Source: Bacteroides sp. (GTDB lineage: Bacteria; Bacteroidota; Bacteroidia; Bacteroidales; Muribaculaceae). From it: a DNA stretch of 54,699 nt. Positions 1-54,699 of this stretch are shown here, one piece after another. Position 1 is the stretch's first letter; each line of letters opens with the position of its first letter. A model generated the notes under the pieces. That model searched no databases. It had not been told where the DNA came from and worked only from the letters and a program-made list of their open reading frames with translations. A program made the position numbers and the translations under genes. Where the stretch lies: NCBI GenBank assembly GCA_014801585.1, contig JAAVDX010000029.1, positions 1 to 54,699 on the forward strand, read 5' to 3'.

Positions 1-597
1 GTGTTTGGACGTGACTATTTCCGTGAACTTCTTGAGCGAGTACGCTCAATCCGAGCCAGCGAGCGACGGATTTGGCAACAAATAACTGATATTTATGCCG
101 AATGTAGCATTGACTACGACCCCCTTGCTCCAACTACAAAGGAGTTTTATGCAATGGTCCAGAACCGTTTCCATTATGCCATAACCGGACATACCGCCGC
201 TGAAATAATCCATGTCGGAGCTGATCATACTAAACCACACATGGGTCTGACAACATGGAAATATGCACCCGAAGGCCGTATTCTTAAATCGGATGTCTCA
301 GTCGCTAAAAATTACATTTCTGAAAAAGAGATACGCTCGCTTGAACGCACAGTAACATCATACTTTGATTATATCGAGGGGCAAATTGAGCGTGGCAACG
401 TATTCAATATGGAGCAATTTGCCGCGAGTGTAAATAAATTCCTGACATTCAACGATTACAAAATACTACCTAATCGTGGAAATATCTCCGCAGCACAGGC
501 AAAGGCTAAAGCCGAAGCAGAATACGACCTTTTCAATCCAACACAACAAATAGACTCTGATTTCGATAAAGAAATCAGAGGAATGTTAGATAAGTAA
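1..597 (+). CDS. RhuM-family protein, C-terminal part (cut by window edge)
   Basis: The frame is open from the first base, so the GTG at position 1 is probably an internal Val codon and the true start lies upstream. The 198 residues match my memory of the C-terminal half of the RhuM (virulence protein) family: the stretch FRELLERVRSIRASERR, then QNRFHYAITGHTAAEII, then the motif SEKEIRSLERTVTSYFDYIE and an alpha-helical AKAKAEAEYDLFNP tail. RhuM is of unsettled biochemical function and is commonly encoded inside type I restriction-modification loci between hsdM and hsdS; an HsdS scrap follows about 470 bp downstream, which fits. It is AT-rich relative to the core genes, suggesting transfer. 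Family call is confident; function is not. Confidence 0.8.
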   Translation: MFGRDYFRELLERVRSIRASERRIWQQITDIYAECSIDYDPLAPTTKEFYAMVQNRFHYAITGHTAAEIIHVGADHTKPHMGLTTWKYAPEGRILKSDVSVAKNYISEKEIRSLERTVTSYFDYIEGQIERGNVFNMEQFAASVNKFLTFNDYKILPNRGNISAAQAKAKAEAEYDLFNPTQQIDSDFDKEIRGMLDK

Positions 598-610
598 GAA
601 CAATAATACC

Positions 611-1078
611 ATGTTTGACCAAGTAGAGAATAATCGATCACTTGATTCTGATGAGGAAAAAGTCCTTAGAGAAATTCAAAATCAATGCAAACATTTTGCT
701 AATGCATTGGTGAGTGTTGTGTGTAATCGGGCTAAACGCGCTATAAATTCATGGAATTCATTTGCATGTTGTGAAGATGACTATCCTAAGAAGTTTACAA
801 ATTATGATATTCTGGCATGCGAGCATCAAACGAAATTTTGGGAGGAAATAAATCCATATTTAGGAGATGCAATTCTTGATGTCTTAAGGTATTGCTATGA
901 GGACTTATCTCAGAAGGATAAATTTTTTATTGAATATAGCGCATGTTATTACCAGAATGGTGCCATTTCGTCAGAAGATATAGAAAAAATTCTAATGTCA
1001 GAATTTGTTGATCAGCTCAATAGACATTGGTCAAAATCTAAAAAGATTCAAGATTTTGAATTGAAAAGAACATGGTAA
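611..1078 (+). CDS. Hypothetical protein, AT-rich, accessory
   Basis: A 155-residue ORF starting 14 bp after the RhuM-like gene, so probably cotranscribed with it. It has no signal peptide and no membrane segment. The predicted protein is largely helical and acidic at the N-terminus (DSDEEKVLREIQ), with several Cys (CNRAKRA, CCEDD, CEHQ) and Trp residues. I recognise no family. Codon use is strongly AT-biased, unlike the core genes to the right, and it sits between a RhuM gene and degraded restriction-gene fragments, so it is likely part of the same horizontally acquired defence-type island. The stop overlaps the start of the HsdS remnant (ATG at 1072). Confidence 0.55.
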   Translation: MFDQVENNRSLDSDEEKVLREIQNQCKHFANALVSVVCNRAKRAINSWNSFACCEDDYPKKFTNYDILACEHQTKFWEEINPYLGDAILDVLRYCYEDLSQKDKFFIEYSACYYQNGAISSEDIEKILMSEFVDQLNRHWSKSKKIQDFELKRTW

Positions 1079-1162
1079 AGATTAGAAAATATAAACTGAA
1101 GGAATTACTTGTTATTAAAAAACGGACGAGATCACAAGCATCTTTCGACAGGCTCATATCCC
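1072..1162 (+). pseudogene. HsdS (type I restriction specificity subunit) N-terminal scrap, frameshifted
   Basis: ATG at 1072 opens KYKLKELLVIK, then a run of six A (about 1114-1120) shifts the frame; dropping one A gives VIKNGRDHKHLSTGSYP, the conserved start of an HsdS target-recognition domain (usual form: KLxxLLxIKNGRDHKHL..GxYPVYGSGG). After SYP the expected VYGSGG is absent and the sequence becomes an unrelated AlbA_2-type coding segment. So only about 30 codons survive, with a homopolymer frameshift. HsdS proteins are about 400 residues and specify the DNA target of type I systems. The position after RhuM supports a broken type I locus whose hsdM would lie left of the window. Confidence 0.65.
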
Positions 1163-1525
1163 GGGTTACGTAATACAGGGATAATTCTTCCGCGTCCCGC
1201 AATGATGGTTTATAAAGAGACATTCCCGGAAGGAGAAGTTGCCGTCATTGAAGTTCAGCCCAGCGAAGATACTCCCGTGCGATACAAAGGTGTTATCTGG
1301 ATTAGAATTGGAGCAAGAAAAGCAGAGGCAAATACTGAGTAAGAGCGCATCCTGACCGAAAAAAATGGTACCGATAAAACGCCCGGAATTATTGTGAATA
1401 CTACCGAGTGTGATACCGATAATGGACTTGGCACCAATAGTGACACCAATATTAGAGTAAATGGCACCAATAATAATGAGGCTGGCATCAAGGAAGTGCT
1501 GGGAATCAGACCGGTCAATCCATGA
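1163..1525 (+). pseudogene. AlbA_2-type ATP-binding protein (Schlafen/RecG-like) fragment with in-frame stop
   Basis: The frame continuing from the HsdS scrap encodes GEVAVIEVQPSEDTPVRYKG and VIWIRIGARKAEANTE, matching the conserved AlbA_2 (divergent AAA_4/Schlafen-like) segment usually read as VxVxPSxxxPVxYKGxxWVRxGxxxxxA. A TAA at 1340-1342 interrupts it, but the same frame goes on with ERILTEKN, the normal continuation of this domain, until a stop at 1523-1525 after an Asn/Thr-rich low-complexity stretch. These proteins are normally 400-600 residues. The left end is fused directly to HsdS sequence. This is a composite relic, not a functional gene. Confidence 0.6.
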
Positions 1526-1593
1526 AAGATCTCCTTCCTAAAATATATACTGTCCGATAAAAATTTTTAATCGGAAAAATAGTTGAAAAGAAC

Positions 1594-1625
1594 TTGTATG
1601 GACCAGAAAAAATGTATTACCTTTG
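1594..1625 (+). promoter_or_regulatory. Bacteroidota-type promoter
   Basis: TTG at 1594-1596 and TACCTTTG at 1618-1625 (consensus TAnnTTTG) are separated by 21 bp. Predicted start of transcription is near 1632. The first ATG-started gene downstream is at 1929, so it would drive a roughly 300-nt leader or an independent RNA covering the structured element at 1732-1833. A 17-codon ORF with ATG at 1639 lies just after the predicted start. Confidence 0.5.
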
Positions 1626-1731
1626 CAGTCGGGAAGTTATGAGTAGGTCTTTGTGCTGTGGTATCATGGGATCTTTGAGCCGAGGCTTATGATGATCCTT
1701 GAATGGATGTAGTGGGGGTTATTTTTTCTGT

Positions 1732-1833
1732 AGAAGTTTTGGTCGCCACGGGCGACCGGATGGTCTCCCGCGGAGCGGGAGCTACACGCACGAGAAAGAC
1801 CTGGCGGTCTTTCCCGTGTTCGTCGGGACTTCT
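1732..1833 (+). ncRNA. Cloverleaf-like structured intergenic element (candidate RNA)
   Basis: Three GC-rich hairpins follow each other inside a closing helix. P1: AGAAGT (1732-1737) with ACTTCT (1828-1833). P2: GGTCGCC (1741-1747) with GGCGACC (1751-1757), loop ACG. P3: CTCCCGC (1765-1771) with GCGGGAG (1775-1781), loop GGA. P4: CACG-A-GAAAGACC (1789-1801) with GGTCTTTC-C-CGTG (1806-1818), loop TGGC. The stretch 1526-1928 contains no long ORF. It is not a tRNA (loops, arm lengths and ends do not fit). Whether it acts as RNA, as a leader of the 1929 gene, or as a DNA hairpin repeat cannot be told from sequence. Orientation is inferred only from the upstream promoter. Confidence 0.45.
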
Positions 1834-1928
1834 TTATATTGTATTCTTACGAGATACTTACTTAGTATAAATTAATATTGAACACTTTCTTATAAAATAT
1901 AAATTAAAGTAACTATAAACGATCTAAA

Positions 1929-2435
1929 ATGATGAAATTTAGAGTATTGGTCGCTTTTGCGATGGGGATGTTGCTGACTCTGCCTGCCGTGGCACAGTTT
2001 AGTCAGTATAACAGCTACAACGGTAAGTACTCCAAGTCAGCTAATGGCTGCACTACGGAAGCTAAAATCGATTTCAACGGTATTCCACATAAGGGTTCGT
2101 ATATCGACGATGAGGGAGCCATGATAGACTACACGAAATATTACGGATATATCAAACTCAACTGTGGCGGCAGTGAAGAAGGTTATGATATCGTCAACGT
2201 GATCCCTGCAGGCGATGGTCCGATACTTGTGCTTGCGGGCTTTCAGTTTCCCAGAACTATCACCGTATATCCGAACTTCGATAACGGTACACTACAGATG
2301 CATTCCGGCTTTGCCGATGAGTATGATCAATACCTCTCTGAGACTCTAAAGAAAGTTTCGGTCTCCTCAACAGCAAAGACCGGTAGCCGCCCCGCAAGAA
2401 AAACCGGTTCCGCCGGGACACGCCGAAAGAGATAA
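1929..2435 (+). CDS. Small secreted protein of unknown function
   Basis: 168 residues. It starts MMKFRVLVAFAMGMLL and has a clear Sec signal peptide with likely cleavage after AVAQ (about residue 22), so it is exported to the periplasm or beyond; no lipobox Cys is present. The mature part is Tyr/Asn/Gly-rich (FSQYNSYNGKYSKS), then a beta-rich middle with two Cys (NGCTTE, LNCGG), and ends in a basic Ser/Thr/Arg-rich tail (TGSRPARKTGSAGTRRKR). I recognise no family. The upstream 300 bases hold a promoter and a multi-hairpin element; a strong terminator follows. ATG at 1929 or 1932 would serve equally well. Confidence 0.7.
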   Translation: MMKFRVLVAFAMGMLLTLPAVAQFSQYNSYNGKYSKSANGCTTEAKIDFNGIPHKGSYIDDEGAMIDYTKYYGYIKLNCGGSEEGYDIVNVIPAGDGPILVLAGFQFPRTITVYPNFDNGTLQMHSGFADEYDQYLSETLKKVSVSSTAKTGSRPARKTGSAGTRRKR

Positions 2436-2490
2436 CCTCTCCCCTTTCATAACCATTCCTTATTCCTAACATTGTATACGAATAAGTCCG

Positions 2491-2523
2491 AACGGGTGTT
2501 TTTCTGAGTGAGAGACACCCGTT
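2491..2523 (+). terminator. Rho-independent-like terminator after the secreted protein gene
   Basis: Nine-bp stem AACGGGTGT (2491-2499) / ACACCCGTT (2515-2523) with a 15-nt loop, followed by the weak T-containing stretch TACTATTTTA. It separates the plus-strand secreted protein gene from the convergent GIY-YIG gene and may serve both. Confidence 0.6.
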
Positions 2524-2606
2524 TACTATTTTACGATGCCGGTAATTAGATGTCTGCAATTAAGGGAATGGCGTAGCCGTAAGTCATCTTTATTCATGGA
2601 GCGGGG

Positions 2607-3377
2607 TTAGAAATTTTTACGTGGGATGTAGGTTATGGCGCCTCCGCTGCCGAAAGGATAGTCTGATACGTCGGTATTCAGGTAGGGGGAATCCGTTATT
2701 ATGTCACCCTCAAATGCGAAACGGGGTCTTCTGAAAACCGTGCCGTCGTCGGCAACTGCACAAAGGGATTTGTCTGTAACCTTGATGACAATTCGTACGA
2801 TCCCTTTGTATATGCCTAAGATATAGTTGATCTTATCTGCTTTTTCGTGGGAGAGCGCCCAGTATTTACGCGCGCTTTCGTAGTCGCTGATCCTACGGCT
2901 TTCTCCGGTTGACTTTGATTGCTTGTAGGTCCTGTTCAGACTGACCAAGAGGAGGCGATCCTTGGGATCAGGCTTTATCTTGGGACAGTCGTATAGGATG
3001 TTGATTTCTTCATCTGTCTTAATACCTTCGTCCCATTGATGATGTCCACTGACTATATTTGTGAGTTGGTTTTCTTTGTTGAATGCCGGGTAAGTCAGTA
3101 AGTCTATTGCTACAGATTCAACAAGATATGACTCATCTTCGGTCAGGTTATGCCTGATAATGTAATACTTTACTTCCATACCCAGACTCTTTATCTCGCG
3201 GATAGTGTTCAACTTCAGACTTTGAGTATCCTCCGCAAGGGCAGCCTGCGCATGTTGATATACACGGTTGGCTATACCTTTCCCTACATAGAATATGCGA
3301 TTGTCGCGCGGGTCAACGAGGGCATAAACGTAGTATTTAAGGCTTTCTATTACGCTTTGTTTGAAAGATTTTTCCAT
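2607..3377 (-). CDS. LEM3-like GIY-YIG nuclease-domain protein
   Basis: 256 residues. The N-terminal ~110 residues form a GIY-YIG endonuclease domain of the LEM3-like type: YYVYALVDPRDNRIFYVGKG carries the paired motifs (YVY and YVGKG), followed by the catalytic-type Arg in NRVYQHA and the Glu in LVESVAIDLL. The C-terminal half (about 130-256) is an uncharacterised domain (ILYDCPKIKPDP, YWALSHEKADKINYILGIYKGIV) often attached to this nuclease type in Bacteroidales. GIY-YIG enzymes cleave DNA with one divalent metal; LEM3-like members are linked to processing of branched or damaged DNA, but the substrate here is unknown. It is the last gene of a minus-strand series with the SprT-like protein upstream. 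Confidence 0.75.
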   Translation of the reverse strand: MEKSFKQSVIESLKYYVYALVDPRDNRIFYVGKGIANRVYQHAQAALAEDTQSLKLNTIREIKSLGMEVKYYIIRHNLTEDESYLVESVAIDLLTYPAFNKENQLTNIVSGHHQWDEGIKTDEEINILYDCPKIKPDPKDRLLLVSLNRTYKQSKSTGESRRISDYESARKYWALSHEKADKINYILGIYKGIVRIVIKVTDKSLCAVADDGTVFRRPRFAFEGDIITDSPYLNTDVSDYPFGSGGAITYIPRKNF

Positions 3378-3506
3378 ATTTAAAACATTATAATTAATAC
3401 CTTACCACAAAAGGAATCCTCAGTCCACGCTACCCAAAAGATTACACAAGCGATTACCCAAACGGGTACACGGCCGAGGGGATTGCTTATCGATGGAGGT
3501 GACAGG

Positions 3507-4193
3507 CTATTTTTCTTCGATGATCTGCGTGCCGTTGACTTTAAGTTTGCGGGCGTCGGTCAGATTCTTTTCGAGGGTAGCTTTGTCGATATCGTGGATC
3601 CGTAAGGCGGCCGAAGTGGGAAACCGATTGAAAAATGGATTATCGTGGAGATATAGTTGCACTTCCCGGATTTCGGGATGGTATTTAGTGGCATTATAGT
3701 AGGTCAGAATCTTAGGGATAGTGCGTGGGAGCACTTTGATTCCTGTCTTGCCGGATTTGAAATATACGGCGGCTATCACATGCCATGTGCGCTTCGTGCT
3801 GACGGCTTGCTGAGCCTCTTCCTGAGAGGCCTTATGGCGGATGGTGAGATGGCGTCCGTAGGAAGTATTAATACTCGCCATGATTGATTTGAAGATATCT
3901 CCGTGAGGAGAGGAATCATGCAGTCCGGTCCATAGAATCAGATAGTGAATCATCTCATGGATTATGGTATCTTCTATCACCTCTTCGGGAAGGTCAATAC
4001 GGGTATTGATACGAAGGGAGAAGTCGGAATATCGGATAAGGCCGTCGGGCAATCGATGTTGCTTGAATACGCACTTACCTAAGAATCCTCCGGCATCAGA
4101 TAATTCAATAGGTAATTTGGGGAGCCGGCCACCGAACATCAGGCGGTTGAACTCGTCAAACTTTTTCTCAATATAGGATATTGTAGGTTTCAT
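3507..4193 (-). CDS. SprT-like zinc metalloprotease family protein
   Basis: A SprT-like domain occupies roughly residues 5-110 of 228: it opens with ISYIEKKFDEFNRLMFGGRLP (the typical SprT opening helix) and contains the zinc site EDTIIHEMIHYLI, an HExxH motif, followed by a further His in SSPHGDIF. Eukaryotic SPRTN of this fold digests DNA-protein crosslinks; bacterial members are little studied. The C-terminal half (residues 130-228) is unlike SprT and lacks the usual zinc-ribbon Cys pairs. I chose the ATG at 4193; an upstream TTG at 4229 would add 12 residues but the family alignment begins near the ATG. It lies between dtd and a GIY-YIG nuclease on the same strand. Confidence 0.75.
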   Translation of the reverse strand: MKPTISYIEKKFDEFNRLMFGGRLPKLPIELSDAGGFLGKCVFKQHRLPDGLIRYSDFSLRINTRIDLPEEVIEDTIIHEMIHYLILWTGLHDSSPHGDIFKSIMASINTSYGRHLTIRHKASQEEAQQAVSTKRTWHVIAAVYFKSGKTGIKVLPRTIPKILTYYNATKYHPEIREVQLYLHDNPFFNRFPTSAALRIHDIDKATLEKNLTDARKLKVNGTQIIEEK

Positions 4194-4269
4194 TCTTTGC
4201 AGGTTGGGAGTCTTTATACTCTTTATCAATTAACATATTCTTTAACGATAACCTCTGAGTTTGACTCGA

Positions 4270-4722
4270 TTATTCGCGGAGTCGGGAGTCGATCAGGATG
4301 GTGACGGGGCCGTCGTTGGTGAGTTCTACCTGCATGTCGGCGCCGAAGATACCCTTCTCTACGGATCTGCCCAAGAGGGCACTGACTTTCCGACAGTAGG
4401 ATTCGTAAAGCGGGACGGCCAGATCATGACCGGCAGCACGGATATAACTCGGTCGGTTGCCTTTCTTCGTGGAGGCGGTGAGAGTAAATTGACTGATTGC
4501 GAGTACTCCCCCCTCAACTTGACCGACCGACATGTTCATCACCCCGGCCTCATCGCTGAAGATGCGCAGACCGACTGTCTTTGACGCCAGCCAGTCGACA
4601 TCGGCCTCTATATCTCCTTGTTCCACTCCTACCAATATCATCAATCCGCAACCGATCTCTCCTACGACTTCCCCATTGACGCGGACTCTTGCCTCGGTCA
4701 CTCTTTGTATTACAAGTCTCAT
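4270..4722 (-). CDS. dtd: D-aminoacyl-tRNA deacylase
   Basis: 150 residues, the normal Dtd length, starting MRLVIQRVTEARVRVNGE. Dtd hydrolyses D-aminoacyl-tRNAs (and mischarged Gly-tRNAAla) in the cytoplasm, recycling tRNA and enforcing homochirality. Both signature motifs are visible: SQFTL (residues about 77-81) and TNDGPV near residue 135, the Gly-cisPro motif that screens the substrate chirality; the consensus NxGPVT is preserved as NDGPVT. The gene is preceded by a TAACTTTG promoter box (4829-4836) and a roughly 100-nt leader that is almost entirely filled by a 70-bp dispersed repeat. Confident call. Confidence 0.95.
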   Translation of the reverse strand: MRLVIQRVTEARVRVNGEVVGEIGCGLMILVGVEQGDIEADVDWLASKTVGLRIFSDEAGVMNMSVGQVEGGVLAISQFTLTASTKKGNRPSYIRAAGHDLAVPLYESYCRKVSALLGRSVEKGIFGADMQVELTNDGPVTILIDSRLRE

Positions 4723-4731
4723 AATTATCTG

Positions 4732-4801
4732 TTTAAAATAAGTTTATATTATCAAGTGCTCTGAGAAATACTTTCTTGTTTTCAAGAGCTCCTTAAAATA
4801 A
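4732..4801. repeat. 70-bp dispersed repeat, copy 1 (in dtd leader)
   Basis: This AT-rich 70-mer aligns without gaps to 36968-37037 with 61 of 70 identical positions (my count). Both begin TTTAAAATAAGTT and end CTTAAAATAA, so the element has near-identical direct ends, and the core TCTGAGAAA.ACTTTCTT is conserved. In this copy GCTCT and AAGAGC can pair. It lies between the dtd start and its promoter. The rest of the gap 4837-5052 shows no gene. Confidence 0.75.
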
Positions 4802-4828
4802 TAGTTGTTATGTTTCTTAAATCCGATG

Positions 4829-4836
4829 CAAAGTTA
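4829..4836 (-). promoter_or_regulatory. dtd promoter, -7 box
   Basis: CAAAGTTA on the plus strand reads TAACTTTG on the minus strand, a perfect TAnnTTTG Bacteroidota -7 element. Predicted transcription start near 4822 gives a 100-nt leader to dtd at 4722. Confidence 0.55.
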
Positions 4837-5052
4837 CAACACGAAATAGGGAAAAACATGATTAATTTTGACAAAGTTGAAAGTTTTTACACATAAAAAT
4901 AGAAAAGCCATTGATAATCAGCAATATATTATCTCTGAAAAATCTCACGCTGGGGCAGAAGGCACGCTGAGGCTTGACCGCACGGGGGAATACGATGACT
5001 ATTACGCTCTGATGGCAGATTCCGCTGAGTTACGCTTCGCTCGCGTGACGGA

Positions 5053-6942
5053 TCATAGCCGATGGCGGAAGTTGGAGTTGCGGGTATTTGCCGGAGTATT
5101 CTCTACGGCATAGCGCAGCGCATCTTCCTCCCCTACCAGCACGCACAGTTCCGTAGCACGACTTACGGCGGTATAAAGCAGGTTGCGATAAAGCATCGGG
5201 CGGTGGGCCATCGTGACGGGAATTATAATATTGCGCGCTTCCGACCCCTGAAGTTTATGTACGGTCGTGGCATAAGCCAGAACGAGTTCGCCGAGTTCAC
5301 TCCGTTGATAGGTAGAACGTCGACCATCGGTAAATTCCACCGTCAGCTCCTGACGTTGAGGATTAACCTCCACAATTCGACCTATCTCACCGTTATATAC
5401 TTCTCGCTCGCGCGAATTGGCAGTCTGCATCACAGGGTCGCCCAGCCGCATGACAGTCGCACCGCGATGCAATTCAGGACCCTCCGGATTTAACCGCTGC
5501 TGAAGGTCGGTATTCAGTCGGCGTGCTCCCAGCAAACCTATCTGCTGAGGCGTCACAACCTGAATATCGGTCGGTTCGAGACCTCTTGATTCGGGCAACT
5601 CCTCCGCTACGAGTTGAAGGATTCTGTCGTGGATAGCTTTCTGAGTGGGCTCGGGGATTATAACGAAGTCACTTTCAGGATCGGACATAGGCAACTCACC
5701 CCGGTTTATGGCACGCGCACCTGAGGCGATCAGACTACCCTCCGATTGTCGGAAATTCTCATTAAGCCACGCCACCGGAATCTTTCCCGACTCTATCATA
5801 TCGCGCATCACATCTCCGGCGCCGATTGCCGGCAACTGATCGACATCCCCTACCAGAAGCACCTTAGTGCCCGGTCGAAGAGCCTTAAGGAGATGATTAA
5901 AAAGCACTTGCTCCATCATCGACCCCTCATCTATTATCAGCATATCTGTATCTATCTGCCGTCGGCTATAGCCTTCACCCTGTCGGTAACCGAGCAAACG
6001 ATGGATAGTTGTAGCCGCCTTCCCGGTAAGCGTTGAAAGGCGCTTTGTAGCGCGACCCGTGGGCGCAGCCAGAGTCACGTGTTGTCCGGCCTTCTCCATA
6101 GCCTCTATAATTCCACGAACTACTGTGGTCTTTCCCGATCCGGGACCTCCCGTAATGGCCGCAACAGGATTCTCCAAAGCCATCCGTATTGCTTCGCGCT
6201 GCTCCGGAGAATACTTATAACCAAAACGTGACCTTTCCGGAATATTCTCATCCGCCACTGTTTGCTTGCCGGATGCAGCCAATTCAGCCAATTTGGCAGC
6301 CCCTTCTTTCTCAGCCTTGTAGAACACGGGGAGATACAATCCCCCACGGCTTTCCACCAATCGGCCGGAATCAAGTGCATCCTTGATTCGCGACATGGCA
6401 TCTTCCGGAGTCACCTCAGCAATACGGGCTGCTTCCGCAGCAGCCTCGTCGGGTCGCGCAAACAGATGACCATCCTCGGCAAAATGCTTAACAGCCGTGA
6501 CTAACGCACCGACGATCCTCCTCGTATCCTCCTTGGCCACACCCAGTCGGCTACCGATCTTATCAGCCGTAAAGAAAGATAATTGCCACACATCCTCCAC
6601 CATCTCATAAGGGTCGTGAAGGATCTTATCCTTTGCCCAACCGCGATATTTATTCAGTATGCGTTCGACAAACGTATCTACCAGGCCACAGGAATAGAGG
6701 AATGCGACGAGCTGAGGCTCCCATTTAAGAGAGAGCAGGCTCTCACGTGCCTTGGCGACGCGCGATTCTCCTATGCCATCCACCGTAGCCGCTTCATCAG
6801 GACGATTGAGCAAAACCTCCACAGCATCCTCACCGAAGCGCTCCACGAGTTTCCGGGCAAAAGCCGGCCCGATACCCTCTACCCAATGACTCGCAAGAAA
6901 ACGCTCGGCGCCCTCGCGGTCAGTACGAAGAATATTTTCCAT
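5053..6942 (-). CDS. recD2: RecD2-type ATP-dependent DNA helicase
   Basis: 629 residues. Helix-hairpin-helix elements at the N-terminus (EGIGPAFARKLVERFG at about 22; VDGIGESRV at about 54) precede SF1B helicase motifs: Walker A GGPGSGKTT (about 265), motif II IIDEGSMM, motif III LVGDVDQLPAIGAGDV, motif IV-region ENFRQS, motif V ATTVHKLQGSE and motif VI YTAVSRA. RecD2 unwinds DNA 5' to 3' and acts in repair and replication-fork upkeep in genomes without RecBCD partnership. It is shorter than typical RecD2 (about 720-800 residues): the usual ~90-residue N-terminal OB/SH3-like domain is missing, which I have seen in other Bacteroidetes members. The RecB/RecC partners are not nearby, consistent with RecD2. 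Confidence 0.88.
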   Translation of the reverse strand: MENILRTDREGAERFLASHWVEGIGPAFARKLVERFGEDAVEVLLNRPDEAATVDGIGESRVAKARESLLSLKWEPQLVAFLYSCGLVDTFVERILNKYRGWAKDKILHDPYEMVEDVWQLSFFTADKIGSRLGVAKEDTRRIVGALVTAVKHFAEDGHLFARPDEAAAEAARIAEVTPEDAMSRIKDALDSGRLVESRGGLYLPVFYKAEKEGAAKLAELAASGKQTVADENIPERSRFGYKYSPEQREAIRMALENPVAAITGGPGSGKTTVVRGIIEAMEKAGQHVTLAAPTGRATKRLSTLTGKAATTIHRLLGYRQGEGYSRRQIDTDMLIIDEGSMMEQVLFNHLLKALRPGTKVLLVGDVDQLPAIGAGDVMRDMIESGKIPVAWLNENFRQSEGSLIASGARAINRGELPMSDPESDFVIIPEPTQKAIHDRILQLVAEELPESRGLEPTDIQVVTPQQIGLLGARRLNTDLQQRLNPEGPELHRGATVMRLGDPVMQTANSREREVYNGEIGRIVEVNPQRQELTVEFTDGRRSTYQRSELGELVLAYATTVHKLQGSEARNIIIPVTMAHRPMLYRNLLYTAVSRATELCVLVGEEDALRYAVENTPANTRNSNFRHRL

Positions 6943-7026
6943 AAATATCAGTGTTTAAATAGCCAATCTAAATTAAAAACACTGACAGGAGTATTCGGGT
7001 TCGTCGCAGTTCAGAGGCTCAAGAAA

Positions 7027-7425
7027 TCAGAGAGAGTTTTTTTCGAGTTCCCGCACAAAGGATTCGGGGAGCCGTACATTATAAAGATTCAAAGCGTCAG
7101 CAAAGAGAGGAGCAATCTCGGCATCGGTAAACCCGGCTATTCCGCATCCTATACGAGTGACGTAGAATGTGGTCTGATCCCATTCGCGAGCCAGACGGAT
7201 GAATTCATCTACGTAAGGCTTGATTGTCTCCACTCCTCCCTGCATGGTAGGAATGGCGTATGATTGTCCCTGCAAACCGACACCTTGTCCTTCAATAGCT
7301 CCGAAAAGACGCTTGGCAGTGCGGGCAGCTCCTCCGGCATGATGACCGGCCAAATTGCTACCGAAGACAAAGATCTCATCCTCTCCGAGCGAGGTAATAT
7401 TCTCGGGTGTATATACTCTTCCCAT
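7027..7425 (-). CDS. Conserved macro-like protein (A1S_2505 phage non-structural family)
   Basis: 132 residues. The segment EIFVFGSNLAGHHAGGAARTA and the later YAIPTMQGG and FYVTRIGCGIAGF are the hallmarks of a small family annotated as A1S_2505 phage non-structural protein; the GSNLAGHHAGGAA loop and the IGCGIAGF loop resemble the nucleotide-binding loops of macrodomains, so an ADP-ribose-type ligand is plausible but unproven. It sits 84 bp upstream of recD2 on the same strand and downstream of a TPR protein. Cytoplasmic; no signal sequence. Function unknown; the macro-like reading is inference. Confidence 0.7.
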   Translation of the reverse strand: MGRVYTPENITSLGEDEIFVFGSNLAGHHAGGAARTAKRLFGAIEGQGVGLQGQSYAIPTMQGGVETIKPYVDEFIRLAREWDQTTFYVTRIGCGIAGFTDAEIAPLFADALNLYNVRLPESFVRELEKNSL

Positions 7426-7472
7426 GTGTCTATATATTTAAGTTGTTGAAACTTATTTTTGGTCTTAAATAT

Positions 7473-8732
7473 CTATTTTTCCATTTCCGATTCTACAAGT
7501 TCGGCGCGCACGATTCGGTTGCCGATCGTGCGGATAAGTAGGCGCGTGCCGTGAGGAAGATCTTCACGGATGTTATGTTTGGCGGGATTAAACCAATAGT
7601 TTGTGCCGTTGCAGTCAGTCACTCTCCAGGCAGTCAGTTGCGGCCCACGCCGGGGGGTATTATCGTGGACCGGAGCCTGAGCCGGTTTATGATAGGTCTT
7701 CTTTGCTTCTTGAGAGGGGAGGGAATCATATAGATATTCCTCGGCAAGATGCTCTATCTTCCTATAGGCTTCAGTAGGATCAGCCGGTTGCGTTCCTGTC
7801 GGGATCAGAGCCTTCAGCCGGCGCCCTTCGCCCGGGAGTTGCCAACCATTGGCGGCATAAAACTTCTCTACCTTTTCAACTTCCCAAGCCGCCTGCTGCC
7901 ATGCACCGCTTTCAGCCATTACAGAAGCCAGACTGAGGCGGATACGTCCCTTAAAATTCTCCTGCCCTGGAGCGGTAAGCGCTTTGTAGAGCAATGCTAT
8001 TTTCAGGCGCGGATTCGTATCAGAGGGGAGGATGGCTGCCAGTCGTTGCCAAAGATATGGTTTGGTCGGAGAGATAAGGATAGCGCGAGAGAGATAATCG
8101 GCAGCGCGGGTCGTATCACCGGAATGTTGGCAAAGCGCGGCATATTGGGCAAGGAGATTTACGGAGTCGGGATACTGAGTGAGAGCCTTATTGACGATGT
8201 TGAGAAAATCATCTGCCGGAGTCAGACCCGGCTGCGAGGTGAGTTCGTCAATATAGCAGGTGATGAGTTTTTCAGTAGTGGAGGGAGTTATATTCCCATT
8301 GACCGATTTCCGGCGCCAGTCGCCTTCGCGAAGATTTGCGAATTTCCATAATTCCATGAATCTGATTATGGAGAATGCGGGAATATCCTTATTAGCGGGT
8401 TGCTGAGCTGTGGGTCGACGGTAATCGTTGTCAGGAAGATTACGATAGAGGCGGATGGCTTCGAGCAGAATCATTGAATGTAGCTTGTGGGGGCGACGGA
8501 GTGTAAGCCCCATATATGTAGCCAACATCCGTTTACGTTGTAAGAAATTGGCATCCCCACTCTGATGGATAGCATAATACGTAATCCATCCAAAGCCATA
8601 ATGACTCGTGACAGGGAGAGTGCTATTTTCAAAATACGGTAGAATTTGGTTATAGAGTTCGGCAGCTTTCCCGACTTTCGCGAGGTCGACGCCATCCGAA
8701 ACAAATTTGGCAAGGTCAGCAGAATCAATCAT
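7473..8732 (-). CDS. TPR-containing cytoplasmic protein of unknown function
   Basis: 419 residues without signal peptide or membrane segment. The middle (about 150-320) has helical repeats of TPR character: LNIVNKALTQYPDSVNLLAQYAALCQHSG, ADYLSRAILISPTKPYLWQRLA, and LRLSLASVMAESGAWQQAAWEVEKVEKF-like units. The N-terminal half contains WITYYAIHQSG and MLATYMGLTLRRPHKLHSMI. The C-terminal ~60 residues (WRVTDCNGTNYWFNPAKHNI, LPHGTRLLIRTI) look like a small beta-barrel. Proteins of this architecture (DUF7017-like) are known in Bacteroidales but have no assigned role. A TACCTTTG promoter box lies at 8848-8855, giving a leader of about 110 nt. Confidence 0.65.
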   Translation of the reverse strand: MIDSADLAKFVSDGVDLAKVGKAAELYNQILPYFENSTLPVTSHYGFGWITYYAIHQSGDANFLQRKRMLATYMGLTLRRPHKLHSMILLEAIRLYRNLPDNDYRRPTAQQPANKDIPAFSIIRFMELWKFANLREGDWRRKSVNGNITPSTTEKLITCYIDELTSQPGLTPADDFLNIVNKALTQYPDSVNLLAQYAALCQHSGDTTRAADYLSRAILISPTKPYLWQRLAAILPSDTNPRLKIALLYKALTAPGQENFKGRIRLSLASVMAESGAWQQAAWEVEKVEKFYAANGWQLPGEGRRLKALIPTGTQPADPTEAYRKIEHLAEEYLYDSLPSQEAKKTYHKPAQAPVHDNTPRRGPQLTAWRVTDCNGTNYWFNPAKHNIREDLPHGTRLLIRTIGNRIVRAELVESEMEK

Positions 8733-8847
8733 AGCAGAGAAGGGGATTATATACGGGTATCAGTGAATCCGGGTCAGAAAAATCAGCCATATGGCTCGAC
8801 ACTCTTCGGAGATTACCAGCTCATCCGAAAGATTTCTGACCGCAACG

Positions 8848-8855
8848 CAAAGGTA
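8848..8855 (-). promoter_or_regulatory. -7 promoter box of the TPR gene
   Basis: CAAAGGTA on the plus strand is TACCTTTG on the minus strand, a perfect TAnnTTTG match, about 116 bp upstream of the ATG at 8732. A CAAA at about 8876-8879 could be the -33 element. Confidence 0.5.
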
Positions 8856-8913
8856 ATCATTTAATTCACACTATGCAAATTAAGAGTATGCTTACTTTTA
8901 GGATTAGATTAAG

Positions 8914-8953
8914 AAAGCGGGAGGCTCTCAACTACCGGAGAGCCTCCCGCTTT
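8914..8953 (-). terminator. Terminator of the starch-utilisation operon (after susB-like gene)
   Basis: Perfect 16-bp stem: AAAGCGGGAGGCTCTC (8914-8929) and its complement (8938-8953) around an 8-nt loop. It lies 55 bp past the stop of the GH97 gene and between that gene and the promoter of the TPR gene. On the minus strand the stem ends in TTT then CTT. Confidence 0.8.
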
Positions 8954-9007
8954 ATGGGGGTATTAACTTGATGATGAGGATATCATCAAGTAATGTGAGT
9001 TACAGAA

Positions 9008-11122
9008 TTACTTGGCGACGGGGACCAGACGGATAGCTGTGCCACCGCCGGGAGCTACGTGCTGACGGAGGCGAGTCTTGGAGTCTACTTTAATCTTGCG
9101 GATACGGTAGGCCTGGGGATTAGTCTTCCAGTCGGCATCGGGAGCATCCTCGTAGATTGTAGCTTCGAATTTCTGTCCCTTAGGCAGGAAACTGAAGTCG
9201 ATCTCTGCCTTGCGAGCCTTGTCGTCGGTGATTGTGCCGACATACCAGTCGTCGGAATTCTTATCCTTACGAGCGACGGTGATATAGCGGTTGGGTTCAG
9301 CCTCGAGATACTTGGAGTCAGACCAATCAACGGGAACATCCTTGATAAACTGGAATGCATCGGGGAATCGCTGATAGTTTTCCGGCAGGTCGCATGCCAT
9401 CTGCATCGGAGAAGGCATCGTAAGATAAAGAGCAAGCTGACGGGCAAGCGTCGTACCGGCCTGCGAATCCTTACCTTCGTTATAATAGCTCATACGGGTC
9501 TCGAAAAGGCCGGGAGTGTAATCCATCGGTCCACCTTTCAGACGTGTAAACGGAAGAATTGCAGTGTGCGACGGAGGGTTGCCGCCCATTGATTCAAACT
9601 CACCACCGCGGGCAGATTCCTGAGCCAACCAGTTGGGATATGTGCGAGCCAGACCGGTAGGTCGCGGAGCCTCATGGCTATCGACCATAATCTCAAAATC
9701 GGCAGCACGCTCGATGACGTGGCGGGCATGATCCACCATCCACTGAGAGGTATGATGCTCCGAACGCGGAATGATCGCACCGACATAACCGGTCTTGACA
9801 GCATCATAGTTGTTGTCTTTCATAAATTGGAAAGCACGATCGAGCTGGAGTTCGTAATCAGCGGCATTGGCAGCAGTCTCATGGTGCATGATGAGTTTCA
9901 CACCCTTCTCCTTTGCATAGTCGCGGAGTGCGTCAACGTCGAAATCAGGATATGCCTTATCGAAAAGGAACTGGCGATTCTTACGATATGAGGCCCAGTC
10001 TTCCCAACCTTCATTCCAACCTTCAACGAGCACACCGTCGATACCGTTTTCGGCAGCAAAATCGATATACTTCTTAACGTTCTCCGTATTGGCCGGATGG
10101 CGGCCGTTGGGTTTAAGAGTGCTGTAATCAGTGATTCCGGGCTTGGCGAGATAATCATCGGAATAAGCCCAGGTCTTTTCGTTGCCGGTGAACATCTCCC
10201 ACCATACACCCATAAACTTCATCGGCTTGATCCAGGAGGTATCCTCAATTGCGCAAGGCTCGTTGAGATTATAGATAAGCTGAGAAGCGAGGATATCGCG
10301 AGCATCGTCGCTGATGATCATGGTGCGCCATGGAGTAGCGAAAGGCAATTGCAGATATGCACTTACACCGAGGCGGTCGGGGACGAGATGGCTCGACATG
10401 TTGTTGTTTTCAACGTCGACGTCGAGCAGCATAGCCGGATATCCGGCAAGAGCAGCCTCATGAATATTGACATAGACGGGATTCTTGCTGTCATTGGTCT
10501 TGATCAGCATCGGAGTCTGAATGACGTCGCCGCCTGTGCGCTGAGCTTCAGAATGGCGATGATAAGATCCGAGAGCCTCGGGGAGTTTGGAGAAAGTAGT
10601 CTCCGACCAGAGGTATTCGTCGGTATCATAATCGCCGGGGATGCAGAAAAGGGTATGGTCGTCGGTGAAATTAAACTGTGAGAGTTCCTTTTTAACGGTA
10701 AGATAATTCGGGCCATCCTGCACCGGGAGTTCATAGCGGAAACCTACGCCATCGTCGAACACCCGGAAACGCAATGTCAGCAGACGTTGCGGATCATCAG
10801 CCTTCAGATTGACTGCGAGTTCGCGGAAATGGTCGCGCACATCGGAATATTCACCCCATACGGGCTGCCATGTGCGATCGACAGTCACTGTATCAGTAGA
10901 AAGGATCTTGAAGCCATCCTTAAACTCAGTTTCATCCGCTACGATGCCGAGTTGGCTCGGAGCGACAAGAGTCTTACCTTTGTAATCTACGGAATATACG
11001 GGAGCTCCCTGAGCATCTACATCGAAATTAAGCACAATGTCGCCTGAGGGAGAAGTTATGGTTGCTGCCCCTGCGGCAAGAGTTGCAAGGAGCATGCCTA
11101 AAGAAATCAATGATTTCGCCAT
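9008..11122 (-). CDS. susB: GH97 alpha-glucosidase (SusB-like)
   Basis: 704 residues with a Sec signal peptide (cleavage near AAGAA), hence periplasmic: it would release glucose from malto-oligosaccharides imported by SusC. It is a full-length GH97 enzyme. The catalytic residues of Bacteroides SusB map here with a constant offset of 24: MHHET Glu415 (SusB Glu439), SHEAPRP Glu484 (Glu508), QESARGG Glu502 (Glu526) and GGEFES Glu508 (Glu532, the acid). Presence of the two base Glu residues indicates the inverting GH97a type rather than the retaining type with Asp. It is the last gene of the sus-like operon and is followed by a perfect 16-bp hairpin. The start codon region is tandemly duplicated (11110-11141). 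Confidence 0.93.
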   Translation of the reverse strand: MAKSLISLGMLLATLAAGAATITSPSGDIVLNFDVDAQGAPVYSVDYKGKTLVAPSQLGIVADETEFKDGFKILSTDTVTVDRTWQPVWGEYSDVRDHFRELAVNLKADDPQRLLTLRFRVFDDGVGFRYELPVQDGPNYLTVKKELSQFNFTDDHTLFCIPGDYDTDEYLWSETTFSKLPEALGSYHRHSEAQRTGGDVIQTPMLIKTNDSKNPVYVNIHEAALAGYPAMLLDVDVENNNMSSHLVPDRLGVSAYLQLPFATPWRTMIISDDARDILASQLIYNLNEPCAIEDTSWIKPMKFMGVWWEMFTGNEKTWAYSDDYLAKPGITDYSTLKPNGRHPANTENVKKYIDFAAENGIDGVLVEGWNEGWEDWASYRKNRQFLFDKAYPDFDVDALRDYAKEKGVKLIMHHETAANAADYELQLDRAFQFMKDNNYDAVKTGYVGAIIPRSEHHTSQWMVDHARHVIERAADFEIMVDSHEAPRPTGLARTYPNWLAQESARGGEFESMGGNPPSHTAILPFTRLKGGPMDYTPGLFETRMSYYNEGKDSQAGTTLARQLALYLTMPSPMQMACDLPENYQRFPDAFQFIKDVPVDWSDSKYLEAEPNRYITVARKDKNSDDWYVGTITDDKARKAEIDFSFLPKGQKFEATIYEDAPDADWKTNPQAYRIRKIKVDSKTRLRQHVAPGGGTAIRLVPVAK

Positions 11123-11141
11123 ATTATGATTTCGCCATATT
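11110..11141 (-). repeat. 16-bp perfect tandem duplication over the susB start codon
   Basis: On the minus strand AATATGGCGAAATCAT occurs twice back to back. The second copy supplies the real ATG (11122) of MAKSL; the first creates an upstream ATG-GCG-AAA-TCA-TAA, a four-codon MAKS mini-ORF ending two bases before the true start. Sixteen is not a multiple of three, so copy number changes the upstream frame only. Confidence 0.8.
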
Positions 11142-11159
11142 AAGTTTGAAAATATGAAT

Positions 11160-11192
11160 CCGGCTACGGATACATAGATATCCGCAGCCGGA
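11160..11192 (-). terminator. Stem-loop between the GH13 lipoprotein gene and susB
   Basis: CCGGCT-A-CGGATA and TATCCG-C-AGCCGG pair (12 bp plus one A/C mismatch) around a short loop. It follows the stop of the GH13 gene at 11222 and precedes the susB start at 11122. No strong T-run follows, so it may be an attenuator or a 3'-end protecting processing hairpin rather than a full terminator. Confidence 0.5.
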
Positions 11193-11221
11193 ATGTTGAA
11201 TAGTATCCTATAATTAACGGA

Positions 11222-12556
11222 TTAATGCATCAGAATAGTATAACCATAAGCCGGAAGAGTCAGGGTGTAAGCTACTGAAACTTCGCCACCTCCGATGAGG
11301 TCGGTCATAGTAGAGCCGGCCAAAGTGATCGGAGTCTTAACGGTCTGTTCGTTGGCAGTCGTGTTGACAGCGACCAGAAGGTAATGATCGGGAGTAGCAC
11401 GCATAAAGCAGACTACGTCAGATGTGGAGAAATCAGTAAGCTGACCGCGACGTACCTCCTCCGACTGCTTGAAGGCATTATTGATAGCCTTATAAGTGGC
11501 AGTCAGTTTGTCGGAATAAGTGAAGGACTTATAATCGAAGAAGGAGAGCTTGCCGCTGAGGCCTTCTACATCCATCGAAGAATATACGAGCGGAGTACCG
11601 TTGAGCATAGCTGCGCATACATAGGCTGCGGGGAGGGCGTCATAGCTGCCATACATTCGGGCTACATCGTTTTCGGCCGCTACGTCATGGTTGAGGACAT
11701 AGCGAAGGATTGACTTATCGTTGCCTTCGGGCACCTTTTTAAGAGCGTCGATACCCTCTGTCACGACAGATGCGGGACGGCCGCCTGTGAAAGCTGCAGC
11801 GATTGTAGTGGAAGAGTCCCAGTCGTAGATCATGTTGAATCCGTCGGCATAGAACTCGGTCTTAGCAGACTCAGCGAGCATGATGACGTCGGGGTTGAGA
11901 CCACGGAGAGTATTGATCAGATCAGTCCAATAATCATTGGGGACGCCATCGGCGTAGTCGCAACGATAACCGTCGATACCCGTCTCCTCGATCCAATATT
12001 TCATGGCATCGGTCATAGCCTCTCTTACTGCGGGATTGCTGAAGTCGAGCTGAGCTACGTCAGTCCATCCCGAAGGAGAAATGATGTTTCCATTATCGTC
12101 GTGGACATACCAGTCGGGATGCTGCTTGACCCAGGGATTATCCCAGGAAGTATGATTGGCCACCCAGTCGAGGATGACTTTCATTCCTTTCGAGTGAGCA
12201 GTCTCAACGAGAGTCTTAAGATCGGCGAGAGTGCCGTAGCGCGGATTTACCTTCTTGAAGTCGCGCACACAGTAGGGCGAACCGAAAGCCTTCTCCTCGC
12301 CACGCTCAGTGACCGGCATTATCCAGAGGATATCAGTGCCCATGTCAGCGATGCGCGGTAGCTGAGCAGTCAGAGCCTTCAGACAATCATTCTGGCCGAA
12401 GAAGGCGGGATTAGCCTGATAAGCAACTTCCTTCGAAACCTCGCGGCCCACTACCGGGGGCTCGGGATTCGCCGGCATATCAATCTCGTAGGAGGTGCAG
12501 GCTCCGGCTGCGAGCATAGCAGCCGAAACCATTATTGATGAGAAATTGAATTTCAT
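11222..12556 (-). CDS. GH13 alpha-amylase-family lipoprotein (SusG-like surface amylase)
   Basis: 444 residues. A lipoprotein signal ends at AAGAC20, so the enzyme is lipidated and probably surface-exposed, the position of SusG in the B. thetaiotaomicron system. GH13 motifs are intact: DWVANHT (130-136), GYRCD200 with the nucleophile, MLAE229 acid, and LNHD291 transition-state Asp. It is much shorter than SusG (about 690 residues) and has no inserted CBM58-like module; the starch-binding function may be supplied by the neighbouring CBM26 lipoprotein. The Cys is followed by TSYEID, an acidic context that could serve as surface-export signal. It lies 24 bp after the SusE/F-like gene. Confidence 0.88.
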   Translation of the reverse strand: MKFNFSSIMVSAAMLAAGACTSYEIDMPANPEPPVVGREVSKEVAYQANPAFFGQNDCLKALTAQLPRIADMGTDILWIMPVTERGEEKAFGSPYCVRDFKKVNPRYGTLADLKTLVETAHSKGMKVILDWVANHTSWDNPWVKQHPDWYVHDDNGNIISPSGWTDVAQLDFSNPAVREAMTDAMKYWIEETGIDGYRCDYADGVPNDYWTDLINTLRGLNPDVIMLAESAKTEFYADGFNMIYDWDSSTTIAAAFTGGRPASVVTEGIDALKKVPEGNDKSILRYVLNHDVAAENDVARMYGSYDALPAAYVCAAMLNGTPLVYSSMDVEGLSGKLSFFDYKSFTYSDKLTATYKAINNAFKQSEEVRRGQLTDFSTSDVVCFMRATPDHYLLVAVNTTANEQTVKTPITLAGSTMTDLIGGGEVSVAYTLTLPAYGYTILMH

Positions 12557-12579
12557 TGTTTGATGAGATGTCTTGAATA

Positions 12580-14025
12580 TTACTGTTTGACTTCTGCAGC
12601 TGTCGGATTAGCTACGATATAGTAATCCTTGTCGAGCGTAAGGGTTACGGCATCATACTGAGTGTCCGCGCCATCGTTGAAGATGAGGTTGGCCACGTTG
12701 CCGTTAGCCTGGATGTGGAACACGCTGTAGGAGATACCGTCGACGGTAGCAGTCTCAGAACTTGCCATTCCGGGCCAACCACCGAAAGTCTCGATGTTGT
12801 CGCCCCAGGAGTAGATATAGAAGTTGCTCCAGCCGGTGAGGTTCTGCACGTAGATAGTATAGTCATCCATCGGACCGGGATCGGGAGTGGGATCCGGATC
12901 GGGAATCACCACGTCGCCCGGCTGGTAAGTCTCGGGATCAATCTCAGTGGCGCCGGATGCAGTCAGTTCGATGTAAACGTCGCGGTCAAGATTGAATACC
13001 ACAACATCATCGATCTGTTTGCCATTGCCATTGTTGAGAATTACGTGTTCTTCCAGGCTGCCGTCGCAGTTAGCCGCACCGAGATCAAAGTAGGTATAAG
13101 TGACACCATTGATAACCTGAGTGCCGGTCGGAGCCATACCGGGCCATCCGCCGTTGAGGTCGTTGACAGTGCCCCACATGTAGAGATAAAGCTCATCCCA
13201 ACCGGAGCGGTCAGCTACGAAGACAGTATAACCATCGTGATTTACCACTGCATCCGGATCAAACTCAGTGACTCCGTCGGAAGTGAGTTCGAGATAGAAA
13301 TCCTGATTGAGAGTGACGTTGTAGTCGTTGAGCTGCTTGCCGCCTCCGTTATTATTGAAGATAAGGTTGAGGTTAAGACCCTCATTGGTAGCGCCGGTAT
13401 CGAAGTAAGAGTAAACCACGCCATCCTTCTCTACCTTACCTGTAGGCTTGATGCCGGGCCATCCGCCGAATGCCTCGGCATCGCCCCACGCATATAATGT
13501 CAACTCATCCCAGCCGGTGTTGTCGACCACATAGATTGCATAACCATCGTGGACGATTTCATCCGGGTTCTGAGGTTTGTTGAAATAGTCTGCCCAGCGA
13601 TAGACCATCACGTTGAGACGCTGTCCTACGGCAGGAGCTTCCGTATGGATCACTTCCTTATTGTCGAGAGAGCGCTCTTCGCCTTGCTGCACATTATAGA
13701 ATGTATAGCCGTTGGCAAGAGTCTTGCCGTCGATGAAATCATCGGGGTTGAGATAGATACCGAATTTCACGTCGGTATTGGGAGCCTTTTCGAGCTGCCA
13801 GCGGGGATCACCGATAGCTTCTTCGCCACCATTGAAATCGCCTATGATATATATTTTATCAGTAGGAGTAGTGCTCTGGGGCACGATAACCTCCAGCAGC
13901 TGATAGCCCGGACGGAGTTCGAACTGAGGCAATTCGCTGTCGAAGATTATTTCGTCTTTCGAGCATGCTCCCAGCAAAGTGAGGAGCATGACGCAAAGAC
14001 ATCCGAATATATTGAATTTTCTCAT
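12580..14025 (-). CDS. SusE/SusF-like surface lipoprotein with three CBM26-like starch-binding modules
   Basis: 481 residues; lipobox LLGAC21 followed by SKDE, which fits the K(D/E)2-type lipoprotein surface-export signal known in Bacteroidota. An N-terminal beta domain (about 30-155, with KIYIIGDFNGG) is followed by three tandem modules at about 165-255, 268-360 and 388-478, each with an aromatic-rich core GW..LYLY.WG....GGWPG and ending with IFN/ILN..... then D.Y.ELT. These are CBM26-type starch-binding modules (the Trp/Tyr pair contacts glucan). A Pro/Asp linker separates module 3. The protein should capture starch at the surface for SusC/D and has no catalytic domain. Placed directly after susD, as SusE and SusF are. 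Confidence 0.85.
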   Translation of the reverse strand: MRKFNIFGCLCVMLLTLLGACSKDEIIFDSELPQFELRPGYQLLEVIVPQSTTPTDKIYIIGDFNGGEEAIGDPRWQLEKAPNTDVKFGIYLNPDDFIDGKTLANGYTFYNVQQGEERSLDNKEVIHTEAPAVGQRLNVMVYRWADYFNKPQNPDEIVHDGYAIYVVDNTGWDELTLYAWGDAEAFGGWPGIKPTGKVEKDGVVYSYFDTGATNEGLNLNLIFNNNGGGKQLNDYNVTLNQDFYLELTSDGVTEFDPDAVVNHDGYTVFVADRSGWDELYLYMWGTVNDLNGGWPGMAPTGTQVINGVTYTYFDLGAANCDGSLEEHVILNNGNGKQIDDVVVFNLDRDVYIELTASGATEIDPETYQPGDVVIPDPDPTPDPGPMDDYTIYVQNLTGWSNFYIYSWGDNIETFGGWPGMASSETATVDGISYSVFHIQANGNVANLIFNDGADTQYDAVTLTLDKDYYIVANPTAAEVKQ

Positions 14026-14040
14026 GATTTATTCAGGTTA

Positions 14041-15852
14041 TTAATAGTTAGGATTCTGTACGAGACCGGGGTTAACCATGAGGGCAACCTGCGGGAGGGG
14101 GTACCACTCGTAGCGGCGGTCGCGCTTTGCAGGCATCTGGCGGTCGGTCTCGGAAGTGCGACCGAAGAACCACCACTGGCCCTGAGTGAACTTGTCGAAG
14201 CGGCGGAGGTCAGTGCGACGGCGACGGCCTTCATTGAGGAATTCAAGACCCCATTCGCTAAGCAGCCAGTCGGCATCGAAGGCAGTGAAACCGGGACCGG
14301 GTTTTTCGATCTCCGCGGCGTCGGCACCATTATAATAGCGCTGGCGAACGCTGTTGACAAGATCCTTAGCCTCACCTGCGGAGCCCTTGCGGAGCTTACA
14401 TTCAGCGAGAGTATAGAACACCTCAGCGAGACGGAACTCAACCTCGCCTGCATCGCGGAAGTCCATGCCGGCAGAAGTGGGATAAATCGGATATTTGACC
14501 ACACGATAGCCGGTATTAGTCATACCCCAGCGCGGGCTCATGACAACCTCAAGTGTGCGACCGAGATTGGTGAAAGTGCCACACTGGTCGACGTATATAA
14601 GAGGTTTATCCTGGAGATCAGCATCGGCAAGGACGTCAGCTCCGGTCGTATAATCCTTCTGGGGACCCATAGCGAACATGCCTTGCCAATTGCCGGCGGC
14701 GTCGCATTTGAAAGGCTGCTTACGGATATCCTTATCGTTCATACGATCGTAGGGAGCTCCGAGTTTGTCGCCATAGTCGAAGATAAAGCTCTTCGGGTCG
14801 TATGTACCGCAACGGTCAGTACCGGCCATTATATACTGAGTGCCGGAATTATCCTTCGAAGGAACGAGACACGTACAGTTCCAACCGCCCTGGTCACAGT
14901 CGAAGCCGAACATTTCGTTGTAGTTGTAGGGAAGGAAGGGAGTATTACGGTTATTATTGGTCAGACGTCCTGCTTCCTCAGCGAAAGCGAATACTACTTC
15001 GGGACAAGTATAGTTGCCCACGCTGAAGATATTACGATAGTCGGCAGCAAGGCTATACGTGCCATAATCGCCATTGATAATCTCCTGACAAAGCTTCTCA
15101 CACTCATCATAGCGGGCAGTGCCGGTGAAGAGTTCAGAGTTAAGGAGAAGACGCATCTTAAGCATACGGTTGACACCCTGATTCATGCGAGTACGCATCT
15201 GGCTGGAACCATCTTCTGCGGTAAGGTCATCGCAGCAGCCATCGAGTTCGTCAGCGATAAATTGCCAGATCTTATCACATCCCTTGTTGAAATCAACGTC
15301 GGCCGAACCGGGGATATCTCCGCCAACACTGATATTGAGCGGAAGTGCGCCACCCCAGAGTTCAAAATTCTGATAGTAAGCCCAAGCACGCATCGTGCGG
15401 ACCTCGGCGATATAAGACTTGAGTTCATCTTCAGTCATACCTACAGAAGAAGGGCTGATGCTCTCAAGGTCATTGATAAGAGTGTTACAGAGGCCGATTG
15501 TCTCCCAGGCATGTTCCCAAGCCTGACGGATAATAACGGATTCAGAGTTCCAGGTCTGAGTTGAAAGCACAAACTTAGCAGCTTCGTCATAACCCCATGC
15601 ACCGCCATTCCACGTACGCCAAGCGATCTGGTCGGCAGAAAACTCATTGAGATACCAAAAATACTCCAGGAAGCCGCTGGCAGCACTGGCATAGATAGAG
15701 GCGACAGCCCCCTTCACGCTGCTCGGGTCCTGATAATAGACCGACGCATCGATACGGTCGAAGGTCTTTTCATCGAGATCGGTGCAGGAGGAAGCACCGC
15801 TTGCAAGCGCGGCTGCCATAAGCAGACCGGTTGCGAATCTATTTAGTTTCAT
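14041..15852 (-). CDS. susD: SusD/RagB-family outer-membrane glycan-binding lipoprotein
   Basis: 603 residues. Lipoprotein signal (ASGASSC) then TDLDEKTFDR, the usual SusD opening; the typical TPR-like SusD framework is visible (YYQDPSSVKGAVASIYASAA, WEHAWETIGLCNTLIND, EVRTMRAWAYY, MRLLLNSELFTG, EVEFRLAEVFYTLAECKLR, and the C-terminal ERRRRTDLRRFDKF-like signature). SusD proteins close as a lid on the partner SusC barrel and bind the incoming oligosaccharide. Gap of 20 bp to the SusC gene upstream and 15 bp to the SusE/F-like gene downstream, so one operon. It ends YEWYPLPQVALMVNPGLVQNPNY, the standard SusD C-terminus. Confidence 0.95.
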   Translation of the reverse strand: MKLNRFATGLLMAAALASGASSCTDLDEKTFDRIDASVYYQDPSSVKGAVASIYASAASGFLEYFWYLNEFSADQIAWRTWNGGAWGYDEAAKFVLSTQTWNSESVIIRQAWEHAWETIGLCNTLINDLESISPSSVGMTEDELKSYIAEVRTMRAWAYYQNFELWGGALPLNISVGGDIPGSADVDFNKGCDKIWQFIADELDGCCDDLTAEDGSSQMRTRMNQGVNRMLKMRLLLNSELFTGTARYDECEKLCQEIINGDYGTYSLAADYRNIFSVGNYTCPEVVFAFAEEAGRLTNNNRNTPFLPYNYNEMFGFDCDQGGWNCTCLVPSKDNSGTQYIMAGTDRCGTYDPKSFIFDYGDKLGAPYDRMNDKDIRKQPFKCDAAGNWQGMFAMGPQKDYTTGADVLADADLQDKPLIYVDQCGTFTNLGRTLEVVMSPRWGMTNTGYRVVKYPIYPTSAGMDFRDAGEVEFRLAEVFYTLAECKLRKGSAGEAKDLVNSVRQRYYNGADAAEIEKPGPGFTAFDADWLLSEWGLEFLNEGRRRRTDLRRFDKFTQGQWWFFGRTSETDRQMPAKRDRRYEWYPLPQVALMVNPGLVQNPNY

Positions 15853-15872
15853 TGATTATTCAGATAAGAAGA

Positions 15873-18839
15873 TTAACGGAATTTCAGAGTCACGCCGAGA
15901 GTAAACTGAGTTGCTGTCGGGTAAGACGAAGTGACGTCGACACCGGGAGTGATACCGGTAGACTGTACTGCGGAAGGATCCGTACCGGTATAGCTTGTGA
16001 GCGTGAACACGTTCTTGACCGCGAGGTAGACACGAAGCATATCAAGGAGCTTACGATTCTTGATAGGCACGTTATAGCCGAGAGTGATATTCTCAAGCTT
16101 GAAGTAGTCGCCGCGTTCAAGGAAGTAAGACGAGATTACACCACCGCCTGACCATACTTCGCGATCCTTCAGATATGTGCTGCGGAGCACGTTGTCGGAA
16201 CCACTGCCCTTCAGACCCATACCATAGCGACGCATATTGAAGATGTCGAAACCGAATGCGCCGTTGAACATAAGGCTGAGGTCGAAGTTTTTCCATTTCA
16301 CGGTGTTGGTCCATGTGAGGAAGTGCTTCGGAGCGCCGTCGCCGATGTAGCGCTTATCTTCGGGATTGGCAGCGGCAGCGGGGATCTTCTCGCCGTCCTT
16401 GTTATAGACGAGCATATCGTGAGCCTCATTATATCCGGCATATTCATAGCCCCAGAACTGACCGATACGTCCACCCTCTTCGACGCGGAAGAAGTATTCG
16501 CTCGTACCTACGCCCGGCTTCTGGTAGAGATCCAGATAGGAAGCCTGATAGATAGAGTTGGAGAGTTTGGTAAGTTTGGTTGTTCCGTAAGAGTAGTTGA
16601 TACCGGTAGTCCAGGTTACAGGCTTATTTACGACAGCGTCGACAGAAAGAGAAAGTTCCACACCGGTGTTCTTAGTAGTGCCGACATTCACGAGAATTTC
16701 GGGATATACGTAAGGAGGCTGAGGAGCTGTGTAGTTGTAGAGGAGGTCCTGTGAGCGACGGTCGAAGTATTCGATCGAACCGTAGATACGGTTGAAGAAC
16801 ATGAAGTCGATGCCATAGTTGAAGCTGGAGAGTTTCTCCCAGCCAAGATCCGGATTGGCGTTGTTGGAGGGGCGATAGCCTGTGATCCAAGCTCCGTCGA
16901 TAGGATATGTACCGGAGGGAGAATAAGTTGCGAGCGACTTATAAGCGTCGAAGTCGCTACGGCCGGTCACACCGAAAGAGAAACGGGGTTTAAGGCTCTG
17001 GACAGTCTGAACATATTCAGAAAGGAAGGGAGCTTTAGCCATTTCCCATGCGATTGATGCGGAGGGGAAAGAACCCCATTTCTTGTCGGCACCGAACTTA
17101 GTGGAACCTTCATGACGGATCGAAGCCGAACCGATGATCATGCCTTTCCAAGCATAGTTGACACGTCCGAAGAAACCAACGAGAGAGCTTTCGCTCTTAC
17201 CGGCATACATGTGGGCCTTACCATCGCCGAGCCAAGAACCGGAACCGATACCGTCCCAGAGGGGCTTGTCGAATGTGAAGTTGTAGTTTTCTTCAAACAT
17301 CTGCTCCCAGTTGCTGCGCTCCCAAGAGTAACCGCCTACGAACTTGAAGTCGTGGTCGCCACTGTTAAAGCTATAGTTGGCGATCCATTCCAGACGGTTG
17401 GTATACCATTTCTGATACTGTATAGAAGCACGGCCGGCATAACCACCCCAGTAAGATTCGCCGGAAGTGGTCGGAGTGTAATAGTTGCTCTTGAGGTCGT
17501 TGTAATTATAGGAATAAGAGAGAGTGGTGCTTACGTTGTGCTTTTCGTTGCTCCAGATGTCATACTTCGCATCGACCGAACCGAGAAGGTAAGTGCGTGC
17601 GCCCTTTGAAGTATTGACCTTAAGCTGCTGCACGGGGTTTTTGATATCGGTCGGAGAAGTGGGCTGATAATAAGAACCGTCCTCATTAAATACGGGGATA
17701 GTCGGGTTCATGCCGAGAGCTGTGTCGAACATGCCGTCGTCGCCCCAAGTTTCGTTGACACGACGGGCGTTGAGAGCGGCAGTGATGCGGAGGTGATGAT
17801 CGAGGGTATTTGCAGAAACCGCTGCGCGACCACCGAATTCCTCACGCTTGCTTGTGATGTCAAGACCATTTGCACTCTTATAGTTGATAGAAGCAGTGTA
17901 GTAGCCACCATTAGCAAGCGAACCGTCGATGCCTACATATTGGTTGGTGTCGTAAGCAACGTCGCGAGTGATGAGATCATACCAGTTGGTGCTTGCACCA
18001 TAGTCATTGCCTCGGCGAGCAAGACGCCATTCGTAGGGAGAAAGAACCTCGGGCTTATCCTTTGCTACTGAGATTGCACCATAGGAATCGTAAGTGACGA
18101 TGGGCAGACCCGGTTCGCCGGTACCCTTCTTGGTTGTGATAAGGATCACACCATTCGCACCACGAGTACCGTAGATAGCTGCGGAAGCCGCGTCCTTAAG
18201 TACAGACATTGATTCGATGTCCTGGGGAGCAAGGGTGCGGATATCACCGCCGGCCACGCCATCGATTACAATCAGCGGGCCATTGCCGGCGCTAAGTGAA
18301 GTTGCACCACGCACCTGAAGGTCGGCGCTACCGTTAGGATTAGCAGCAGCCTGAGAAGATACGTTAAGACCGGCCACCTTACCTGTGAGCATTTCCATCG
18401 GGTTGTTCATCGCACCCTTCTGGAAGTCGTCGCGGTTGACCTGTACGATTGAGCTGGAAACCTCCTTACGGCTCAAAGAACCGTATCCGACTACTACCAC
18501 TTCGTCGAGGAGTTCGCTGTTTTCCGACATCACTACATCGATAGTCGTCTGTCCCTTTACGGGAACTTCCACAGCCTGGAAGCCTACATAACTGAATACC
18601 AGCGTAGCGTTGGAGGGAATGTTGCCGAGAGTATATCGGCCTTCGAAGTCAGTTGCCGTGCCTTTGGTCTGGTCACCCTTTACAGAGACGCTGACACCGA
18701 TCAGTTCGTCGCCTGTAGGATCCTTAACCTGGCCGGAGACCGTCAATGACTGCGCCCATGCCGAGGGGGCAATCACAAGAGCCAACATCATCAGAAGAGA
18801 GATGACAGAGACTCTGAAATTCCATGGTTTTCTGTCCAT
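15873..18839 (-). CDS. susC: SusC/RagA-family TonB-dependent outer-membrane transporter
   Basis: 988 residues. Signal peptide (cleavage after SAWAQ), then an N-terminal carboxypeptidase-regulatory-like domain (SGQVKDPTGDELIGVSV), the TonB box region with LDEVVVVGYGSLSR, a plug domain (NPMEMLTGKVAGLNV, RGATSLSAGNGPLIVIDG, ILKDAASAAIYGTRGANGVILITTK-type motif) and a beta-barrel ending LGVTLKFR with the terminal aromatic/Arg pattern. It imports malto-oligosaccharides with the SusD lid, powered by TonB-ExbBD such as that encoded at 27.8-29.8 kb. The region 18840-19104 upstream should hold the promoter; GAACTTTG on the minus strand (near 18912) is a one-mismatch -7 box. It lies immediately downstream of the SusR-like regulator gene. 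Confidence 0.95.
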   Translation of the reverse strand: MDRKPWNFRVSVISLLMMLALVIAPSAWAQSLTVSGQVKDPTGDELIGVSVSVKGDQTKGTATDFEGRYTLGNIPSNATLVFSYVGFQAVEVPVKGQTTIDVVMSENSELLDEVVVVGYGSLSRKEVSSSIVQVNRDDFQKGAMNNPMEMLTGKVAGLNVSSQAAANPNGSADLQVRGATSLSAGNGPLIVIDGVAGGDIRTLAPQDIESMSVLKDAASAAIYGTRGANGVILITTKKGTGEPGLPIVTYDSYGAISVAKDKPEVLSPYEWRLARRGNDYGASTNWYDLITRDVAYDTNQYVGIDGSLANGGYYTASINYKSANGLDITSKREEFGGRAAVSANTLDHHLRITAALNARRVNETWGDDGMFDTALGMNPTIPVFNEDGSYYQPTSPTDIKNPVQQLKVNTSKGARTYLLGSVDAKYDIWSNEKHNVSTTLSYSYNYNDLKSNYYTPTTSGESYWGGYAGRASIQYQKWYTNRLEWIANYSFNSGDHDFKFVGGYSWERSNWEQMFEENYNFTFDKPLWDGIGSGSWLGDGKAHMYAGKSESSLVGFFGRVNYAWKGMIIGSASIRHEGSTKFGADKKWGSFPSASIAWEMAKAPFLSEYVQTVQSLKPRFSFGVTGRSDFDAYKSLATYSPSGTYPIDGAWITGYRPSNNANPDLGWEKLSSFNYGIDFMFFNRIYGSIEYFDRRSQDLLYNYTAPQPPYVYPEILVNVGTTKNTGVELSLSVDAVVNKPVTWTTGINYSYGTTKLTKLSNSIYQASYLDLYQKPGVGTSEYFFRVEEGGRIGQFWGYEYAGYNEAHDMLVYNKDGEKIPAAAANPEDKRYIGDGAPKHFLTWTNTVKWKNFDLSLMFNGAFGFDIFNMRRYGMGLKGSGSDNVLRSTYLKDREVWSGGGVISSYFLERGDYFKLENITLGYNVPIKNRKLLDMLRVYLAVKNVFTLTSYTGTDPSAVQSTGITPGVDVTSSYPTATQFTLGVTLKFR

Positions 18840-19104
18840 TGATTGTTATTGTTTTAATTGAAAAAAAGATTTCAAGGCAGGATAGGCACGTACGCAATGC
18901 GCGCCTTACGGCTGCAAAGTTCACAATCTTTAACCAATTATTCAATACCCTCCAAGAAAAATCAAAAACAATCAAGCAGATAATATGCTATAATTCAATA
19001 GTATAATAAATTTACACAGATATTAAAATCAAGACATACAATAGACACTGATAAACTATTTTTCACTCAATTTAACACTATTCCGTCACATTACTACGTA
19101 TCTT

Positions 19105-20916
19105 CTACTGCAAATCCAGGGTTGTCAGGCAGAGCATGCGCACGTCATCTTCAAACGTCTCGGGATTCTTCGCACGCTTCTTTACTTTCGACCGATAAGT
19201 ATAGATTGTCGATATGGAGCATCGAAGGAAGTTGGCTATTTTGGCATTGTCGTCAATTCCAAGACGAATCAGCGAGAAGAGACGAAGCTCGGTATTTAGA
19301 ATTTCGCCATTCTTGATTGTCACCTCGCAACCGGGCTTTAGAAGAGCATTGAAATTCTCAATAAAGTCAGGATAGATATTAAGAATAGCCTCATCGAAAT
19401 TTCCATAGAAATTCTTAAGCATCTTATCGGCCATCTCGGATGATTCAAGTTTCTTCATCAGAGCCGGACGCGAACCTTGAGTAGCCAACACACGCAAGGA
19501 TTTCTGATACTGGAGAAAACTGGAAATTGCCGTAGCACAGTTTTCCATAAACATTCCTGCATAAAGTTCCTTCGTGCGGTTGTAATCATTTAGCTCACTA
19601 TTGCGCGTAGCGAGATTTTTATTGGCTATACTGAGTTCTTCGGAAAGAGAATGAAGTTCCTTATTCTTTTCAGTGAGCGAAGTATTTGCCATCTTAAGAT
19701 CATCCGACATCCGGCTCAATTCAGCATTTTTATCTGTCAGAGCCTCGTTGGCACTCTTCAGCTGAGCCGAGAGATTGCTAAGTTCGTCATTAGCCGCACG
19801 CACCTTCTCATTCGCCCGTCGCACACTTCGAAACTGCTTGAGAATATAACCTATTGTAATAATCAATATTAACGACAGGGCGCCGGTCACGAGAACCATA
19901 ATTCGCAATCTGCGGGTCAGACTGTGCTGTCGGGCTGAATAAGCATCATCAATAACCGGAAGCATCTTAGTAGACTGCACATTACGCATCATTCCGGCAA
20001 AGAAATTAGCATCGGCGATACTTTTTTTAAGGTAACGGTTGGCCCTATCTACGTCGCCATCCTCAAACATAGCGGTAGCCGCCTCGCGAAACGACATATT
20101 CTCCTTCACAGCGGCCTTGACGTCGGAGATAGCACTCAGGGCGAGATAATACTTATATTCATCGGGGTGATCGGAGGTCTTGTAGATATAGGAGAGTGTA
20201 GAAGCAAGGATGGAGTATTCACGGCTTCCGAGAGGATATTCCGACAGATGCGACTTAAGCATGGTAATAGCCTTATCGGGATGGCCGTTGCGGGCTGTCT
20301 CCGTCATTACGTAGACCATATGGTTGAAAGAGGCGGGGTCGACCACTCTATTGAGCGAATCGGCATAAATCGCCCGTCTATGTTCATACTCTCCGGCCGT
20401 CTCATGATTGCTGTTGTATTCGCTGAGATATTGATATAGGGCGCAATACGTGGCATAATAATCTTCTTTCAGCGTCGGTTCCACTTCATTCGGACTTATA
20501 GAAGCGAGTACTTTCTGCGCATCCGGAAACATTCCGGCATGCGCCATTATATCAGCTCGCTTTATCAAGAGCCGACGCTCCATCTCCGGATTCATCTTCA
20601 CTATATCACGGTTGAGATTGAGATTGACGTAATATAGGGCGGAATCTGCATTATAGGCATTGTATTCATCTACCAGACGATTGAGAAGTTCTGTTCGACG
20701 ATATTCATCATGGCAAGTTGCGAGCTCTTTGCGCAAATTAAGAATCCGGTTGTCTTTTATGAGTTCGTATTCAGCGCTACGGGCTATCTCTGCATCGAGT
20801 TCGTCGTAGATTTCCTCAAGCTTCGGACTCTGAGCAGATTCTTCTTTATTGCATCCGCATATACCGACTGAAAGCAGAACAACAAAGAGAATTATTATAA
20901 AATGAGTTGATTTCAT
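19105..20916 (-). CDS. susR: SusR-like membrane-spanning transcriptional regulator (DUF6377)
   Basis: 603 residues from the ATG at 20916; an alternative start at 21027 would add a non-conserved extension without hydrophobic signal, so I rejected it. Architecture: export signal/anchor at 5-22, periplasmic TPR-type sensor (about 35-330), one transmembrane helix (338-360), a coiled coil with heptad-like repeats LSNLSAQLKSANEALTDKN (365-448), and a DUF6377 cytoplasmic region ending in a helix-turn-helix (RLGIDDNAKIANFLRCS..TIYTYRSKVKKRA, about 551-582). This matches SusR of B. thetaiotaomicron, which senses maltose/maltotriose in the periplasm and activates sus transcription. Position directly before susC supports that role. 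Confidence 0.88.
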   Translation of the reverse strand: MKSTHFIIILFVVLLSVGICGCNKEESAQSPKLEEIYDELDAEIARSAEYELIKDNRILNLRKELATCHDEYRRTELLNRLVDEYNAYNADSALYYVNLNLNRDIVKMNPEMERRLLIKRADIMAHAGMFPDAQKVLASISPNEVEPTLKEDYYATYCALYQYLSEYNSNHETAGEYEHRRAIYADSLNRVVDPASFNHMVYVMTETARNGHPDKAITMLKSHLSEYPLGSREYSILASTLSYIYKTSDHPDEYKYYLALSAISDVKAAVKENMSFREAATAMFEDGDVDRANRYLKKSIADANFFAGMMRNVQSTKMLPVIDDAYSARQHSLTRRLRIMVLVTGALSLILIITIGYILKQFRSVRRANEKVRAANDELSNLSAQLKSANEALTDKNAELSRMSDDLKMANTSLTEKNKELHSLSEELSIANKNLATRNSELNDYNRTKELYAGMFMENCATAISSFLQYQKSLRVLATQGSRPALMKKLESSEMADKMLKNFYGNFDEAILNIYPDFIENFNALLKPGCEVTIKNGEILNTELRLFSLIRLGIDDNAKIANFLRCSISTIYTYRSKVKKRAKNPETFEDDVRMLCLTTLDLQ

Positions 20917-20992
20917 GATGTTAAGCAACTGCGAAAAATACAGTTCGGATGTAAAATTAAGAATAATTCTGCAAATATCCAAAAAAATGTCA

Positions 20993-21019
20993 CACCCCCC
21001 GTCTTCTCGACGAGGGGTG
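20993..21019 (-). terminator. Terminator between the GH13 gene and susR
   Basis: CACCCC pairs with GGGGTG and CGTC with GACG around loop TTCTC, with one C/A mismatch; on the minus strand the hairpin is followed by TGACATTTTTTT, a T-run. It closes the amylase transcript upstream of susR. Confidence 0.75.
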
Positions 21020-21152
21020 CACTCCATACATTAACTAAATAATTCCTATACTTTTCTTTACATTATCTTTTATCCATGAATCGGATTTCTTTTCTTTTTT
21101 CAGAGTCAGAAATGCCCCGGAGAGACACGTCAGACATGAATGTGGCCACGTC

Positions 21153-22631
21153 TCAGCGCGTTCTTACGAATACTGCCGCATCCAGCGCAGGGAGAGAGAA
21201 TTTCTCTTTAGCCGAGAATTTCTTCTTTGTTCCGGTCAGCGCATCTACGAACTCACCCTGGGGGAGGTCAGCAACCTTAAACTGCTGAGCTTTATCGCTG
21301 AAGTTGAGCATTACGACCACATCATTGTCGTCGAGAGTGCGAGTGTAGGCATAGACAGCATCATCGGCAGTAGTTTTCAGGCTGGTAAGCTTGCCATTCT
21401 GAGCACCGGTGCGGAGAGCGGGCTGTGTATGCTTGAGTTTCACGAGAGTCTTGATGAGATCGTTCATCTCCATGTCGGGATTGCTCCAATCGATAGGAGT
21501 CTGTTCGGCCACTGAAACGCGACCGCCCGACTTATACTGAATCTCCTGACCATTATAGATAAGCGGCATACCATAGACTGTGAACTGAAGTACAGTCAGT
21601 GGTTTCACATATTTACCATATACGATATCTTCACTACCGCCCTGATCCTGAATCACGTCGTGGTTCATTATATAGACCATTCTGGAGCGTCCGTCATAAG
21701 GCATCGCGTCGTCGGCAAGAGGTTCTTTACTCTCCCCTTCTGTCAGGCCGCGATGGTTGAGAAGTTCGCAGGCTGCGCGGAGGGCGGCCAGATCGGGATT
21801 TTCGCTCCGGGCGAAGCCTTTGAGAGCGTGTTCCTGGAAATCCCAGCAGTAGTTATAGTCGAAATAACCATTGCTTACGAGAGAGGGTTTGGAAGAATCC
21901 TCAGCAAGCCATGCGATACGCTTTCCATTCTTGAGCACACGCTCGGAAGTCTTTTTCCAAAGTTCGGGAGACGGACCGGAGGCGTAATCGCAGCGATAAC
22001 CGTCGATATCGAAATTGTCGACCCAATACTGCATAGCCTTCACCATCTCATCCTGCATGGCCTCACTGTCGCGATCAAGCTCATAGACATCTTTCCATAC
22101 GCCATTGAAAGGATGTACGAAGTCACCATTCTCCTGCTTAGTGTAGAATTCGGGATGCGACTCAACCCATACGTTATCCATCGCAGTGTGATTGCCTACC
22201 CAGTCAAACCATACTTCCATGCCATTGTCGTGGATAGTCTTGATCAGGTCGCGAAGATCTTGTTCCGTGCCGTTGTCGGGGTCGATCTGAGTATAATTCT
22301 TGATGGCATAGGGGCTTGAATAAGGACCCCAGCGACCTACATCGCCGAGCTTATATATAGGCATCAGCCAGATGACATCAACTCCGAGATCGCGCAGGCG
22401 GGGAATCTGAGCCTCTACTCCCTTGAAGTTGCCTTCGGGTGAGAAATTGCGGACGAATACCTCATATATCACTCTGTTTTCAGGCACTCTCTCCTCGGGG
22501 AGATTGAGAGATTCCATCACTTCCACCCCCGACGCCGATATAAAAGCGAGCGGAGTGAAACCTGAAGCCATTGCCGATCCGGCCATCGAAGCCGCAATCG
22601 CAAGCGACAATATTTTTGAGCGAAGTTGCAT
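21153..22631 (-). CDS. GH13 alpha-amylase-type glycosidase, secreted (SusA-like)
   Basis: 492 residues with a Sec signal peptide (SMAGSAMAS) and no lipobox, so likely periplasmic. GH13 motifs: DWVGNHT (143-149), GYRCD215 nucleophile, WLAE244 acid/base, MNHD325. The N-terminal EERVPENRVIYEVFVRNFS is the typical neopullulanase/amylase opening. It has a C-terminal beta domain (DVVVMLNFSDKAQQF) but no CBM. The neighbouring gene at 22829-24655 is a close paralogue that carries an added CBM26 module. In the sus scheme this enzyme would cut imported malto-oligosaccharides before SusB. Own promoter box (22694-22701) and terminator. Confidence 0.88.
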   Translation of the reverse strand: MQLRSKILSLAIAASMAGSAMASGFTPLAFISASGVEVMESLNLPEERVPENRVIYEVFVRNFSPEGNFKGVEAQIPRLRDLGVDVIWLMPIYKLGDVGRWGPYSSPYAIKNYTQIDPDNGTEQDLRDLIKTIHDNGMEVWFDWVGNHTAMDNVWVESHPEFYTKQENGDFVHPFNGVWKDVYELDRDSEAMQDEMVKAMQYWVDNFDIDGYRCDYASGPSPELWKKTSERVLKNGKRIAWLAEDSSKPSLVSNGYFDYNYCWDFQEHALKGFARSENPDLAALRAACELLNHRGLTEGESKEPLADDAMPYDGRSRMVYIMNHDVIQDQGGSEDIVYGKYVKPLTVLQFTVYGMPLIYNGQEIQYKSGGRVSVAEQTPIDWSNPDMEMNDLIKTLVKLKHTQPALRTGAQNGKLTSLKTTADDAVYAYTRTLDDNDVVVMLNFSDKAQQFKVADLPQGEFVDALTGTKKKFSAKEKFSLPALDAAVFVRTR

Positions 22632-22693
22632 ATCGGTATTTGGTAGTTGTGGTAGTTGTCAGTTAAAAATGGTTGTTGTAAAAGTTACGCTTG

Positions 22694-22701
22694 CAAAGTT
22701 A
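22694..22701 (-). promoter_or_regulatory. -7 box of the 22631 GH13 gene
   Basis: CAAAGTTA on the plus strand reads TAACTTTG on the minus strand, 63 bp upstream of the ATG at 22631. It indicates that this amylase gene has its own promoter within the starch cluster. Confidence 0.55.
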
Positions 22702-22828
22702 TAACAGATTTTCGGGTTTTCATTTACCTTCACAATTAAATCATAACTTTCTCAAACGTAACTTTCTGATTATCTGAGAATATTTCAAAATAATATCAAA
22801 ACATTCTTCATAATTTCACGAATGTAGA

Positions 22829-24655
22829 TCAATACTTGACTTTAGCAGATTTTCCGGTCGGACCGACCTTTATATAGATGTTGCCACGCTCGGGAGCTTC
22901 TACGGGGAGACCTGTAAGCGTAAAATAGCGTGAGGGAACTTCCACCTCTTCGACATCCTCTATTTTATCCACCCCGCTTATTGCGAGATCAGTGGAACTA
23001 TTATTGGTGATGCGCACATACTTATCGGCATTAGGGGTGAAACTAAATGCGTCAAACTGCGAACCCTGATTATTATTGAAAATGAAATTGTAGGAGACGT
23101 TGCAATAAGGGATCGGGAAAGTGAGGAATTCGATGCCGTCGATGATGCGTGTTCCGGTAGATTTCATACCGGGCCATCCACCGAGAATCTCCGGTTCGCC
23201 GTTGGCCCAACCGTAGAGATAGACATTACCCCAGCCTGAATTATTCTGCACATAGATTGTAGAGCTCTGAGTAGGTTGTGTCTCACCGGGAGTCGGAGTG
23301 GCGCCGGGCGCACTTACCCAAAGCGAATAACCTGTGGCGGGAAGCGAAAAGGTGCCGGGACGAGAGAAATCCACCACCGCGCCGCTGAATACGTCGCGAT
23401 ACGTGCCTTGCGGAAGATTGGAAGTCACCGAGAAGGTCTGGGCGAAACTGCTCATATTCAGCATGACTACTACATTATCGGAGCCATAAGAGCGTTTGTA
23501 GGCAAGAACAGCATTGTCGTGGTCAGTAGTAAGATTAGAGTAAGAGCCATTCATCGAGCTTGTACGGAGTGCAGGCTGAGAGTGCTTCACTTCCGCGAGA
23601 GTCTTGATAAGAGCGGTCATCTCCTGATCAGGATTATTCCAGTTGATCGAACGCTTTTCGCCCAATGATACCGACCCGCTGGTATATCCTATTTCCTGAC
23701 CGTTATAGAGAAGCGGCATACCATAGACCGTAAATTCCAGCACAGTCAGCGGGCGAAGATATTTGCCGAAAAGGCGATCCTCCGTGCCCCCCTTATCCTG
23801 TACCACGTCATGATTCGAAAGATAGACCATTCTTGAGCGACCGTTATAGGCCGAGCCGGAGTTAAGTTCAGTGCAAGCATTGCGCAGGTTCTGCACATTT
23901 CCGTTTCCGGCAAAGTCGAGCAGACGATCATGGAAAGCCCAGGCATAGTTGTAGTCGAAATATCCGCGACTTACGAGTTCCGGACGGGAGTCGTCTTCGG
24001 CAAGCCAACCGATTCTCTTACCATTCTTCAATACACGGCTTGTAGCCTTCTGCCAGAACTGTTCCGATGGACCTGAAGCATAGTCGCAACGATAACCATC
24101 GATATCGAAATTGCTGACCCAATATTGCATTGCGTCGATCATAGCTTCGTGCATTGCAGCGTTGTTGACGTCAAGCTGATAGACATCGTTCCAGCCATAG
24201 GGATGGGTAAACCGATTGCCATAATATTCCGGATGGGAAGTGACCCATACGTTGTCGGTTGAAGTATGATTACCTACCCAGTCGAACCATACCTCCATTC
24301 CGGCAGCATGGCATTTACTAATGAGACTGCGCAGATCTGCCTCCGACCCCATATCAGGATTGACAGCCTTATAATCCTTTACAGCGTAAGGACTTGAATA
24401 TGACCCGATTTTATCCTTATCTCCCAATTTATATATAGGCATAAGCCAGATTACGTCGACTCCGAGATCAGCCAGGCGATCGACCTGACGTTCTACCCCC
24501 TTGAATGTGCCCTCAGAAGAGAAATTTCTGACAAAACATTCATATATCACCCTATTCTCCGGGATTCTTACTTCATCAGCCGCTACTGACGAAAATGCAG
24601 TCGTAGCCGAGAGAAGCAAAGCGAATGAGAATTTTGAAAAGATGGAATTTTTCAT
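22829..24655 (-). CDS. GH13 amylase with C-terminal CBM26-like module and terminal sorting-like domain
   Basis: 608 residues. Signal peptide (cleavage near SSVAA), GH13 barrel with DWVGNHT, GYRCD191, WLAE220 and SNHD283 motifs, a C-terminal beta domain to about 455, a Pro/Thr linker (GATPTPGETQPTQSS), one CBM26-type module (about 470-565, with SGWGNVYLYGWA and ILGGWPGMK), then a final segment YFTLTGLPVEAPERGNIYIK. The last segment is nearly the same as the end of the CBM-only protein next door and resembles type IX secretion C-terminal domains; whether it is secreted that way is unknown. It likely acts on polymeric starch outside the cell. Paralogue of the 21153-22631 enzyme. Confidence 0.87.
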   Translation of the reverse strand: MKNSIFSKFSFALLLSATTAFSSVAADEVRIPENRVIYECFVRNFSSEGTFKGVERQVDRLADLGVDVIWLMPIYKLGDKDKIGSYSSPYAVKDYKAVNPDMGSEADLRSLISKCHAAGMEVWFDWVGNHTSTDNVWVTSHPEYYGNRFTHPYGWNDVYQLDVNNAAMHEAMIDAMQYWVSNFDIDGYRCDYASGPSEQFWQKATSRVLKNGKRIGWLAEDDSRPELVSRGYFDYNYAWAFHDRLLDFAGNGNVQNLRNACTELNSGSAYNGRSRMVYLSNHDVVQDKGGTEDRLFGKYLRPLTVLEFTVYGMPLLYNGQEIGYTSGSVSLGEKRSINWNNPDQEMTALIKTLAEVKHSQPALRTSSMNGSYSNLTTDHDNAVLAYKRSYGSDNVVVMLNMSSFAQTFSVTSNLPQGTYRDVFSGAVVDFSRPGTFSLPATGYSLWVSAPGATPTPGETQPTQSSTIYVQNNSGWGNVYLYGWANGEPEILGGWPGMKSTGTRIIDGIEFLTFPIPYCNVSYNFIFNNNQGSQFDAFSFTPNADKYVRITNNSSTDLAISGVDKIEDVEEVEVPSRYFTLTGLPVEAPERGNIYIKVGPTGKSAKVKY

Positions 24656-24724
24656 GTTGGTTAAAATATTGAAGTCATACTACATTTAGTACAACTTCAA
24701 GTGACAGACTATAATATTTTATAT

Positions 24725-24767
24725 GAAAAAGGAGGGTATGGATTAATACACATACCCTACCTTCTTT
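24725..24767 (-). terminator. Terminator after the CBM-only protein gene
   Basis: Stem AAGGAGGGTATG / CATACCCT-A-CCTT (one bulged A) with a 10-nt loop; on the minus strand the hairpin runs into CCTTTTTC. Located 80 bp after the stop at 24848 and before the ATG of the next gene at 24655, so the two genes are separate transcripts. Confidence 0.7.
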
Positions 24768-24847
24768 CAAACTATGTATCTTATTTAATTGTAGGAATAT
24801 ACATCCATTCAGAAATGGAGATATGGAGATTGTGATCTCTTCTGAAA

Positions 24848-25990
24848 TTAGAGGATCACCTTAGTAGCCTTGCCTGCGCAAACCTTGATGTAGAGACCCT
24901 TTTCGGGGTTAGCCACCTTCACACCCTGAAGAGTGAAATAGACGGGAGCCTCAGCGGGAGCAGCAACTACGTCAACTACAACGCTTGCGTCGTTGGGGAC
25001 AGCGATAGAGTTTACTCCGGTTGCAGTCACTTCGTAAGCCGCGGGAGCATTGGGAGTCCAGAGTTCTTCAGCATCAAACTGCTCTGCATCGCCATTGTTG
25101 AAGATAAGATTGTATTCGCTTACTGATTCAACTACGTTGAGCACCTTGTAAGTCTTACCTTCGAGAGTCACTTCCTCAGTGAGAGCCGCACCGGGCCAGC
25201 CACCGAAGAGTTCGGGAGCACCGCCGCCATTCCAGCCATACACGTAGAGAGCATCCCAGCCGCTGTTGTCGAGGACATAGAGCTTAGTCATGGGAGTTGC
25301 AGTGCCACTGATCTTGAGGTAGCCATCAGCTGAAGTGAGGTAGTAAGTCTTATTCTCTACAGTCGTAGTGAAGCCTTCTACCTGGTCTGTTCCGCCACCC
25401 ACACCGTTGTTGTAGATGAAGTTGAGAGTAAGACCTGTCACGGAAGCGGGAAGTTCGAACTTCTGGTAAACTACACCCTGATAAGTCTCAGTACCTACAG
25501 CAGCGAGGCCGGGCCAGGCACCGATGGGATCCATAGGATTATTATCGGCGCACCATGCATAGAGATAGCTGGAAGCGTAACCGGCAGCGTTGTCAACGAG
25601 GACTGTAGCACCGATTTCACCGGTATTGCCGCCACCCTGATTGCCGCTACCAGCCAGACTTAGACCAGCAGCCGATGCAGTAAGATAGTAATCCTTATCT
25701 TCTACGACTGTATCGAAACCCTCAACCTGAGAGGTATTCTTATTGAAGATAAAGTAGAGCTGCATGCCTACAGCATTAGCGGGGAGTTCGAACTTCTGAT
25801 AAGTCACGCCATCGACAGTAGCAGTGCCCTGAGCGGGAGTGCCGGGCCATTCGCCGAGAATGGTGTTGTCGTCGCCCCAAGCATAAAGGTAAGCGGGATC
25901 ATAGCCGACCTGATTGTCGACATATACTGTTGCAGCGTTTACGGATGCTGCAACCATGGCGCCAGCCGCCAAAAGGAAAAGTTTTTTCAT
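24848..25990 (-). CDS. Secreted protein made only of three CBM26-like starch-binding modules plus C-terminal sorting-like domain
   Basis: 380 residues. Signal peptide MKKLFLLAAGAMVAASVNA, no lipobox and no catalytic domain. Three modules at about 20-110, 128-220 and 233-325 share the CBM26 pattern: (Y/A)LYAWG....(G)xWPG, later YQKFELPA..LxFIFN/IYN, then DKDYYLT. Modules 1 and 2 have E-WPG and A-WPG where others have GGWPG. A Gly/Asn-rich linker joins modules 1 and 2. The C-terminal ~32 residues (YFTLQGVKVANPEKGLYIK) match the end of the neighbouring GH13 enzyme. No counterpart exists in the classical susRABCDEFG set. It has its own promoter (26032-26039) with a 35-nt leader, and a terminator, suggesting strong independent expression. 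Role inferred: extracellular starch capture or scaffold. Confidence 0.82.
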   Translation of the reverse strand: MKKLFLLAAGAMVAASVNAATVYVDNQVGYDPAYLYAWGDDNTILGEWPGTPAQGTATVDGVTYQKFELPANAVGMQLYFIFNKNTSQVEGFDTVVEDKDYYLTASAAGLSLAGSGNQGGGNTGEIGATVLVDNAAGYASSYLYAWCADNNPMDPIGAWPGLAAVGTETYQGVVYQKFELPASVTGLTLNFIYNNGVGGGTDQVEGFTTTVENKTYYLTSADGYLKISGTATPMTKLYVLDNSGWDALYVYGWNGGGAPELFGGWPGAALTEEVTLEGKTYKVLNVVESVSEYNLIFNNGDAEQFDAEELWTPNAPAAYEVTATGVNSIAVPNDASVVVDVVAAPAEAPVYFTLQGVKVANPEKGLYIKVCAGKATKVIL

Positions 25991-26031
25991 GATTGCTGTA
26001 ATTATTTTGATTTTTCAGAATTTTCCGACGG

Positions 26032-26039
26032 CAAAGTTA
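26032..26039 (-). promoter_or_regulatory. -7 box of the CBM-only gene
   Basis: CAAAGTTA (minus strand TAACTTTG) lies 42 bp upstream of the ATG at 25990, giving a leader of about 35 nt. Perfect TAnnTTTG match. Confidence 0.6.
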
Positions 26040-26227
26040 CTAAGAGTTTTCACACGCCAATCAGAGGATAAACCCAATCTAAAAAATCAAAATACTATCA
26101 AATTGACAATCAATGAAATTACTATTTTTATTTCTAAAGTTTATCAAAACCAAAAAGGGCTCACAAAGGCACCTTTTACATATAATCATACAATATTCAG
26201 AGAATATCTGATGCGCATCTACCCGGC

Positions 26228-26731
26228 TCAGACATTCATCAGAGCCTGCAGCGAGGCAATACGCTCTGCAAGTATGGCCGACTGCACATCTTCCTTAGGA
26301 GCCATGTCTACGACCCGGAAGCCATAGCGTTCCAGACTGCTTATAGCCGGCATCGGATCGAGCGAACGGACCCGAAGAGTGACTCGCAACATCCCATTTT
26401 CGGCAGGATGCGAGATAAGATCTACGAGATGAAAACCGGAATCTTCCACGGCATGAGCAAGCGCGGAAGCTGAATACTGCGACGGCTGACATTCCACAGT
26501 GACAACCGAACTATCATCTCTCTCGGCAATCAACCGGCCGAATCCCTCCAGAAGCGACACCTCATCGATCACACCTACCTCTTCCCCTTCATGATTTACG
26601 CCCAGTAGACGCCCGGGCGCATCCAAAAGGTGAGGAAGCACCTCCAGAAGCGGCATCTCGGAATCGATGGTCTTCATAGGAAGAAGTCGGGATTCCATAT
26701 TGCGGGTCGATATGATATCTTTTGCTCTCAT
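26228..26731 (-). CDS. CBS-domain protein
   Basis: 167 residues, cytoplasmic. Two CBS-like halves span about 1-75 (MRAKDIISTRN, PLLEVLPHLLDAPGRLLGV, EEVGVIDEVSLLEGFGRLI), which commonly sense adenine nucleotides, and the C-terminal half (SSVVTVECQPSQYSASALAHAVEDSG ... LRVTLRVRSLDP) looks like an ACT-type beta-alpha-beta domain. It is transcribed divergently from pdxJ. In several Bacteroidales a CBS protein of this kind sits beside nadK and pdxJ (recalled, not checked). Partner and effector unknown. Confidence 0.72.
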   Translation of the reverse strand: MRAKDIISTRNMESRLLPMKTIDSEMPLLEVLPHLLDAPGRLLGVNHEGEEVGVIDEVSLLEGFGRLIAERDDSSVVTVECQPSQYSASALAHAVEDSGFHLVDLISHPAENGMLRVTLRVRSLDPMPAISSLERYGFRVVDMAPKEDVQSAILAERIASLQALMNV

Positions 26732-26939
26732 GGGCGTGATATTTCAATTTTTTTTATTTATTTTGCAGTAGATTTGGCTGAGATGCTATTTTATCACACA
26801 CTCAAGCCTGATCGCATGTACTCAAATGTCTTTATGGATATATTACCCATAAATGGTATTGAAAGTTCAAAGTTACAAATTTTATGCCAGATTTTGCAAA
26901 TTTTTCCTGCAAGGTCATAATTTTTAACAACTGATATAA

Positions 26940-27659
26940 ATGACACGCCTCAGCGTAAATATCAATAAGGTTGCCACTCTGCGCAATGCCCGCGGAGAGA
27001 ATAATCCTGACGTAGTAAAGTTTGCTCTTCATTGTGAGGAAGTTGGCGCGGAGGGAATCACGGTGCATCCCCGACCTGACGAACGCCACATCCGCCGTCA
27101 GGACGTACGCGACCTTAAAAAAGCCATCTCCACAGAATTTAATATGGAGGGATATCCTTCCGAAGAATTTCTTACGCTCGTAGAAGAGAATCGTCCGGCA
27201 CAGGCAACCCTTGTCCCTGACAAACCTGACCAACTGACCTCATCATCCGGCTGGGACGTCATAGCAAATGCCGATCTGCTGCGTCCGATTATCGAGCGTC
27301 TTCATAAGGCGGGAGTCAGAGTGTCGCTCTTTATTGCGGCCGATCCGCTCCAGGTGCGTGCGGCAAAGGAGGCGGGTGCAGATCGTGTGGAACTCTATAC
27401 CAAACCATACGCTGACGGATATGCAGCCGACCGCGAAGCCGCAATACGTCCTTTCGTAGAGGCTTCGGAAGAAGCAAAGAGAATCGGCATCGGAATGAAT
27501 GCCGGACATGATCTAAGCCTTGAGAACCTTGAGTTCTTCCACTCCCGGATGCCCCATCTTCAGGAAGTCAGCATCGGCCACGCCCTTATCTCAGATGCCC
27601 TCTATCTCGGAATTGACGAGACAATCCGCCGGTATCTCGACTGCCTTAAGGAGGATTAA
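26940..27659 (+). CDS. pdxJ: Pyridoxine 5'-phosphate synthase
   Basis: 239 residues, normal PdxJ length, starting [19 protein letters not shown]. PdxJ condenses 1-deoxy-xylulose 5-phosphate with 3-amino-2-oxopropyl phosphate to make pyridoxine 5'-phosphate (DXP-dependent vitamin B6 pathway). Conserved motifs: [13 protein letters not shown] (His/Arg/Asp at the substrate site), FNMEGYPS with Glu, [32 protein letters not shown] and [11 protein letters not shown] (phosphate site). Upstream gap of 208 bp holds the divergent promoters for the CBS protein. It is followed 130 bp later by exbB. Confidence 0.97.
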
Positions 27660-27789
27660 TCTAATAGAAGCCCCCTCCGATTGGAGATAAAAGCGTGAAT
27701 CGACCGTCACTCAATAAACCTTCAAAGCCGATCAGACTCTCAAATATTACTTATTACCCATAACCTCTTACTTATTTTTCGACAGAAAA

Positions 27790-28413
27790 ATGGACTCACT
27801 TAGTTTTTGGTCGCTCGTAATCGACGGCGGCTACATCATGATACCTCTCGCAATCCTGCTCCTGCTGACTATCTATATCTTCACGGAGCGGTGTATAGCC
27901 ATCCAGCGTGCGCTCAACGACGATCCTACCTTTATGAAGCGTATCCGCGATTATGTCCATGAGGCTGATCTTGAAAGCGCAGTGCGACTTTGCAAGAACA
28001 CGGACACGCCCTATTCGCGCATGATTCTCAAGGGGCTGCAACGTATCGGGCGTCCCACGCAGGATGTCATGACGGCTATCGAGAATTCCGGCAATCTGGA
28101 AATTGCCAATCTCGGAAAAGGTCTTCCCTGGCTATCTACGACAGCCGCCGGAGCCCCGATGCTCGGATTCCTCGGTACGGTTGTCGGTATGATTCAGGCT
28201 TTCTATACGCTCGCTAAGGCCGGAGCCGCTTCCAACATCACCCTCCTCTCGGGGGGCATCTATCAGGCATTGGTGACTACGGTGGCCGGTCTGGTAGTGG
28301 GCATTATCGCTCTTTTCGCCTACAACTATCTCGTAGCGCGTATCAATCGTGTCATGAACCGCATGGAGGCCCGCTCGATCGAGTTTATGGATCTTCTCAA
28401 CGAACCGGCCTGA
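27790..28413 (+). CDS. exbB: ExbB/TolQ/MotA proton-channel family protein
   Basis: 207 residues, inner-membrane, three transmembrane helices: about 14-34 (YIMIPLAILLLLTIYIF), 115-140 (WLSTTAAGAPMLGFLGTVVGMI) and 155-180 (LVTTVAGLVVGIIALFAYNYL). The GLPWLSTTA and LGFLGTVVGM motifs are the conserved ExbB/TolQ signature. With ExbD (28438) and TonB (28966) it forms the proton-motive-force motor that energises TonB-dependent transporters. The three genes are tightly spaced (24 bp and 36 bp), so one operon, probably with pdxJ. Confidence 0.92.
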   Translation: MDSLSFWSLVIDGGYIMIPLAILLLLTIYIFTERCIAIQRALNDDPTFMKRIRDYVHEADLESAVRLCKNTDTPYSRMILKGLQRIGRPTQDVMTAIENSGNLEIANLGKGLPWLSTTAAGAPMLGFLGTVVGMIQAFYTLAKAGAASNITLLSGGIYQALVTTVAGLVVGIIALFAYNYLVARINRVMNRMEARSIEFMDLLNEPA

Positions 28414-28437
28414 ACCCCCTCATTCTGACCTTTATCC

Positions 28438-28929
28438 ATGGCACTGAAACGTCAATTCCCAACGCTGGAGACCTTTTCGATGTCGTCGATGACTGACGTC
28501 ATCTTCCTCCTGCTGATATTCTTTATGGTGACCTCGACGCTGATCTATCCCTCTGCGATCGACGTCAATCTGCCGCAGAGCGGCGAACAGACCTCTATCA
28601 AGCCGACTACGGAGGTATATATTGACTCGCTCCGCAATCTTTATCTCGTAGAAGACCGTACGGATTCTCTTGGAGTCAACAATATCCCCCATCAGGTTAC
28701 GCCCGAGGAACTCCCCGCTCGCCTTGCGGCAATACAACGTATTGATTCGCTGCGGCCGGTGGCGCTATATGCAGATGAGGGCGTGCCTTATGGCTACGTT
28801 ATCGATGTGCTGGATATGGCGGCCCGCAATAATCTGCGCCTTGTGCTTGCCACTAAGGCCAAAGCCCCGGACGGAGTGGCTGCTCCTGAGGCCTCACCGG
28901 AGCCTTCTCCCGCAACTGTGAATAACTAA
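28438..28929 (+). CDS. exbD: ExbD/TolR family protein
   Basis: 163 residues. N-terminal cytoplasmic segment ends SSMTDVIFLLLIFFMVTSTLI, a single transmembrane helix (about 17-37) containing the conserved Asp (TDVIFLLLIFF) that carries protons. The periplasmic part has the ExbD/TolR fold (IDVNLPQSGEQ, RLAAIQRIDSLRPVALYADEGVPYGYVIDVLDMAA) and an Ala/Pro-rich tail (APDGVAAPEASPEPSP). ExbD couples the motor to TonB. Followed by the tonB gene. Confidence 0.92.
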   Translation: MALKRQFPTLETFSMSSMTDVIFLLLIFFMVTSTLIYPSAIDVNLPQSGEQTSIKPTTEVYIDSLRNLYLVEDRTDSLGVNNIPHQVTPEELPARLAAIQRIDSLRPVALYADEGVPYGYVIDVLDMAARNNLRLVLATKAKAPDGVAAPEASPEPSPATVNN

Positions 28930-28965
28930 TTATCTCTCAGAACGTATATTTAAGAGATACTTAAA

Positions 28966-29772
28966 TTGAAAGAGCAAAATCTACATAATTCCTCCGGACC
29001 ATCTACTGATGATAAGCATCGTCGCGACTCTCTGATAGCCGCGGGGGTGACTATTGTCTTCGCATTGCTCCTGTTCTGCTTTCTTTTTTGGGGAGAGATA
29101 GGGCTGTCACGTGAAGAAATGGCCGAAGCCTCTACTCCGGAGATATCCGAAGAAGAGCTTTTCCTCGATCCGGAATTACTTGAGACCGATCCGGTAGAAC
29201 CACGTCTGGAGGATGTCGGCGAACCGGAAACGGATCAGAATACCGAGGCTGCCCCCGAAGCACTCGGTGAACCCGAGAAAGCCGAACCAAAAGAACCGGT
29301 AAGAATCCCTGAAGTGAAAGGGAAATCCGAGACTAAGACTCCGCCCAAAGAGAAACTGATATCTCAGACGAAGGAATCGCCCGTAAAGACGCAGGAACCT
29401 TCCGGCAAGGAGACAAAAAAGATCTCTGATCCGACCGCCAATGCCTTTTCTCCCAACAATGGAAAGAAGACCGGGCGCGACGGTCAGTCTGGCGCAGGGG
29501 GCACATCGACGGGCATCGTCGGGACGGCCAATGGATGGAGCTTTAAGGGTTGCCCCAAACCGAGTGTGCGTCTTGCCAATCGTGTGACTGTTACGGTACG
29601 TGTGACTGTCGACGAAAAGGGTTACGTGACGAGTGCCAAAGCTTCCGGTGCGACCCCCGAGATCAATGCAGCCTGTGCGGAAGCAGCCAAGAAGGCCCGT
29701 TGGGAACCCTCCGACCCCAACAATCGTCGCAAAGCCTCCGGCTCCATTACTTTCACTATTTCCCCGAAATAA
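28966..29772 (+). CDS. tonB: TonB-family energy transducer
   Basis: 268 residues; the only available in-frame start is TTG at 28966, because a stop lies five codons upstream and the first ATG lies beyond the transmembrane helix. One N-terminal helix (DSLIAAGVTIVFALLLFCFLF, about 22-42), then a long Glu/Pro/Lys-rich periplasmic linker (about 50-170), and a C-terminal TonB domain (about 180-268) with VTVTVRVTVDEKGYVTSAKASG and AAKKARWEPSD, ending ITFTISPK. It transmits motor energy to outer-membrane receptors carrying a TonB box, such as the SusC transporter here. Terminator at 29798-29828. Confidence 0.9.
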   Translation: MKEQNLHNSSGPSTDDKHRRDSLIAAGVTIVFALLLFCFLFWGEIGLSREEMAEASTPEISEEELFLDPELLETDPVEPRLEDVGEPETDQNTEAAPEALGEPEKAEPKEPVRIPEVKGKSETKTPPKEKLISQTKESPVKTQEPSGKETKKISDPTANAFSPNNGKKTGRDGQSGAGGTSTGIVGTANGWSFKGCPKPSVRLANRVTVTVRVTVDEKGYVTSAKASGATPEINAACAEAAKKARWEPSDPNNRRKASGSITFTISPK

Positions 29773-29797
29773 CCATAGCGGATTCCCTGAATTATAG

Positions 29798-29828
29798 AAA
29801 GATTCGAGTATACTCGAATCTTTTTTTT
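29798..29828 (+). terminator. Terminator of pdxJ-exbB-exbD-tonB
   Basis: Perfect palindrome GATTCGAGTA/TACTCGAATC (29801-29820) extended by AAA/TTT, followed by a T-run (eight Ts). Classic intrinsic terminator 26 bp after the tonB stop. Confidence 0.92.
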
Positions 29829-29909
29829 ACAAAAGTCCGGTATCTCCTAACTATATTCGAAACACATCCTTATCCTTATGGAGTATAAATACACAAAATA
29901 ATGATTATA

Positions 29910-30252
29910 CCGTAAAATGTAAATCGTCATATTTTCGGCTCTCCGTAAAATTCAAATCACCATATTTTCGGCTCTCCGTAAAATTTAAATCGCCATATTT
30001 TCGGCTCTCCGTAAAATTTAAATCGCCATATTTTCGGTTCTCCGTAAAATTTAAATCGCCATATTTTCGGCTCTCCGTAAAATTTAAATCGCCATATTTT
30101 CGGCTCTCCGTAAAATTTAAATCGTCATATTTTCGGTTCTCCGTAAAATTTAAATCGTCATATTTTCGGCTCTCCGTAAAATTTAAATCGCCATATTTTC
30201 GGCTCTCCGTAAAATTCAAATCACCATATTTTCGGCTCTCCGTAAAATTTAG
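29910..30252. repeat. 33-bp tandem array, ten full units plus a partial one
   Basis: Units start CCGTAAAAT, have a variable middle (AAATCGCCAT, AAATCGTCAT or AAATCACCAT) and end ATTTTCGGCTCT or ATTTTCGGTTCT. CCGTAAAAT and ATTTTCGG within each unit can pair (one T bulge). There are no spacers. Two frames stay open: minus-strand ESRKYGDLNFT per unit, plus-strand VKFKSPYFRLS per unit; 33 is a multiple of 3 so neither proves coding. It lies between the terminator of the tonB operon and that of the fimbrial operon, so it is probably little transcribed. From 30303 to 30496 nothing else is seen. Confidence 0.9.
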
Positions 30253-30262
30253 AATAGCAAAA

Positions 30263-30302
30263 AAGGGGTGTATCAAAATATTTGGATTTTGATACACCCC
30301 TT
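30263..30302 (-). terminator. Terminator downstream of the fimbrial operon
   Basis: Perfect 17-bp stem AAGGGGTGTATCAAAAT (30263-30279) with its complement (30286-30302) and a 6-nt loop. It lies about 195 bp after the fimbrillin stop, on the minus-strand side with TTTTTTGC beyond it. It may terminate both strands. Confidence 0.8.
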
Positions 30303-30496
30303 AATTAATCTATAGTCAATTCTCTTGATTGAAGAATAGCCGCCTTATTTCATGAGATCTCTTCCTCATATCTCTCTAACGACTGAGAAAATAGAAGAAA
30401 TTATAATAGGCTATTACCTCTTAAGATTGAAGCGAAACGGGAATTTCACTATTGGGAAACTTTCAACGATTCGTCCTTACTAAAATCATTGCTATC

Positions 30497-32587
30497 TCAC
30501 CGACGCTTAGTTCCACTTGGAGCCGACTGAGATTCAGCTTTCACCAATCGGAGCGGAAATTTTCTATCATTCGATTCGCAATAGGAGATCCATGCTACGT
30601 TACGAGCCAGTCCACCAGTTAATGCTCTTCCTTTATATTGACCCTGTGAAGCTATAGATGTTGTCATTCTTTGACACCATGTAAGGTTAGTTTTTGTAGT
30701 TCCGGAATTTATCATTCCGATAGCCGGGAATTTAAATTCGATATAATCCTTTGACCAGAAATCGTCATTATCTGCAACCATATAGACATTAACATCCAAA
30801 TTTTCCGGCAGAGCCTTAATCTTTACAGAACCATATGCTTTTGTAGGATCGCCATTATCACAATACTCATATTTATATGCAGCATATTGCGCTGTACCTT
30901 TAAAGCGAACAGCGTACACAGGCGCATAAGTCCAACAATCAGTATCACCGGAACCGAGTTTAAAACCTCCCGGAGTCTTACAATACCGGTACGTTAAGGT
31001 CTTACCTAATATCCATTGGCATATAGAAGAGATCCCTTCAGATTCATCCACATCATTTGTCGGAATTATCGGTGTGCCATCATCATTATTTTTAAATAAG
31101 GCATAATCTATTATGCTACAATCTAAATTTAAATTCAAATTCGTCAATTGGCCACTGATACACATAAAGAGATCTATGTTCATATTGGATGAATTCCCGG
31201 TATTAATGTTTGTCCCTTGTGGAAGCTCTATATCTTCAACGGCTCTTCGATTTAATGGGCAAATAAGAGCCATTTCTCCAGCTGTCGGCAGTCTATAAGC
31301 AACGCCATCGCTACCTATAATCTTATTTAATGTGGGATCGGAGGAAGTAAGACCAGCATTTTTTAACTGGTTATAAGAAAAATATGCTCCGTCAGCAGAT
31401 GTGGAATAGTCATTAAGATCCAAAGACATTTCGGGGAAAAGTTCTGCTGTCTTCGTAGTAAGATTCAGACTTTTGACATCTGTGCCTGCAAACATATTTA
31501 CTTTAAGACGAGCATTCATTGCCTGCTGCTGTTCAGAAGGGATATCCAAATCAGAGATTCCAAGATCAGAAGCAACAAATCCATCAGTCTCCTCCCAGTC
31601 TGATACATTTACATCAAACTCCAGATTGGTAGCCTTCCTCAGGGTAATGGTATACAGACGATTGACTGATATTTTTAGAGGTGCACCATTTTCGGAGGTA
31701 GGATCAATAAACTCAACCGTATGTTCCTTTTTGACAGTCTTACCATCGACGGCCTCTTCATACTCTATCGTTAGGCTTGGAACTTTCTCTGTAGCCTTAT
31801 CTATTGAAGAGTTTCTATATGAATAAATCTCATGTTTATATGTACCGGCCTTAGTTATATCGGAGTTTCCTACGAGATCCTCCGGATAATAAACGGCGTT
31901 GTCATACCATTCCGAATCGTCATTAGTATTCCATACTGATGGAGTCATCATATGAGTCTTTACTGCACGATTATTATATGTAATCTTCGTTACTTTAATA
32001 TCATCTGCCATATTTATGATATCAAAGCGTGATGCCGGACGAACCATCTCTATAGTACCCAGATCACATTTTGACGTGATACTGACGTTCATTCTTTTAC
32101 CGGAAGTACTCGAAGTCATTAAGAAATATTCAGCATCGGGAGCCTGCTTACTAACTGCATTCCTTATCTGATTTGCTCTCGCATAATTATCATAGTTTTT
32201 GCCAACTCCTTTCTCCAGATTCATAAGCATATCCTTTGTTTCTGAATCGGCATTCGCAACAAAGAATATAAAATATTCACCGTCGCGATCAACATCAATA
32301 TCATATTCACCTGTAGTTGAAGAAGGGATAGCTTCGATAGTCTTATAGAAGCCTTCCTCGATATCCCAGAGGAGGGCCAGAACGCTTTCGATGTGACGTT
32401 CGTTCTCCGTACCCTTAAGATCCTCGGCCGATGCACGTGTGCCGATTGCGTTAGCCGCACCTCCAAGACGGAAGTGGACATTACCTCTTCCCCCTTCGGC
32501 AGGATTCTCAACAAACTCCTCCCGTGCGCATGAGCCTAACATGAACAGGCTCAGGAAGAGAACCGATATCAATTTCATTATTTTCAT
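30497..32587 (-). CDS. Large fimbrillin-family lipoprotein (probable tip/minor type V pilin)
   Basis: 696 residues. Lipobox MLGSC20 then AREEFVENP. The N-terminal domain (about 30-330) is a FimA/Mfa1-type fimbrillin: RHIESVLALLWDIEEGFYKT and NRLYTITLRKATNLEFDVNVSDW, with a potential Arg cleavage site (AIGTRASAED, about 50) as used to activate type V pilins. The C-terminal half contains GVAYRLPTAGEMALICPLNRR and TYRYCKTPGGFKLGSGD, resembling FISUMP-type or lectin-like modules found in fimbrial tip adhesins. Last gene of the operon, following the smaller pilin after 41 bp. Tip identity is inference from size and position. Confidence 0.75.
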   Translation of the reverse strand: MKIMKLISVLFLSLFMLGSCAREEFVENPAEGGRGNVHFRLGGAANAIGTRASAEDLKGTENERHIESVLALLWDIEEGFYKTIEAIPSSTTGEYDIDVDRDGEYFIFFVANADSETKDMLMNLEKGVGKNYDNYARANQIRNAVSKQAPDAEYFLMTSSTSGKRMNVSITSKCDLGTIEMVRPASRFDIINMADDIKVTKITYNNRAVKTHMMTPSVWNTNDDSEWYDNAVYYPEDLVGNSDITKAGTYKHEIYSYRNSSIDKATEKVPSLTIEYEEAVDGKTVKKEHTVEFIDPTSENGAPLKISVNRLYTITLRKATNLEFDVNVSDWEETDGFVASDLGISDLDIPSEQQQAMNARLKVNMFAGTDVKSLNLTTKTAELFPEMSLDLNDYSTSADGAYFSYNQLKNAGLTSSDPTLNKIIGSDGVAYRLPTAGEMALICPLNRRAVEDIELPQGTNINTGNSSNMNIDLFMCISGQLTNLNLNLDCSIIDYALFKNNDDGTPIIPTNDVDESEGISSICQWILGKTLTYRYCKTPGGFKLGSGDTDCWTYAPVYAVRFKGTAQYAAYKYEYCDNGDPTKAYGSVKIKALPENLDVNVYMVADNDDFWSKDYIEFKFPAIGMINSGTTKTNLTWCQRMTTSIASQGQYKGRALTGGLARNVAWISYCESNDRKFPLRLVKAESQSAPSGTKRR

Positions 32588-32628
32588 ATCTTATCGATTG
32601 TTAGATTAATATTGTTCTTAAAGCAGTA

Positions 32629-33741
32629 TTATTCAGCCTGATTGTTGATCTCTTTATCATTAGGAGTGAGATAATCTTCTATATCCACTCCTATCCAGTC
32701 CATTACATTCAGAGTAGCCTTCACCTCTCCGGCAACGGGTTCCTTACCGTTTCCAAGTATGATGTTATAAAGATGATTGCGCTCAGCTGCTACATATTCA
32801 CCATTAGCTTTAGCGAAGTCTACATCAACTGTGCCGTGATAAATCTTATCTCCATTCTCTCCATGGGATACTTCATACTCGATACGTACGATTGCACTCG
32901 ATTCGGCAGAGTTCTGACGTTCGTAGAGATAGAATGCCTTCTTGATCTCCTCTTTATCCTTACCTTCATTACGGAGGAAATCGGTCGGAAGATCAGTGTG
33001 GGCGTTGCGACCTAATACGATACAATCGGCATCATCCACACTCTGGCATAAAGCTTGAGGGAAAAGAGGGCCGCTTACGGGAGCATTAAGCAGGCGTACC
33101 GAGGTCACTTTCAGGTTGGGAGTCTCATAGCTGATGTCGATACGTGACACGATACGCGTCAACTCTACCTTGCAAGTGAGATTTTCCGCCATAGTGAATA
33201 CCTCTTTTTCATCGCATTTGGCAACTCCGGTCATGGCTATTCCATAGTTGGAAAGGGCATCTGCAGAATTCCCTTCATTCAGGACGAGGCTCGCAGGAGT
33301 CTGCTGAAAAGAGGAGAAGAGCGAACCGATAGCGGGAGACTCTACAGCATCATTGGCTATGAAGCGATAAGTGAAATCACTTCCGATATTCTCAGATGGC
33401 ACGATAATTGTGATTGTGTGATTGTTGGATGAGCCTTTATCCAATTCAAATCCATTAAGACCGGCTGCATCCGACTTGAGTACACGTGTGAGTGTCTCTT
33501 TCCCATCGGCTACCTTATATTCGTAGATCGAAAGGGTATTAATCCGGAACTCGTCTTCAGTGTGGATCTCATCAGCTCGAGTGTAGCCAACTTTCTCACC
33601 GGCAGGCAGACTCAGAGAAAATGTGAGAGTGTTTCCGCCAGTAATCTGATCTGTCGGAACTGCTTCCTCACTGCTGCAGGAACCCGTCAGCAGACCGACC
33701 GCCAAGGCGGACGACAGGAATAGGCATTTCTTAATTTTCAT
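32629..33741 (-). CDS. Fimbrillin-family lipoprotein (major-pilin candidate, FimA/Mfa1-like)
   Basis: 370 residues. Lipobox LLTGSC22 then SSEEAVPTD. N-terminal domain with VGYTRADEIHTEDEFRINTLSIYEY: the Arg in YTRADEI marks the site where lipidated prepilin is cut so that the strand can be donated in a type V pilus. C-terminal region AERNHLYNIILGNG and ATLNVMDWIG is the standard fimbrillin ending (hLYxvxl...v.....i.V.DW). The size matches FimA/Mfa1 major subunits. It is separated by 180 bp from the FimB/Mfa2 gene upstream, with hairpins in the gap, and by 41 bp from the large fimbrillin downstream. Confidence 0.82.
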   Translation of the reverse strand: MKIKKCLFLSSALAVGLLTGSCSSEEAVPTDQITGGNTLTFSLSLPAGEKVGYTRADEIHTEDEFRINTLSIYEYKVADGKETLTRVLKSDAAGLNGFELDKGSSNNHTITIIVPSENIGSDFTYRFIANDAVESPAIGSLFSSFQQTPASLVLNEGNSADALSNYGIAMTGVAKCDEKEVFTMAENLTCKVELTRIVSRIDISYETPNLKVTSVRLLNAPVSGPLFPQALCQSVDDADCIVLGRNAHTDLPTDFLRNEGKDKEEIKKAFYLYERQNSAESSAIVRIEYEVSHGENGDKIYHGTVDVDFAKANGEYVAAERNHLYNIILGNGKEPVAGEVKATLNVMDWIGVDIEDYLTPNDKEINNQAE

Positions 33742-33782
33742 GTTGTGTTGTCAGTTTTAAATTGTTTTTACTTTATCTGTCA

Positions 33783-33830
33783 GCTCCCGATCAGTCGGAA
33801 TATTCCGGACTATCCTGACCTTTCAGGAGC
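33783..33830 (-). promoter_or_regulatory. Branched stem-loop in the FimB-pilin intergenic gap
   Basis: GCTCC (33783-33787) pairs with GGAGC (33826-33830), enclosing GTC-GGAATATTCC-GGAC (palindromic core 33797-33806), while TCCTGA/TCAGGA (33813-33828) forms a competing hairpin. No T-run follows on the minus strand, so a processing or attenuation site that raises pilin over anchor expression is more likely than a terminator. Low-confidence functional reading; the pairing itself is visible. Confidence 0.35.
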
Positions 33831-33921
33831 GAACTGATATTTATAATCTTATTCCCTAAGGGACGAGATTTCTTCAAATAATTGATACGAGTATCCTATA
33901 AAATTGGTCTCTGCTCAAAGG

Positions 33922-34998
33922 TTAGCTGAAGGAGCCACCATCTATCCAATCGTTGACAATACCCTCAATAAGAGGGGTAACGTCAGCTTTTCCGTTACTA
34001 TATAGCGTCACAGATATAGCATACTCTTGAACATGAACCCCGGAGGGCCACCATCCCCATGCAGTGAATGCACGTTGGAGATCGATATCGGGACTTATCT
34101 GTTCACCTTTGTAATATATCCGCAAAGTCGGGATATCCGAGTCCGTGTAACGTAGAGTTACAAAATCGGCATCCAACTCAAAGCCGAGCAGAGGGATAGT
34201 CAGTCGGTGGGTGGATGTGCGGTTTGACACCGGCACAACATAACGATCAGCATCAGCCGACAGCGTTGGATCAAGAGAATAGCGCGAGGGAACGCCACTA
34301 AGTTCCAATTCATAATCCCCATACCCGGGAGGCATGTTAAACCATTCTACCTTCACACGCAGATGACAATGGATATTGTTCATTTCCGTGACCGGCCAGC
34401 CATAATCATCATAGCGACGTCGGAAACCGAGATCGGATATATACCCCTGAGAATCAATCTCAAATTCACTCACCCCCCAGAAGAGTTCATCAGTATTAGA
34501 GAGGGCAATGCCCGAATCAGATGAACCAATCCTTAAAGATGAGAGAGAGGAAGGGAGCCATTTGCCATCGTGAAGCGCGGTTGATTCAAGAGTCAGTTGG
34601 CTTACATGGCCATCACCGCTTTGAATTAACTCACTCCTATCGCTCTGATTCCCCAAATTCACCATCATATATCTACCCGCAGGTATCGCGAGCGTATGAT
34701 ACTGAATATCGCTACCCGGCTCCATCTCCCGGATGAAATTCCCCTCTGAGTCATAGAGTAGATGACGCATAGAGGAGATATGCTGTGAAAACTCATCGAT
34801 GAAATGCGGACGATATACGTAGCGCATCCCGTTGCTAAGGTTACAGCAGGCATCCCGCGGATCATCGAGTGAGCACCCGGTGAGGAGAATCATCTGAAAT
34901 ATTATCGCTATCACTCCCACGATCTTCGGTATCACACGACGCAAACGAATTATGTGTCTGCATGCCGATGTGTCGATATGTCGGATCAATAATATCAC
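33922..34998 (-). CDS. FimB/Mfa2-family fimbrial anchor lipoprotein
   Basis: 358 residues. Start is GTG at 34998, which overlaps the TGA of the preceding gene (GTGA), implying translational coupling; the only later Met (residue 36) would leave too little signal peptide. Hydrophobic segment IVGVIAIIFQMILLTGC with lipobox Cys about 42, then SLDDPRDACC. The body (RPHFIDEFSQHISSMRHLLYD, FRRRYDDYGWPVTEMNNIHCHLRVKVEWF, IDLQRAFTAWGWWPSGVHVQEYAISVTLYSNG) matches the FimB/Mfa2 anchor family that fixes the pilus to the outer membrane and limits its length. Ends near GIVNDWIDGGSFS. It is gene two of the fimbrial operon. Confidence 0.82.
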   Translation of the reverse strand: MILLIRHIDTSACRHIIRLRRVIPKIVGVIAIIFQMILLTGCSLDDPRDACCNLSNGMRYVYRPHFIDEFSQHISSMRHLLYDSEGNFIREMEPGSDIQYHTLAIPAGRYMMVNLGNQSDRSELIQSGDGHVSQLTLESTALHDGKWLPSSLSSLRIGSSDSGIALSNTDELFWGVSEFEIDSQGYISDLGFRRRYDDYGWPVTEMNNIHCHLRVKVEWFNMPPGYGDYELELSGVPSRYSLDPTLSADADRYVVPVSNRTSTHRLTIPLLGFELDADFVTLRYTDSDIPTLRIYYKGEQISPDIDLQRAFTAWGWWPSGVHVQEYAISVTLYSNGKADVTPLIEGIVNDWIDGGSFS

Positions 34999-36383
34999 TT
35001 AGCTATGATTTTCTGAGGGAAACAACCTATTATCTCAATCTCCGTGCGTCGCAGCAATGGCCACACACTACGGGCAAGTTGACGCCATTTTTTTCCTTCC
35101 TCGAGATTTATAAGAAGCCGCTTACGCTGAGCGATATCAGAATTTTCCCGTATGATTTCGACTATCTTCATGTCTTCCCGCTGATTGGGAGACCGATTGC
35201 TCAGAATCCGAATCAGTCCCTCCCAATCCTCTCCTACGCTGTAGACGCAAGTATCAAGACCATAACGTTTGGATAGATACTCAGCGACTAAGGCACTACG
35301 CTTCCGGGAAAGGGTTAGATTATGCCCGGCAGTATATTCCGGCGAGGCATAACCCACTACTCTGACACTCTTTATGCCATCTGTAGAGGATATTTCTTGA
35401 AGCAAGGAATCAAGCCTAAGAAACTCTACCTGATTATTACCAAAGGAAGTATCAACATGGAATTTATCGACCGGATAGCTTACAATAAACCGTATAGTGT
35501 CGAGTCGGACACTATCCATATGTCGCCTCTGAAGGGATGGAATGGAATCTGAGTTGGAGAGGAATATGGAATCGGAAGAATTGGAGATAGAGGGAAGAGA
35601 AGATGAAGGTAAAGGTAAAGGAGCAGGTAATGAAATAGGCAGAGGACTATTAGTTGAGGAATCATCCTTCGAGTCTAAAGCGGAATCTAATTTAATATCC
35701 TCATCCTCTACATTTTTGGGTATATTCCGATGGTTCGGATGAGAATCAAGACTATATGAGAAAGTGACACCACCTTGTGGAACCACTACGTTACGATGAT
35801 TACGCTTGAGACGGGCACCACATTTTCCGCAAGGATATTTATTATAGCGTAAGTAGGCCCAAGCCGCACCGGCATTAAGGTCGATCGACCAGCGACTACC
35901 AAGAGGGATACGATAGCCCCATGTCCCACCAAGTCCGAGGGCAGAACCCTCATAGCGGTAGGATCTCAAGAAACGTATCCAACTTATACCTCCGGCATTA
36001 TAGCGACCATAGAAAATATTTCCACTGAATAAATGACCTTTTTCTATAGAACGTAAATGGTAGACGCCCTTAAGATTCAGCAACCAGTGATGAATTTTGG
36101 GATTAATGCCCGTAGTGTTATTGTCACGACCGGGGAAGTTGAATGCATTATAACCGAATGATGCGCCGGCACTCCAGTGATCAGAGAAATCGACATTGAT
36201 TCCGGCGTTAGGAGTCGTAGTAAGCCAATATAGCGCGTTAGTCTGCAAACTGATATCAAGCGCATCCACCTCGGATGCTCCCCAAAGAAGAAGCACCATG
36301 AGGGTGAGAATCCGCCGGAAACGACGGATACCTAAGTTGAAGACCGGAAAAAGCCTCGGCGAGGCAGTTGCGAAGAAAATCAT
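34995..36383 (-). CDS. DUF3575/OmpA-like outer-membrane protein of the fimbrial operon
   Basis: 462 residues. A hydrophobic N-terminus (ILTLMVLLLWGASEVDA) precedes a DUF3575 beta-barrel domain (about 45-225: LQTNALYWLTTTPNAGINVDFS, GYRIPLGSRWSIDLNAG, CGKCGARLKRNHRN with a Cys-X-X-Cys). A Ser/Pro-rich linker (about 240-300) leads to an OmpA-like peptidoglycan-association domain (VRVVGYASPEYTAGHNLTLSRKRSALVAEYLSKRYG, about 355-395). DUF3575 proteins commonly open FimA-type operons in Bacteroidota and may anchor the pilus machinery to the cell wall. It overlaps the FimB gene by 4 bp. The 400-nt upstream leader contains the structured RNA described separately. Confidence 0.78.
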   Translation of the reverse strand: MIFFATASPRLFPVFNLGIRRFRRILTLMVLLLWGASEVDALDISLQTNALYWLTTTPNAGINVDFSDHWSAGASFGYNAFNFPGRDNNTTGINPKIHHWLLNLKGVYHLRSIEKGHLFSGNIFYGRYNAGGISWIRFLRSYRYEGSALGLGGTWGYRIPLGSRWSIDLNAGAAWAYLRYNKYPCGKCGARLKRNHRNVVVPQGGVTFSYSLDSHPNHRNIPKNVEDEDIKLDSALDSKDDSSTNSPLPISLPAPLPLPSSSLPSISNSSDSIFLSNSDSIPSLQRRHMDSVRLDTIRFIVSYPVDKFHVDTSFGNNQVEFLRLDSLLQEISSTDGIKSVRVVGYASPEYTAGHNLTLSRKRSALVAEYLSKRYGLDTCVYSVGEDWEGLIRILSNRSPNQREDMKIVEIIRENSDIAQRKRLLINLEEGKKWRQLARSVWPLLRRTEIEIIGCFPQKIIAK

Positions 36384-36464
36384 ACTTTCAAGATGCTGAA
36401 AGCGCCGGTCATCGCAACTATCAACCTATTATTCGAAGAATAACCGAAAATGGGAAGAGACTCT

Positions 36465-36609
36465 AAAAAAAGAGCGCGAGACCTAATCTGTTGCCCATTC
36501 CCATGTATTGAGGCCTTCGCATTGCCTATTTAAGTAGGAACGGGCAAACGCAGAAGCCTCACGCGAATATCTGAAGATGCTTCTTGTGCATGCACTCTCG
36601 CGCACGCAC
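36465..36609 (-). ncRNA. Structured RNA candidate with U-tract in the leader of the fimbrial operon
   Basis: Read on the minus strand: a 5' hairpin GUGCGUGC (36609-36602)/GCAUGCAC (36593-36586); a long hairpin with 17 pairs (some G-U and a mismatch) between GAGGCUUCUGC..UUGCC (36560-36543) and GGCAAUGCGAAGGCCUC (36526-36510); its loop CGUUCC (36542-36537) pairs with GGAAUG (36501-36496), forming a pseudoknot; a closing helix GCGCGAGA (36603-36596)/UCUCGCGC (36481-36474); then a run of seven U (36471-36465). The closing helix competes with the 5' hairpin. I do not recognise tmRNA, RNase P, SRP or a known riboswitch by eye; a 6S-like or family-specific RNA is possible. Strand is inferred from the U-tract and promoter. 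Confidence 0.55.
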
Positions 36610-36788
36610 ATTCAACACCATATAAAATTCCCGACAGGCATCTACCTTTTGCCACATTCTTGACTTAAATATTTTGAAAGTTGCGAAGTTTCAATACATC
36701 AAGAATGAGCGTCAGATAAACGCTGGTTATTATGTCCGCAACCCGCCAACATTCCCTCTATGGGGCTTCTGCTAACAGATTACGTCTG

Positions 36789-36822
36789 CAAATTTAGAAT
36801 TTTTTTTTATTCCGTGCAACAA
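36789..36822 (-). promoter_or_regulatory. Candidate promoter of the fimbrial operon and its leader RNA
   Basis: On the minus strand TTG repeats (complement of CAACAA at 36817-36822) and TAAATTTG (36789-36796) are spaced about 20 bp, fitting the Bacteroidota -33/-7 pattern. Predicted start near 36782 gives a leader of about 400 nt before the ATG at 36383. No flanking inverted repeats typical of a phase-variable invertible promoter were found around it. Confidence 0.5.
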
Positions 36823-36967
36823 TATATGAAAAAATTTGGTGTATAGGTCAAAATTATTCGGGAAGAGTTGGGATAAACTTATTTCAACCCCTGCTCGGCG
36901 TGGTAAAGTTTCGACTATATCCGAAACTTTTCATCGGAATCAGAAAATTGATGGGTATAAGTATCTC

Positions 36968-37037
36968 TTTAAAATAAGTTGATATTATCAAGATATCTGA
37001 GAAACACTTTCTTATTTTTAAGAGTTACTTAAAATAA
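36968..37037. repeat. 70-bp dispersed repeat, copy 2
   Basis: Gapless match to 4732-4801 with 61 of 70 identical. It directly abuts the terminator hairpin at 37036-37070 of the CoA-transferase gene. Between it and 36822 lies another hairpin, AAAGTTTCG/CGAAACTTT near 36905-36930. The whole gap 36384-37112 carries no ORF of note. Confidence 0.75.
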
Positions 37038-37070
37038 ATAGCGCGCTCCCGAGCCGGGGGCGCGCTATTT
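37036..37070 (-). terminator. Terminator of the succinate CoA-transferase gene
   Basis: Perfect 11-bp stem AAATAGCGCGC (37036-37046)/GCGCGCTATTT (37060-37070) around TCCCGAGCCGGGG, whose inner CCC/GGG can pair further. It lies 43 bp after the stop at 37113. Confidence 0.85.
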
Positions 37071-37112
37071 ATGATGTAGGGTTATTGCTTTCGTATGAGG
37101 GATGTCAGGATC

Positions 37113-38615
37113 TTAGCAGCCGTATTTGGAGAAGTCGGCCTTGAGCATGTCGCCGGTCTCCATGAATGCCTGATGAAGGGCGAAGCATGCGTAGAGATTG
37201 TTGGGGGTGTGACCACCATTCTTGGAGGCGAGTTTCACGTAATCCCAAAGAAGTTCGCGATATGCGGGATGCGCACAGTTTTCGATGATTGTCTCTGCAC
37301 GCTGGCGGGGATCTTTGCCACGGAGGTCAGCCACACCCTGCTCTGTCACGAGAACTTTCACGCTATGTTCGCTATGGTCGACATGGCTGACCATCGGCAC
37401 GATAGCCGAGATGGCACCATTCTTCTGCACCGACGGACAAGAGAAAATCGAGAGGTAGGCGTTGCGGCAGAAGTCGCCTGAACCGCCGATACCGTTCATC
37501 ATCTTGGAGCCCATCACGTGAGTAGAGTTGACATTACCGAAGATGTCAGCCTCCAGAGCCGTATTCATCGCGATAAGACCGAGTCGGCGCACGATTTCGG
37601 GGCTATTGGAGATTTCTCCGGGACGCATCAGAATCTTGTCGCGGAAGAAGTCGATATTCTCCATGAAGCGAAGCATTGCGTCGTCGGAGAATGTGAGTGC
37701 GCATGTGGATGCGAATTTACATTTACCCTCTTCCATGAGAGTCATCACTGCGTCCTGAATCACCTCCGTATACATCTCGAAGCGCGGGATGTCGGGGTTT
37801 TCGCCAAGTCCGTAGAGCACGGCATTTGCCACATTGCCCACGCCTGACTGAATCGGGAGGAATTCCTTCGGCATCTTACCGGTCTTCAGCTGCTCGGCGA
37901 GGAAACCGCAGACGTTTGCACCGATACGCTCCGTGATTTCATCGGAAGCGGCGAAAGGTTTGATGCTTTCGGAGGCATTAGAGGGTACGATACCGATAAT
38001 CTTCTTCGGATCGATACGCACTACAGTGCTGCCGATGCGATCAGAGGGTTTATAGATAGGGATCTCACGACGGTGAGGAGGATCCAACGGAATGTAATTG
38101 TCGTGGAATCCGCGGAATGATGTCTTGTAGTAGGAACTGTACTCGATGATTACCTTCTTAGCCATCTGAGCAAGAGTCGGGGTCATACCCAGACCTGCAC
38201 CGAGGATAAACTCGCCGTTGGGCGACATCTCCGTCACTTCAATGATCGCTACGTCGATATCGCCGTAGAAACCATAGCGCAGATCCTGAGATACATGACT
38301 CAGATGAGTGTCGAAATAGTGCATTCCGCCACGATTGGCCAGTTTGCGCGCATCGGGATGGCCCTGATAGGGGGTGCGGATTGCAATTGCATCTGCACGC
38401 GCCAGTTCGCCGTCAACGTGATCGTTGGTTGATGCGCCCGTGAAGAGATTGATTTTGAAGGGTTCGCCTTTTTCATGGAGCTCTCTCGCACGCTTTGCAA
38501 GAGCTACAGTTACAACTTTGGGTGTGCCGGAAGCCGTAAAGCCCGACATGCCCACATTGTCACCATTTTTGATGTAGGAGGCAGCTTCTTCTGCCGTAAT
38601 AAATGGGATGCTCAT
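37113..38615 (-). CDS. Succinate CoA-transferase (acetyl-CoA hydrolase/transferase family)
   Basis: 500 residues, family length. It exchanges CoA between succinyl-CoA and acetate (or hydrolyses acyl-CoA), a step linking succinate and acetate formation in fermenting Bacteroidales. Conserved segments: DNVGMSGFTASGTPKVV, LFTGAST, GFYGDIDVAIIEVTEMSPNG, IQSGVGNVANAVLYGL, and the active-site glutamate in ALEADIFGNVNSTHVMG, followed by GIGGSGDF and VTEQGVADLRG. Substrate could be another acyl-CoA; succinate/acetate is the best match to the AarC/Cat1 type. Own promoter box at 38647-38654 and terminator. It is monocistronic and divergent from miaB. Confidence 0.9.
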   Translation of the reverse strand: MSIPFITAEEAASYIKNGDNVGMSGFTASGTPKVVTVALAKRARELHEKGEPFKINLFTGASTNDHVDGELARADAIAIRTPYQGHPDARKLANRGGMHYFDTHLSHVSQDLRYGFYGDIDVAIIEVTEMSPNGEFILGAGLGMTPTLAQMAKKVIIEYSSYYKTSFRGFHDNYIPLDPPHRREIPIYKPSDRIGSTVVRIDPKKIIGIVPSNASESIKPFAASDEITERIGANVCGFLAEQLKTGKMPKEFLPIQSGVGNVANAVLYGLGENPDIPRFEMYTEVIQDAVMTLMEEGKCKFASTCALTFSDDAMLRFMENIDFFRDKILMRPGEISNSPEIVRRLGLIAMNTALEADIFGNVNSTHVMGSKMMNGIGGSGDFCRNAYLSIFSCPSVQKNGAISAIVPMVSHVDHSEHSVKVLVTEQGVADLRGKDPRQRAETIIENCAHPAYRELLWDYVKLASKNGGHTPNNLYACFALHQAFMETGDMLKADFSKYGC

Positions 38616-38646
38616 TTGTAACGTTTAGATTTTATTGGTATTTTTG

Positions 38647-38654
38647 CAAAATTA
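38647..38654 (-). promoter_or_regulatory. -7 box of the CoA-transferase gene
   Basis: CAAAATTA on the plus strand reads TAATTTTG on the minus strand, a TAnnTTTG match 32 bp from the ATG at 38615. The divergent miaB start at 38678 lies only 62 bp away from that ATG, so both promoters overlap in this short gap. Confidence 0.5.
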
Positions 38655-38677
38655 ATAGAATTTTTTGATACTTCTAA

Positions 38678-40054
38678 ATGAACGAACCATTTTTTTTACC
38701 GAAAAACGATAAAAACTGCACTTCGACCAAGAAAGTGCGCATTGAAACCTACGGTTGCCAGATGAATGTGGCGGATTCGGAGGTTGTAGCGGCCATGATG
38801 CAGATGGCGGGATATGATCTTACGGAGACTGATTCCGAGGCGGCTGCCGTATTGCTCAACACTTGTTCGATACGCGACAATGCGGAGCAGAAAATCATCT
38901 CGCGTCTGGCCTATTGGAATGCCCTGCGGCGCAAGTCGGGCCGGAATGTCATCATCGGAGTTATCGGCTGCATGGCCGAGCGTCTTAAAGAGCGTCTGAT
39001 TGAGGATTACGGAGTTGACCTCGTAGCCGGACCCGACGCCTATCTCGACATTCCGAATCTCGTGGCGGCCGCCGAGACAGGCCAAAAGGCTATCAATACC
39101 ATTCTCTCTACGACGGAGACCTATCGCGACGTCATGCCGAAGAGAATCGGAGGGAATGGCGTAAGCGGCTTTATATCCATCATGCGCGGATGCAATAATT
39201 TCTGTTCTTATTGCATCGTGCCCTATACTCGCGGTCGCGAACGTTCCCGCCATCCGGAGAGCATACTTCACGAACTGGCCGATCTGCGCAAACGTGGTTT
39301 CAAAGAGGCTACGTTGCTCGGGCAGAATGTCGACAGTTATAAATTTGAAGATCCGCAGACGGGAGAAGTGACTGATTTCCCGGCTCTTCTCAGCCGGGTA
39401 GCGGAAGCGGCGCCCGACATGCGTATCCGATTCACGACATCCCACCCGAAGGATATGGATGACGCCACTTTGGAGACAATCGCCCGCTATCCTAATCTGG
39501 CGCGTCATATACATCTGCCGGTGCAGAGCGGATCAAATTCCGTATTGAAGTCGATGAATCGTAAATATACCCGCGAATGGTATCTCGATCGCGTAGCCAC
39601 AATCCGACGTATCCTCCCCGACGCCGGCATCACAACCGATCTCTTCACCGGTTTCCACAACGAATCGGAAGAAGATTTCGCCGAGACACTTTCGCTGATG
39701 AAGCTTGTAGGCTTTGACTCCGCTTTCATGTTCAAATATTCCGAACGCCCCGGCACATTTGCCTCCAAGCATCTTCCCGACAACATTCCCGAAGAGGTAA
39801 AAATCGAACGTCTTAACCGGATGATTGCCCTCCAGAACGAACTTTCCCAGGAATCGAACAACGCTGACATCGGCAAGGAGTTTGAAGTGCTTGTCGAGGG
39901 ACGCTCGAAGCGCAATGCCGAGGAACTTTTCGGTCGTACTTCGCAGAATAAGGTGGTAGTCTTCCCGGCAGGGGGACATAAGGCCGGAGATTTCGTAAAG
40001 GTAAAGGTAGATTCCGCTACTTCCGCCACACTCCTCGGTCACGAAATCGACTGA
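38678..40054 (+). CDS. miaB: tRNA-2-methylthio-N6-dimethylallyladenosine synthase
   Basis: 458 residues. MiaB adds a methylthio group at C2 of i6A37 in tRNAs reading UNN codons, using two [4Fe-4S] clusters. The three N-terminal cluster cysteines are in ETYGCQMN, LLNTCSIRD and IGCMAERL; the radical-SAM CxxxCxxC is in RGCNNFCSYCIVPYTRGRERSR; the C-terminal TRAM domain (about 390-455) binds tRNA. The QMNVADSE and DLFTGFHNESEEDF motifs also fit. ATG at 38678 directly follows an AT-rich promoter region shared with the divergent CoA-transferase gene. Followed by a long hairpin terminator at 40127-40208. Confidence 0.97.
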   Translation: MNEPFFLPKNDKNCTSTKKVRIETYGCQMNVADSEVVAAMMQMAGYDLTETDSEAAAVLLNTCSIRDNAEQKIISRLAYWNALRRKSGRNVIIGVIGCMAERLKERLIEDYGVDLVAGPDAYLDIPNLVAAAETGQKAINTILSTTETYRDVMPKRIGGNGVSGFISIMRGCNNFCSYCIVPYTRGRERSRHPESILHELADLRKRGFKEATLLGQNVDSYKFEDPQTGEVTDFPALLSRVAEAAPDMRIRFTTSHPKDMDDATLETIARYPNLARHIHLPVQSGSNSVLKSMNRKYTREWYLDRVATIRRILPDAGITTDLFTGFHNESEEDFAETLSLMKLVGFDSAFMFKYSERPGTFASKHLPDNIPEEVKIERLNRMIALQNELSQESNNADIGKEFEVLVEGRSKRNAEELFGRTSQNKVVVFPAGGHKAGDFVKVKVDSATSATLLGHEID

Positions 40055-40126
40055 GACTAAAGCCTCCAACCCCGGTGTTAACATTATGAGGCGGATTGGA
40101 AACTAAGATAAGCATGTAGAGACATC

Positions 40127-40208
40127 TCCGGGGAGATACTTTCGTCAAGGGACGTGAGCTTTTATGCCCACTCGAACCCTTACCGAAAGTAGCTCCCCGG
40201 ATTTTTTT
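40127..40208 (+). terminator. Large composite hairpin with T-run downstream of miaB
   Basis: TCCGGGGAG (40127-40135) pairs with CTCCCCGGA (40193-40201) and TACTTTCG (40137-40144) with CGAAAGTA (40184-40191), separated by one A/G mismatch; a third helix AAGGG/CCCTT lies inside, around a roughly 25-nt apical region. Seven T follow. It is far larger than a normal terminator; it could be the body of a small RNA with its own terminator. Otherwise 40055-40296 holds no gene. Confidence 0.8.
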
Positions 40209-40296
40209 ATCATAGAAATGAGCAAATGGAGCGCTTGAAGTGTTAATTAATTATAAACTATAAAATTGATTATTAACTCTCGAAGACCAATATACT

Positions 40297-40992
40297 ATGA
40301 AAAAGATATTCTCCCGCCTCGCAGCATTCGCAGCCATCACCGGAGCGGCCATGCTGACCTCCTCTTCGGCCAATGCCCAATATGCTCAGATTGCCAATCA
40401 GATTCCTGATATAATCTCTCCTGCTCTTTCCGGATCTATGAACTATAAAGGCTTCGTGGAAGCTACAGCCACCTTCGGCATCGGCAACGATCGTGCCAAC
40501 TTCGTCGGAGTCTCGACTACACAGGGTTTCCAATATGCCTCATGGTTTTTTATGGGTGCCGGTATCGGTGTTGACGTAGCCATGTCGTCGACAGGCGATA
40601 ATTATAACCTCGGACCGCGTCCTGACCCAGATTATTCTCCCGGTCTGGCACGCACTAAAGCGATGATTCCTCTCTTCACGGATTTCCGATTTAATTTCGG
40701 AGGTAATAATGGAGTGTCATTCTTCGCCGATATCAAAGCCGGCGCCACATGGCTAATAGGCAACAGCTACCTTGAGCTCAATAGCGGATCGCTGTCGACA
40801 CGCACCCAGTTTCTGCTTCGCCCGTCGATCGGCGTAAGAATCCCTACCAACAGTCAAAATCCCAAACAGGCGTTCGACATAGGCGTGACTTATCAGCTTA
40901 TTACTGCAAATAACTCCTGGGGATACTGGAACAACTCCTATTACGACACAACGATCAACTCTCTCGGTGTCAGCGTAGGATATGAGTGGTAA
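40297..40992 (+). CDS. Outer-membrane beta-barrel-type protein
   Basis: 231 residues. Sec signal peptide (AAFAAITGAAMLTSSSANAQ, cleavage near residue 27), then alternating hydrophobic/polar strands with Gly and aromatic residues (GFVEATATFGIG, ASWFFMGAGIGVDVAMSS, FFADIKAGATWLIG, LLRPSIGVRIP, INSLGVSVGYEW). The C-terminal residue is Trp, typical of outer-membrane barrels inserted by BamA. No specific ligand can be named. Single gene with an AT-rich upstream region and a terminator at 41003-41025. Probably a structural or adhesin-type barrel of the outer membrane. Confidence 0.72.
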   Translation: MKKIFSRLAAFAAITGAAMLTSSSANAQYAQIANQIPDIISPALSGSMNYKGFVEATATFGIGNDRANFVGVSTTQGFQYASWFFMGAGIGVDVAMSSTGDNYNLGPRPDPDYSPGLARTKAMIPLFTDFRFNFGGNNGVSFFADIKAGATWLIGNSYLELNSGSLSTRTQFLLRPSIGVRIPTNSQNPKQAFDIGVTYQLITANNSWGYWNNSYYDTTINSLGVSVGYEW

Positions 40993-41002
40993 GACAAAGA
41001 AA

Positions 41003-41025
41003 TATCCCGACGGGCTATCGGGATA
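41003..41025. terminator. Terminator between the barrel gene and nadK (convergent)
   Basis: Eight-bp stem TATCCCGA/TCGGGATA with a 7-nt loop, 11 bp past the barrel gene stop and 36 bp before the nadK stop. It can serve both converging genes. Confidence 0.65.
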
Positions 41026-41060
41026 ATGAGCCGAAATATAAAGGTGGCCGGATTGCAAGG

Positions 41061-41945
41061 CTATCTAAGCCCCCAGAGCAGTTTATTGCGGAGAGTAGAG
41101 GCGAATGATTCATCGGAAGGGCGTATTACTTTCGGAGCAAAATCAGCCTTTGTCACCCGGATCTCCGACCCGGCATCCATCAATACAGATACTCCGTCAA
41201 GACTAAGACGATACTGGCTTGCACGCGTTGTCGTGCAGGCCTTTATTATTACCCCGCCGCCTACAACACATGGCCGGAATGTAAGAGTATGGGGAGCAAT
41301 CGGCGAAAGACATATCACGTCGAGCGTAGGGAATATAATCGGACCTCCGACGGATAGAGAATAGCCGGTGCTTCCGGTAGGGGTAGAAATCAGCAATCCG
41401 TCGGCAAGATAATCAGCCAAGTAATGCCCGTCGATATCCACTCTGACATTAATCATAGAGGAGGTGTCTTCCTTAAGTATGGCCACTTCGTTGAGGGCAT
41501 AGGGCAGAGCGGGCGATACCCCTCCGTCGCCCACATCGACCCGCAGAGCCATGCGCTCTTCTACCTTCGCGCGCCCTTCATAGAGTAGATTGACGAGATG
41601 CTCCCCTTCTCCGGGGGTGCAACTGGCCAAAAAACCGAGATGACCCGTATTTATACCTAGCACAGGGATACCGAGGCGCCCTATCCAGCGAGCCGTGCGC
41701 AGAAATGTCCCATCGCCTCCTATGCTTATAGCCGCTCCCGAATCAGCAGGAGGATATTCTACGATCTCATCCTTTTTTACCTCTACTCCCTTACTTATGA
41801 GATACTCCGCAAACTGACATTCTATAGCCACGGCTATCCCTTTCTTTCGCAGCAGACCCAGAAGCCTGCATATGTCTTCCAGATGCAACTCCTGATGGCG
41901 ATTGCCGGCTATCACTGCTTTTCTTACGGGGATGAGATCTTTCAT
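41061..41945 (-). CDS. nadK: NAD kinase
   Basis: 294 residues from the ATG at 41945 (MKDLIPVRKAVIAGNRHQE); an upstream TTG would add eight residues without benefit. NadK phosphorylates NAD to NADP with ATP or polyphosphate. Motifs: the GGDGT kinase motif in ISIGGDGTFLRTARW, the NTGHLGFLAS substrate loop, ALNEVAILKEDTSSMINVRV (NE/D motif), and PTGSTGYSLSVGGPI. Cytoplasmic. Convergent with the barrel gene and next to a glycosyltransferase gene 87 bp upstream. From memory, nadK in many Bacteroidales is next to the CBS/pdxJ block; here it is 14 kb from it. Confidence 0.95.
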   Translation of the reverse strand: MKDLIPVRKAVIAGNRHQELHLEDICRLLGLLRKKGIAVAIECQFAEYLISKGVEVKKDEIVEYPPADSGAAISIGGDGTFLRTARWIGRLGIPVLGINTGHLGFLASCTPGEGEHLVNLLYEGRAKVEERMALRVDVGDGGVSPALPYALNEVAILKEDTSSMINVRVDIDGHYLADYLADGLLISTPTGSTGYSLSVGGPIIFPTLDVICLSPIAPHTLTFRPCVVGGGVIIKACTTTRASQYRLSLDGVSVLMDAGSEIRVTKADFAPKVIRPSDESFASTLRNKLLWGLR

Positions 41946-42032
41946 TTCTGATAAGAGATTATGTTGCAAGCAACTTTCTAAGATATAGTAATTTTCGGAT
42001 AGATACGGATAAATCCCGGGGAGTAGAATGAG

Positions 42033-43142
42033 TTAAGCCATCGGGGGAAGCGTCGCAGAGGCCACTCCGCGATAAATCTCATCAAGCCGCGTGATGAATC
42101 CGGGCCATGCCAGGATTGCATCATAGCGCTCTCCGGCTGCCTGCCCCATACGTCGGCAGAGTTCTTTATCAGCATATAGAGTCCGCATTGCCTCGGCCAA
42201 TGCGTCAGCGTCTCCGGGAGCAACTTTCAACGCAGTGAGTCCCGGCCGGAGATATTCCGATTGCGCACCATTGAATGTAGATATCTGTCCGCGACCGGCG
42301 GCCATATATTCCATATTGGCCATACCGAAGGCTTCGGGAGTTTCGGAGGGTAACACTCCGAAATGACAGCTCGCAATGAGAGGCATCGGATCTTCCGCAA
42401 TGCGTATCCAGTCGATGCGATCCATTATTCCGAGCGCCTGACTGCGACGTCGGAGCGCATCGACGAAATCCGGATCGCCCGTGCCTACAATCTTCAGGCG
42501 CAGACGTGTATCCTTTAGTTGTCCAAGGGCTTCGATAAGAGTTTCAAGCCCTTTTCCGGGTCGCAGAGTGCCGTGGAACATTGCAGTCACGGCTCCCTTT
42601 GCAGGGATATCCTCCCGCCGGGGAATTATATTGCGACTATTGAAAAGCACGTGCAGACGGGCTGTGTCAAAGGGATATCGTCCATGAGGCCATGCCGACA
42701 GAAACTCCCTCTTTGCCATAGCCGACACGCATATATGAGCATCCACTCCCCGATAAATCAATCTCCTGAGCCAATTATTCTTGCCCTTCTCGGCCACGTG
42801 GCGCGTGACGACTATTCCCACATCGGGTCTCCCGGCCATCCGGCGGGCTGCCATAGCAGTCAGTGCGTCACGATAACGATGGACGTGGACAATCGTCGCT
42901 CCCTGCGGAGAATTCTTAAGCAACTTAGATAGCGTAAGCGAGGAGAAAAGGTCGGGATAATCGCGAAGCGGAGCGTGGGCAAGAGCTACGCCCACTTCCC
43001 GGAAATGTCGGTCGATAGCCTTGGCATCCCGGGTAAGCGCCAGGACGTCATGACCCTCTGCGGAATAATGACGACATATATCGAGCGCATAGCGTTGCGC
43101 TCCCCCCATCGCATTCCCCGACACTATGTGGATTATCTTCAC
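42033..43142 (-). CDS. GT4-family glycosyltransferase
   Basis: 369 residues from a GTG at 43142, giving MKIIHIVSGNAMGGAQRYALD, the normal start of GT4 (GT-B fold) enzymes; a GTG at 43196 would add 18 residues that do not look like the family. Glycine-rich loop MGGAQR near residue 13, the middle motif FHGTLRPGKGLETLIEAL, the C-terminal donor-site GVLPSETPEAFGMANMEYMAAG (E..FG....E.MA pattern). It transfers a sugar from a nucleotide donor; acceptor unknown (lipid-linked or surface glycan). It is not in a polysaccharide operon. Its neighbours are nadK and the alanine-dehydrogenase-like gene. Confidence 0.82.
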   Translation of the reverse strand: MKIIHIVSGNAMGGAQRYALDICRHYSAEGHDVLALTRDAKAIDRHFREVGVALAHAPLRDYPDLFSSLTLSKLLKNSPQGATIVHVHRYRDALTAMAARRMAGRPDVGIVVTRHVAEKGKNNWLRRLIYRGVDAHICVSAMAKREFLSAWPHGRYPFDTARLHVLFNSRNIIPRREDIPAKGAVTAMFHGTLRPGKGLETLIEALGQLKDTRLRLKIVGTGDPDFVDALRRRSQALGIMDRIDWIRIAEDPMPLIASCHFGVLPSETPEAFGMANMEYMAAGRGQISTFNGAQSEYLRPGLTALKVAPGDADALAEAMRTLYADKELCRRMGQAAGERYDAILAWPGFITRLDEIYRGVASATLPPMA

Positions 43143-43246
43143 AACCTTATTATTACAGCCCTGCTTGTAGCCGACGCCGGGGATAAGAGCGTTCACTTAT
43201 CCCCGGAGAGGCTTATAATTTTAGAACGAGTTTTCGGATCCTACCC

Positions 43247-44350
43247 TCAGTTCTTGGCCGTCAGCATTATCTTGATGTCGACACTGGGTTTTGAGAGATA
43301 GGAAGCAATGAGTTTGTCGACAAGGGTGCCGTGATATGTGATAATTCCGCATTGCACACCTTCCGAGGTCATAATCATCCCTTCCAGACCATTCTTGATC
43401 ACCATCTCGTCTAAGAAATTGACGAGCACATTGCTCAGACCCATAGCAACCGTACGGGGCACGGCGGCCGAAGGATGATTATCCTTAAAATTGAGCACGA
43501 AGGCGGAATCCTTCATAATACGGTTGAGTTTATTGGGGAAGGTGAAGGGGCGGGTAGTTTCACCCAGAATCAGCACATCGGCAGTCTTACACTTGTTGTA
43601 GAGCACACGCGGATGGATGGCAATCGTAGTCAGGGCCTCTCCGCAGAACTGGCGGGCAGTCTGAAGAGCGGATATATCATTATTGACGAGGGTCACGGTA
43701 GCGCCGGCGGCGATTGCCGCTTTGGCTGCGTAGCAGACATCCATTCCCTCTCCGATAATCAGGACCTCACAGGGATTTATCCCCGCTACTCCGGCGAGCA
43801 ATACGCCTTTGCCTCCGCCGAGATATGAGAGATGCTCCTGAGCATAGAGGATTGCGGCACGTCCGTCGATTTCGTTGATTACGTTGGCAAATACGGGCTC
43901 ATCATTGTAGGAAGAGTACATATTGTCGAGCACACCGCACGTAATATTACGTTCCAGGAGAGCTTCAATTGTAGCAGCCTTGAAGAGCTCATTGCCCATC
44001 ATGCAGAGGAGAGCGGTCCCCTTCCTCATTTTCATCACATCCTCTTTCTTCAGAGGGCAGAATGAGAGCACGAGGTCGGCTTTGAGGACAGTGTCGCGAT
44101 CAGTGATCTCAACGCCGTATTCCGCATAGGCATCGTCGCTGAAACTGATGTCGATTCCGGCATCTGCCTCCATTTTTATCTTAAGTCCGGCCGAAGTGAT
44201 CAGGCCGCAGGCCTCAGGGGTGAGAAGGAAGCGGGTTTCCTCATCATCAGCATAATTGGCCGGCAAACCGATTGTAAATTTGCCATCGCCTTCAAGTTCA
44301 GTGATGACCTTCAGCTCCGGGTCAAGCACGTTGAGATCTTTATAATCCAT
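43247..44350 (-). CDS. Alanine dehydrogenase/PNT-like protein, divergent
   Basis: 367 residues, the length of alanine dehydrogenase. N-terminal AlaDH/PNT domain: FTIGLPANYADDEETRFLLTP keeps the substrate-binding Arg (Arg40; ENRVALTP in classical enzymes). The catalytic Lys region (KVKEP in typical AlaDH) is SFCPLKK here and the catalytic His region (LHLA) is LLCMMGN, so both catalytic residues seem replaced. The NAD-binding region VLIIGEGMDVCYAAKAAI has GEG in place of GGG. Ends MLTAKN. This suggests either a different activity or a regulatory protein. In Bacteroidota, divergent AlaDH-like proteins are known but poorly studied. Cytoplasmic, upstream of the GT4 gene. Confidence 0.7.
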   Translation of the reverse strand: MDYKDLNVLDPELKVITELEGDGKFTIGLPANYADDEETRFLLTPEACGLITSAGLKIKMEADAGIDISFSDDAYAEYGVEITDRDTVLKADLVLSFCPLKKEDVMKMRKGTALLCMMGNELFKAATIEALLERNITCGVLDNMYSSYNDEPVFANVINEIDGRAAILYAQEHLSYLGGGKGVLLAGVAGINPCEVLIIGEGMDVCYAAKAAIAAGATVTLVNNDISALQTARQFCGEALTTIAIHPRVLYNKCKTADVLILGETTRPFTFPNKLNRIMKDSAFVLNFKDNHPSAAVPRTVAMGLSNVLVNFLDEMVIKNGLEGMIMTSEGVQCGIITYHGTLVDKLIASYLSKPSVDIKIMLTAKN

Positions 44351-44411
44351 GCGGAATCTTTTTTTGGGTTCTTATTTTTCACAAATTTACAAAAAAATTG
44401 CGAGTAAACAA

Positions 44412-44450
44412 ATTTTAAGTTTAGCAAGTTAAACTTGCTAAACTTAAAAT
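44412..44450. terminator. Near-perfect 18-bp palindrome, probable bidirectional terminator
   Basis: ATTTTAAGTTTAGCAAGT (44412-44429) pairs completely with the complement at 44433-44450, loop TAA. It lies in the 287-bp gap between the minus-strand AlaDH-like gene (start 44350) and the polA stop (44638), so it most likely ends the polA transcript, or it is a mobile hairpin relic. T/A-rich ends support termination on either strand. Confidence 0.65.
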
Positions 44451-44460
44451 AAGTAATAAG

Positions 44461-44580
44461 TAGTAAGTAATAAGTAATAAAATTTGCTTCGTAGGTTGCG
44501 GCTTGCGTGACTTGAAGAAGTAGTAAGTAATATGTAATAAAATTTGCTTCGTAGGTTGTAGCTTGCGTGACCTGAATTAT
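44461..44580. repeat. 60-bp tandem duplication downstream of polA
   Basis: Positions 44461-44520 and 44521-44580 are the same sequence with few differences (one in the AAGTAATA/ATGTAATA stretch, two in TTGCGG/TTGTAG, and several in the last ten bases). It contains repeated GTAAGTAATA words and AATTTGCTTCGTAGGTTG. No ORF covers it. Confidence 0.85.
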
Positions 44581-44610
44581 TTAATTTGGTTTTTAGCTCC
44601 CCGACCCACA

Positions 44611-44650
44611 AGAAATATTAATGAGCATCGAGAAATATTAATGGGCATCG
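44611..44650 (-). repeat. 20-bp tandem duplication over the polA stop codon
   Basis: AGAAATATTAATGAGCATCG (44611-44630) and its one-mismatch copy at 44631-44650. On the minus strand the second unit encodes the end of PolA (LDAH, stop TAA at 44640-44638) and the first lies just after the stop, repeating CGATGCTCATTAA. Confidence 0.8.
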
Positions 44651-47493
44651 AGCCAATTGGAGGCTACTCCGGAAGAGGCGGTCAGGCTTACGTCGCCCGC
44701 GTAGGCTTTTTCCATCAGACGCTCCACGAGTTCCTGCATTACGGGGAGTTCTTCCGGCACTACGTCGAAATTCAGTTCGTCGTGAACCTGCATTATCATC
44801 TTCGACTTCAGACCCTTCTCCTTCATTTCCTTGCTGATATCGATCATTGCGCGCTTGATTATATCGGCGGCCGACCCCTGAATAGGTGCATTGACTGCAT
44901 TGCGTTCGGCATATCCTCTGACTACGGGATTCTTTGAGTTGATATCAGGCAGACGGCGTTTGCGACCCATTCGGGTCTCGACATATCCGTGCTCACGCGC
45001 AAATTCTACGGCATCAGCCATGTATTTGCGAATCGTATGAAATTCTTTGAAGTAATTATCTATAAGTTCCTTGGCCTCGCTGCGCGGTATGCCGAGACGT
45101 GAGGCCAGACCGAAAGCCGAGATTCCATAAAGTATGCCGAAGTTGGCCGTCTTTGCATGGCGACGCTCATCGGGGGTCACTTCATCCGGGCCTGCTTTAT
45201 GATATATCTTGGCAGCCGTAATGGCATGTATATCATCCCCCTCCGCAAAGGCTTTGAGCATTGTCTCATCCTTTGCGAAATCGGCTACGAGCCGAAGTTC
45301 TATCTGCGAATAATCGGCCGACAGGAAGAGATTTCCTTCAGAGGGTATAAAGGCGCGGCGTATCTCTCGGCCGGCATCCTCTCTGACCGGAATATTCTGC
45401 AGATTGGGATTGGAAGAGGATATTCGGCCGGTAGCTGTGACCGTCTGGTTATAATTTGTATGCACTCTTCCGGTAGCGGGATTTATGGCCGCCGGCAGAG
45501 CTGTCAGATAGGTGGTAAGCAGTTTCTTCAGCTGTCGATACTCCAGAATCTTACCGACAATCGGATTCTTATGCGCCACACTTTCGAGAATATCTTCCGA
45601 AGTGGAGTATTGTCCGGTCTTGGTCTTTTTAGCCTTGTCGCTGAGTTTGAGTTTGTCAAATAGAATCTCACCGACCTTGGCCGGCGAACCGACATTGAAT
45701 TCCTCTCCTGCAAGCTCATGAATCTCATGCTCGAGTGTATTCAGTTTCTCCTCCATATCCTTTGCCGCGTCGTTGAGAGCAGCCTCGTCGATGCAGACTC
45801 CGGTCAGTTCCATATCAGCCAGTACGCCGACCAGCGGAGCCTCAATATCACGGTAGAGCATATCCAGCTTCTCTTCCTCAAGCATCTTCCTGAGGGGCTG
45901 ACATAATCGGACAATAGCAAGAGCGCGCTGAGCAGCTGCGGGAGCAATTACTTCCGGCTGAACAACCGCCGCCGTTTCCGCCCCCCTGGCTCCGCGCGCT
46001 TTACGCTTCGGAGTCAATTCGGGCATCGGATCAAGAGTCTGACCAAGCATGCCGGACGCCAACAGATCTAATCCGTGGCGCATATCGGGCTGAAGAAGAT
46101 AATGCGCCAACACTACATCATAGAAATTCTGCAGCGGCACGACATCATCATTCCGCATCCTGGCCGCCATGACATAAAGCAGTTTGGAGGCATCCGTTAT
46201 CTTCAGCGTGTCTTCGCGGGCGAGGAGATCAAGCAAAGCCGCCTGTCCTTCAGCGAAATCAGCGGCAATATACCAGCATCTGCCCGTAGAGGCTATTGCG
46301 ATTGCAGTGGCTATCCAGCGGCATGTCATATCGTTATCACCATCGCTGACGGCGTAGACACCGATCTCTCCGGCCTCCAGAACAGCCATCTGCATCTCCT
46401 CGAGGGCTTTCCCGTCGGCCACGACAGTAAGATTCTCCACGACCGCAGCCACTTCAACAGCGACTGTCGCCTCAGACGCCTCCTCCTCATTATCGAAATC
46501 AAACAGCGACCCCACCATTCCGGCCGACGATGATTTATCCTTATGCTTTTCCGCGACCGGAGGGGAAGGAGGGACAACCGCAGACTCAGCAGAGGCTCCG
46601 GACTCGGAATCAAGACGACGCTTGACACGATCGGCCAACGTACGGAATTCCAACCCGTCGAAAATTTCAAGCAGGCGTTCGCGATCAGGATTCTGACGGA
46701 CAAGATCATCCGGAGTGGCCTCGACAGGCACATCAGTACGGATCGTAGCGAGATATTTCGAGAATTTAATCTGTTCGACATTCTCCTCCACTTTCTTTTT
46801 CAAGGCTCCCTTCAGAGTAGCAGTGGAGTCGAGCAGATTCTCTACCGACCCATACTCGGAGATGAGTTTCTGCGCAGTCTTCTCCCCCACTCCCGGACAT
46901 CCGGGAATATTATCGATCTTATCTCCCATCAGGGCGAGCAGATCTATCACCTGCTGAGTATTCTGAATGCCATATCTTTCACATACCTCCTTCTCGCCGC
47001 GCAATTCAAAGTCCTGGCCGCGATAGGCCGGTTTGTATTGAAGCACGGAAGGCGACACCAACTGACCGAAATCCTTGTCGGGCGTCATCATATAAGTGGT
47101 GAAATTCTCCTTTTCGGCCCGCTTTGCCATCGTCCCGATCACGTCGTCGGCCTCGAAACCCGCCACTTCCAGAATAGGGATATTGTAAGCGCGGATGATA
47201 TCCTTAATGATAGGGATAGAGAGTTTTATATCCTCCGGAGTAGCCTCACGCTCACCCTTATAATCAGCGTATGCCTCCGAACGGAATGTAGGACCCTGGG
47301 GATCGAAGCATACCGCGATATGGGAAGGATTCTCCCGACGCAACACCTCTTCCAGCGTATTTACAAAACCGAAGATAGCCGACGTATTGAATCCCGACCG
47401 GGTGATACGCGGCATTTTGATAAGCGCATAATAAGCTCTGAATATCAAAGCATACGCATCGAGAAGAAAGAGTCTTTTATTTTTATCTGACAT
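44638..47493 (-). CDS. polA: DNA polymerase I
   Basis: 951 residues. Domain order: 5'-3' flap exonuclease (about 1-300; FLLDAYALIFRAYYA, CFDPQGPTFR, ADDVIG, TPDKDFGQLV), a 3'-5' exonuclease-fold region (about 350-510), and the family A polymerase domain with motif A DYSQIELR (727), motif B-region RRHAKTANFGILYG and motif C QVHDE (903-906). In the exonuclease region the expected DTE of ExoI reads GVYAVSDGD, the ExoII Asn/Asp (GQNLKYD) reads ITDASKLLY, and only the aspartate of FYDVVLAHYLLQPD remains. The protein therefore appears to lack proofreading. Pol I fills gaps and removes RNA primers. It ends ASNWLDAH. Confidence 0.95.
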   Translation of the reverse strand: MSDKNKRLFLLDAYALIFRAYYALIKMPRITRSGFNTSAIFGFVNTLEEVLRRENPSHIAVCFDPQGPTFRSEAYADYKGEREATPEDIKLSIPIIKDIIRAYNIPILEVAGFEADDVIGTMAKRAEKENFTTYMMTPDKDFGQLVSPSVLQYKPAYRGQDFELRGEKEVCERYGIQNTQQVIDLLALMGDKIDNIPGCPGVGEKTAQKLISEYGSVENLLDSTATLKGALKKKVEENVEQIKFSKYLATIRTDVPVEATPDDLVRQNPDRERLLEIFDGLEFRTLADRVKRRLDSESGASAESAVVPPSPPVAEKHKDKSSSAGMVGSLFDFDNEEEASEATVAVEVAAVVENLTVVADGKALEEMQMAVLEAGEIGVYAVSDGDNDMTCRWIATAIAIASTGRCWYIAADFAEGQAALLDLLAREDTLKITDASKLLYVMAARMRNDDVVPLQNFYDVVLAHYLLQPDMRHGLDLLASGMLGQTLDPMPELTPKRKARGARGAETAAVVQPEVIAPAAAQRALAIVRLCQPLRKMLEEEKLDMLYRDIEAPLVGVLADMELTGVCIDEAALNDAAKDMEEKLNTLEHEIHELAGEEFNVGSPAKVGEILFDKLKLSDKAKKTKTGQYSTSEDILESVAHKNPIVGKILEYRQLKKLLTTYLTALPAAINPATGRVHTNYNQTVTATGRISSSNPNLQNIPVREDAGREIRRAFIPSEGNLFLSADYSQIELRLVADFAKDETMLKAFAEGDDIHAITAAKIYHKAGPDEVTPDERRHAKTANFGILYGISAFGLASRLGIPRSEAKELIDNYFKEFHTIRKYMADAVEFAREHGYVETRMGRKRRLPDINSKNPVVRGYAERNAVNAPIQGSAADIIKRAMIDISKEMKEKGLKSKMIMQVHDELNFDVVPEELPVMQELVERLMEKAYAGDVSLTASSGVASNWLDAH

Positions 47494-47704
47494 AAATATC
47501 TCAAAATTATCCGACGACCGGAGTCTGCCAAGGCTCCATGAGCGGAATTAATATGATCCGAAGCAGGAGGAATATCATTCGCAATCGGAATCTCTAAAAA
47601 TGGGTTTCAAACCACAAATATAACGATTTTTTCAGTGGAACGCTAAAATTCGGGATAGTTTCTATTACAATTTGGTCAAAAACCCCCGCCACAACCGCTT
47701 TTTT

Positions 47705-47735
47705 TTGCGTGATTGGGGATTTATTGTTATTTTTG
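47705..47735 (+). promoter_or_regulatory. Promoter of the polyprenyl synthetase gene (near-leaderless)
   Basis: TTG at 47705-47707 and TATTTTTG at 47728-47735 (a perfect TAnnTTTG match) are spaced 20 bp. The expected start of transcription is near 47741-47743, essentially at the ATG at 47743. Confidence 0.65.
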
Positions 47736-47742
47736 CACTACG

Positions 47743-48717
47743 ATGCATCAGTTTGACGAAATACAATCCCGCCTTGCGCCCGAACTCTCGGAGATGAACG
47801 CCATCATCCGGGAGACGCTCGCCACGCCCAATCAGCTAATGAATCAGGTAGTGACGGGCTATCTGCAGACAAAAGGGAAGCAGATAAGGCCTCTGCTCGT
47901 AATGCTTGCGGCCAAGTTTTTCGGAGGAGTCACCTCCGACACTCTATATGCAGCAGCTGCTCTGGAAATGCTGCATAATGCCTCGCTTATCCACGACGAC
48001 GTGGTCGACGAGACGTCGCTCCGGCGCGGCCTCCCTACCGTCAATACTATCTGGGGCAACCACATGGCGGTACTCGTAGGCGATTTCTTCGTCAGCAATG
48101 CCTTGGCGGCCGGTATACGTACCGGGCATATCTCCGTGATCTCGGCCCTCTCCGATCTCGGCAAGGAGCTTTCTTTAGGTGAGGTCGACCAGATATGCAA
48201 CGTCCGCGAGCATCATCTCGATGAGGAGCATTACATCTCCATGATCAGCAAAAAGACGGCCTCCCTTTTCCTCAACTGTGTAAGGATGGGCGCCGAGACT
48301 GCCGGAGCCTCCGAGAAGGATTACGCTCCGCTCGTGGAGTTCGCACATCTCCTTGGTCTGGCGTTTCAGATCCGCGACGATATATTTGATTATTATAATG
48401 ACGAGCGTATCGGCAAACCTACCGGTAATGACCTGCGCGAAGGGAAAGTGACACTCCCCCTGCTCCACGTGCTGCAGATTACGCCCGCCGAAGAAGTCGA
48501 ATCTTATAAAGCTCTCCTCCGCCGAGGCGATCTCTCTTCCGAAGAGATTGAGTCTCTCGTGAAGTTCGCTGTCGACAACGGAGGCGTCGATTACGCATAT
48601 TCCTACATGCGCGGTCTGCAGGAGAAAGCGACCCGTCTGCTTGACGAATACCCCGATTCGGAATGGAAACGCAGTTTCCTCGACCTCTTTGAATTCATAA
48701 TCAACCGCTCAAAATGA
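47743..48717 (+). CDS. Trans-polyprenyl diphosphate synthase (octaprenyl/heptaprenyl type)
   Basis: 324 residues from ATG at 47743; an upstream TTG at 47713 would overlap the promoter. Both Asp-rich motifs are present: first LIHDDVVDE (about 83-91) and second IRDDIFDYYND (about 213), the metal/diphosphate sites of all-trans prenyl synthases. Other motifs: GKQIRPLLVML, SLRRGLPTVN and KTASLF, and a GNDLREGKVTLPLLH stretch. It makes the side chain of menaquinone or a longer polyprenyl. It overlaps rnhB by 4 bp (ATGA), so both are co-translated. Divergent from polA. Confidence 0.9.
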   Translation: MHQFDEIQSRLAPELSEMNAIIRETLATPNQLMNQVVTGYLQTKGKQIRPLLVMLAAKFFGGVTSDTLYAAAALEMLHNASLIHDDVVDETSLRRGLPTVNTIWGNHMAVLVGDFFVSNALAAGIRTGHISVISALSDLGKELSLGEVDQICNVREHHLDEEHYISMISKKTASLFLNCVRMGAETAGASEKDYAPLVEFAHLLGLAFQIRDDIFDYYNDERIGKPTGNDLREGKVTLPLLHVLQITPAEEVESYKALLRRGDLSSEEIESLVKFAVDNGGVDYAYSYMRGLQEKATRLLDEYPDSEWKRSFLDLFEFIINRSK

Positions 48718-49388
48718 GTCTGTTGCCATTCATGAAAGAGGGTCTGATAGAGGCCGGATGCGACGAAGCGGGACGCGGATGTCTCTGCGGCCCGGTAGCT
48801 TGCGCGGCCGTGATTCTGCCCCCTGATTTCGATTGTCCGGAACTCAATGATTCCAAGCAACTCTCCGAAAACGCGCGTGATGCCCTGCGACCTATAATTG
48901 AGGATGAGGCCCTGGCATGGAGCGTAGTAATGGTAGATGCCGATGAGATCGACCGTATCAATATCCTCCGCGCCTCGATCACCGGAATGCAACGTGCGCT
49001 CGACCGCCTGAAATGGCAGCGTATTTTCCCATCGCCCTATCCCAACCGAGGCGAAATCACCGGTGGCGAACGGGCCATCCCGGAGCATATCCTCGTCGAC
49101 GGCAACCGATTCTCCAATTATAAAGGTATTCCCTACACTACGGTAGTGCATGGCGACGCTACATACGCCTCAATTGCAGCAGCCTCAATTCTGGCCAAGA
49201 CCTATCGCGATGCCCTGATGCGTCGGCTCGCCGAAGAATATCCCGGCTACGGCTGGGAAAGCAATATGGGCTACCCCACTTCAAAACACCGCAAGGCCAT
49301 CACCGAACTCGGTCTGACTCCCTATCACCGCCGCTCCTTCAAGCCTTGCCAGCCTACCCTCTTCGACTCCCTTTCCGATCCATTCTAA
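48714..49388 (+). CDS. rnhB: Ribonuclease HII
   Basis: 224 residues. The N-terminal active-site motif is AGCDEAGRGCLCGPVACAAV, with Asp and Glu of DEAGRG as metal ligands; further conserved LNDSKQLSE, VVMVDADEIDRINILRASI, ILVDGNR (third Asp) and ASIAAASILAKTYRD with a fourth acidic Asp. RNase HII cuts the RNA strand of RNA-DNA hybrids and removes single ribonucleotides misincorporated in DNA. Its start ATG overlaps the stop of the prenyl synthase gene (ATGA). The C-terminus ends LGLTPYHRRSFKPCQP, typical. Confidence 0.96.
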   Translation: MSLLPFMKEGLIEAGCDEAGRGCLCGPVACAAVILPPDFDCPELNDSKQLSENARDALRPIIEDEALAWSVVMVDADEIDRINILRASITGMQRALDRLKWQRIFPSPYPNRGEITGGERAIPEHILVDGNRFSNYKGIPYTTVVHGDATYASIAAASILAKTYRDALMRRLAEEYPGYGWESNMGYPTSKHRKAITELGLTPYHRRSFKPCQPTLFDSLSDPF

Positions 49389-49416
49389 TTCCTCACCACA
49401 TTGTAGATTTTGCGCC

Positions 49417-52400
49417 ATGAATCTCCCGGAGCGAATTTTCTCATCGCGTAGAATAACACGCCGGCTTACTGTAGGCGCGGCGTTCTTCGCATCTCTAATA
49501 TCATATCTCATTACTCTCGAACCGGACGCCTCCTATTGGGACTGCCCGGAATATCTCGTCACAGCGGCTCTGCTCGAAGTGGGTCATCCCCCGGGCAATC
49601 CCGTCTGGACCCTTACGGCCCGTATCTTCTCTCTCTTCGGAGGCCACGCCCCCCGGGCGATAGCCATAGCGGTCAATGCCTCGAGCGCTATCTTCACGGC
49701 TCTTGCCGTAGGCATCCTTGCCTCGGTCATCTTCATTCTCCTCGCCACGCTTTTCAGCCATAGCAAGTCGATACAGATAAGGCGGATTCCGACAAATCTT
49801 ATCTGCGCCTCAGCCTCATGGGGCGGAGCGATGTGTTTTGGATGGGCGGATTCTCCGTGGTTTTCGGCAGTAGAAGCCGAGGTCTATGCCATGTCGCTGT
49901 TCCTCACCGCATTAGTGATCCGACTCATGATAGGATGGGCCAATATGCCGCGCGGCCGACGAAGTCAGCGCCATCTGCTCCTCATCGTATATCTGACGGG
50001 CCTCTCCATCGGAGTCCATCAGCTTAATCTTCTGGTCATTCCCGCCCTGAGTCTCATCTGGCTTTTCCGGCGTCGGCGCGGTAAGGTAGGATTCGGACGT
50101 ATCCTTACGGCTTTGATAGCCGGGTGTGCAGCCGTAGGACTGATTCTGCTCGGAATGATGCCGGGAGTGATCAGAATTGCCGGACAATTCGAACTTTTCT
50201 GTGTCAACTCTCTTCATTGGCCTCTACATTCCGGAGTGTGGTTGTTCTGGGCTACGTCGATACTCATCTTCTGGCTCCTCCCTTTCTGTGTTCCGCCGCG
50301 GCGCACACGCCTTCAGGTAATAGCCTGGATTCCCGCAATGCTGCTTACGGGATACTCCTCTTATATGATCCTGCTCGTACGCTCTGCCGCCAATCCTCCG
50401 ATGAATGAGGCCGCCCCCTCCACAATATTCGATCTTCAGAGCTATCTGGCGCGCGATCAGTATGGCAGCACACCTCTATTCTATGGGCGCACTCCCAAGA
50501 GTGTGATTCTGCGACAGGAACGTATCAACCCCGACGGATCGGCGGATTATTCCCGCTATGCCATGCGCGACGGCAATCCGCATTATGCCCCTACGGATTC
50601 CGGATACGTGCTCTACGAATATTCCCGAATCCCGGTCTATACCCCCGAACTCAACATGTGGCTTCCCCGCCTTACGAGCAATGATCCCTCCGATATACAG
50701 GCCTACGCCGACTGGGCCGGCATGACCTCGGCTACGATGAAATCCGTAGAAGTATCGTATGCTCTCGATTCGCTCGGGAATCCCGTAGGCCGCTTGCTCC
50801 CCGACGGCTCGCGCTCACGCGAGACCGAATTGCGGCCCACTTATCTGCAGCAGCTTCAGTATCTGTTCGGTTATCAGATCGGCTACATGTATTTCCGATA
50901 TCTGCTATGGAATTATTCCGGCCGACAGAACGACCGGTTTGCCGTAGGAGAGGTGGAGCATGGCAATTTTATCACGGGCCTCAGCCCGATAGATGATCTT
51001 ATGCTGGGGCGCCAGGATATGCTGCCTAAGGAGATCGGGAGAGATAATCCGGGGAGAAATGTATATTTCATGATTCCGCTCTTGTTAGGAATCTTGGGAA
51101 TGGTGATGCTACAGCGTAGCGGCCGACTCGGCAGGAGATCGAATTTTGTGATCGCCATCTTGTTTCTGATGACCGGGCTGGCTATTGTAGTATATCTCAA
51201 TCAGTCACCCCGCGAACCCCGCGAACGCGATTATTCATTCCTCGGTTCGCTTTGGGCATACGCGATATGGATCGGAGCCGGAATGGCTTTGCTTCTTCGC
51301 TCGGCTTTCCGCTATGGCCGGGGAAATAAGAAGCGTAATACGGAATCGGATGGTGAGAAATCAGTCGGCGTGCGGATTTTCAGAGAGTTCCTGATTGGCG
51401 GAGCGTTCGTCGTTTCGCTCGGGATGCCGCTATGGATGCTTGCACAGAATTTCGACGATCACGACCGTTCGGGCCGTCATGCCACTTCCGATTTTGCTAT
51501 TAACTTTCTGGAATCACTCGAACCGAATGCTATCCTTTTCACCAACGGAGATAACTATACCTTCCCTCTTTGGTGGGCTCAGGAGGTGTGGGGAGTGCGT
51601 CGCGACGTAACTATCATCAATACCGCCTATCTTGGCACATCATGGTATATCAATCAGCTTCGCGGCACGTCGCGCGGTGCGGAAGGTCTGCGAATGCAGA
51701 TGCCGGCCGACGAACTGCGCCTTGGAGGCTTTAAGTTTGCCCGCTACGATTCCTCTCCGGAATGCCCCTCCCGGCTTGATTCCCTTTCGGCCGTTGACGC
51801 CTCGGAGGCTCTGCGCCTGTTTTACGCTGCTCCGGCAGATGCACGTAGGCTTCCCGCGATGCTTCGTCTGGCAAATCCGGAAGGCGGAGATTCCCTGATA
51901 TTGCGTTCATCGGCCGTTGCCTCCGGCTCCGGACTGATGTATCTGCGGCAGTTGGCGGCTTTGGATATCTTCGCCTCAAATGCTTCGGCATCCGTCGCTC
52001 GCCCCGTATATTGGCAATGTTCTCTCTCTGCATCGGATTTCGCAGGGTTGCGTCCTTTCACCACACGAACCCTTTATACACGCCGACTGGTATATACGGA
52101 TTCACTGTCTCCGGCCACAAATGAGCGACTTATTCAACTGGATATGGATAAGGCCCTCACCACGAGAGCCGGACACCGCGTCACAACACGTCGCGCGGCT
52201 GACGGATCGGGCTATGAAGCGGTGGCGGGCAGATTCCCTTACGTCGACGACACTTTCGGCCAGATGCTGACCGGTCAGCGGCAAAGTCTTCTGCGCTTGG
52301 GTGGAAGATTACTGAAAGCGGGCCGACCGGCCGACGCGCTCCGGATAGCCCGACTGACCGATAGCATCTTCCCTTCCCGTCTTCATGAATACCGGATGTA

Positions 52401-52680
52401 TGCCGAGACTGATTCGGCTATCGACGAAGGTCCGGATCTTGCGCGGTTGTATCTGGAGAGTGCCCGTCGGCTCCGCCCGACTTCTCTCTCTTCCGATTCC
52501 GACTATCAGCGCGGCATCGCGCTCCTTCGCAGGGAACGCGGGCGATACCTCGAATGGCATCGTTATCGTCGGTCGCTCCCTCAGCGCCTACAGGGTGTGA
52601 TGACTCCGAAGAACCTCAACAAGACCCGACGTGTCGGCCGACTCGACTCCCTCCTCAAAGTCTATTCCATTGATAAATAA
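49417..52680 (+). CDS. DUF2723 membrane protein (GT117 family, GT-C type)
   Basis: 1087 residues. The N-terminal half (about 20-580) holds roughly ten transmembrane helices and the family signature TLEPDASYWDCPEYLVTAALLEVGHPPGNP, with acidic residues in the first loop as in GT-C glycosyltransferases that use lipid-linked donors. Signature SPREPRERDYSFLGSLWAY follows at about 595. The rest (about 660-1087) is soluble, with NFDDHDRSGRH and FTNGDNYTFPLWWAQEVWGVR. DUF2723 proteins are nearly universal in Bacteroidota; the acceptor is not established. The inner membrane is the expected location. The gene ends at 52680 with aroK starting 8 bp later. Confidence 0.88.
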   Translation: MNLPERIFSSRRITRRLTVGAAFFASLISYLITLEPDASYWDCPEYLVTAALLEVGHPPGNPVWTLTARIFSLFGGHAPRAIAIAVNASSAIFTALAVGILASVIFILLATLFSHSKSIQIRRIPTNLICASASWGGAMCFGWADSPWFSAVEAEVYAMSLFLTALVIRLMIGWANMPRGRRSQRHLLLIVYLTGLSIGVHQLNLLVIPALSLIWLFRRRRGKVGFGRILTALIAGCAAVGLILLGMMPGVIRIAGQFELFCVNSLHWPLHSGVWLFWATSILIFWLLPFCVPPRRTRLQVIAWIPAMLLTGYSSYMILLVRSAANPPMNEAAPSTIFDLQSYLARDQYGSTPLFYGRTPKSVILRQERINPDGSADYSRYAMRDGNPHYAPTDSGYVLYEYSRIPVYTPELNMWLPRLTSNDPSDIQAYADWAGMTSATMKSVEVSYALDSLGNPVGRLLPDGSRSRETELRPTYLQQLQYLFGYQIGYMYFRYLLWNYSGRQNDRFAVGEVEHGNFITGLSPIDDLMLGRQDMLPKEIGRDNPGRNVYFMIPLLLGILGMVMLQRSGRLGRRSNFVIAILFLMTGLAIVVYLNQSPREPRERDYSFLGSLWAYAIWIGAGMALLLRSAFRYGRGNKKRNTESDGEKSVGVRIFREFLIGGAFVVSLGMPLWMLAQNFDDHDRSGRHATSDFAINFLESLEPNAILFTNGDNYTFPLWWAQEVWGVRRDVTIINTAYLGTSWYINQLRGTSRGAEGLRMQMPADELRLGGFKFARYDSSPECPSRLDSLSAVDASEALRLFYAAPADARRLPAMLRLANPEGGDSLILRSSAVASGSGLMYLRQLAALDIFASNASASVARPVYWQCSLSASDFAGLRPFTTRTLYTRRLVYTDSLSPATNERLIQLDMDKALTTRAGHRVTTRRAADGSGYEAVAGRFPYVDDTFGQMLTGQRQSLLRLGGRLLKAGRPADALRIARLTDSIFPSRLHEYRMYAETDSAIDEGPDLARLYLESARRLRPTSLSSDSDYQRGIALLRRERGRYLEWHRYRRSLPQRLQGVMTPKNLNKTRRVGRLDSLLKVYSIDK

Positions 52681-52687
52681 GAAAGAA

Positions 52688-53221
52688 ATGACCCTTTTCC
52701 TCATCGGCTATATGGCCAGCGGTAAGACGACTCTCGGTCGGGCATTCGCCCGCGCCACAGGGATGCAGTTTATCGACCTTGACTTTTATATCGAACAACG
52801 GTTTCGCAAGAGTATCAGTCAGATTTTTGCGGAAGAGGGTGAAGAGCGCTTTCGTGAGATTGAGCGGGAGATGCTCCATGAGGCGGGGGAATTCTGCGAC
52901 GCGGTGATATCCTGCGGAGGTGGTACGCCCTGCTTCTTCGACAACATGGATTTCATGAACGAGCGCGGCACGACCGTTTGGCTTCGTGCGAGTGTCGACC
53001 GCACTGTCCATCGTCTGCTCGAAGCGAAGACGCGCAGACCGATTGTAGAGCGCATTCCTCGCGAAGAGTTGTCCGACTTCATCGCGACCCACCTCAACGA
53101 GCGCATCCCCTACTACTCCAAAGCCCGGATAGAATTCGACTCCAACGAACTCGAATTCCGCCGCCAGATCGACGAGCAGGTCAACCGCCTCCGTAGCCTC
53201 CTCGAAACCCTGCAATCCTGA
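52688..53221 (+). CDS. aroK: Shikimate kinase
   Basis: 177 residues from ATG at 52688 (preceded by AAGAAAGAA); an upstream ATG at 52631 lies inside the GT117 gene and was rejected. Walker A GYMASGKTTLGR (about 7), the shikimate-binding DLD in FIDLDFYIEQ, GEERFREIEREML, SCGGGTPCF and the lid ETKRRP-like AKTRRPIVER. It phosphorylates shikimate at the 3-OH in the chorismate pathway. It closes the polyprenyl synthase-rnhB-GT117-aroK run, which appears cotranscribed (ATGA overlap, 28-bp and 7-bp gaps). Confidence 0.93.
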   Translation: MTLFLIGYMASGKTTLGRAFARATGMQFIDLDFYIEQRFRKSISQIFAEEGEERFREIEREMLHEAGEFCDAVISCGGGTPCFFDNMDFMNERGTTVWLRASVDRTVHRLLEAKTRRPIVERIPREELSDFIATHLNERIPYYSKARIEFDSNELEFRRQIDEQVNRLRSLLETLQS

Positions 53222-53251
53222 CTTTGCTCCCCAATCTCATGGAGAAAGGGG

Positions 53252-53503
53252 TTACGCCAAGAAACCCCATTTTTTAGCGATTGTCTGCTCAGCGTAATAT
53301 AGAATCGCCTCGTCATCATCGAGTTTAGCAATCAGCTTGTTAATATTCCACCACGGCAAAACTCCGACAGAGTGTCGGAGTTTTGGAGAAGATTCAACAA
53401 TTGCACGAGCCGCTTTACTTCTGGCCGTTTCAATAACTGCGACAGCCTGTCGCAGTATTTCGTTATATTCCGACTCGTTATGAGTGGTGATGATTGTTTC
53501 CAT
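53252..53503 (-). pseudogene. DUF1016 (YhcG-type PDDEXK nuclease) remnant with internal deletion
   Basis: 83 residues. The start resembles DUF1016 N-terminus (YNEILRQAVAVIETARSKAARAI) and the continuation ESSPKLRHSVGVLPWWNINKLI and DDDEAILYYAEQTIAKKWG is the later conserved DUF1016 block, so roughly 60 residues between AIV and ESSPKLR are missing and the C-terminal PDDEXK nuclease domain is absent. Two palindromes lie inside: AAAACTCCGACA/TGTCGGAGTTTT (near 53358-53384) and TGCGACA/TGTCGCA (near 53438-53456). Intact family members (about 350 residues) are linked to restriction and mobile elements. Whether this stub is expressed is unknown. Confidence 0.65.
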
Positions 53504-53558
53504 ATCATAAAAATACTAAATATTTCCTGAATATCCGGTTTCTACTTCAATAATTATC

Positions 53559-53710
53559 TCAGAATACTTCTTCTTTTACTCCGTTGAAGATTGCGTCTAT
53601 CTAATCGGCGATTTCATCTGATGAGAGTTTGATGTAGTCCATAAAGGTCTTTTGCGTTTTATGGTCGCTGACGTGCATCATTTGGACGATGGTAAACAAT
53701 TCAATAAAAA
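53559..53710 (-). pseudogene. Tyrosine recombinase/integrase C-terminal scrap with in-frame stop
   Basis: The minus strand reads IELFTIVQMMHVSDHK then TQKTFMDYIKLSSDEIAD, the end of a tyrosine integrase (helix after the catalytic His, normally ending near DEIADEI). TAG at 53603-53601 interrupts, but the same frame continues IDAIFNGVKEEVF to a TGA at 53561-53559. The catalytic R..HxxR..Y core is missing. It starts directly after a terminator hairpin. This is a broken relic of an integrated element, near the accessory edge of the window. Confidence 0.65.
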
Positions 53711-53732
53711 TGGAGCTGTCGAAAGGCAGCTC
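53711..53732 (-). terminator. Terminator of the small membrane protein gene
   Basis: GGAGCTG/CAGCTCC hairpin with loop TCGAAAGG; on the minus strand it is followed by ATTTTTATT. It lies 25 bp after the stop of the 53757 gene and abuts the integrase scrap. Confidence 0.7.
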
Positions 53733-53756
53733 CATTCCTTAATCTAAGCCAAGGTT

Positions 53757-53993
53757 CTAATCTAAGCCAAGTTTCTGACCGATGGATTTGATGTTGGTTT
53801 TTATTCGACCATGTAGTTGTTGTCTCCTGTATTTTGGTAATCTGAAATACCGTATTGCAACTGCAACGAGTCCTATCAGGATTGCATAGTCCAACAATCC
53901 GAAGATAAGCCTACATGTCCACTTCAGTATCAGATAAAGTGCAAACAGGCCAAGTACAATGCATAGTAGCGAATATTTATTTGAACTCATCAT
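53757..53993 (-). CDS. Small membrane protein of unknown function
   Basis: 78 residues. Two hydrophobic segments: SLLCIVLGLFALYLILKW (about 8-25) and DYAILIGLVAVAIRYF (about 35-50), followed by a basic tail KYRRQQLHGRIKTNIKSIGQ. It overlaps the DUF4230 gene upstream by 17 bp, so the two are translationally linked. No family recognised. Likely an inner-membrane partner of the DUF4230 protein (inference from overlap only). Confidence 0.6.
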   Translation of the reverse strand: MMSSNKYSLLCIVLGLFALYLILKWTCRLIFGLLDYAILIGLVAVAIRYFRLPKYRRQQLHGRIKTNIKSIGQKLGLD

Positions 53994-54576
53994 AATGTGC
54001 TCCTTTTGGTGTCGGGTCGGAAACTTTAACCGGCTTGTTGTAAACCTTCTCCATTAAGGTCTGAAGATTTCTCGCACCTTCTGCACGTGCTCGCTCTATT
54101 GTGCCGTTGTGATAGAGAAGTTTCTTTGAATTCTTCTTTATATTGGCCTTTATGGCGTTTTCTTCCTCATCTGTGAATTTGTCACTCTTGAACATTGACA
54201 TTGTTCCGATGGCTTTTGTGTCGATTACTTCCCATGAATTATCTTCTGTCGCTTCATATAAGTCAACAATTTCCGGTGAAAGCACAATTTTTACCGTATC
54301 ACCGTCAGAGTCCATCTGCATATTCTCAAGGTCGAACGACACGCTGCCCATCTGTTTCTGAACGGCAAACATAACCTTGTTGTTGATTGTGTCCAGAATA
54401 GGAACTTCGCTGTAGATGTCAATGGCACACAATTGTGCCATAGTCTCGACCTTGCTTATCTGACCCTTGCTTACATCTATGGATTTCTTTGGCGAGGCAA
54501 AAGAGAAATATAAGCCGATAGCTACAACTGCAATTGCAACGACCGCAATCAAAATGAGTTTCTTATTCTTTATCAT
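53977..54576 (-). CDS. DUF4230 protein
   Basis: 199 residues. One N-terminal transmembrane/signal anchor KLILIAVVAIAVVAIGLYFSF, then a periplasmic-side domain with ISKVETMAQLCAIDIYSEVPILDTINN, VKIVLSPEIVDLYEATEDNSWEVID and RARAEGARNLQTLMEKVYN, the DUF4230 pattern. Function unknown; the family occurs across bacteria as membrane-anchored proteins often adjacent to similar paralogues. The gene overlaps the upstream partial gene by 14 bp and the downstream small membrane gene by 17 bp, which indicates an operon. Confidence 0.75.
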   Translation of the reverse strand: MIKNKKLILIAVVAIAVVAIGLYFSFASPKKSIDVSKGQISKVETMAQLCAIDIYSEVPILDTINNKVMFAVQKQMGSVSFDLENMQMDSDGDTVKIVLSPEIVDLYEATEDNSWEVIDTKAIGTMSMFKSDKFTDEEENAIKANIKKNSKKLLYHNGTIERARAEGARNLQTLMEKVYNKPVKVSDPTPKGAHYDEFK

Positions 54577-54699
54577 GTCTGTCTGAGTTGGATGAGGATT
54601 TGAAATCGATACTTGCGGTATATCCGTTAGCTTCGAAGATAGTCTCGAAGTATTTACGGGCTTTTCTCTTGGCCGCGTCTGTCAGCTGTTGCTTGAACA
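54563..54699 (-). CDS. Partial ORF, probable second DUF4230 protein (C-terminal end)
   Basis: Only the last ~44 codons are inside the window (stop TAA at 54565-54563); the start lies beyond the right edge. The frame reads FKQQLTDAAKRKARKYFET then IFEANGYTASIDFKSSSNS. The basic helix followed by a short strand resembles the C-terminal end of DUF4230 proteins, like the neighbouring gene, which it overlaps by 14 bp. Family call is tentative because so little is visible. Confidence 0.45.
   Translation of the reverse strand, partial: FKQQLTDAAKRKARKYFETIFEANGYTASIDFKSSSNSDRHDKE

Follow-up and report, generated by a model that had tools for sequence, protein, structure and literature searches.

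A structured leader RNA with mutually exclusive conserved helices upstream of a type V fimbrial operon and of many other Bacteroidales genes

The window, that is, the whole stretch of DNA analysed (54,699 nt, contig JAAVDX010000029.1 of the Bacteroides sp. assembly GCA_014801585.1), carries on its minus strand an operon whose first gene, at 34995–36383, encodes a DUF3575 protein (Pfam PF12099, E 4.3e-38). The operon also includes a gene for a Mfa2-type fimbrial anchor (33922–34998, minus strand; PF08842, E 4.2e-12), one ORF without assignment and a weak FimA-like fimbrial subunit (30497–32587, minus strand; PF06321, E 6.1e-4), which at 20.4 bits lies slightly under the cut-off of 21.4. As DUF3575, Mfa2 and a weak FimA-like protein are found together, the name 'type V fimbrial operon', used in a first-pass annotation of this DNA, is reasonable. 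Past the FimA-like gene, a small ORF (29905–30297, minus strand) has repeated NFTESRKYGDL units and a weak match to pentapeptide repeats; it may be an intergenic tandem repeat and not a gene.

The DUF3575 gene begins 82 nt past the end of a U-tract, TCTTTTTTT (36465–36473, minus strand), in which the seven U described in the first-pass annotation are present as seven T at 36471–36465. The promoter proposed there, TAAATTTG at 36789, was also found as part of a promoter-like TTG – 23 nt – TAAATTTG (36789–36822, minus strand), a motif assignment that we take to be of the Bacteroidota −33/−7 type. The structured leader RNA that had been placed between these two points is real and folds better than shuffled sequences, though its size had been underestimated: the 145 nt first picked out are the 3′ half of a larger conserved RNA of about 325 nt, which extends over 36465–36785 (minus strand) to the end of the U-tract, its start being inferred from the promoter. 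A 153-nt stretch was more stable than all of 200 shuffles (z −5.4) and the 326-nt stretch more stable than all of 100 (z −9.6).

A BLASTN search with the 326-nt stretch revealed four more copies, strong or partial, in the window's own genome; counting that genome, 74 of 150 related genomes gave matches. Covariance model R1, which has a core of 252 positions, was built from 33 copies; the window copy, itself one of these training copies, scores 200.9 bits over its core at 36468–36723 (minus strand; E 4.5e-52). The model matched 104 of the 111 genomes of the genus; of 344 genomes sampled across the order 53 matched, and these belong to 35 of 195 genera. The window's genome is again counted in both figures. 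Among 198 sampled genomes of the phylum the window's own genome was the sole match. The filters of these searches may lose weak matches. Seven copies of the RNA (eight matches, one antisense, with more candidates scored) were found in the window's genome, which is 79.75% complete, and five copy-rich relatives gave 18, 16, 13, 16 and 17 matches, a few of them weak or antisense.

A pattern scan of named genome contigs gave at least 118 stretches. Their labels include Muribaculaceae, Porphyromonadaceae, Bacteroides sp. and Bacteroidales, and the sources include the cultured isolate Heminiphilus faecis AM35 (Muribaculaceae, Bacteroidales), which has four strong copies and a fifth scoring 46 bits. 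The RNA was also seen in MAGs labelled Treponema, Lachnospiraceae, Clostridium, Pseudoflavonifractor and Paenibacillus (loci L053, L056, L070, L072, L087, L106 and L149), which are perhaps mislabelled Bacteroidales bins. Spread as phage or plasmid cargo was rejected, blastn with one relative's copy giving no match in 50,697 phage and 72,556 plasmid records; by pattern search one copy was found on a viral-classed IMG/VR contig (L156, 5746–5996), before a 75-aa ORF with no Pfam match. In the window's genome two further copies, both at contig ends (L002 1–251 and L003 1–251, contigs C37 and C38), have near-identical cores and very different 5′ domains, which suggests recombination or gene conversion between RNA copies.

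The position of the RNA is consistent across loci. Of 173 testable copies, 160 have the motif TAnnTTTG no more than 160 nt 5′ of the core, and 125 of these 160 fall in two narrow spacing classes: 71–80 nt in 91 copies and 97–112 nt in 34, the latter having an inserted hairpin. Of 162 copies, 161 are followed on the same strand by an ORF of 60 aa or more, which in 146 copies lies within 150 nt; the first such ORF begins a median of 51 nt 3′ of the core. From the spacing of the promoter-like motif and the closeness of the downstream ORF it follows that the RNA fills the leader. It thus lies between a promoter-like motif and a start codon, on the coding strand, locus after locus, as a cis-acting leader should, and both its standing as a new RNA family and its cis-leader position are well supported.

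For the comparative analysis, copies were taken from 100 + 97 of 220 loci, overlapping loci being left out. Of 198 sense matches, 197 were used, one truncated by the end of its locus being dropped, and 44 antisense matches were set aside; removal of duplicates left 179 distinct copies, and 176 remained after three with short upstream DNA had been dropped. A 144-sequence alignment (A4) was left out of the pair counts. Independent double changes were estimated on a tree derived from the same alignment as the helices. For nine helices (D, E, K2, PU, H, c, F, E2 and G) controls were made by sliding the helix by 3–4 columns, and these slid controls gave 0–14 tree-estimated double changes. As many as 114 of the 176 copies had been collected by a pattern that fixes letters of the E2 5′ strand, of the K2 3′ strand and of the strand that D and c have in common, and this inflates pairing percentages and hides covariation in these helices. 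The bias was controlled with the 62 copies not chosen by the pattern, and with 102 after 40 later copies were added, against 100 shuffles, which ignore the relatedness of the copies. In the 62 copies D, E, PU, K2, H, c, F and E2 each had more double-change cells than the maximum of the 100 shuffles, and all eight still exceeded the shuffles in the 102.

Judged by comparison of sequences, covariation over the 176 copies is overwhelming for A, B, C and P6, strong for PU, E, K2, D and c, moderate for H, G and F, and low for E2. Helices A, B and C are long-range pairings in the middle of a long rod. Helix A pairs 36691–36699 with 36511–36503 (3′ strand 36503–36511; all strands here and below are on the minus strand); 98.0% of its 1576 cells are paired, with 491 double-change cells and 243 tree-estimated double changes. 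Helix B pairs CUUCGCA (36682–36688) with UGCGAAG (36515–36521), with 99.1% of 1231 cells paired and 72 tree-estimated double changes, and helix C pairs 36663–36670 with 36528–36535, with 91.6% of 1387 cells paired and 217. The 5′ strand of B (36688–36682) has only 11 distinct sequences in the 176 copies, compared with 93 for A and 80 for C, the commonest being CTTCGCA (83), CCTGGAA (31), TCTGGAA (18) and TCTGGTA (17). The possibility that A and C are kept private to each copy within a genome was considered; alleles of A are shared in 2 of 272 pairs within genomes and in 6 of 674 between them, so that sharing is equally rare in both and gives no signal of selection. In one copy-rich relative (G152) nearly all alleles differ: 17 of 17 for A and 16 of 17 for C.

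A 5′ terminal hairpin, P1 (36737–36784), is predicted in the window copy and in most of the 33 copies. Its loop provides the 5′ strand, GCAGAAGCC (36764–36772), of pseudoknot K2, whose 3′ strand is GGCUUCUGC (36550–36558); K2 shows 33 tree-estimated double changes against 4–7 in its slid controls, and all nine pairs can form in the window copy. PU (36423–36484) joins the strand 36484–36478 to a segment beyond the U-tract, nearer the start codon, and has 49 tree-estimated double changes over the 176 copies against 1–9 slid. Its 3′ segment ends a median of 21 nt before the ATG in the 141 copies measured. As PU covaries across the U-tract, the conserved unit probably includes the read-through RNA, which supports the view that the leader is part of the mRNA. 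In the window copy PU is degenerate, with about three of seven pairs, a rough count since the 3′ strand is not ungapped there. Pairs are also often broken in three of these helices: the tree-estimated pair losses were 127 for PU, 100 for K2 and 94 for E, with control ranges of 63–156, 33–70 and 48–206, respectively. P6 (36586–36609), a variable hairpin with a tetraloop that is GNRA-like by eye, has 89 tree-estimated double changes in its upper five pairs, and helix G has 10. The window copy is complete for A, B, C, K2, H, c, F, E2 and upper P6.

The first-pass annotation had proposed several pairings and a test for covariation among relatives. That test gave very strong covariation over the 176 copies, but in other helices than the proposed 17-pair hairpin and closing helix. 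The 5′ hairpin, which is P6, was borne out by 228 double-change cells, though its exact register is held in 71.3% of cells, and the CGUUCC/GGAAUG pairing is kept in 97.7% of cells and belongs to a 10-pair helix. The long hairpin GAGGCUUCUGC/GCGAAGGCCUC did not survive: tested over 33 copies in an ungapped 11-pair register it shows not one double change and is no better than shuffles, its outer seven pairs have none in 176 copies (z 0.5), and its double-change cells number 1 against 0.7 shuffled in the 62 copies and 2 against 1.4 in the 102. A local hairpin, P3 (GCGU/ACGC), was likewise rejected (z 0.9, four double changes). The closing helix GCGCGAGA/UCUCGCGC is present in the window, but relatives keep it in 65.2% of cells, with 25 double-change cells; the pairing GCGUGAGG/UCUCGCGC is kept in 97.7%, a figure inflated by how the copies were collected. 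The comparison supports competing helices in this leader, but those in competition are D and c, and E against either F or E2, and not the closing helix and the 5′ hairpin.

Helix D pairs 36647–36653 with about 36549–36543 and has 23 tree-estimated double changes against 0–7 slid (six of seven pairs in the window copy). Helix c pairs 36538–36547 with 36500–36491 (3′ strand 36491–36500), with 98.5% of 1754 cells paired and 17 tree-estimated double changes against 4–6 slid. The strand 36547–36543 is common to the two, so that D excludes c. Triples made of the D 5′ position, the shared position and the c 3′ position were read in the 176 copies as A-U-A in 85, A-U-G in 42, G-C-G in 18 and G-U-A in 14; these positions change together, which indicates that both the D and the c pairing have been kept.

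Helix E pairs a purine-rich tract followed by GCGU (36720–36728) with 36477–36469, a 3′ strand that consists of ACGC and part of the U-tract. It has 33 tree-estimated double changes against 3–14 slid and seven of nine pairs in the window copy. It overlaps F in GCGU and E2 in ACGC, and excludes both. Helix F (36715–36723 with 36646–36638) has eight tree-estimated double changes against 0–1 slid, and the outer six pairs of H, a local hairpin (36657–36705, stem 36705–36698 : 36664–36657), have 10 against 1–5. E2 pairs GCGUGAGG (36557–36564) with 36481–36474 beside the U-tract, as a terminator-like stem. On sequence comparison the conservation of mutually exclusive helices is firm for D and c and less so for E with F and for E with E2.

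The support for E2 is moderate and mixed. Over the 176 copies it shows four tree-estimated double changes against 0–2 slid, with 25 broken pairs in a control range of 13–40, and so does not stand clear of the slid controls; this low signal in the full set is partly due to the pattern used to collect copies; in the 62 non-pattern copies its double-change cells number 11, where 100 shuffles average 2.4 and reach at most 6, and in the 102 copies they number 26 against 6.6. The U-tract itself is conserved, with at least seven T in 12 in 170 of 176 copies. The T fraction is 0.69–0.95 at positions 1–9 after ACGC and pairing of helix E with the tract is supported up to about position 4; T is thus frequent beyond the reach of E, which favours a terminator-like role.

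By nesting, the helices fall into two sets, a rod (E, A, B, C, D) and local hairpins (F, H, c, E2). In the 33 copies the rod is 94.5% paired against 83.5% in shuffles, with 243 double-change cells against 70.5, and the local state 97.6% against 95.3%, with 37 against 9.5; 29 of these 37 sit in P6, which is common to both states, and F and H had no double change in this 33-copy count. Fold energies were computed for 157 of the 176 copies with a model that takes no account of pseudoknots, proteins or Mg. In 136 of the 157 the rod is favoured over the local state, by a median of 12.9 kcal/mol without pseudoknots, and in the window copy it lies just 1.3 kcal/mol below the local state. Other folds lie below both states, which are a median of 7.2 and 20.1 kcal above the optimum. 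The 5′ half alone forms F+H within 1 kcal of the optimum in 115 of the 157 copies. The stability of the rod together with F+H in the 5′ half fits an early fold that is later replaced, or a regulated switch.

The genes downstream are varied. The 146 downstream proteins form 96 BLAST clusters, and 140 of them (near-identical ones removed), trimmed to 350 residues, were searched against Pfam and NCBIfam. They match 56 Pfam families, the most frequent being BspA-type LRR_5 with 13 of 140, and an NCBIfam LRR adhesin model matches 11; DUF3575 accounts for just two, and the control specific to pilus expression that had been suggested at first is not supported. This spread does not point to a shared pathway, as a riboswitch would lead one to look for, and the genes are too varied to suggest a ligand. 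Fimbrial DUF3575-type genes are nevertheless a repeated target: homologues of the window's DUF3575 gene in the genus gave 27 match rows, corresponding to 25 distinct genes, and 12 of the 25 have the RNA directly upstream. One of the 12 is a second DUF3575-like gene in the window's genome, preceded by a diverged copy scoring 97.5 bits (L266, contig C1, 147272–147513).

Enrichment was tested for export: export-like N-termini were found in 79 of 125 downstream proteins, compared with 147 of 494 other ORFs taken as controls from these loci (p 1e-11). The test was made by a home-made rule on proteins of at least 100 aa (125 of the 140) and with control ORFs that may include spurious ones. The choice of the earliest ORF took spurious short ORFs in some copies (seven were inspected), and by eye, exported-looking ORFs can be seen in some of the copies that had at first seemed to be without a proper ORF. 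In G152, where 17 of 18 matches were taken and 16 had an ORF, ten downstream proteins were searched against Pfam, and seven of the ten have LRR or Ig-like repeats (six LRR, one Big_2). The ten submitted from a second relative (G167, 10 of 15) are more mixed, with one LRR match and one DNA methylase. By these comparisons the RNA precedes unrelated genes enriched for exported proteins. One copy (L018, 468–779) lies before a short ORF with an RRQFFKK motif, which is followed by an ORF that by eye is radical SAM-like.

We consider the RNA to be, probably, an orphan, bistable, cis-acting mRNA leader that fills the 5′ UTR from the promoter to just before the gene, with A, B, C, D, E, K2, PU, c and P6, and less strongly H, F and E2, as the structure that comparison of the copies shows to be conserved. 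A bistable regulatory function is likely. The RNA would switch between two states. In one, the long rod (E-A-B-C-D, with K2 and PU), the U-tract would be partly paired, as would the strand that precedes it; in the other, made up of the local hairpins (F, H, c, E2), a stem would adjoin a free U-tract. The 5′ half would fold first, into F and H; once the 3′ half has emerged, the choices of c or D and of E2 or E/PU would be made, and this would set read-through of the U-tract, accessibility of the start region, or both. A protein or small-molecule signal common to these genes would set the balance. In the window, the leader would tune the type V fimbrial operon as one of at least seven copies in the genome.

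How far this reading is to be preferred depends on what its rivals make of the same data. If E2 and the U-tract are an intrinsic terminator and the rod its antiterminator, the leader would be a strict transcription attenuator, a special case of the bistable leader and the terminator/antiterminator layout put forward in the first-pass annotation. We regard this as possible without counting on it. The layout is favoured by the U-tract, longer than helix E requires, by E2 standing above shuffles in both control sets, and by the presence of mutually exclusive helices, D and c both covarying and E with F/E2 more weakly. Against it, E2 in the full set has few double changes and broken pairs within the slid-control range, PU covaries beyond the U-tract, and a mechanical terminator scan, whose loop limit is 8 nt, did not report the site. 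A constitutive structured leader, with a single fold that stabilises or insulates the mRNA or sets translation and with alternative helices arising by chance or as intermediates, would account for the greater stability of the rod in most copies, for the dominance of A, B and C in the covariation and for the gap of about 20 nt before the ATG, which would suit a 5′ stabiliser that keeps clear of the ribosome site. This is unlikely, as D and c both covary above their slid controls yet cannot coexist, and their signal persists in copies not chosen by pattern.

The same promoter-like site and U-tract end could also delimit an independent trans-acting small RNA, with read-through being leakage. The covariation of PU over the U-tract and the close same-strand ORF in most copies speak against this, and we think it quite improbable. 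Fimbrial loci are often invertible, and many surface loci of Bacteroidales have invertible promoters; the strands of A, B and C do make an imperfect inverted repeat, as a DNA-level repeat of such a promoter might. However, G-U pairs are frequent in D, c and E, which indicates pairing of RNA, since DNA pairing would not allow them. The promoter lies outside the repeat, which is imperfect, and wherever the model matches in antisense a stronger sense match lies at the same place, although a copy with just its middle flipped could escape this comparison. An invertible promoter is not supported, and we give it almost no credence.

The bistable leader may be part of something wider. It is tempting, if speculative, to see here a class of RNA-level bistable leaders of about 325 nt, with more than 12 copies in some Bacteroidales genomes, that controls many surface-exposed or exported proteins (BspA-type LRR proteins, fimbriae, lipoproteins) as a counterpart to DNA-inversion switches, with self-complementary A and C private to each locus and a pseudoknot that extends across the terminator as far as the start region. 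In the mouse gut Muribaculaceae count among the main bacteria, and, to our knowledge, little is known of how their surface proteins are controlled. Should the RNA prove to be a switch, control at the RNA level would be added in a group that has mostly been studied for its DNA inversions. The RNA offers a directly testable handle on a set of genes that numbers up to about 17 in a genome, many of them for exported proteins, and is a new large structured target for structural work.

No Rfam 15 family was found above its gathering threshold in the window, in answer to the check that had been suggested, and 20 distant loci yielded just a tRNA; sub-threshold hits were GlmY (16.0 bits, threshold 33) and NRON (14.5 bits, threshold 50, on the other strand). 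The window contains no tRNA or tmRNA. In the titles and opening parts of abstracts searched, no description of the leader RNA was found. The candidate RNA HMP2_1881, described as a 108-bp element of Bacteroidetes near radical SAM genes (PMC8040213), is also a structured Bacteroidetes RNA, and the L018 copy lies near a radical SAM-like ORF, a likeness drawn from the description of HMP2_1881. The rod state, a long imperfect hairpin, resembles 6S RNA, and a 6S-like RNA had been suggested; however, the leader RNA has up to 18 matches per genome and is tied to the ORFs downstream, and the many copies per genome and the lack of an Rfam match leave a 6S-like or housekeeping function unsupported. Orphan riboswitches and attenuator leaders are long structured 5′ leaders in which helices exclude one another and a U-tract precedes the gene, and the RNA described here shares all of these; it differs from them in preceding many unrelated genes, in having a covarying helix past the U-tract, in suggesting no class of ligand and in giving no Rfam match in the loci scanned. 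The UpxY/NusG-type antitermination leaders of Bacteroides capsule loci are also leader RNAs before genes for surface functions. The present RNA likewise precedes surface-function genes of Bacteroidales and may control elongation, whereas it is about 325 nt long, has a covarying architecture and lies before scattered genes.
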